This document shows positions 1 through 27,849 of a DNA stretch of 27,849 bases, piece by piece. Each line of letters opens with the position of its first letter. The stretch's first letter is position 1. The notes under the pieces were generated by a model. That model did not search any database. It saw nothing but the letters and a program-made list of their open reading frames with translations, and was not told the origin of the DNA. The translations under genes and the position numbers were made by a program. The DNA is from a virus. The stretch lies in IMG/VR virus record IMGVR_UViG_3300032160_001536, positions 1 to 27,849 of that record; one strand, given 5' to 3'.

Positions 1-669
1 TTACCACTGTCTGTACTTCTGCAGAAAGTTCCGGTCCGCGCCATCTTGTGGCATTCCATCTCGTCTTTCCCTCAAGTAGCGGTCGCGCATTCGTGGCTGA
101 CCGCTGTTGTACTGGGAATAAGCCTGTTGAGCATGGTCCTCTGCCGTAGCTCCAGGACCCTGTTCCAATTCCGCCAGCCTGTAGGCTGGAGCCAAAAGAG
201 CGACCCCGGCACGCGCGTTAGCCTTCCAATCCGTCTTGACGTCTTCGGCAATCTTGAATGGATGTCCGTGGGCATCCCTCACTGGACCGTGGTTGATGTT
301 GGAACTGTTTACCTGCATCACTCCGTAGTCGGTGCTTCTGATGATCGGGTCTCCGTGCTTGTCATGACGGGGATGACCGTGTCTGTCGTGCGCGTAATTG
401 GGGCTCACGAGGTCCGCCTGAAAACTGCTCTCCGCATCGGCTATAGCATACACCAGTTTGCGCGGCAGGCGATATTCATCTGCTAACTCGCCTAGATAGT
501 TAAGAATCTCCTGGCGGTTTGGCGCAGCAGGGGGCGCCTGGTGTGCGGGCGACTTCTGCCCAAGCAGCAGATACGGAGATTCGGCTGCAGTCTCGCGAAC
601 GGCGCTCGGCGACTCGTGGTCCGCACGGTGATGAAGACCGGCCCGAAAGATATCACCTAGTGATTTCAT
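1..669 (-). CDS. Lytic transglycosylase-like endolysin / virion lysozyme
   Basis: Peptidoglycan-degrading enzyme of the SLT (soluble lytic transglycosylase, goose-lysozyme-like) fold, 222 aa. The catalytic Glu is probably E80 in 'AIADAESSFQ'. It is followed by 'YGVMQVN' (115-121, the GLMQ-type motif) and 'AYSQYNSG' (183-190, the AxxAYNAG-type motif). Residues 1-50 are a low-complexity leader with no signal peptide, so export would need a holin or delivery by the virion. A His/Asp-rich loop at about 93-107, between the Glu and GVMQ, is longer than usual. The ATG at 669 was chosen because AGGGA lies 9 nt upstream and because it overlaps the stop of the upstream acetyltransferase-like gene as ATGA. 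An in-frame ATG at 729 would run deep into that gene. The stop codon sits exactly at the window edge. It could serve in lysis or in cell-wall penetration on entry. Confidence 0.85.
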   Translation of the reverse strand: MKSLGDIFRAGLHHRADHESPSAVRETAAESPYLLLGQKSPAHQAPPAAPNRQEILNYLGELADEYRLPRKLVYAIADAESSFQADLVSPNYAHDRHGHPRHDKHGDPIIRSTDYGVMQVNSSNINHGPVRDAHGHPFKIAEDVKTDWKANARAGVALLAPAYRLAELEQGPGATAEDHAQQAYSQYNSGQPRMRDRYLRERRDGMPQDGADRNFLQKYRQW

Positions 670-1115
670 GTTTGTTTTCCCTGGATTGGTGCAAATGTTG
701 TGCCTAAACGTTTGCAATACGGCGTCCACTCGTCATCGCGTACCCAGCCGAGCCTCTTCAGGCGCCGCCCAAACTTCGCCGCGATTTCCGGCGGCAGCCA
801 CGCGTGTACGTCTTCCAGTCCGCGCTCCCAAGCTTGGCTGCGTGCCGCCTCGTGCAGCCCCAGCAGCCATTGCCAACGTTCTTTTGGCGTGCCGCGTTGC
901 GGATCGAGCAGCAAATACGCCTCGGCCGTCAGCCGGAGCAGGGCAGCGCCCGCAATTCCCTTCCCTTCGGCCGCATCCGTTTCGTCGCCGGCCAGCACCA
1001 GCTTGGTCAGGAACAGCGGATTGCGCAGGTCGGGAAAATCGTACGGGAACCCTTGCGCCGCATGGATCGCCTGCAGCGCCTCCAAATCTCCCTCGTCATA
1101 CTCCCGTATCCGCAA
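666..1115 (-). CDS. GNAT-like acetyltransferase-fold protein
   Basis: 149 aa. The N-terminus 'MRIREYDEGDLEALQAIH' matches the start of GNAT N-acetyltransferases (beta1-alpha1). A central strand 'GIAGAALLRLTAEAYLLLDP' and the late helix 'AAKFGRRLKRLGWVRDD' fit the same fold. The classical acetyl-CoA loop (Q/RxxGxG/A) is not obvious; 'QRGTPKERWQWLLGLHEAA' occupies its place, so activity is uncertain. Similar GNAT-like proteins occur among phage late genes, where their substrate is usually unknown. The stop codon overlaps the start of the transglycosylase (ATGA at 669-666), which implies translational coupling. Upstream lies a 200-nt repeat block. Confidence 0.65.
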   Translation of the reverse strand: MRIREYDEGDLEALQAIHAAQGFPYDFPDLRNPLFLTKLVLAGDETDAAEGKGIAGAALLRLTAEAYLLLDPQRGTPKERWQWLLGLHEAARSQAWERGLEDVHAWLPPEIAAKFGRRLKRLGWVRDDEWTPYCKRLGTTFAPIQGKQT

Positions 1116-1326
1116 GGTTATCCCCGCAGGGGTCGAGCACGGCTCGACCCCATCTCGGCAAATCGCTCACGACTCTGCCATCCCGCCTGCCCTGAGCCTC
1201 GAAGGGACCGGAGGCCCGCGCCTTTTGCGGCCACGCCATAACTGTCATCCCGACCGAAGCAACGGCGTCTTTTGCCGTTGCGCAGTGGAGGGATCGAGGC
1301 TTAATCGCTCGCCTTCCTGCCGCCCT
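1116..1326. repeat. Intergenic palindromic repeat block 1
   Basis: No gene is visible. There is a perfect 10-bp hairpin at 1129-1151 (GGGGTCGAGC / GCTCGACCCC, 3-nt loop) followed by 'catctcggcaa', a tail that recurs at 19160. A 'GTCATCCCGACCG ... GGAGGGATCG' element at 1244-1296 encloses the internal hairpin CAACGGC / GCCGTTG. Between them, 'tgccctgagcctcgaaggg' (about 1188-1206) matches part of another repeat found near 24140. Confidence 0.8.
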
Positions 1327-1530
1327 CTAAATCGTCACAGTCACGGTAATCGTCGCGTTATCCGTCTGCGCCAGGGTCACCTGCGGCGTTCTTCCCTGCA
1401 GCGTGGTCAGCACGTTCGCGACGTTCTGCCCATCGCTCGGATCGTTCAAATCAAACGTAAAGTTGGCGGACAGCGTCACCGTATCGCCTGGACTAAAATC
1501 CCAAGTGGCAGTGTGGATGGTATTGGGCAT
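1327..1530 (-). CDS. Small beta-rich hypothetical phage protein
   Basis: 67 aa, not recognised. The sequence alternates hydrophobic and Thr/Val/Asn residues ('TVTLSANFTFDLND', 'QVTLAQTDNATITVTVTI'), which suggests a small beta-sandwich. The start is well supported by AAGGAG about 6 nt upstream of the ATG. Its general character resembles the 115-aa protein at 12962-13309 and the small proteins near 27.7 kb, so a minor virion or decoration role is possible. That is an inference from composition and position only. Confidence 0.6.
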   Translation of the reverse strand: MPNTIHTATWDFSPGDTVTLSANFTFDLNDPSDGQNVANVLTTLQGRTPQVTLAQTDNATITVTVTI

Positions 1531-1665
1531 GGCAGCTCCTTCGTCCTTTGGAGTTTATGTCATCTCACAAATGGTTCCGGGAGGGCACGGCTTCAGCCGT
1601 GCCGAAAAGTTCTCAAAACTCGAGGGCTTTAGCCGCTGAGGTCAACAGCGCAGGCCGTCGCGGGC
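1531..1665. repeat. Intergenic hairpin of the CTtcAG type
   Basis: A perfect inverted repeat GGCACGGCT-tc-AGCCGTGCC lies at 1584-1603, between the 67-aa and 180-aa genes. It has the same CTtcAG centre as the hairpins at 12821-12840, 17549-17568, 17587-17600 and 18337-18356. No coding sequence is seen. Confidence 0.7.
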
Positions 1666-2208
1666 TTATAGAATCGTCTGCTTCACAATCCGCGCGCCCG
1701 TTGGCGTCCCAAATCCATTTCCACCGCGCAACAGGCCGTTCGGGAGGGTGCCGCTTCCGCTCGAGGGCAGCGGAGCAGGCCCGCTGGCGCCTCCGCCCGC
1801 CACGGCGATCGGGGGCGTGCCAAAGCTCACCGGGGCCGAGGGCTGCGAGCCGATGTACTGCGAGTACGCGCGCCAATACAGCGTCTGATTCCCCAGTTGC
1901 AGATACAAGTTTCGCGCCGCTCCCAGGAAATGCACGCGTGGCGCGGAAAACGCCGGCGTCACATCCGACTCCGCGAAATAAAAGAGTCCGGGCCGCGACG
2001 CTCCCGGATCGGTGATGGCCAGGTCAAACCATCCATTTGACGCTTGCACCTGCAGCGAAGCGATGGGCGCGGGCGCCGGCGAGGGCGTCGACGGGTCCAC
2101 ACCCGCGTTCTGGCTCGTCGCGTTCACCGCCGACACAATCTTCGTCAGCGTCTCGTACAAATACGGGTCGCGGTCTTTCAGCGGTGCCAGTTGCGCAACC
2201 GTCAGCAC
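1666..2208 (-). CDS. Hypothetical phage structural-type protein
   Basis: 180 aa, not recognised. The N-terminal helical part 'LTVAQLAPLKDRDPYLYETLTKIVSAVNATS' resembles the short helical start of some phage tail appendage proteins. A linker rich in Pro/Ala/Ser and a beta-rich segment (about 50-130; 'SLQVQASNGWFDLAITDPG', 'LYLQLGNQTLYWRAYSQYIG') follow, possibly one fibronectin-like domain. The C-terminal 50 residues are Gly/Pro/Ser-rich and disordered-looking. The start is a GTG at 2208, backed by GGGGGAG 6 nt upstream. It begins 54 nt from the divergent plus-strand gene at 2263. Confidence 0.6.
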   Translation of the reverse strand: MLTVAQLAPLKDRDPYLYETLTKIVSAVNATSQNAGVDPSTPSPAPAPIASLQVQASNGWFDLAITDPGASRPGLFYFAESDVTPAFSAPRVHFLGAARNLYLQLGNQTLYWRAYSQYIGSQPSAPVSFGTPPIAVAGGGASGPAPLPSSGSGTLPNGLLRGGNGFGTPTGARIVKQTIL

Positions 2209-2262
2209 GAAATCTCCCCCATCTTTTCGCCAGCCATGTATAAAGGAGTTAAGGTCGCTTTC

Positions 2263-3321
2263 ATGAAACTCTTCCGGGTCTTCCTGACACTTTCACTTGC
2301 TGCTCCCTGCCTCGCTCCGATTCCGCTCCTTGGACAAAACACCAACGCGCAGGCCCCATCTGCCCAGGCGAGTTCAACCTCGGCTTCCACCGCAACTCCA
2401 GCGCGGCAGGATGACGCCGCAGCTGGAGCCGCGGAGCGCAAGAGACGCTTCGATGAAGACAAAGCCGTCCTCGAGAGCGCCGCTGCCAAGCCGCAGTCGC
2501 AAACTTCACCTGACGCCAACGGCCCTGCGCCGGAACCCTGTAAAGCTTCCGAAGGCGACCTCCTGATCTCCCCCATTTTCGTCAACATGTTCGCTGGCGA
2601 CACCCACAGCTTCAGCCTCTTCGATTTCGCCGGCCGCAAGCTTACTTACCTGGCGGACTGGTCGATCGATGATTCTTACGTCGCCGACTTGACCATCGAA
2701 GACAGCATTCCCGTGCTCAAGGGCAAGCACACCGGCAGGGTGCGTCTCATAGCCCGTGTGGACTCGCATTCCGGCGAAGCGAACATAAACGTGTTCACTC
2801 ATGAAGATTTGAAGTCGGGCATCGTCACCGCCGAATGGTTAGCTCCGCCAGTTCCCTGCATCAAGCGCGTCGGGACTGTCCAACGCGTGGACTCTACCCC
2901 CATGCCGGCCCCTTGTAGCGCATCTGAAATCGAACTCGCGATCGCCCCCCAGTTCGCCGGCATCTTCGTTGGCCGAACTCAGCCCTTCAGGCTTTTCGAT
3001 GCCGGAGGACATGATCTCGCTTCACAGGCGGACTGGTCGGTCGACGATTCTCAGGTCGCCGACTTGACCATCCAAGACGGCATTCCGGTGCTCACCGGCA
3101 AGGAAACCGGCACGGTCCGCGTCACCGCTCGTCTGGACTCCCGTTCCAGAGAAGCCATCATTGAGGTGGTCACCCTCAAAGACTGGAATTCCGGCGCCGC
3201 CCACTTTTCCACTCGGCCAGTTCCCTGCTCCAGGTCCCTGGGAACCTTCCGGCCTATGCCTCCTGAGGCTCGCCGTTCTCGCTCTCCCGAAGCCGGCAAG
3301 CCCACTTCGCCACAGCAGTAA
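2263..3321 (+). CDS. Secreted protein with two tandem Ig-like (Big2-like) repeats; candidate moron
   Basis: 352 aa on the strand opposite to the phage operon. The N-terminus 'MKLFRVFLTLSLAAPCLAP' followed by 'IPLLGQ' is a clear Sec signal peptide, and the Cys within it leaves a lipoprotein possible. Residues about 30-100 are an Ala/Ser/Thr linker. Two homologous segments of about 115 aa follow, each opening with a 'PC' and carrying W-S-[IV]-D-D-S-x-V-A-D-L-T-I, then 'GKxTGxVRxxARxDSxSxEAxI', and closing with another 'PVPC'. The 'DDSxVA ... GKxTG' pattern is that of bacterial Ig-like Big2 domains. The Cys pairs could form one disulfide per repeat. The ATG at 2263 was chosen because it starts the signal peptide; 'aagg' and AAGGAG lie 8-14 nt upstream. 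An in-frame ATG at 2236 and a long upstream extension lack a sensible N-terminus. It could be a host surface protein expressed by a lysogen. Confidence 0.75.
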   Translation: MKLFRVFLTLSLAAPCLAPIPLLGQNTNAQAPSAQASSTSASTATPARQDDAAAGAAERKRRFDEDKAVLESAAAKPQSQTSPDANGPAPEPCKASEGDLLISPIFVNMFAGDTHSFSLFDFAGRKLTYLADWSIDDSYVADLTIEDSIPVLKGKHTGRVRLIARVDSHSGEANINVFTHEDLKSGIVTAEWLAPPVPCIKRVGTVQRVDSTPMPAPCSASEIELAIAPQFAGIFVGRTQPFRLFDAGGHDLASQADWSVDDSQVADLTIQDGIPVLTGKETGTVRVTARLDSRSREAIIEVVTLKDWNSGAAHFSTRPVPCSRSLGTFRPMPPEARRSRSPEAGKPTSPQQ

Positions 3322-3410
3322 GTGAAGCGGGCCCGTGAGTGGCTCGGCCTGTTCTTACGCGCTGATCGTCGCTTCTGAATTACTGATTACTTTCAACTTA
3401 TTATTTAAAA
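3322..3410. other. AT-rich gap between convergent genes
   Basis: Short spacer where the plus-strand Ig-like gene and the minus-strand nozzle-like gene meet tail to tail. It is AT-rich near 3378-3412. I see no convincing stem plus T-tract terminator for either direction. Confidence 0.4.
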
Positions 3411-6359
3411 CTAATTCACCCCCCGCACCGGCGCCCACGGATCCACCCGCACGCTCGGGATAAACCGCTGCAGCTTAAACCATGCCCCGGCCTGGTTCGT
3501 GCTCACCTGAAACGCCACGCGTTCTCCCAGCACATTGATCGGCAACTCCAGGTCCTTCTGCGCCGGCGAACTCAGCGGCAAGGGCTGTTGCGCCTGCGCC
3601 ACGCTCGAGGAATCTGTGAAGCTCGTCAGTCCCAAGTTCCCCGCCCCTTCCACGTACATGCTCAGATAGCTGAACAGTTTTCTGTGCGCGCCCAAGCCCA
3701 GCGAACTTTCCACCGCGCGCTCCGGAAAATAGTGCGTGGTGTAGTAGCTCGGAATTGCCGTGCCATCGTCGGAATACTGCGTGTCACTTAGCTGATAAAT
3801 CTTCCCGGTCGCTCCGCCGCCGCCCACGCCGGGATTCCCGCTGCCGAAGGCGGCCAGCGCCGTGCCGTTCGTGCGTTCAATCAGGGCGCAGCAATTGGCC
3901 CCGATGGACCACGGCGACCATTTCCGCGCGCTATCCGTCGCCGCTTTTCTTCCCGTGTAGGTGATGTTCACCGGGGGCCGCGAGGCCAGGTCGCTGGCCG
4001 AATCCAAGTCATGATAATCGAGCATCAGCACGCGATTGGGCGAGGTCGCGCTGCCAAACGGCGCGCCAACCAGGATGCGCCGCTGTTGCGTATCCACCGT
4101 CACCCACAACGTCTGCGCGTACTGCCAGTTGATCTGGTTCCACGTCGGCTGAATTTCCTGCGATATTTTCACTGGTTCGCCGCCGGAAAACAGGTACAAC
4201 CCCGTGCGGTGCGCAATCACCACCCAATCTTCACCGAAGCCGACTCCGCGCACCGAGGGCGTGCCCACGCCGCGCGACACTTCCGCGATCGACCATAGTG
4301 CCGGCTCATTCGTTCCATCGTCTTGCGTCACGTACAGCGAATGTTCCTTCACAAAATACAGCCGCTCGCGCAATTTGAACGCCGACCGGATGGCTTGCCC
4401 GTTGTTCTCCGCCACGCTCAGCATGCCATCCAGCCCGTCGTAGCTCTCCGGATCTTCCACGCGGCTTGCGCGCACCAGCGAAGCATTCACGGGCTGCGCA
4501 GCCGGGAAAATCTCTATCGCATCGATGTAGAACTGCCCGTTCTGATTCGGCGTGCCGTCCGCATACACGCGCAGCACCAAATCGCCAGGAATCGCCGTGA
4601 GCGGCGCTGTCAGTTGCGCGCTGTATTCCACGTATCCCGTTGTCAATTGCGTCGCGGTCAGTTGCAGCCCGGTTGTGTTGATTCCCCCGCTGCCGCTGTA
4701 GAGATGCACGTGCAGCGTCCCTTGCGTCAGCGAAGCATTGCGCGCGCACCGCGCCCGCACGGTGTAACTTGTATTCGCCTGAATCAGCGGCGCCCCCAGC
4801 GAATCCTGCACCGCGCCCTGCGTCATCAGCCCTCGCGTAGCCGTCGTGCCGTTCCCCACGATCGAATACGCCGCGCCCCACACGACAAAACTCTCTTCAT
4901 CAGTGCCGCCGGCCGCAAACGTTCCGTCGGGCGTCCAGCCCAGCGGGTAGTGCGGCAGGGACGGACCCGTGAATCCGCCGTCGAATCCCAGGTTCACCCA
5001 GTTGTCCATCTTGTTGCGTTCGCCCCACCAGAAGAGCCGCTCCGAATAGTCAATCACGCCGGCGCAGTCGCTCAGCTCAATCAGGCGAAAGAGGTTGTCC
5101 ACATTGCTTCCCGCCAGCAGGATGGCGTCGGAAAAATCCACCACCGCGGTCGTCGTGGTGTTATCGCTGATCACCATGTTCCCGCTAAACAACGTTCCGC
5201 CTCCCCCCACATAGAAGAAACTCGCGCCGCCCGCTCCCGTGAAGCACAAAATGCGCGCGACCACGTTGCTTGGCCCCGTCGGGATATTTGTGACCACGGC
5301 GCGTTTCCCGCCGCTCGCCGTCCAGCTCGTCGCCGGCCCCGGCTTTGTCAAATAGCCCTGGCGCGTTCGGAAGATCACGCTCACTTGGTGCACGCCCGTG
5401 GCAATATTCCCAGCCGCGGCCGCCGTGCCTCCGCCGGATGCCCCAAGGCCGCCGGTTGCGGCGTTATAGGTGAAGTGCGTCGAATCCGGCACGCTGGCGA
5501 CCGCAAATGTGCCGTTGTACCCGCCCACGCCCACGCCGGCTATCGTCACAAGCTGTCCCACGGACAGGCCATGTGCCGCACTCGTTTGCATCGTGACCGA
5601 TGCGGAAGCCGCCGTGCCGCCGCCGGAATTTGTCAGCCCCGCACCGCCCGCAATGTACGTGAATTGCGTCGTACTTGGGACGGACACCACCGCAAACGTG
5701 CCGTTGTAACCCGCCACGCCCACGCCCGCCACCGTGACGCTTTGGCCCGCCGACAATCCGTGCGCCGCGCTCGTCGTAATGGTTACCAGGTAGCCGTTTT
5801 GCGCCGCGCCATTCGGACTCGCCACGATCGCCACCGCAGCTGGCTGCGTCGCTCCGTTAGGGCTGGCCACGATGCCCACAATTACGTTTTCATCCACCAC
5901 CGTTGGCCCGGCGCCTGGTCCGCCCTGGCTCACGCGGTCGAAATTCGTGTCGTCGTACTGCCGCGGCAGATCATTGCCCGTCATCCCATCGCTGACCGCC
6001 AGATATTCCCTGCCGAACAATGTTGTCGAATTGGCGTATGCGTTCGCCGCCAGGCCGCTGGCAAACTGTGTCAGCGTTCCCGGCGCCGATTCCTTGTAAA
6101 GATTCCCGGCGCCATCCATGGCCAGCGTGCGCAGTACGCCGCTGAGCGTCGCAAACGTCTTCAAGTAATTCACGGTCGGATTTCCCGCCAGCGGCCCGAA
6201 CAGCGTCTGCAATCCCGGCCGCGTCGTCACGCCCCCATTGGCGAAAAAGACGTCCTGGCAATCCGGCGACACCCCATGCGGCAGATCCGCGGGTGACATG
6301 TCGCTGACCAGCCCGCCAAAAATCTCAATCGGTGCATCCAATGATCCTATCGTCGACAT
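3411..6359 (-). CDS. Large tail protein, nozzle-like, with internal repeats and a carbohydrate-binding-like insert
   Basis: 982 aa. The N-terminus contains 'DMSPADLPHGVSPDCQDV' and 'NGGVTTRPGLQ' (20-51), a pattern I associate with podophage tail-nozzle (tail tubular protein B / gp12-like) proteins. The C-terminal 400 residues ('RLYFVKEHSLYVTQDD', 'VVIAHRTGLYLFSGGEP', 'RRILVGAPFG') look like blades of a beta-propeller, as in that family. Two inserts are visible. One is a tandem duplication at about 187-315 of 'AAHGLSxGQxVTxAGVGxxGYNGTFxVxSVPxxTxFTY'. The other is a jelly-roll-like stretch at about 475-620 ('SYTVRARCARNAS' to 'QFYIDAIEIFPA') resembling carbohydrate-binding modules. The short peptide 'IVASPNGA' also occurs twice just before the duplication. 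The start has AAAAGAAG about 7 nt upstream. The nozzle assignment is moderate; a virion tail protein is likely. Confidence 0.65.
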   Translation of the reverse strand: MSTIGSLDAPIEIFGGLVSDMSPADLPHGVSPDCQDVFFANGGVTTRPGLQTLFGPLAGNPTVNYLKTFATLSGVLRTLAMDGAGNLYKESAPGTLTQFASGLAANAYANSTTLFGREYLAVSDGMTGNDLPRQYDDTNFDRVSQGGPGAGPTVVDENVIVGIVASPNGATQPAAVAIVASPNGAAQNGYLVTITTSAAHGLSAGQSVTVAGVGVAGYNGTFAVVSVPSTTQFTYIAGGAGLTNSGGGTAASASVTMQTSAAHGLSVGQLVTIAGVGVGGYNGTFAVASVPDSTHFTYNAATGGLGASGGGTAAAAGNIATGVHQVSVIFRTRQGYLTKPGPATSWTASGGKRAVVTNIPTGPSNVVARILCFTGAGGASFFYVGGGGTLFSGNMVISDNTTTTAVVDFSDAILLAGSNVDNLFRLIELSDCAGVIDYSERLFWWGERNKMDNWVNLGFDGGFTGPSLPHYPLGWTPDGTFAAGGTDEESFVVWGAAYSIVGNGTTATRGLMTQGAVQDSLGAPLIQANTSYTVRARCARNASLTQGTLHVHLYSGSGGINTTGLQLTATQLTTGYVEYSAQLTAPLTAIPGDLVLRVYADGTPNQNGQFYIDAIEIFPAAQPVNASLVRASRVEDPESYDGLDGMLSVAENNGQAIRSAFKLRERLYFVKEHSLYVTQDDGTNEPALWSIAEVSRGVGTPSVRGVGFGEDWVVIAHRTGLYLFSGGEPVKISQEIQPTWNQINWQYAQTLWVTVDTQQRRILVGAPFGSATSPNRVLMLDYHDLDSASDLASRPPVNITYTGRKAATDSARKWSPWSIGANCCALIERTNGTALAAFGSGNPGVGGGGATGKIYQLSDTQYSDDGTAIPSYYTTHYFPERAVESSLGLGAHRKLFSYLSMYVEGAGNLGLTSFTDSSSVAQAQQPLPLSSPAQKDLELPINVLGERVAFQVSTNQAGAWFKLQRFIPSVRVDPWAPVRGVN

Positions 6360-6795
6360 ATGTTCTTCTTTTGGAGTGCGGTCCCGCGACTGCGAGGCCG
6401 CTTTTGCGGTCTAAAATCCTGCTACGTACTTCATTGCTTCACGGTCTCTCGCGTCATGGCCGGTCTTTGCTCTGTCCGGGTCGGGCCCCCTTTGCTAGGC
6501 GAGCCGCCAACGTGACCACACCTCAACCCTACCCCTCGCTACGATCTTCGCTCTTCGTAGCGACGCTCGGGCCCTGCGGGGGCGCACCACGTCCGCGCCC
6601 CTCACCCCGCTCGGCAACCTCTACCCGCCCAGCAATCCATCGCTTCGGGTAGTGGTACAGGTTGAGGATTTAGGTCGGAAGATCGGCAACGAAAATGTCG
6701 TAATGGTGCTAGCTAGGCCTTTGTGGGCCAGAATACACAGCGTCAAAAATGAGTGGGACTAAGCTGAACTGCTTTGAGAAGGCAGAAGAGCACTG
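6360..6795. other. 436-nt non-coding stretch with a structured element
   Basis: No convincing gene on either strand. The middle holds a multi-branched inverted-repeat element (6521-6667, listed separately). A weaker hairpin, GGCCGC-tttt-GCGGTC, lies at about 6399-6414. The part nearest the 65-aa ORF (6670-6795) is less GC-rich than the rest of the window. Confidence 0.6.
6521..6667. ncRNA. Candidate structured RNA / DNA element of unknown class
   Basis: An outer stem joins CCTCAACC (6521-6528) with GGTTGAGG (6660-6667), extended by CTACCC (6529-6534) with GGGTAG (6647-6652). Inside are a perfect 9-bp hairpin, TCGCTACGA (6536-6544) with TCGTAGCGA (6555-6563), and a 7-bp hairpin, GGGGCGC (6579-6585) with GCGCCCC (6595-6601). 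A second CTACCC (6621-6626) could compete for the same GGGTAG. Nested stems of this kind suggest a folded RNA or the end of a mobile element. I do not recognise the class, and the strand cannot be decided. Confidence 0.45.
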
Positions 6796-6993
6796 CTACT
6801 GGTTCTTGGGTGCCATGAAACCAGTGCTGGTTATAAAATCCTCCCTCATGATGGGACTGCCAGTAAATGAGGGCTGGACGTCCAACGTGGTCACAGGCTG
6901 AACCTTAGAAGGACTGGCAATGAGGTTGACCTCTGGAGCGCCGATATCCACGGCAGGCACCTCGGTAGGGTTGAGAGGGTTTTTCTTTGTCAT
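6796..6993 (-). CDS. 65-aa hypothetical protein coupled to the SDH-type protease
   Basis: Starts at the ATG of 6993, whose ATGA overlaps the TGA of the protease gene; GGAAGAAGAG lies just upstream. The 65 residues begin 'MTKKNPLNPTEVPAVD' and are Pro/Val/Thr-rich and probably disordered. No Cys, membrane segment or known motif was found. The strict coupling suggests a partner or substrate of the protease. An upstream in-frame ATG at 7017 would overlap the protease by 28 nt and is less likely. Confidence 0.6.
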   Translation of the reverse strand: MTKKNPLNPTEVPAVDIGAPEVNLIASPSKVQPVTTLDVQPSFTGSPIMREDFITSTGFMAPKNQ

Positions 6994-8168
6994 TTCTCTT
7001 CTTCCCAGCGTTGCCATAGGACCTCCTGTCTAATCGCATCTTGCAGACTGCCAGCGAGATTCGCAGTCGTCCGCTCGATTCTGAGGTCAGTTTTGAAGAC
7101 ATCAGCACGCGCAGCCGACTCTATGTAGGCCCCCAAAATGGGGTCCAATTTCACCTTTCCTGGGGCAGCGGGAGCCCCACTAACAAAGGGTATCATTGCC
7201 GCGGCAAGCTTTACAAACTGATCTTCTTTAACCGCACCCAAAGTTATACCGGCCTCTGCAAGTGCGTGCATTTGTTGGACTAATTGCGCTGTCGAGAGAT
7301 GGGTCGGCCCAGGGACAGGGCCCGACTTGAGTTCCAGTTCTCGAAGAGCGTTGAATGGTTCCTTCAGCTTCAAATCCTCTTCATACTCACGGTATAATTC
7401 CCACATCAGCGATTCAACTTCGTCAGTTGGCGCTTCGACCTTGAGCTTAAGGTCGTTTTTTGCCTCTTCCCGGTTTATGGGATGCCCATGGTAAAACAGG
7501 TTCGATTTTAAGTTGTCGATCAGCTGCTCAATCTCATGTTCCTCCGATTCAGCCATGTGCAGTCTAAGAAGCTTCCGCGCCATTAGTCGGGATTGATTAT
7601 GGTGTCTCTGAACGTTTCCTATCGCCAGCGGATGAATCTTCTCTGTGAGCGCGACAAGGGCTTGAACCAGCTCGTCTTCATGGGTTATTCCAACGTCTTC
7701 CTTCACCAACTTGAAGAATGCGGTCACATCCTCAACGCTGATTGGAGCAAGCTGTCCCGGGGCCAGCGGATGGGGCGGATTAAAAATGTTGGCCACCGAA
7801 GGGTCTATCGGACCCAAACAACCCATCTTGTGCATTACAATCTTGTTCGCACCGAGCGCAATGAGGGTCGCAGCACTGAATGCATGCGAAGGGACGAGAA
7901 CGGAAACGTCCTTCGCGTACTGCCGAATTAAGCTTACGATGCGCCAAGGGACTGTGCCAGAGCCACCGTTGCTGTAAATAAAGAGGTCCACCCCCTTCTG
8001 TGCCAGTTGCCGACCTGCCTCCAGGTGGTCGTACATAATTCTGAAGGCATCATCGGCGATTTTAATTTCATGGCCAGGGCGAGTAGACGTAACGTAGGTA
8101 ACTAACAGACGGTGTTCCCTAGCGACCTGCAGCTTTTCGATTAGACTCTTGCGAGTGGCTCGCGACAT
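6990..8168 (-). CDS. ClpP-like serine protease of the SDH (serine dehydrogenase proteinase) family
   Basis: 392 aa with an N-terminal crotonase/ClpP fold. 'DLFIYSNGGSGTVPWRIVSL' (61-80) provides the Gly-rich oxyanion region (SNGG, compare SPGG in ClpP/SppA). 'VPSHAFSAATLIALGANKIV' carries the likely nucleophile S98, followed by the diagnostic 'LGPIDP' (118-123). These features match the SDH_sah family (ClpP/SppA superfamily). The C-terminal 240 residues are helical and charged ('EEHEIEQLIDNLKSN', 'REYEEDLKL'). SDH-type proteins are often membrane-linked, but no transmembrane helix is seen here. The gene has its own promoter-like sequence, is less GC-rich by eye than the virion genes, and interrupts the late operon, so it is probably a moron with a host-interaction or defence role. 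That role is an inference. Confidence 0.8.
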   Translation of the reverse strand: MSRATRKSLIEKLQVAREHRLLVTYVTSTRPGHEIKIADDAFRIMYDHLEAGRQLAQKGVDLFIYSNGGSGTVPWRIVSLIRQYAKDVSVLVPSHAFSAATLIALGANKIVMHKMGCLGPIDPSVANIFNPPHPLAPGQLAPISVEDVTAFFKLVKEDVGITHEDELVQALVALTEKIHPLAIGNVQRHHNQSRLMARKLLRLHMAESEEHEIEQLIDNLKSNLFYHGHPINREEAKNDLKLKVEAPTDEVESLMWELYREYEEDLKLKEPFNALRELELKSGPVPGPTHLSTAQLVQQMHALAEAGITLGAVKEDQFVKLAAAMIPFVSGAPAAPGKVKLDPILGAYIESAARADVFKTDLRIERTTANLAGSLQDAIRQEVLWQRWEEEK

Positions 8169-8188
8169 GTGCGGATCTCCGAGTGCGT

Positions 8189-8217
8189 ACTATATCCGAA
8201 AATGCCTTACGCAGCAA
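8189..8217 (-). promoter_or_regulatory. Sigma70-like promoter of the protease moron
   Basis: On the minus strand, TTGCTG (8217-8212) is separated by 17 nt from TATAGT (8194-8189). This is 4 of 6 matches to the -35 box and 5 of 6 to the -10 box. A start site near 8182 would give a leader of about 14 nt containing GGAG before the ATG at 8168. A consensus TTGACA also occurs further upstream (8263-8258), but its -10 partner is poor. Confidence 0.55.
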
Positions 8218-8340
8218 TCCTAGTACCCATACTCAACAAATAAGTAATTTCCTTAATTGTCAAGGCGTGGTCAGACATCCCTACTGCCATCGTGGGAGTC
8301 ACGCGCCGTGTAGAATTTTAGATTAAACCACCACCCCTTC

Positions 8341-8363
8341 CTGATATCTGATCGCTGACATCT
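8341..8363. repeat. 'gatatctgatcgctga' repeat copy
   Basis: The unit 'ctgatatctgatcgctgaca' belongs to a family of short tandem GATATC/GATCGCTG motifs also present at 12928, 14278, 14649 and 27197. No gene lies between the protease promoter and the hairpin at 8414. Confidence 0.7.
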
Positions 8364-8413
8364 GTTGTCCTGAAGTTGCTTCTCAGGCGTGCCCGGTGCA
8401 CGTTTCATTTTTC

Positions 8414-8450
8414 GGGCGGCGATCCTTCGCCGCCCTGTTTATTTTGCATT
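8414..8450 (+). terminator. Hairpin with a T-rich tail, oriented against the operon
   Basis: A perfect 9-bp stem GGGCGGCGA (8414-8422) / TCGCCGCCC (8427-8435) with a 4-nt loop is followed on the plus strand by TGTTTATTTT. On the minus strand the tail is A-rich. It lies 3 nt beyond the stop of the zinc-ribbon gene, so it may also act as a 3'-end stabiliser there, but its T-tract favours termination of plus-strand (antisense) transcription. Confidence 0.5.
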
Positions 8451-9077
8451 TCCCTTTTCTCTCATCTTCCCCAAATCCAGCGTTGTCTCCGCCTCTCTCG
8501 GCACCAATCCAAACTCCGCCGCCTTCGCCCTGTTTAGAATCGCCCGGCAGGAGCGGCACACGGCCACGCCGGCCTTGATCTTCTCGCCGCAAGCAGGGCA
8601 TTCCGCCTGGGGCTTTGGGTCATACAGCCACGGCTTGTCCAACTTCAATTCCCGCGCCGCGCGCCTCTCCAAGTCCGTGATGAACATCGGATTGTGCGAA
8701 CGCTCCCACTCCAGGTCCGCCGCCTCCACCAATCGCCGGTGAAACGCATCCAGCTTCCTGTGCGCCTCCGCCAGTTCCGCTTCCGTCGGCACCGGCCCGG
8801 CCGCCACAAACACGCCGTGAAAACTCCCTTCGCCGGAATCGCCATTGAGCTCCCGCACCAGATCATCCGCAATCTCCCGCGCGGAAATCGGGAATTCCAT
8901 GGTGCGCTTGTCCCCCAGGTCCATGATGCCCTTGCAGCCATGAATGGGAGTGACCGCGAATGCCTCGCCGGGCTCCGGCGCGCGGATCTCCAGCGAGCCA
9001 AAATAGGTGCGGTGGCGCGGCGGCCACTTTTGCGTGGAGATATTCACCAACGCAACGACATCGTTCTGCGTGTTCAT
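8439..9077 (-). CDS. Hypothetical phage protein with a C-terminal zinc ribbon
   Basis: 212 aa. The main body (about 1-150) contains 'WPPRHRTYFGSLEIRAPEPG' and 'MEFPISAREIADDLVRELNG', a mixed alpha/beta domain I do not recognise. Near the C-terminus, 'CPACGEKIKAGVAVCRSC' is a treble-clef/zinc-ribbon pair of CxxC knuckles 10 residues apart. The start at 9077 (MNTQNDVV) has GAGGAAAAC directly upstream; the extended ORF to 9140 has no such support. It lies between the giant fibre gene and the moron, so it may be a virion or assembly accessory protein. Confidence 0.65.
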   Translation of the reverse strand: MNTQNDVVALVNISTQKWPPRHRTYFGSLEIRAPEPGEAFAVTPIHGCKGIMDLGDKRTMEFPISAREIADDLVRELNGDSGEGSFHGVFVAAGPVPTEAELAEAHRKLDAFHRRLVEAADLEWERSHNPMFITDLERRAARELKLDKPWLYDPKPQAECPACGEKIKAGVAVCRSCRAILNRAKAAEFGLVPREAETTLDLGKMREKGNAK

Positions 9078-9354
9078 GTTTTCCTCATGTTGTTTTCTTG
9101 AACCTGAAATCCGAAGTTGACCCAACGCGCACAAGCGCACCTTCTTTTATTTCAATCGATTGCCCTAGGAGAATCCAACTTCACCCAAGTTGGATTTTAT
9201 CTCCTCATCCACGTCCCAAAATCTGTCATTCCGACCGGAGGGACGGCGCTTTTGGCCGTCCCGGAGCGGAGGAATCCCTCTTAAACTTCGGAATTCAAGT
9301 TGAATTCTGGTGCCAAGGGATGATGGGGTGTATTGCGTTCCGCAAAGCCTGCTT
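9078..9354. repeat. Intergenic hairpin and 'GTCATTCCGACCG' repeat
   Basis: A perfect 10-bp hairpin, AATCCAACTT (9172-9181) / AAGTTGGATT (9187-9196), loop CACCC, is flanked by GGAG and CTCC that can extend it. A GTCATT-type element at 9225-9277 contains the internal hairpin GGACGGC / GCCGTCC. No gene is visible. Confidence 0.75.
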
Positions 9355-12300
9355 CTACTGCATGCGATACTGGATGCTCACATTCGCGTCGGCGGGTGAC
9401 GTTGTACAACCCGCCGCGGCTGTCTGCACGCTCAACGTCAACGCCGTTCCCGCCGCGTAGTTCTGCGCAATGACGCCGGAATCGTTCGCCGCACCGGAGA
9501 TCGTTAAGTTGACGGGTGATGTGCCGTCCGTCAGACGCACCACCGCGTTCGTCGTGCACCCCGCCGGCGCCGTCTTCGCTTGCACCTGCACACGGGTTAC
9601 CGTGACACCCTTATCCGGGGTCCACGTCGCGCCCGTCCACGTCGCAGTTAACGCACCGGGAAGGAAGATGTTTTGTTCGCCGCGAGGAGCAGCCGTGAGG
9701 GCTTCACTTCCCAGATGAAGTTTGTACGTGGAGAGCCCTCCCGCGGAAACGAGCGAAGCCCCGGCTTGGTTTGAGTAGGGTGTGTTGGAGCTGCACCTGA
9801 ACTGGTAGTTGTCCACGACCGTGCCGCCGGGCACAGCCACCTGCGGCATGCTACAACCTGCGTCATTCGGGTTAATCAGTCCACTGTCGCGGTACAGGTT
9901 CAGGCCAACCGCACCCGTAGGGAAGGTTGCCGGGGCTGTCACAGTGATGGTTTGATTGCCGGAAGTCGTGGTCCCCGTAATTGCCGGTCCGACCAGCGTT
10001 TCATTTCCATCCGCGTCCACTGCCGAGAACTGGTAGGAGTGCACCCCCACTGGAACTCCGCCGCCCCCGCTCACCACCGCGCTTTGTGGCGCTGCGGGAA
10101 TACCCATTTGATAAGCGACGTGCGAGGTGTTTTGCAGGCGCGTGTTCCAGTTCAACTGGTCGCTGAATGAGGAAGTGTTATAAGCCACGATTCCGTTGTT
10201 TGCGCCGAGATAGGAACAGGGTGCCCCATAAACTTGCAGGCCGTTATAGTTTGTGCTGGTGCCCACCTCGAAGAGTGGCTGATATCCCGTCGCGCAGGCT
10301 GCGTTGGTAACGACTATACCCACGTTGCCTGCCACGTTCGTCAGGTCAATCGGGGGAGTGGACTGCCCGCCAATCAAGTCCGCGTAGCTGAAGTTGTACA
10401 CGTTGATGTTGAATATGCCGTAGTTGGGATTGTTGACACGAATGGCCGGGATGTAGCCACCCTCCACGAGGAGTTCCGTGAACGCCCAGTGATTCCACGC
10501 GCTGCTCAACACGCCGCAGCCGTCCACCAGAAGTCCTCCATAAATGGAGGTCAGGTAGGTGTAACCAATAGCTGGCAATATAGGAGAAGTCTGCCCCGTG
10601 CCGCAGTTGGTGGTAAACAGCGCCGCAGTTGGCGAACTAAAGTCGTTCGCACTGGTCTGCCAGACGCCGCGTGTCCAGAATCGCCCGAAACCCGACTTGG
10701 CTACATAGACGTTGGAGTTTCCGTTCGTGTTGGTAAGGTACACGTCGTCGTACCGGAAGTCGGTCGGCCCATCGCCGTTCGAGGCCTCGTCCTCGTAGAG
10801 ACAGGTCTGGTAAGGCTGAGCGCATGTGACATTGAGGTTGGCCATGAAATCGTTCGTGGAAGCCTGCCCGTTGATGTAGATCATCGGGTAGGCAAAACCC
10901 GTAACCTGCGTTCTGGCCGCCTCCCAGTAGCCTGAACCAGCCGAAGTAGTTCCGCCCGGACCCCCACGCAACGTCATACCGTGACCAAGTTGTATGGGCG
11001 CGTTCAGCCAAAGCGGACCCTCGAAATCAAACTCTCCTCCGCAACCGGCATTTCCTGCGGGCAGTCCACCGGCGAAGGTGTGAAAAGAGGAAAGCGGCGC
11101 GTAGCTACCAGCTCCGGCGCCCGGCTCCGAAGGCGCGTAGAATATCGCCCCACCCGTGTTTGCCGGAATCGAAGCGCATGCTGCCACGATGGCTGGCCAG
11201 TTGTCGTGCACAACTTTCACGCCAGAAACCGCGTTGCTGGAGGAAGCCGCGAGCGTGAGTGTCGTCGTTCCTCCGCCAGATACGATGCTGGTAGAGAGCC
11301 AGCCGTTCGAGGTCGCTGTAGGAGCCGTCTGCGAAGCGTCGCCGTTGTCGATGTTCGTGGCCAAGGCTCCAAGTCCGCGGTCAAGGAAGTAGCTGTCCTG
11401 ACCCGTCGCCACGCCCACGAGATTGTAGTTGGCCGCGTTGGCGGGCAGCGCGCAAGACCCTCCCGTGCAGCGATAGATGAGATGCTTCAGGACGGTGTAC
11501 GCTGTCGGCGCATTCCATTTCACCGCCACCTGCCCAGCTACGCGAAGGTTGCCGCTTGTTACCGTTCCGCTGGCATCGTTCACGCCGTATTGGTTATAGG
11601 TGATGTTGGTGCCGGAGGCCGAAGTCGTGGTAAACGCGCCCTCGAAACCGGACTGGCCCGTAGTCCCGCTCTGCACTTCAATCTGTGAACCGGAAATGAT
11701 GCTGTTCGCGGCGGTGATGGTCACTACGCCCGAAGCCCGCGCTCCCGCAGTGATGGTGTACGTCTGAATCCCAAGTGTCGCTACCGCATTCGCCACGCTT
11801 CCCGCCGCGCTGCATGCGGTTTTGCCGTTCTGATAGTCCTCGTCCACCACGCAGTAATAGTAGGTGGTCGAGCCGGTCGCCCCCACCGCCGCTGCCGTTA
11901 CGCCCGTAGGCGTCGAAATCGTTGGCGTCGGCCCCGCTCCCAGCACCACAAGCCCCTGCCCATTGGCGAAATCCAGCGCGCTCGCCAGCGTCAGCGTCGA
12001 GGACGATGCCAACATGGTGCCCGTGGTTCCGTTGCGGTAATACGTCGGGCTCATGTACCACCCATACCGCGACAAGTCGTACCAAGGATTCGGCCCCTTG
12101 GTGTGGAAGTCCGCGTCAATATTCTGTGGCGCCGTGAACGTGTTCGGCGTATTTGTCTGCGCTCCGGTACCGCTCGCAATCGGGCCCACTTCCACGCCGG
12201 TGTCATCTTTGTAATACAGCCGCTTGTCCGCCGTCTTCGTGTAGAAGTTCACGGAGCCCGCGCCCGGCGTGCCTGGCGCCGTGCTCTGATTCGTGAGGCT

Positions 12301-12801
12301 CAACGTGCTGCTCGCCAGGTTTCCCACCACCGACGTGCTGCCATTCACCGTCAGGTTGCCGCTAAGGCTCAAGGTAAACGCGTTGATCGCGCCCGTGGAA
12401 GAAATGCTGCTGAACGTTGGCGAAGAGGGATCGCTCGGCAGAATCACATTCGGCAATTGCTTCGTGGTGATCCCGGGGCCGGAGATCTCGATCTCATACT
12501 TCCCCGGCACGGCGTAAAAGCTGTAATTCCCCATGCCATCCGTGACCGTGGGATTAGCTAGCGCCTGGGTCAGCCCCGGATCGGAGTAAATCAGCGCGAG
12601 CGGCGTACACGGCTGCCCGCTCGCCGGCATCGCGCACACCCGCACCCCTGCACCGGCCAGCGGTACCCCGCGCGTGTTGAACACGATGTCGTCTTTGCGC
12701 GACCCCTGCCCCTGCGCCGGTCCCACCACTCCCGGCCACAAGTGCAGCGCCACCGCCAATATCGCCCACAAAATTCCCATACTGACTTTTGATCGTATCA
12801 T
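9355..12801 (-). CDS. Giant fibre-like / beta-helix protein with a signal peptide
   Basis: 1148 aa. Residues 1-31 ('SMGILWAILAVALHLWPGVV' core, Ala-Gln-Gly at the end) form a Sec signal peptide, unusual for a tail protein. Residues 37-120 resemble a carboxypeptidase-regulatory-like beta-sandwich ('GVPLAGAGVRVCA', 'DGMGNYSFYAVPGKYEIEI'). Several Gly/Thr/Ser-rich beta repeats follow. About 560-860 is a right-handed beta-helix candidate of the pectate-lyase type ('GGAIFYAPSEPG', 'GMTLRGGPGG'). A Big/FN3-like segment ('GVHSYQFSAVDADGNETLVG') comes next. The C-terminal 110-aa sandwich has two 'GCTT' motifs. Its position among virion genes suggests a receptor-binding or depolymerase fibre. A secreted cargo protein is the alternative. 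A second ATG, seven codons downstream, would leave a tighter signal peptide. Confidence 0.65.
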   Translation of the reverse strand: MIRSKVSMGILWAILAVALHLWPGVVGPAQGQGSRKDDIVFNTRGVPLAGAGVRVCAMPASGQPCTPLALIYSDPGLTQALANPTVTDGMGNYSFYAVPGKYEIEISGPGITTKQLPNVILPSDPSSPTFSSISSTGAINAFTLSLSGNLTVNGSTSVVGNLASSTLSLTNQSTAPGTPGAGSVNFYTKTADKRLYYKDDTGVEVGPIASGTGAQTNTPNTFTAPQNIDADFHTKGPNPWYDLSRYGWYMSPTYYRNGTTGTMLASSSTLTLASALDFANGQGLVVLGAGPTPTISTPTGVTAAAVGATGSTTYYYCVVDEDYQNGKTACSAAGSVANAVATLGIQTYTITAGARASGVVTITAANSIISGSQIEVQSGTTGQSGFEGAFTTTSASGTNITYNQYGVNDASGTVTSGNLRVAGQVAVKWNAPTAYTVLKHLIYRCTGGSCALPANAANYNLVGVATGQDSYFLDRGLGALATNIDNGDASQTAPTATSNGWLSTSIVSGGGTTTLTLAASSSNAVSGVKVVHDNWPAIVAACASIPANTGGAIFYAPSEPGAGAGSYAPLSSFHTFAGGLPAGNAGCGGEFDFEGPLWLNAPIQLGHGMTLRGGPGGTTSAGSGYWEAARTQVTGFAYPMIYINGQASTNDFMANLNVTCAQPYQTCLYEDEASNGDGPTDFRYDDVYLTNTNGNSNVYVAKSGFGRFWTRGVWQTSANDFSSPTAALFTTNCGTGQTSPILPAIGYTYLTSIYGGLLVDGCGVLSSAWNHWAFTELLVEGGYIPAIRVNNPNYGIFNINVYNFSYADLIGGQSTPPIDLTNVAGNVGIVVTNAACATGYQPLFEVGTSTNYNGLQVYGAPCSYLGANNGIVAYNTSSFSDQLNWNTRLQNTSHVAYQMGIPAAPQSAVVSGGGGVPVGVHSYQFSAVDADGNETLVGPAITGTTTSGNQTITVTAPATFPTGAVGLNLYRDSGLINPNDAGCSMPQVAVPGGTVVDNYQFRCSSNTPYSNQAGASLVSAGGLSTYKLHLGSEALTAAPRGEQNIFLPGALTATWTGATWTPDKGVTVTRVQVQAKTAPAGCTTNAVVRLTDGTSPVNLTISGAANDSGVIAQNYAAGTALTLSVQTAAAGCTTSPADANVSIQYRMQ

Positions 12802-12961
12802 GTGCTTCGCAGTCCTGTAGCTCAGGCCTTCAGGCCTGAGGTTTTTCTCTTGTCATTCCGCGGTGACGAATCCGGTTTCAGTGCTTGCCTCAAGCTCACA
12901 TTCTAAATGCGGCTAGCAGAATCGCTTCCTGATCGCTGATATCTGATCGCTGATATCCCGT
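12802..12961. repeat. Intergenic repeat block with a CTtcAG hairpin and GATATC repeats
   Basis: A perfect palindrome CTCAGGCCT-tc-AGGCCTGAG (12821-12840), preceded by 'tgtag' and followed by 'gtttttctctt', resembles a rho-independent terminator on the plus strand. A near-identical copy lies inside the scaffold gene at 18333-18356. The GATCGCTG/GATATC repeat is at 12928-12957. No gene is seen. Confidence 0.75.
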
Positions 12962-13309
12962 TTACAACAGCTTCCTCGCTGTGATTGAGAGCTGCACAAT
13001 GTCCGTCGTCACGCTGGCCGGATACGCTCCCGCCGTGATCTCTGTCCCGCCTCCAACGAACGCTTTCAACTTCCAGTTATTCAACGCCGTGCCCTGCACC
13101 GGAATGTAATACCCGCTGTTGCCGTTCTGGCTCTCAGCAAACACCTGCACGATCGTGTCCGACGGCAGCTTGTCCGCCACTTGCGTGAAGTCCAGCGTGT
13201 CTCCGCCCGTGGGATAATTTCCCGTGAATGCCAGTGTCGCCACCGCGTACACAAAATTGCTCGCACTCGAGTCCACATTCAACGGACCCAAAGAAATCGT
13301 AATCGCCAT
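12962..13309 (-). CDS. Small beta-rich virion-type protein
   Basis: 115 aa, not assigned to a family. 'MAITISLGPLNVDSSASN' starts a protein dominated by short strands and Thr/Val/Gly, ending 'TTDIVQLSITARKLL'. The ATG at 13309 has GGAGAGGGGTGAGGGG immediately upstream; the ORF extension to 13333 would translate that ribosome-binding site. It lies just downstream of the adaptor, where decoration, tail-completion or minor head proteins are often encoded. A decoration or fibre-base role is possible but unproven. Confidence 0.6.
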   Translation of the reverse strand: MAITISLGPLNVDSSASNFVYAVATLAFTGNYPTGGDTLDFTQVADKLPSDTIVQVFAESQNGNSGYYIPVQGTALNNWKLKAFVGGGTEITAGAYPASVTTDIVQLSITARKLL

Positions 13310-13390
13310 CCCCTCACCCCTCTCCTGGCTCAAAAGCCTCTTGCTGAAAACTCTTTACTTAAAACTTAAAACTGCGAACTGAAAACTGCC

Positions 13391-14113
13391 TCAAAACGGC
13401 GTATACCCGCTCCTCGCCGAAAACGGCCGCCGCCTCCGGCTGCTCTGCTGCTCTCGGCGCACTGCCGCCACGACCAAGTCCTCGATCGCGTCGCTCGCGG
13501 CATCGTCCCACTTCTCCGCCAGCGGGCTGCCCCTCGCCCATCCCGCCAGCGCCGCCGTGGCATACGCCAGCGCTTCCTGGGCATTGCGCACCAGTACCGG
13601 TGAAGTCGCATCCGTGAAATCGGGATACGCTTTCAAGTAGCGCAGCCGGATCTGCGTGTCCTGCGTCGCCCCGATGAACCACAACCCGTCGGCGCGCCAT
13701 TCCCACACGCTCAGCGTGACGTCCTGCACGCGCGAAGGCAGCCCGCCGTGTGTGGTCAGGTCCACCATCTCGTCAAATTCTTGTGCTGAACCGTTGGGTC
13801 TCTCCCACAACTTCAGCGGCACCAGCAGGTCCGTCGGCAGTTGATTCGGCGGCGCGCTGGCATCGCTGATCGACACCTGCAGCGACGCATCCTGTCCCGT
13901 CACTGCGGCCACCACCAGCAACGCATCATCTTGAATGAATCCACCGCCGCCGGCATTCCCAATCGCTCGCTGCACCTTGCGATAAGCCGAATTCAGATAT
14001 GGCAGGAGCAAGGTATCCGTGAACAGGTTCCCCTGTGCATCATTCAGCAGCGACCTCACCAGCGACGTTATCTGTCCCGCCGTGTTATACGCACTCGATC
14101 CCACTACTGGCAT
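13391..14113 (-). CDS. Head-tail adaptor (connector) protein
   Basis: 240 aa. The N-terminal helices 'AGQITSLVRSLLNDAQGNLF' and 'DTLLLPYLNSAYRKVQRAIG' match the opening of phage adaptor/gatekeeper proteins that bind below the portal. 'DLLVPLKLWERPNGSAQEF' and 'IRLRYLKAYPDFTD' form the central strands. 'QEALAYATAALAGWARG' is the late helix, followed by a basic tail ('RREQQSSRRRR'). AGAGGA lies 8 nt upstream of the ATG. Order and size fit a dsDNA-phage adaptor joining portal and tail; the family match is by pattern, not by search. Confidence 0.7.
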   Translation of the reverse strand: MPVVGSSAYNTAGQITSLVRSLLNDAQGNLFTDTLLLPYLNSAYRKVQRAIGNAGGGGFIQDDALLVVAAVTGQDASLQVSISDASAPPNQLPTDLLVPLKLWERPNGSAQEFDEMVDLTTHGGLPSRVQDVTLSVWEWRADGLWFIGATQDTQIRLRYLKAYPDFTDATSPVLVRNAQEALAYATAALAGWARGSPLAEKWDDAASDAIEDLVVAAVRREQQSSRRRRPFSARSGYTPF

Positions 14114-14334
14114 AGTTTTGTTCCTCTACGGGATTTCCTCCCGCTCAACTCGGTCTTCTTTGTTTTTCCCTCTTGCGCCACCTTACTCATGATCTTGAGG
14201 GTGCCCCATCCTTCGCGTTTTTGGCGAAGGGTGGGCTCTTACGTTCTAGCGCCGCGGATTGCTTGCTCTTCGCTTCTTGATAACTGATATCTGATCGCTG
14301 ATATCCGCCTACTGCCAGCGCAACCCGTGCCTCA
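14114..14334. repeat. Intergenic repeat block
   Basis: The element 'cttgagggtgccccatcctt' continues through TCGCG-tttttgg-CGAAGG to 'gtgggctcttacg' at 14194-14243. Its relatives at 17442 and 25249 share both arms with different loops. A GATATC/GATCGCTG repeat lies at 14278-14306. No gene is seen. Confidence 0.75.
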
Positions 14335-14559
14335 CTACTCTTCCGGCAACGGCGACTTCTGCAGATACGCCGCCACGCCGATCACCGCGTTGATCAACGC
14401 CGCAGCCGCTCCAATCCTGACTGTCGCTCCCATCCCCGCCTGCAAATTAAAATGTGCTGGATCGATGCCCACCGCCGCCAGCCCGGTCAGTACGCCGCCC
14501 GCAGCTCCGCTGATTCCCGCCGCGACAATTCCCCTGAGCCAAATCTGAAATCGCGTCAT
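14335..14559 (-). CDS. Small membrane protein, holin candidate
   Basis: 74 aa beginning 'MTRFQIWLRGIVAAGISGAA' with two predicted hydrophobic segments, about 8-30 ('LRGIVAAGISGAAGGVLTGL') and 45-66 ('ATVRIGAAAALINAVIGVAA'). A short polar link and the acidic C-terminus 'LQKSPLPEE' complete it. Size and topology fit class II holins. No strong Shine-Dalgarno is visible (ACGGGTGTG upstream). The reading frame stays open far upstream, but the ATG at 14559 gives the sensible N-terminus. The transglycosylase gene is 14 kb away, so a lysis partnership is inferred, not shown. Confidence 0.55.
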   Translation of the reverse strand: MTRFQIWLRGIVAAGISGAAGGVLTGLAAVGIDPAHFNLQAGMGATVRIGAAAALINAVIGVAAYLQKSPLPEE

Positions 14560-14714
14560 AGACACACCCGTAGCAATCCACAGAATTTCCTGTCTGCGTC
14601 TCTTATGTGCAGGGCCCGTCCTTCTCAGACGGCCGTCTTTCTCTTCGCTTCCTGATCTCTGATCGCTGACATCTGATCGCCGAAAACTGATATCTTCAGC
14701 CTCAGGCCTGAAAC
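14560..14714. repeat. Intergenic GATCGCTG repeats
   Basis: 'cctgatctctgatcgctgac' continues into further GATCGC/GATATC units (14649-14695), and an AGCCTCAGGCCTG half-palindrome follows at 14698-14710. No gene is seen. Confidence 0.6.
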
Positions 14715-15308
14715 CTACGCCACGGTCACAAACGGCGCCCCGTGCAGCGCCGGCGCCGCATCGTCCATCAACGTGTACGCCCACTCCTCGTATTCCCGCT
14801 CTTCCCGCGCCGCTCTCTCGTACAACATCCCGCGCTGCTTCGCCTTCGGGAAACGCCTCGCCCACTCGATCGCCCGCGCCACGTGCTCCACAAGCGTCGG
14901 TGTCAACTGCACAAACTCGCCCTTCGGACCTTGCAGCGTAAAACAATGCTCGTATTCGCCCCGCTCTGGATACGGGCCAAGCGCGGGCACACTCACTCCA
15001 TTCGCAGTGTCCACCGTCTTCGCGTACCACTCCCGCGGCGGTCCATACGTTTCCGGAGGCACCCAGCGTTCCACGTGCCAACGGTTCACCTGCGGATACT
15101 TCGGCTCCAGTCGCAATTCCACCACTTCCCGCACCAGATCCCCGTGTGTGTCGCGGTCCTCAAACTTCCCGCCAATCCACGCCAACCTGTTCCAGCCCCA
15201 AATCACGCGATAATTGGCCTCGCCAAACCGATTCCGCCCGCCCGCCATTTCTAATCGCCGCGCCACCTCTCCCGGCGTCTCATGTATTTCTCGAACGAAC
15301 TCGATCAT
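14715..15308 (-). CDS. Hypothetical phage protein
   Basis: 197 aa from the ATG at 15308 ('MIEFVREIHETPGEVARRLE'). The body contains 'YRVIWGWNRLAWIGGKFEDR', 'YPQVNRWHVERWVPPETYG' and a charged helix 'RAAREEREYEEWAY'. It is rich in Trp, Tyr, Arg and Glu and has no signal peptide or membrane segment. No family was recognised. The extended ORF to 15362 adds a Cys-containing tail that lies over the start of the divergent HNH gene, so the internal start is preferred. The ribosome-binding site is weak. It sits in the virion block downstream of the capsid gene, interrupted from it by the HNH insertion. Confidence 0.6.
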   Translation of the reverse strand: MIEFVREIHETPGEVARRLEMAGGRNRFGEANYRVIWGWNRLAWIGGKFEDRDTHGDLVREVVELRLEPKYPQVNRWHVERWVPPETYGPPREWYAKTVDTANGVSVPALGPYPERGEYEHCFTLQGPKGEFVQLTPTLVEHVARAIEWARRFPKAKQRGMLYERAAREEREYEEWAYTLMDDAAPALHGAPFVTVA

Positions 15309-15322
15309 GTTATATATCGCTC

Positions 15323-15937
15323 TTGAACAAGAAGAAACAGACGCCCCAACAAAGATGGGCACGCAAGAATCGTCCGAAACTCAGGGCCGCCTGCCGCCGC
15401 TGGCGCGCCCGCCACCCGGAAAAGCAAAAAGCCGCCACGTATAAATGGAGAGTAAGACATCTGAAGAAGTGGAATGCCTACCAGCGAAAATGGCGCCGAA
15501 GAAACCGCGAACGAACAAATCCAATCCTGCGCGCCAAACGCAAACTCCTTGGCGATGCGTACAACGCGAAGCGCCGGGATTATCGCCGCCGCAATCTCAA
15601 CAAACTGCGCAAAGCGGCACGAAGATACTACTGGAAGAACTGGCAAAAAAGGCGTGTCGAACATCACGCTGCTGTCGCCAAGCGTAAGGGCGCGCCAGGA
15701 AAATATACGCAACAGGAATGGCTACGGCTCTTAGCCCAGTATCGCTATCGTTGCGCATATTGCAATCGAAAGCTGACACGCAAATCGGCTTCGGCTGATC
15801 ATGTGCTCCCGTTGAGCAGGGGAGGCACAAACTGGATCGCGAACATCGTCCCAGCGTGTCTCCCATGCAATCAACGAAAGAACTTCCTTACCGCCCAGGA
15901 ATATCTGAAGCGCCTAAGGAAGGAGCTCAGACGCTAG
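15323..15937 (+). CDS. HNH endonuclease, free-standing homing type, antisense to the operon
   Basis: About 204 aa if translation starts at the TTG of 15323; no better start with a ribosome-binding site was found, and the frame is open back past 15146. The C-terminus carries a zinc-bound HNH motif: 'YRCAYC', then 'SADHVLPLSRGGTNWIANIV' and 'PACLPCNQRKN'. It therefore has D-H, the central Asn and the two CxxC knuckles. The N-terminal 120 residues are a run of very basic helices with a loosely repeated R/K-W-R-x-R-[HN] pattern ('ACRRWRARHPEKQKA', 'YKWRVRHLKKWNAYQRKWRR'), probably DNA-binding. It is the only endonuclease visible and sits between the capsid gene and its downstream neighbour. Its TAG overlaps the capsid stop codon by 2 nt, tail to tail. 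It is most likely a selfish inserted gene. Confidence 0.8.
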   Translation: MNKKKQTPQQRWARKNRPKLRAACRRWRARHPEKQKAATYKWRVRHLKKWNAYQRKWRRRNRERTNPILRAKRKLLGDAYNAKRRDYRRRNLNKLRKAARRYYWKNWQKRRVEHHAAVAKRKGAPGKYTQQEWLRLLAQYRYRCAYCNRKLTRKSASADHVLPLSRGGTNWIANIVPACLPCNQRKNFLTAQEYLKRLRKELRR

Positions 15938-17190
15938 TAACCCGACGGTCTCGCAAGGGTGTCAATGTAAGCTCCAGAGCGAGGGCTGTCGTTCCAGATC
16001 TGCATGGCCAGATCAAAATAAAAAATATAGCTCGCTGCAAGTCCGCCGCTGGCCCCGTAAATCGGAAACACCGTGTTGCCATTGACCTCGTAGAAATCAA
16101 TGTCCTTCAACACGGCGCGGCCCCAGTGCGCCAAATCCAGGAAATCCACGCGCGTTTGGTCCGCGTTTACGCTGGACTTGATCGGAATCCCGCTCATAGT
16201 CTTCCTGCCGGTGAACAGCAGATCCAGGTCGTTTCCGTTTCCGCTGCCGCCTTCCTTGATGATGGAACTCACCGTGATGCCCAGATTTTCCCAGGCATGC
16301 TCCTGCTCGACCGCCATGTACGCGATCAGCTTGCTCAGGTGGTTGATGCCCAACGCCTTGCGCACCTTGTTGATCGCCAGCCGCACGTTGGCCGGCGTCA
16401 GTGCCGCGTTACCCGCGTTCACGCGCGGCGTCGCCAGTTGCACCGGATAGGTCGCGCGGTTCAAGTTGAGCCACGTGCCCGTCGTCGCGTTGTTCTGGTG
16501 ATACTTGATCCCGAACAACGACACCGGCGAAGCGCCGCTCAACCCGTCATGCACGATCACGTCCGTCGCCACAGTACCGCTGGGAGCGGCGTCCACCGTG
16601 ATGGTTTGCGTCGGGCTGATGGGATCGGCCGCCACCACGTTGCATGTGCCGCGGTTCGTCGTTAACGTCGTGTCGTACACCTGAATCGTCTGACCTGCGT
16701 ACACCAATGCCGCGCCATTCGGCACGCTCATTGTCAACACGTTGCTGGCAACGGAACTGATCGTTCCCAGAACCCCGTTCCCCGCCGTCTGGATCAGCTT
16801 GTCCAGGAACGAGCGAAACTGCTTCATTCCGTTGGCCACTTCACGCTTGGCCGCGTTTTCAATCGCCCGTTCCCTTCCCGTCGTCGCGTATTCCACCAGC
16901 TTCGTGATTTCAATCGCGAAGCGGAAGAAAATCGGCGACACCTGCGCGACGTCGTAGGCGGTTCCCGAGCCGCGGCCCAGGTCGCCTCCGTCCGCGTTGT
17001 ACGACCCGGCCTTCCCACCGGGATTGACCTGCAACGGCAGGCGCAGGTTTCGTGAAGAAATCTTCTCCACGTCCCCGCGCTGCTGGATCATCGTCAAAAG
17101 AATGTCGTCGCGCTCATACAGCAAAGGTACCTTGTCGCGCACCTTCTCGAGCTGCAACGCGATGACATTCGCGTTTTGCTGTGCTGGCAT
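15934..17190 (-). CDS. Major capsid protein
   Basis: 418 aa. 'ALQLEKVRDKVPLLYERDDI' and 'RNLRLPLQVNPGGKAGSYNA' at the N-terminus and 'AIEITKLVEYATTGRERAIE' (about 90-115) match HK97-fold coat proteins of the N4-gp56/P22-like type. A beta-rich insert ('TLTTNRGTCNVVAADP') and the later 'MSGIPIKSSVNADQTRVDFL' complete the pattern. The ribosome-binding site TAAGGAGAAACAACA before the ATG is the strongest in the window, as expected for the most abundant virion protein. The scaffold-like gene precedes it. It ends tail to tail with the HNH gene, which may expose it to antisense transcription. Confidence 0.85.
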   Translation of the reverse strand: MPAQQNANVIALQLEKVRDKVPLLYERDDILLTMIQQRGDVEKISSRNLRLPLQVNPGGKAGSYNADGGDLGRGSGTAYDVAQVSPIFFRFAIEITKLVEYATTGRERAIENAAKREVANGMKQFRSFLDKLIQTAGNGVLGTISSVASNVLTMSVPNGAALVYAGQTIQVYDTTLTTNRGTCNVVAADPISPTQTITVDAAPSGTVATDVIVHDGLSGASPVSLFGIKYHQNNATTGTWLNLNRATYPVQLATPRVNAGNAALTPANVRLAINKVRKALGINHLSKLIAYMAVEQEHAWENLGITVSSIIKEGGSGNGNDLDLLFTGRKTMSGIPIKSSVNADQTRVDFLDLAHWGRAVLKDIDFYEVNGNTVFPIYGASGGLAASYIFYFDLAMQIWNDSPRSGAYIDTLARPSGY

Positions 17191-17665
17191 TGTTGTTTCT
17201 CCTTAGATGTGCTGCCCCGCTTCAGAAGGGCAGGCAGGCGTCTTGCGAGAAGGCGCCAAAACTGTTTTGTAATGCACTGCAAATGCAGGGGTCGAGTATT
17301 GCTCGACCACATCCCGGCAACCCGTATCGTTCCCCGTCATTCCGAACGCAGTCCGCGAAGTGAGGTATGGTTTTCCATCGCACGCCCCTCGTGCGATGAA
17401 TCCCTCTCGGGTTTTCCTTCTAACGCCGCTCTACCCCTGAACTTGAGGGTGCCCCATCCTTCGCGCCGTTCGCGCAGGGTGGGTTCTTACGATCGAACGC
17501 CAAAATCTCTCTTCTCTCCGGTTTTTCGTTCAGGTTCTTCTTTAGGGGGTCGGACCTTCAGGTCCGACATTAGGAACCTTGCGCATGGGGCTTCAGCCCC
17601 CGAGGAAGCTCTTGGCCATCTCCACTTTCTCTGAGGCCCTCTGTTCCTTTTGCGTTGGACTCTTT
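17191..17665. repeat. 475-nt repeat block between scaffold and capsid genes
   Basis: No gene is seen. In order of coordinate it contains: the GTCGAG/CTCGAC hairpin (17288-17308, followed by 'catcccggcaa'); a GTCATTCCGAACG element (17336-17404); a 'cttgagggtgccccatcctt' element (17442-17491); the perfect palindrome GTCGGACCT-tc-AGGTCCGAC (17549-17568); and GGGGCT-tc-AGCCCC (17587-17600). A cluster this long directly upstream of the capsid gene could affect mRNA processing or termination. Confidence 0.75.
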
Positions 17666-19102
17666 CTACAGTTCCAAAATCTGTTCGTCGCTCAACTTTC
17701 CGTAATCCACCCGCCCTCGATTCGCCGTTCTCACAGAAGCGCGTGGTTCCGATCTCTCGGTCCGTCCGGAACTCTGCCCGTTCTTCCCAGTCTGCGGCGT
17801 GGGCTTCGCAGCGGTTTCTCTCCCCGCCCGCGAATCACCAATCCCCTCTTCCGCCGCTCGGCTCTTCCCTCTTGTGCCGAGCGTCGCCGCAGTCCAACTC
17901 CCCACCACCCGCTTCACCGCTCCCGGCACCAACTGCTGTGCCCGCGCATCAATCACTCGCACCACCTGAGCCCTCGTGGCATCGTCAAACCGCCGCGCCC
18001 CCAAAATCTTTGCCACCTGCTCGCCCAGTTGCGCGTCGCTCTTTAGAGCCGCTTCCACATCCTCGCGCACCGCCGCGCCCAATCGTTCCTGCAAAGGTGT
18101 TCCCTGCGAAGCCGCATCTCGCCCCGCTCGATCCAGGCTCCTCAAATTGGGCAGTGCCTGTTCCATTGCTCGCGCAATCGCCCCGCCCACGCTCTTCTCC
18201 AAGTCCGCATTCGTCGCCTTCTCAAATCCCACATAAGCCGCTGCCACTTCCGGCGCAATGACCTCGTTCCGCTGCGCAACTCTCCCGCCCGCGCTCTCCC
18301 GTGTTAACTGTGAGTTGTCATCCCGAGCGCTGTAGCTCAGGCCTTCAGGCCTGAGGGACCTGCTTTTGACTTCCTGGTCGCCGGTCGCTGGTCGCTGGTC
18401 ACTGCCTTTCCCTCTTTCCTCCAGCAACCTCATCCCCGCCGCCACCATCTCTCGAAACGCGCCGGGATCCTGCTCCATCAATCTCTGCGCCAATTGCAAC
18501 CGCGCTGCGCTCAACGCCTCCGCCGGCTTCCCCGCCGCGCCGAAATACGCTCCATCAAACTCCTCCAACTGCCGCGCGCGTTCCGCCGCCGATTTCGCCT
18601 CGTTCACTCCGCCGGGATAAAGCTCCTTCAGCGCCCGCGCCTCGGCAGGCGTCGCAATCGCCTCGCGATAAGCCGCCGCCTCCTGCCTCGCCTGCACCGC
18701 GCCTTCCCACAACTCCTTCGCCTCTTCCCCATGCCAGGGATCGCGCATCCTCTCCGCCAGCCATTGCGGCGGCGCCTGTGGCACAGACACTCCTGCTTGC
18801 CCTGATCCTTGAAGGGTCTGTGCCGGCATCGCACTCGCTTTCCCTGGTTCCGCAATTCCTTGCCGCGTCGAGTCCCCAGTCGCAGTCTTGCCGTCCGCAA
18901 CGCCTTCCCCCGCGCCACGTTCCACGCTCGTTCCGGCATCTTCCAGTAGTTGCTCGTCCGTCAGCGACGAGCCACTCACTTGCCCTGAGCCTCGAGGGGC
19001 CACTTCTCCCTCCGGCTCTATTTCCAGGATCTGCTCATCCGTCAGCGCAAACACTTCCCGCCCCGCGCCTTGCGCGCTGCTTTGTGTCGCAATCGTTTCC
19101 AT
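17666..19102 (-). CDS. Scaffold-like virion assembly protein
   Basis: 478 aa, acidic, Ala/Glu/Gln-rich, with extended helical segments ('EAKELWEGAVQARQEAAAYR', 'AKSAAERARQLEEFDGAYFG', 'LQLAQRLMEQDPGAFREMVA') and located between portal and capsid, the usual place of a scaffold. The short motif [T/S]-D-E-Q-[IL]-L-E occurs three times: residues 21-27, 48-54 and at the extreme C-terminus (471-478). The C-terminal 70 residues are basic and disordered ('RGKSRAAEEGIGDSRAGRET'). Two repeat-derived insertions lie inside the coding sequence (18780-18824 and 18316-18405). The ATG at 19102 has GGAGAG 4-5 nt upstream; the ATG at 19126 has poorer support. The function is inferred from position and composition. 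Confidence 0.6.
   Translation of the reverse strand: METIATQSSAQGAGREVFALTDEQILEIEPEGEVAPRGSGQVSGSSLTDEQLLEDAGTSVERGAGEGVADGKTATGDSTRQGIAEPGKASAMPAQTLQGSGQAGVSVPQAPPQWLAERMRDPWHGEEAKELWEGAVQARQEAAAYREAIATPAEARALKELYPGGVNEAKSAAERARQLEEFDGAYFGAAGKPAEALSAARLQLAQRLMEQDPGAFREMVAAGMRLLEERGKGSDQRPATGDQEVKSRSLRPEGLSYSARDDNSQLTRESAGGRVAQRNEVIAPEVAAAYVGFEKATNADLEKSVGGAIARAMEQALPNLRSLDRAGRDAASQGTPLQERLGAAVREDVEAALKSDAQLGEQVAKILGARRFDDATRAQVVRVIDARAQQLVPGAVKRVVGSWTAATLGTRGKSRAAEEGIGDSRAGRETAAKPTPQTGKNGQSSGRTERSEPRASVRTANRGRVDYGKLSDEQILEL
18316..18405. repeat. In-frame palindromic repeats inside the scaffold gene
   Basis: 'gtcatcccgagcgctgtagc' opens a stretch that combines the GTCATCCCGA element with the CTCAGGCCT-tc-AGGCCTGAG palindrome. 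'cttcctggtcgccggtcgct' and 'ggtcgctggtcact' follow. They translate to about 30 residues including 'SDQRPATGDQE' and 'SLRPEGLSYSARDD' (residues about 233-263), bounded by normal helical scaffold sequence. Confidence 0.75.
18780..18824. repeat. In-frame GGCACAGAC palindrome inside the scaffold gene
   Basis: GGCACAGAC (18780-18788) pairs with GTCTGTGCC (18816-18824). The interior 'actcctgcttgccctga' is nearly identical to the intergenic copy at 24113-24168. It encodes 'TLQGSGQAGVSVPQA' at residues about 94-108. Confidence 0.75.
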
Positions 19103-19221
19103 CCCACTCTCCGTGCTCGCTCCCACGTCCGATGTAGGGGCGCAGCACTGCTGCGCCCCGTCTCGGCAAGATCACATCCAACTGGCGCTTATTGCGGTCA
19201 CCTTGCTACGCCAAATTCTTC
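19103..19221. repeat. GGGGCGCAG palindrome between portal and scaffold
   Basis: GGGGCGCAG (19137-19145) / CTGCGCCCC (19151-19159) with a 5-nt loop, followed by 'gtctcggcaa', the same tail as at 1152. No gene is seen in this gap. Confidence 0.7.
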
Positions 19222-21828
19222 TTAGGCCTTCGATACGGCTTGCGTCTGCATCGCACGCAAATGCGCTTCCGCGTGCGCCCGCACATTCGCGAAGCCTGCG
19301 GGATTCGTCATTTTCGCCGATTGCCCGGCCTCTGAATTCGCCCAGCGCTTGCACTCCTCGAACTCCACCGCATGATCATCCAGCAACACATCCACGGCCA
19401 CCGAAGGCAACACAACGCTAGCTGGCCCTGCCTCCTGGTCGCTGGTCGCTGATCGCTGATCGCCAATTCCCACCACAATCGGCGCGCTTCCCAGCAACAC
19501 CTGGATCTCTCGCAACTGCTTATTCCGCGAGTCCTCCCCCGGAATCACCAGCTCCGTCAACCCCAGCACATTCTTGATGTAGCCAAGATTTGCCGGCTCC
19601 GCCAGCGCCTCTTGAATCAACGGATCTTTCAGCCCAAACAACTGCTGCAGCACGCCGCGCTGCTGCGACTTCAGCCGCGGAAACGTTTCATCCGCCTCCG
19701 GATGCACGCAGATATTCCCTTTCAAGTCGCCCACGCGAATCATCCGCGCGTCCAGCGTCCCATCCGGACCCAGCAGCGGCACATCCACGTCTTCGGGCCG
19801 GTTCTTCCGGAAGCAGTCCACTCCCAGCAGCATCACTTCGCCATAAAACTGTTTCAGCCGCCGCCACACCAATCCCAATCGCCCCATCGCCTGGTCGCGC
19901 GCCATCGCATAGCCGCTCGCCGTCTTCACGTCCTCCATGTTTCCGCCGAACACCGCGGGAAACAACCCCGTCAAGAATTGCGACACCGGCCCAATCAAAT
20001 CCTGCTGGTGGCGAATCATGTCCGGAGGCACCTGCGCCGCCGCAGGCTGGAAGAATCCCGCCGCCAAAGGCTGGCCTGGGCGCGCGCGTGCCGGAAAGTG
20101 CGCCGCCGGCTCCGCCACTTGGTTCGCCAAAGCGTCAAAGTCCAACACCTGCGGATCGGCGTAGATCGGCGGAATGCCGTACTCATACGTCTCCGCCTGC
20201 ATGTTGCTCAACGTGTTGTAGCGTTCCTGCACCTGCACCAGCGAATCGCCCACGCTCGGCCGGTTCTGCCCGTCCCCTGGCAGCGCGTGCAGCACCCGCC
20301 AGTGATCGTCCATACTTTCGTTGCGCGCCTCGCAGTACACATCGCCCGCAAAGCCCACGTAGCAGCCATCCGGGAAAAGCGCCAGCAGTTCGTTCCGCAC
20401 CTCTTCATTCTCAATCCCGTAAAACGCCCACGGCCGCAGCCACGTCCGGTCAAACGTGATCAGGTTCATCAGCGCGTCGCCAGGATGAATCGACGGCAAC
20501 CCCTGCTCCACGCTCAACCGCGACACGCGCGCGTACACATCTTCCGGTCCCTGCGATGGCGCTGCCTCGATTTTTCCCGCCGCCAGCGGATACGCCGCCT
20601 TCAATTTCGCGCGATGCACTTCCGCCTGCCATTGCAGGTACGGATACTCGTGCATTTCATTCGCCCAAACCGGCGTATTCAGCTCCAGCCCGCCGGCAAT
20701 CGAAATCACTTCCTGGCCATTCGCCACGCGCCGCGTCTCCACCACCCGTGGCACCGTCACCCGCTCCGCCCTCTTCAGATCCTTCTCGCCCAACTCCGCC
20801 CCACACCCCGGGCACGTATAGCTCACCCCTTCAGGGGTGCGGCCTTCCCCAGCCTCAGCACTCAACCGTCCGTCATCCTCGCCAAGCCCATAATTGTCAT
20901 CCCGACCGGAGAGCCGCGCCTTTGGCGGCTCGGAGTGGAGGGATCGGGGCAAGCTCTCCGCGTCTTGCGTGGCTTCCTGGTCGCCGGTCGCCGGTCGCGG
21001 GTCACCGTCCTTTTCTCCCCCGAACGGAGTCTCCTTCCCGCACTCCGGGCAAACCCACACATCCTCCCCCAACGGAATCTCCACCGCCGCCAAAATCTCT
21101 TCTTCCCGAAACCCGAACCGCTGCCCATCCTTCACGTACCGCACGTACGCGCCCAGCTTCCCATCCGTCCACAGAAAATACCCGATCGACGTCAGCAAAT
21201 GCTCCACATGATTATTTCGCTCGACCAGTTCCGCCACGTCGCTCGCCGCGCGCGCCGCGGCAATATCCACCAGCGATTGCGCCGATTGCGGATAAAACCG
21301 CACGCTCGGCACATCCTGTGAAAGTACCGCCACAAACGACAGTCCAAACCCCTGATAAAAATTCGTCACAAACTGGTACCGCGGCATCTCTTCCAGCGCG
21401 CGGTCGTCATTGAACTTCTGCTCAAACGGCAAGTGCCAGTTCATGTCATTCGGGTTCCACCACGCATACTGCAACCCTTGCCAGAAAAGCCGCGCCTGGC
21501 GGATCCGCCGAATCTCGTGTCGCCGCGCCGTCACGCCCTCTTGCCGGTATTGCCGCACCAACTCCCGCAGCGCGTTCACCAGTTCCGGCCGCTCTTCCTC
21601 CAACTGCTCAAAGTTTGGCCCAAGGTCCATTCCCTGGCTCACCCGACTCTGCAACCCGTCATTCCGAACGGAGTCCGCGAAGCGCGGGTTTTGCGCCCCG
21701 TACGCTTCGTCGGGGCGAGGAATCCCTCCGAACCTCGCCCCAGCGTCACCCGCCCCCGCATTCCCATCCGCCGGCGCCGTCATTCCCGCTTCCCAATCTG
21801 TCATCGCGTTGTCCATGCCGTCTCTCAT
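19222..21828 (-). CDS. Portal protein with repeat-derived insertions and a split zinc ribbon
   Basis: 868 aa. 'RRHEIRRIRQARLFWQGLQY' and 'AWWNPNDMNWHLPFEQKFND' (about 100-140) open a P22/podophage-type portal core. 'FYQGFGLSFVAVLSQDVPSV' and 'QDLIGPVSQFLTGLFPAVFG' (clip/stem region, about 615-635) support the assignment, with a helical crown at the C-terminus ('ANVRAHAEAHLRAMQTQAVS'). Two zinc knuckles, 'CPEC' (about 260) and 'CPGC' (about 340), are 75-80 residues apart, separated mostly by repeat-derived sequence. Repeat DNA is found at four places in the gene (listed separately). The start follows AGAGAAGAAATC. The length exceeds the usual 500-725 aa of this type, largely because of these insertions. 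Position between terminase and scaffold agrees with a portal. Confidence 0.8.
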   Translation of the reverse strand: MRDGMDNAMTDWEAGMTAPADGNAGAGDAGARFGGIPRPDEAYGAQNPRFADSVRNDGLQSRVSQGMDLGPNFEQLEEERPELVNALRELVRQYRQEGVTARRHEIRRIRQARLFWQGLQYAWWNPNDMNWHLPFEQKFNDDRALEEMPRYQFVTNFYQGFGLSFVAVLSQDVPSVRFYPQSAQSLVDIAAARAASDVAELVERNNHVEHLLTSIGYFLWTDGKLGAYVRYVKDGQRFGFREEEILAAVEIPLGEDVWVCPECGKETPFGGEKDGDPRPATGDQEATQDAESLPRSLHSEPPKARLSGRDDNYGLGEDDGRLSAEAGEGRTPEGVSYTCPGCGAELGEKDLKRAERVTVPRVVETRRVANGQEVISIAGGLELNTPVWANEMHEYPYLQWQAEVHRAKLKAAYPLAAGKIEAAPSQGPEDVYARVSRLSVEQGLPSIHPGDALMNLITFDRTWLRPWAFYGIENEEVRNELLALFPDGCYVGFAGDVYCEARNESMDDHWRVLHALPGDGQNRPSVGDSLVQVQERYNTLSNMQAETYEYGIPPIYADPQVLDFDALANQVAEPAAHFPARARPGQPLAAGFFQPAAAQVPPDMIRHQQDLIGPVSQFLTGLFPAVFGGNMEDVKTASGYAMARDQAMGRLGLVWRRLKQFYGEVMLLGVDCFRKNRPEDVDVPLLGPDGTLDARMIRVGDLKGNICVHPEADETFPRLKSQQRGVLQQLFGLKDPLIQEALAEPANLGYIKNVLGLTELVIPGEDSRNKQLREIQVLLGSAPIVVGIGDQRSATSDQEAGPASVVLPSVAVDVLLDDHAVEFEECKRWANSEAGQSAKMTNPAGFANVRAHAEAHLRAMQTQAVSKA
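19432..19462. repeat. In-frame GGTCGCTG/GATCGCTG repeats in the portal C-terminus
   Basis: 'cctggtcgctggtcgctgat' plus 'cgctgatcgcc' encodes 'IGDQRSATSDQEAG' near residues 789-799, just before the C-terminal segment. It is a close variant of the tandem motif inserted at 20976-21003 and in the scaffold and terminase genes. Confidence 0.7.
20818..20838. repeat. In-frame CACCCCTtcAGGGGTG palindrome in the portal gene
   Basis: An inverted repeat with the CTtcAG centre is preceded by 'tagct', as in the 12815 and 18333 copies. It encodes 'EGRTPEGVSYT' directly in front of the second zinc knuckle. Confidence 0.65.
20896..21003. repeat. In-frame GTCATCCCGACCGG and GGTCGCC repeats in the portal gene
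   Basis: A full GTCATCCCGACCGGAG...GGAGTGGAGGGATCG element (20896-20946), with the internal hairpin GAGCCGC / GCGGCTC, is followed by GGTCGCCGGTCGCCGGTCGCG (about 20978-21001). Together they encode residues about 276-311, including 'DPRPATGDQEATQD' and 'LPRSLHSEPPKARLSGRDD'. The intergenic copy at 27017-27067 has the same outer arms. Confidence 0.8.
21657..21724. repeat. In-frame GTCATTCCGAACGGAG repeat in the portal N-terminus
   Basis: The element runs from 'gtcattccgaacggagtccg' to 'gcgaggaatccc' and encodes 'FGGIPRPDEAYGAQNPRFAD' and 'SVRNDG' at residues about 35-58. The intergenic copy at 17336-17404 shares both ends. Confidence 0.75.
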
Positions 21829-22086
21829 GATTTCTTCTCTGTGCCCGTGGCACAGACACTCTTGTCTGTGCTCTTGGGTTTTCTTCTCTGCGAACTCTGC
21901 GCTCTCTGTGTCCTCTGCGTTAGTTCTTCGCTTTGAATCTTCGCTATCCCCGCCCCGTCACCCCTTCATTGCGTCCTGTTCCCTCTTCATCTGCCGGGTG
22001 CCCCAGGCACGGAGTGTGTGCCTGGGTCTTGGGTTTTTCTTCTCCGAAACTGAAAACTTATAACTGAATACTGCCAACTTCGCTCA
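21829..22086. repeat. Intergenic block with two CACAGACA/GTGCC-type palindromes
   Basis: CACAGACA-ctct-TGTCTGTG lies at 21851-21870, followed by 'ctcttgggtt'. A second copy, 'gtgccccaggcacggagtgt' with 'gtgcctgggtcttgggtt', is at 21999-22034. Similar sequence recurs at 25175-25220. No gene is seen. Confidence 0.7.
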
Positions 22087-22320
22087 TCACCCCTTCATCG
22101 CGTCCAATTCATTCTTCCTCTGCATCTGTTGCCACGACCTCTTCCGCAATCTCGGCAACTCCACCGGCTTCACCGGCTCCGCAAACTCCACCGGCGGAAA
22201 TCCCGCCGTCCCCAGCAGCGAATTCAGCAGCGCCCGGTTCTCTCCCCGCAGTCGCGCCACTTCCTCCTCCAGCATCCCCACGTATCTCGTCTTAAAGAAT
22301 CTTTTCACGAACTCCCACAT
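22087..22320 (-). CDS. 77-aa coiled-coil hypothetical protein
   Basis: 'MWEFVKRFFKTRYVGMLEEE' and 'VARLRGENRALLNSLLG' form an amphipathic, heptad-like helix over about residues 1-38, followed by a Pro-rich link and a basic C-terminus ('RLRKRSWQQMQRKNELDAM'). It starts 30 nt after the terminase stop, with AAGGGTGGGGCG upstream of the ATG. Small proteins between terminase and portal are common in podophages, but I cannot assign a function. Confidence 0.6.
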   Translation of the reverse strand: MWEFVKRFFKTRYVGMLEEEVARLRGENRALLNSLLGTAGFPPVEFAEPVKPVELPRLRKRSWQQMQRKNELDAMKG

Positions 22321-22350
22321 CGCCCCACCCTTCGCGCTTCCCTCTCGCTT

Positions 22351-24063
22351 TCACCAATTCCACCGCCGCCGCGGCAACCGCTGCGGCCCAAACTGCTTCC
22401 GCGCTTCCGCCTCCAACCTCTGAAACTGAATCGCCCGCGAAGTCGCATCTTCCGCCGTCACCTGCCGCGCGATCTGTTCGCCCAGCGGCATTCCTGGAAT
22501 GAATCGCACTTGAGAATAAAGGGGCGGAGCCTGCCCCGCCCCGGGTCCGCCTCTGGCGGTTGCCCCAACACCGGCGTATCTTGCGCCGGGAACCATTCCA
22601 TACCGCGCCGCATCGGCCGGATCGTCGCCTTCCACCTTGCGCACATCCTCGACCCGCCGGTTGTCCCGTACCAGTTGCGGCAAGCACTCGATCAACTTCC
22701 CGCAATTCTCCGTGATCACCCAGGCGTCCTGCTCCAGCAGTTGATACATCAATTGCCATCCGCCAATCCGGTCGTCATCCGCCTGGGAAGGCCGCGGCAA
22801 TCCATTCGCCGCCAGCACTTCTCCCAGTTGCTCCGCAATCGAAGCCTCGCTGGTGCGGTGCGCAAAGGCATCCGGCGAAAGGTAAATCTCCTGGATCTTC
22901 TCGTCCTTACAACGCTCGGCAATCGCCTGCCCCAGCATCCGCGGCGACAATCCGTTCTGCACAAACTCCCGGTACGTCACAATCCTTCCGGTCGCGCCCT
23001 CCCGCACTACGTCTGCTTGTGCGCCTGCCTCAAAACCGTCATCCCGCCGCCCCCCGTTTGTCATCCCGAGCGAAGCGAGGGATCTGCTTTTTTCTTCACT
23101 GGTCGCTGGTCGCTGGTAACTGGTCGCTGCTCTCGGCATCGCGCAATGCCAATACACCGCGCTCGGATGCTGGAATCCCCAGTCAATCGAAATCCACCGC
23201 GGCCACCACGACTGCATGCCGAGCTCTTCGGGCCGCGCCGTGTGTCGCCCAATTTCAAACAAGTCGAAGTACTGCCCCGCGAAAACGTCCCAGTCCCCGT
23301 CCAGAAACGCTTTCCGCAATTGTTCCGGCAGCGCCTCCAGCGTCTTCCGGTAATTCAGGTCGTTCGCATAAATCGGATTGTCTTCCATCCGTGCGCGTAT
23401 GAAGTCGTAATCCTGCGGATCGTACTGCTCCGGCCTCTCGAATCCCGTCGGCGGTTGCTTGTCGACCCACAGCGCCTTCACCCACGCGTGCCCAATGTTC
23501 CCCGGGTTCGTCGCCCCCGCCATGCAGGGAAACGTTCCCGGAATCGGGCACCTGTTCCGCGAGGTCAGAAATTGCCACTGCTTCAGCGTGAAATGCGTCA
23601 GCTCATCGATCCCGATGAACAGAAACTCCGCGCCCTGGTACTGGTAAACATCATTCTCATCCCGGCAGTATCCGAACCGTATCGTCGAACCGTTGGTTAG
23701 GGTCACTAGATGTTTTGCTTCGTTGTAGCTGCGGTACTTGCGGCGCGGCACATCCCGTCGGAACTGCGCGATGAGCGAACTCTCCAGTTCCGGATACGTC
23801 CTCCTCAAGAGAAGTGAATCGCTTCCTGGATACTTTTTCGCTAGACGGATCGCTTCCTCGAGCAGCGCCCTTGTCTTTCCTGGCCCCGCCGCACCGCCGA
23901 ATAGTCGGTATTTCGCCGTCGAGTCGTGGAACTCCTGCTGCCGCGGGAACGCTTCGTAGGATTTCTCCGATTCGCGCTGAATACTTTTCTTGTGCCGCCC
24001 CGCTCTCAGGCAGCCCGATATATGCACCGCCTTGCGACTATCTTCCCGTGTTCGCCTCTTCAT
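22351..24063 (-). CDS. terL: Terminase large subunit (TerL)
   Basis: DNA-packaging ATPase and nuclease, 570 aa. Walker A is 'GGAAGPGKT' (56-64), Walker B 'FLFIGIDE' (147-154) and the coupling motif 'GATNPGN' (183-189). The RNase H-like nuclease has its Asp residues at 'SIDWG' (D294), 'LSPDAF' (D398) and 'GDDPADAARYG' (D481/D484). All motor and nuclease residues are therefore present. A 35-residue repeat-derived insert lies between the first two nuclease Asp residues (about 311-345). The ATG at 24063 is preceded by AAAGGCGGA. A GTG at 24087 would add eight residues and cannot be excluded. It follows a candidate small terminase and a small membrane protein gene. Confidence 0.9.
   Translation of the reverse strand: MKRRTREDSRKAVHISGCLRAGRHKKSIQRESEKSYEAFPRQQEFHDSTAKYRLFGGAAGPGKTRALLEEAIRLAKKYPGSDSLLLRRTYPELESSLIAQFRRDVPRRKYRSYNEAKHLVTLTNGSTIRFGYCRDENDVYQYQGAEFLFIGIDELTHFTLKQWQFLTSRNRCPIPGTFPCMAGATNPGNIGHAWVKALWVDKQPPTGFERPEQYDPQDYDFIRARMEDNPIYANDLNYRKTLEALPEQLRKAFLDGDWDVFAGQYFDLFEIGRHTARPEELGMQSWWPRWISIDWGFQHPSAVYWHCAMPRAATSYQRPATSEEKSRSLASLGMTNGGRRDDGFEAGAQADVVREGATGRIVTYREFVQNGLSPRMLGQAIAERCKDEKIQEIYLSPDAFAHRTSEASIAEQLGEVLAANGLPRPSQADDDRIGGWQLMYQLLEQDAWVITENCGKLIECLPQLVRDNRRVEDVRKVEGDDPADAARYGMVPGARYAGVGATARGGPGAGQAPPLYSQVRFIPGMPLGEQIARQVTAEDATSRAIQFQRLEAEARKQFGPQRLPRRRWNW
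23029..23133. repeat. In-frame GTCATCCCGAGCG and GGTCGCTG repeats in the terminase gene
   Basis: 'gtcatcccgagcgaagcgag' with 'ggatctgctttttt' (23060-23090) is followed by three GGTCGCTG-type units (23100-23129). The encoded peptide includes 'SYQRPATSEEKSRSLASLGM' and 'TNGGRRDD', between strands of the nuclease domain. The reading frame is intact. Confidence 0.75.
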
Positions 24064-24247
24064 TCCGCCTTTGCGCCAGTTCCCCACTTATCCGCATTCG
24101 TGTGCGTCGTCCTGTGGCACAGTCACTCCTGCTTGTCCTGAGCCTCGAAGGGGCTGTGCTCTTGGGTTCCCCGGGAACGCCGATCTCCCGATCGGCCTCT
24201 TGGGTCGCTCCCGGAACTCTCTTCAAGTCGAAGGTCCGCGCAAACGC
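24064..24247. repeat. Intergenic GGCACAG palindrome upstream of terL
   Basis: 'tgtggcacagtcactcctgc' through 'gaaggggctgtgctcttggg' (24113-24168) is the closest relative of the copy inside the scaffold gene (18777-18824). No gene is seen. Confidence 0.7.
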
Positions 24248-24412
24248 TCACGCTCCGCGCAGTTTCTTCCCCACGAAAAACGCGCCAATCCCGCCGACCA
24301 ATGAAGCTGCAGCTCCCCAATGATGCAGGCTCAACACCACTCCCAACACCACCGCAGCCACTCCCGCAATCTGTGCCACTTCCCCGATGAACACCACTTT
24401 TGCAGTCGTCAT
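24248..24412 (-). CDS. 54-aa small membrane protein, second holin-like candidate
   Basis: A short gene starting at the ATG of 24412, with TAAGGAGAAAGAA upstream, as strong as that of the capsid gene. The protein begins 'MTTAKVVFIGEVAQIAGVAA' and has two hydrophobic segments (about 12-28 and 33-48, 'AAASLVGGIGAFFVGKK') with a 'LHHWG' turn between them and a basic end 'KKLRGA'. It lies 10 nt after the upstream gene's stop and before terL. It could be a holin or another membrane factor; function is not proven. Confidence 0.6.
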   Translation of the reverse strand: MTTAKVVFIGEVAQIAGVAAVVLGVVLSLHHWGAAASLVGGIGAFFVGKKLRGA

Positions 24413-24422
24413 TTCTTTCTCC

Positions 24423-25019
24423 TTAGTCCCGTATCGCTCGCGGCGCGCAATCGGTCAACAGACCTGTCTCTGCCGCCACCGCGCGAGCATTCTTCCCGTA
24501 TCTCATCTCCAGCAGCCGCTCCAACAAACTCTTCGACGACTTCTCGTCCGTTCCCCGCAATAAGATTTCCGTCAGCCGGATCAGGTCGATGTTGACGTTC
24601 ACCGCATCCACAAACCCCACTCCGTCTTCCGGGAGTGGTACTCCTCCGTCCAGTTCGGCTCGCTCATCCCATAAACTTTCCACTGGACCGTTTCCGCCGA
24701 CGTTCTCCGTCTTCGCCTTGCTCTTCCTCTTTTTCTTTTTGTCGGGAGTGCGCCTGGCCTCTTTCGCCTTCGTCTTAGCCGGGTCAGCGTCCGTCTTGTG
24801 GTCCGCAGCGTGTGCGGCGGAGGTATGCGCACTCCCGCCAGCGGTCAAGCCACGTCCGGCGTCTGACCCCGCCAGCTCTGTCAGCAAGTTGCAACTCGCC
24901 CGGCGATTCTGCCGACGCACTCCCCTGCGCGTCCGGGATCCCCCTTCGACGCGCACACTTCCGGAGAACGTATCCGTACCCCGGAAAGCCCTCATCGTGA
25001 TCGTCTGTGGTTGCCCCAT
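24423..25019 (-). CDS. Lysine-rich protein, candidate small terminase subunit
   Basis: 198 aa from the ATG at 25019 ('MGQPQTITMRAFRGTDTFSG'), chosen because GGAGGA lies 4-5 nt upstream; the ATG at 25040 abuts a repeat. The middle is a highly basic, probably unfolded stretch ('KTKAKEARRTPDKKKKRKSK'). The C-terminal 60 residues form helices ('NVNIDLIRLTEILLRGTDEK', 'LLERLLEMRYGKNARAVAAE'). It is located one small gene upstream of terL, where the small terminase usually lies, and the helical C-terminus could support oligomerisation. No helix-turn-helix was clearly seen, so the assignment rests on position. Confidence 0.5.
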   Translation of the reverse strand: MGQPQTITMRAFRGTDTFSGSVRVEGGSRTRRGVRRQNRRASCNLLTELAGSDAGRGLTAGGSAHTSAAHAADHKTDADPAKTKAKEARRTPDKKKKRKSKAKTENVGGNGPVESLWDERAELDGGVPLPEDGVGFVDAVNVNIDLIRLTEILLRGTDEKSSKSLLERLLEMRYGKNARAVAAETGLLTDCAPRAIRD

Positions 25020-25355
25020 CACTTCCTCCGCCTCTTCCATTTGTCATCCCGACCGAAGCGGCCCGATTCTTCTTCCGCGCTGCATTCCAGCGCGTCGGGC
25101 CGCGTAGTGGAGGGATCGGGGCAACCTGTCTGCTACTTCCCATCACTGTTTTGCCTGTTCGTCAATCCAAGCCGCGTGCCGGGTGCCCCAGGCACGGAGT
25201 CTGTGCCCGTGTCTTGGGTTCCCCCCGGATACGTCTCCCAACGAAGTACTTGAGGGTGCCCCATCCTTCGCCCGCCTCCGGCGGGAAGGGTGGGTTCTTA
25301 CGCTCTAACGTCACAGACTCTCTTCGCTTAACTCTTCTCTGTGAAATTTGTGCCC
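25020..25355. repeat. Intergenic repeat block with three families
   Basis: Three elements are present: a GTCATCCCGACCG element (25043-25117) with a long internal GCGCTG...CAGCGC stem; a 'gtgccccaggcacggagtct' element (25182-25220); and a 'cttgagggtgccccatcctt' element ending 'gggttcttacg' (25249-25302) with the hairpin CCCGCC-tcc-GGCGGG. No gene is seen in this 336-nt stretch. Confidence 0.75.
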
Positions 25356-25610
25356 TTAGCGTCGGCGTTTACTCCGATCTGGCCGGGGCGGCTCCGCGTT
25401 ATCTTTATCTTCTCTTCGCGGCCACTTCTCCGCCTCCACGTGCACTTCCTCATCCACCGCCTTCTCGTACACGATCGCCCCCAGCATCGCTCCAAAAATC
25501 GCGTCTCCATGCCGCCGGCAATATCCGGATCCCGTCTCCGCCCTTCGCATACAAGGAATCCAAGCCGTTCGCGACCCCGCGATCGCATAAAATGCCTTGC
25601 ACTTTTTCAT
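25356..25610 (-). CDS. Small zinc-knuckle protein (C...C...YCxxH type)
   Basis: 84 aa from the ATG at 25610 (an upstream GTG at 25619 is also possible). 'MKKCKAFYAIAGSRTAWIPC' followed by 'MRRAETGSGYCRRH' gives C-x16-C-x10-C-x2-H, the layout of the small zinc-binding modules often seen as 'CxA...PC...GSxYCxxH' in bacteria and phages. A hydrophobic stretch 'AIFGAMLGAIVYEKAVDEEV' and a basic tail 'RPDRSKRRR' follow. It begins about 34 nt after the stop of the upstream 207-aa gene. The role is unknown; nucleic-acid binding is a reasonable guess. Confidence 0.6.
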   Translation of the reverse strand: MKKCKAFYAIAGSRTAWIPCMRRAETGSGYCRRHGDAIFGAMLGAIVYEKAVDEEVHVEAEKWPRREDKDNAEPPRPDRSKRRR

Positions 25611-25643
25611 TGCAATCACGCGCCGCAGTTCGCGCAGCTTCTG

Positions 25644-26267
25644 CTAGCGGAACGCTGGCATCCCCAACCCCAACCTCGCCGCTCTTCCCCTTGGCGCAAC
25701 ACCGCCAGTTCCTCCGCCAGCCGGCGCGTTTACAAAATCGTCCATCGCCACCAACATCGCCAATCCCCGCGCGCCAAAATCATGATTCCACTCAATATCG
25801 TCCCAGCCCAGATTCGGCACCGGCGGCGGCGTGAACGGCAGCCTCTGCGGTTGCTCATCCTCCACAGGAAACGCCGCGAACCACCCAAATGCTCGCTGCC
25901 AATCGGTTTCGTCCCAGGCCCGCCCAGGCACGATCGGCGTCAACCCGGTCTCCGCCTCGCTCGTCGCTTGCGAGAACCGCGTCCCCGCAAACCGTTGCCA
26001 CTCCACTTCATCAAACGCCGTGGGGGGGCGCCCCAACAGGATCCACCGTGCATCGAACTCCGCGTTGGCTTGCAATCCCGCGCGAAATTCGGTGGCCTTG
26101 TACCCACCCAACTCGTCGTAGAAGAATTCCGCTTCCGCAGGCAGCGGTGGGAGCAGCATTCTCCGCTCCTCCAAATCCAGCAGGCACCCCAGCACTTGCC
26201 GGTTTGCCGGCGCGGGCTGCACACTCACTTCGTTGTACAGCCCCGCCACCCATGTTGTTGTCGCCAC
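25644..26267 (-). CDS. Hypothetical virion-module protein with a triple D-D/E-x-x-W motif
   Basis: 207 aa. Three spaced copies of a Trp motif are visible: 'FDEVEWQ' (85-91), 'WDETDWQ' (118-124) and 'WDDIEWN' (155-161), each followed by Arg/His-Phe-like residues. The N-terminal part 'LGCLLDLEERRMLLPPLPAE' and 'EFFYDELGGYKATEFRAG' is mixed. The C-terminus is Gly/Arg-rich. It begins 3 nt after the stop of the upstream 162-aa gene, so the two are probably co-translated. No family was recognised. Confidence 0.6.
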   Translation of the reverse strand: MATTTWVAGLYNEVSVQPAPANRQVLGCLLDLEERRMLLPPLPAEAEFFYDELGGYKATEFRAGLQANAEFDARWILLGRPPTAFDEVEWQRFAGTRFSQATSEAETGLTPIVPGRAWDETDWQRAFGWFAAFPVEDEQPQRLPFTPPPVPNLGWDDIEWNHDFGARGLAMLVAMDDFVNAPAGGGTGGVAPRGRAARLGLGMPAFR

Positions 26268-26270
26268 GCG

Positions 26271-26759
26271 CTACTCGCTGAAAATGATCTTGAAGTTCAC
26301 CGGCACCGATGTCCCCGTCGCCTGGCTATCCAGCACCACCAACCCGTTGACGGCGTTGTTCGCGCCGGAGATCCCGATGGCCTCGTCCACGGTGAACGCC
26401 GCCCACAATCCCGTTCCGCGCTGATTGAACGCCAACTGGATCGCCGGCACCGCATTCAGCACTCCGGTCCCCAGCGATGGCAGCGTCGACGCCAGCGAGG
26501 CTGCTGCCGGTGCATCGGGCACCAAAGGCGCCGCTGTCACCGCCGTTCCCGATGCATACGTCCCTAGCGATGTCAGTCGGTGCAAGCGCAGGCGAATCGC
26601 GTTGTCGGCGGGCGTTGCGTACGAACCTGCCTGCAGCTTCTGCACATACGCCCGCAATCCTGCGTTGGCGCTGGCCGTCTTCAAATCCGCCAGCAGCGTA
26701 TCCGTGTTCGCCGTGGCGTTGGTATTCTGTTGCGAGGAAACCGCGTAATAAAATGGCAC
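26271..26759 (-). CDS. Hypothetical phage structural-type protein
   Basis: 162 aa starting at a GTG (26759) supported by AAAGGAGAGTTGAC directly upstream. 'MPFYYAVSSQQNTNATANTD' leads into an Ala/Thr-rich helix-turn region ('LLADLKTASANAGLRAYVQK'). A beta-rich C-terminal half follows ('AIQLAFNQRGTGLWAAFTVD', 'VNGLVVLDSQATG', 'VPVNFKIIFSE'). It lies 1 nt after the stop of the preceding zinc protein gene. A minor virion protein is likely from context; no family was assigned. Confidence 0.6.
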   Translation of the reverse strand: MPFYYAVSSQQNTNATANTDTLLADLKTASANAGLRAYVQKLQAGSYATPADNAIRLRLHRLTSLGTYASGTAVTAAPLVPDAPAAASLASTLPSLGTGVLNAVPAIQLAFNQRGTGLWAAFTVDEAIGISGANNAVNGLVVLDSQATGTSVPVNFKIIFSE

Positions 26760-26760
26760 G

Positions 26761-26994
26761 TCAACTCTCCTTTGTTCGCTTCAATTCCAATTCCGGCAGC
26801 GGCATGCGTCCGTATCGCTCATCGCATGCGTCGCACACCACAATCACTTCACCCGGGGCCACGTGCGCGTAGCTTTCCATGCTCACCCACCCGTACGGCC
26901 GCCCGCAGATCGTGCAATAGGCCCGCTCCAGCGCCATCGTCGGGTGCGTCACCCTCCCCGCATATCCCTTCAGCCTCGAGTCCATCCCACTCAT
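26761..26994 (-). CDS. Small zinc-knuckle protein (CxxC / CxxC)
   Basis: Ends one nucleotide before the GTG of the next gene. The core 'ALERAYCTICGRPYGWVSME' and 'VVCDACDERYGRMPLPELEL' holds two CxxC pairs about 23 residues apart, a zinc-ribbon layout. The start is uncertain: the open frame reaches 27090, but that part is a GTCATCCCGACCGG repeat (27017-27067). I used the first ATG below the repeat (26994); ATGs at 26985 and 26937 also fit. Confidence 0.5.
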   Translation of the reverse strand: MSGMDSRLKGYAGRVTHPTMALERAYCTICGRPYGWVSMESYAHVAPGEVIVVCDACDERYGRMPLPELELKRTKES

Positions 26995-27248
26995 ACCAAG
27001 CACCCCACGGCAATTTGTCATCCCGACCGGAGTGCCGCGGTTTGTGCGGCACGCAGTGGAGGGATCGTGGCAAAGCCTTAACTGGCACATTCACTCCCGA
27101 TTGTGCCACTGGGTCTCTCTTCTCTATGCTCTCTGTGTTACCGTCCCTCTTGCCTTTCTGCTATCTAACGTCCCCGATCCCCGGTCGCGGGTCGTCTTCT
27201 GATCGCTGATAACTGATATCTGATAACCGTTATCCGCATCTCGCCAGC
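26995..27248. repeat. Intergenic repeat block
   Basis: Contains a GTCATCCCGACCGG element (27017-27067, internal hairpin GTGCCGC / GCGGCAC), a 'ggcacattcactcccgattg' plus 'tgccactggg' palindrome (27083-27112), and a GATCGCTG/GATATC repeat preceded by 'ccccggtcgcgggtcg' (27177-27234). The 27034-27090 part lies in an open frame, but no gene is supported there. Confidence 0.7.
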
Positions 27249-27536
27249 TCACTTGCGTCTGAAATACGCCCACGCCAGTGCAAAGTCCAACTCACTCCTC
27301 TTGGGCGCCTCGCCTTTCCAAGCGGCGAAAAATCTCTCCCGCGCCTCTTCCATCCTCCGGTCTCCATCCGGAATCTGCCCGCACCGGGGACAAAACGTCA
27401 CGCAATCCTGCGCCGTCGCCGCTTGCTGCAATCCGTCATGCCGCAGGACATCCTCTACAGCCCGCGCCGCTTTCTCCCACACGTGCGTTTGCCGCATTCG
27501 CCAGAATTGCCAACAGAATCGTAGCCATTCCCTCAC
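27249..27536 (-). CDS. Small zinc-ribbon-like hypothetical protein
   Basis: 95 aa if started at the GTG of 27536, which has AGGGAG 7 nt upstream and begins 1 nt after the stop of the preceding gene, the same arrangement as at 26759. 'REWLRFCWQFWRMRQTHVWE' is an aromatic, basic helix. 'CVTFCPRC' has Cys residues suited to a knuckle, and 'ERFFAAWKGEAPKRSELDFA' is a C-terminal helix. No family was recognised. Confidence 0.55.
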   Translation of the reverse strand: MREWLRFCWQFWRMRQTHVWEKAARAVEDVLRHDGLQQAATAQDCVTFCPRCGQIPDGDRRMEEARERFFAAWKGEAPKRSELDFALAWAYFRRK

Positions 27537-27537
27537 G

Positions 27538-27849
27538 TCACACTCCCTGCGCGTCAATCTCGCTGATGAACAGCACGCCCGTTCCGCTGCTGACAATCGC
27601 AGCCAGCGTCGTGTTGGTGTCGTCCGTGTAATGCAGGTAATCCAGCTTGGCCGCCGCCGGGTGGCTGTTCAACGTCGCCGTCACTCCCGTGGGCCCGAAC
27701 TGGAAGAACAGATCCACGCTTCCCCACAACCGATAGTGCCGGCTCGGGTTGAGCTGCACCGACGCGCTCGTCACGCCCACATTGAGCGCGATTGGCGCGT
27801 TCAGATAGCGGCCGATCTGTACACTCCGGCCTTGTGAATCGCCCCGCAT
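27538..27849 (-). CDS. Small virion-type protein at the window edge (possibly partial)
   Basis: 103 aa are visible. An ATG lies exactly at the window edge (27849), so the true start may lie outside. The sequence is beta-rich: 'RYLNAPIALNVGVTSASVQL', 'YRLWGSVDLFFQFGPTGVTA' and 'AAIVSSGTGVLFISEIDA'. The alternation of strands and 'GPTGVTATLN' is typical of small decoration-like or tail-associated phage proteins. No family was assigned. Confidence 0.55.
   Translation of the reverse strand: MRGDSQGRSVQIGRYLNAPIALNVGVTSASVQLNPSRHYRLWGSVDLFFQFGPTGVTATLNSHPAAAKLDYLHYTDDTNTTLAAIVSSGTGVLFISEIDAQGV

Follow-up and report, generated by a model that had tools for sequence, protein, structure and literature searches.

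The interval between a tail-fibre-like gene and a conserved gene for a 180-aa protein is a diversity hotspot of variable cargo in a lineage of phages. In the window, i.e., the whole stretch of DNA that we analysed (a single 27,849-base virus record from IMG/VR), this slot is filled by a gene whose product, P0001, carries tandem Ig-like domains. We consider it likely that P0001 is interchangeable 'moron' cargo, an exported envelope protein encoded within a diversity hotspot of temperate Acidobacteriota phages. The features on which this reading is built are collected in Table 1.

Table 1. Features of the P0001 locus and of a neighbouring cargo site in the window.
Feature	Position	Strand	Basis
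P0001, secreted-type tandem Big_2-like protein (cargo gene), 352 aa	2263..3321	+	ORF, repeats, homologues, simulation
Signal-peptide-like N-terminus of P0001	2263..2334	+	Hydrophobicity; likely cleavage near Gly24-Gln25, judged by eye
Pro/Ser/Ala/Gln-rich linker of P0001	2335..2520	+	Charged stretch DDAAAxAAERKRRFDE, common to L036 and the host protein (L089)
First Big_2-like Ig domain, Cys93/Cys199	2521..2877	+	Repeat alignment, Cys pattern
Second Big_2-like Ig domain, Cys218/Cys322; the modelled domain	2893..3261	+	Weak Pfam match, structure model
Cargo insert, about 1.2 kb	2206..3410		~43 nt at the same place in three close relatives
Conserved 180-aa phage protein, left anchor	1666..2208	-	Conserved across loci
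Tail-fibre-like protein, 982 aa, right anchor	3411..6359	-	PHROG matches, locus comparison
ClpP-like SDH-type protease, probable second cargo gene	6990..8168	-	Domain matches, relatives, GC

Three close relatives (L027, L028 and L029) have the tail-fibre-like and 180-aa genes ~43 nt apart, whereas 1.2 kb separates the two genes in the window, and DNA identity between these relatives and the window is 85-92% on both sides of the insert. On the left, the insert meets the 180-aa gene at its start codon, which is ATG in the three relatives and GTG in the window; a repeat scan at the insert found no convincing terminal repeats. The P0001 gene is encoded on the strand opposite to its neighbours. This agrees with the first-pass annotation, which had set the gene apart from a minus-strand operon: P0001 stands opposite the virion operon, as conversion-type cargo would. 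No sigma-70-type promoter consensus was found for P0001, and the one terminator-like site was fewer than the shuffle mean of 2.3. In the window as well as in L036, a separate phage record with a single-domain P0001 homologue, the octamer TGTATAAA occurs upstream of the gene and weakly hints at what is possibly a promoter core.

The bacterial type of its domains and the existence of bacterial homologues might suggest that the P0001 gene belongs to a host at the edge of a prophage, or that the record is a chimeric assembly. We regard this as very improbable, because phage genes in conserved order lie on both sides and because the homologue in L036 sits at the same junction. A host gene at a prophage boundary, which the first-pass annotation had named as one outcome that would count against its reading, is not what we see: the flanking phage genes are nearly adjacent to each other in relatives.

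The P0001 ORF runs from an ATG to a stop codon that ends at 3321, and its GC content (60.7%) is like that of the phage (60.1%). When the insert was simulated 2000 times with a first-order Markov model, an equally long open frame arose in 5 runs. Homologues from a second phage record and from a contig of a bacterial genome retain the protein far better than they retain synonymous sites; a chance ORF is therefore unlikely. The N-terminus is hydrophobic (12-residue Kyte-Doolittle maximum of 2.10), as are the N-termini of the L036 homologue and the host protein, which suggests a signal-peptide-like export signal. Of the 'clear signal peptide' annotated at first pass, the hydrophobic, secretion-signal-like N-terminus thus stands, while its cleavage is only predicted. 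By eye, P0001 contains no clear lipobox.

The linker is followed by two repeats of about 120 residues each (residues ~87-205 and ~211-333). Their local alignment scores 301, compared with a maximum of 60 in 1000 shuffles, and their identity is 55% at the protein level and 70% at the DNA level. Each repeat lies between two paired cysteines (C93/C199 and C218/C322), and such a pair also occurs in the relative L036. The two homologous segments with paired cysteines that had been proposed within this 352-aa ORF are therefore borne out.

What these repeats are is less evident from direct sequence comparison. Against the Pfam Big_2 profile (PF02368; curated cut-off of 22.8 bits), P0001 scored 12.5 bits (E 0.14), under the cut-off; the second repeat scored 13.0 bits (E 0.1) and the first had no match. 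The single-domain relative in L036 reached 20.2 bits, still below 22.8, and two of five homologous host domains passed (23.5 and 41.3 bits), while three failed (22.3, 15.8 and 13.8 bits). An NCBIfam search with P0001 gave no match, and the best hit of a PDB sequence search had an E value of only 0.76. A weak PHROG hit (E 0.0014) pointing to a MotB-like regulator was rejected, as no stretch of it passes alone.

A structure model of the second domain, built from three sequences, had a mean pLDDT of 65.0 and 71-90 over residues 21-100, with both Cys-bearing ends below 50; only this best of five models was good, the others ranging from 49.8 to 30.2, and the full-length P0001 model was poor (pLDDT 32). 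Foldseek placed LigA (E 3.9e-5), LigB, the S-layer protein SbsC and a Big_2-CBM56 protein at the top of its matches, and Z scores were 12.3 for LigA, 10.0 for LigB and 9.8 for the Big_2-CBM56 protein. At the level of fold only, the model thus matches the Ig-like beta sandwich of solved Big_2 domains. Because of the intermediates and the fold search, and despite the weak direct Pfam match, we assign the P0001 domains as divergent Big_2-like Ig domains, a model-assisted assignment that links them to Big_2 through intermediates and does not call them members of PF02368. The Ig-like nature claimed at first pass is upheld in this form.

Ig domains of phage capsids and tails fit the model about equally well (Z 12.0 for mycobacteriophage Douge and 10.8 for the lambda tail tube), so the fold says nothing about whether P0001 acts on the cell or in the virion. 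These matches, the position of the gene next to a tail-fibre-like gene and the frequency of Ig-like domains on phage capsids and tails are what one would expect if P0001 were a virion decoration or tail protein. We nevertheless think this improbable, given that P0001 has a signal-peptide-like N-terminus, is encoded opposite the virion operon, has a bacterial homologue of the same architecture, and belongs to a family found at only one of the 34 other distinct junction loci described below (L036).

The repeats were described at first pass as a recent duplication. In an 18-domain tree, the two P0001 repeats are sisters (94/92), and dS between them is about 0.45 (dN and dS by Nei-Gojobori, with values rough where dS exceeds 1). 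By comparison, dS is 1.7 between the first repeat and L036, about 1.1 for backbone genes between the window and L036, and 0.45-0.62 for backbone genes between the window and L027. These values indicate that the duplication is younger than the split from L036 and approximately as old as the split from the close relatives; it did follow divergence from the single-domain form, but it is not very recent.

The ratio dN/dS is ~0.8 between the P0001 repeats, ~0.1 in the tail gene and ~0.26 between the first repeat and L036, the last value being rough since dS is above 1. The fast divergence of the domain copies and the rarity of the family could mean that P0001 is a nearly neutral passenger whose function is not maintained. 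This too seems a poor explanation, since all 352 codons are open, the Cys pairs and core motifs are kept, and the comparison with L036 points to constraint. Two backbone genes share 82-85% identity between the window and L036, compared with only 43-50% for the cargo domains; the two phages either acquired members of one family independently or carry a cargo that diverged fast.

The slot was surveyed with the 180-aa protein as query, which yielded 20 loci from viral contigs and matches in 27 of the 95 genomes examined from a single bacterial order, with regions taken from 20 of the 27. Of these 40 loci, two without the tail gene (L130 and L139) and two with another gene order (L047 and L048) were dropped, leaving 36 with the standard order and, after two duplicate pairs (L031/L122 and L040/L133) were merged, 34 distinct loci. 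The gap between the anchor genes ranges from 2 to 3628 nt. It is empty in 11 loci (2-156 nt) and spans 482-594 nt without an assigned gene in 4; a small 126-aa gene is the sole content in 5, and L036 combines this gene with its antisense single-domain P0001 homologue. Same-strand cargo or extra genes occur in 6 loci (L041-L045 and L123); in L044 and L045 the genes concerned may belong to the virion. Antisense cargo occurs in another 6, comprising PAS-histidine kinases (L129, L131 and L132), an HTH protein (L134) and TonB_C proteins (L135 and L136). One last locus (L137) is mixed and includes an antisense SnoaL-like protein whose start looks signal-like by eye. Opposite-strand cargo is thus present in 8 of the 34 distinct loci. 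The 126-aa gene, absent from the window, is itself conserved between the two anchors in six loci (L034-L038 and L128).

A PADLOC scan covering part of the cargo genes gave matches, at the level of sequence only, in three slots: AbiL-like in L041 (E 6e-40), PDC-S46 in L042 (E 6e-271) and PDC-M32B in L043 (E 6e-10), the PDC entries being candidate systems. In gene content, L041 (4119-5902) holds an AbiLi/AbiLii-like two-gene cassette with PADLOC matches to AbiL and PDC-M38; L042 (3711-5876) encodes a 721-aa protein that matches PDC-S46 over nearly its full length; and L043 (3818-5847) carries an SDH-type protease with two small genes, one of which is the PDC-M32B match. The antisense kinases (L129:3528-6452, L131:3441-5861 and L132:3081-5945) are hybrid PAS-sensor histidine kinases with a receiver domain, and prophages bearing them may rewire host signalling.

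Since defence-type genes occupy the same slot in other loci, superinfection exclusion by P0001 is plausible. A change of the lysogen's surface, as proposed at first pass, is likewise plausible as a putative effect. A narrower form of our reading holds that P0001 is a superinfection-exclusion protein that would mask a receptor or block DNA entry by related phages. The three PADLOC matches in other loci, the adjacency of the slot to a tail-fibre-like gene and the quick divergence of the domain copies are all consistent with it. However, the slot also houses sensor kinases and further genes that lack a defence match, and is thus not only for defence. A PADLOC scan of P0001 itself gave no match, which carries little weight; we consider this narrower form possible but less likely than not.

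Relatives of P0001 were scarce beyond L036. No relative was confirmed by viral contig searches with P0001 or with the two-repeat alignment, nor by a genome contig search with the P0001 repeats; a search with a three-domain alignment returned the L036 record alone, again, and a phage collection search with P0001 gave no match. P0001 was likewise absent from all 20 terminase relatives, a result of little weight because the tail gene is present in just 5 of them.

The window appears to have a second cargo site beyond the tail-fibre-like gene. The 2,079 nt between this gene and a 233-aa gene hold a ClpP-like SDH-type protease, and the region 6401-8400 is lower in GC (52.9%). The same interval is about 70-556 nt in 16 of 20 distinct relatives, some ends being extrapolated from partial matches, and exceeds 1 kb in the other four (L023, L032, L046 and L121). 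L032 has an antisense protease in this second slot that is 25% identical to the product in the window, and the first slot of L043 encodes a homologous protease with 37% identity. The protease of the window was not found at the same place in the other relatives measured; the L026 record carries the same gene. Because it is absent there from most relatives and has a homologue in the first slot of L043, this protease is probably a second cargo gene. Some PHROG matches name a head-maturation protease, which it probably is not. In L121, a phage relative on a genome contig, the second slot contains a retropepsin-like aspartyl protease domain (2254-2733).

Several observations connect these phages to Acidobacteriota. 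All 14 terminase-related loci in genome contigs carry the title Acidobacteria bacterium, Candidatus Acidiferrum, Acidipila or Candidatus Sulfotelmatobacter. The anchor genes were found in genome contigs of up to 1.6 Mb, and the lineage therefore includes prophages. Less in keeping with a temperate lineage, a tyrosine-integrase domain was present in only 1 of 11 phage records tested, which may be fragments, and that one was not the window's.

The first-pass annotation had also proposed a comparison with bacterial homologues, and these were found. When the three phage domains were combined into a profile, 13 of the 95 genomes from the order gave matches with E values no higher than 1e-5. There were 14 such matches, 8 of them within open frames of at least 500 aa, and a shared 'PGTVRWS'-like strand follows several of the matched host domains. 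One protein, encoded in genome G047, has the full architecture, i.e., a hydrophobic start, the same charged linker and one domain. Its 14.6-kb contig looks chromosomal because the neighbouring genes encode outer-membrane beta-barrel, GH76, carboxypeptidase-regulatory-like and ceramidase-like proteins. A wider profile search of the phylum matched at least 3 of 396 genomes at E 1e-12, with only G047 of full architecture among the matches listed, which include at most five candidates per genome, so that single domains may be missed. The family is thus rare, and the genomes searched yielded a single bacterial protein with the complete architecture. In the midpoint-rooted 18-domain tree, the fork that joins the phage domains to host domains L079 and L067 is poorly supported (89/86, drawn open), and it does not include L078, the domain of the full-architecture host protein. 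Transfer from host to phage would be the simpler course, on which the tree does not decide.

Taken together, we propose that the P0001 gene was drawn from a bacterial pool of extracytoplasmic Big_2-like proteins and sits as reverse-oriented cargo between the tail-fibre-like and 180-aa genes. Its Ig-like domain has been duplicated. The gene would be expressed in the lysogen from its own transcript and its product exported by the Sec pathway. A disulfide probably closes each of the two Ig domains, which would then function in the periplasm or at the cell surface, where P0001 would most likely bind an envelope component and thereby change adhesion or block adsorption of competing phages. More speculatively, P0001 and its L036 relative might form a family of secreted Ig-domain proteins that mask the receptor of the adjacent tail fibre, such that a lysogen would be closed to phages with the same fibre and fibre and cargo would travel and diversify together; we consider this unlikely.

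Acidobacteriota viruses have been little studied (PMC11924767). The slot mapped here belongs to phages whose soil Acidobacteriota hosts are mostly uncultured, and can be recognised by its two anchor genes. A survey of its contents across metagenomes would catalogue what such phages supply to their hosts, including candidate defence systems and exported proteins. Among the literature matches listed, no title or abstract opening describes a hotspot between tail-fibre and 180-aa genes. The Tunturi viruses are likewise Acidobacteriota phages with predicted moron and host-takeover genes; the gene types named for them are different, and the main text of that study uses neither 'Ig-like' nor 'hotspot' (PMC11924767).

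At the protein level, P0001 resembles leptospiral LigA/LigB (8gyr, 2mog; Big_2 PF02368) in its Ig-like fold, weak sequence match and exported type. Unlike these proteins, it falls below the Pfam cut-off and contains just two domains, with a charged linker and Cys pairs on the domain flanks, and its surface role is putative. In role alone, P0001 can be likened to the lipoprotein Ltp of phage TP-J34, a prophage gene for an exported host-surface protein, if our reading is right; P0001 differs from the Ltp described there in that it has no clear lipobox by eye and its part in exclusion is putative (PMC3952083). At the level of the locus, the closest likeness is to the hotspots of P2-like and P4-like phages, loci of ~1-5 kb that two conserved phage genes delimit and whose rapidly replaced cargo consists in part of anti-phage systems (Rousset et al. 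2022, PMC9122126). The slot described here is also a small variable locus between two conserved phage genes, but it belongs to other phages in another host phylum, is anchored by tail-fibre-like and 180-aa genes, and also carries exported-type proteins and sensor kinases, its candidate anti-phage role being read from sequence. This kind of locus is thus known from P2-like phages, while the phage lineage, the slot and the protein family appear to be new.
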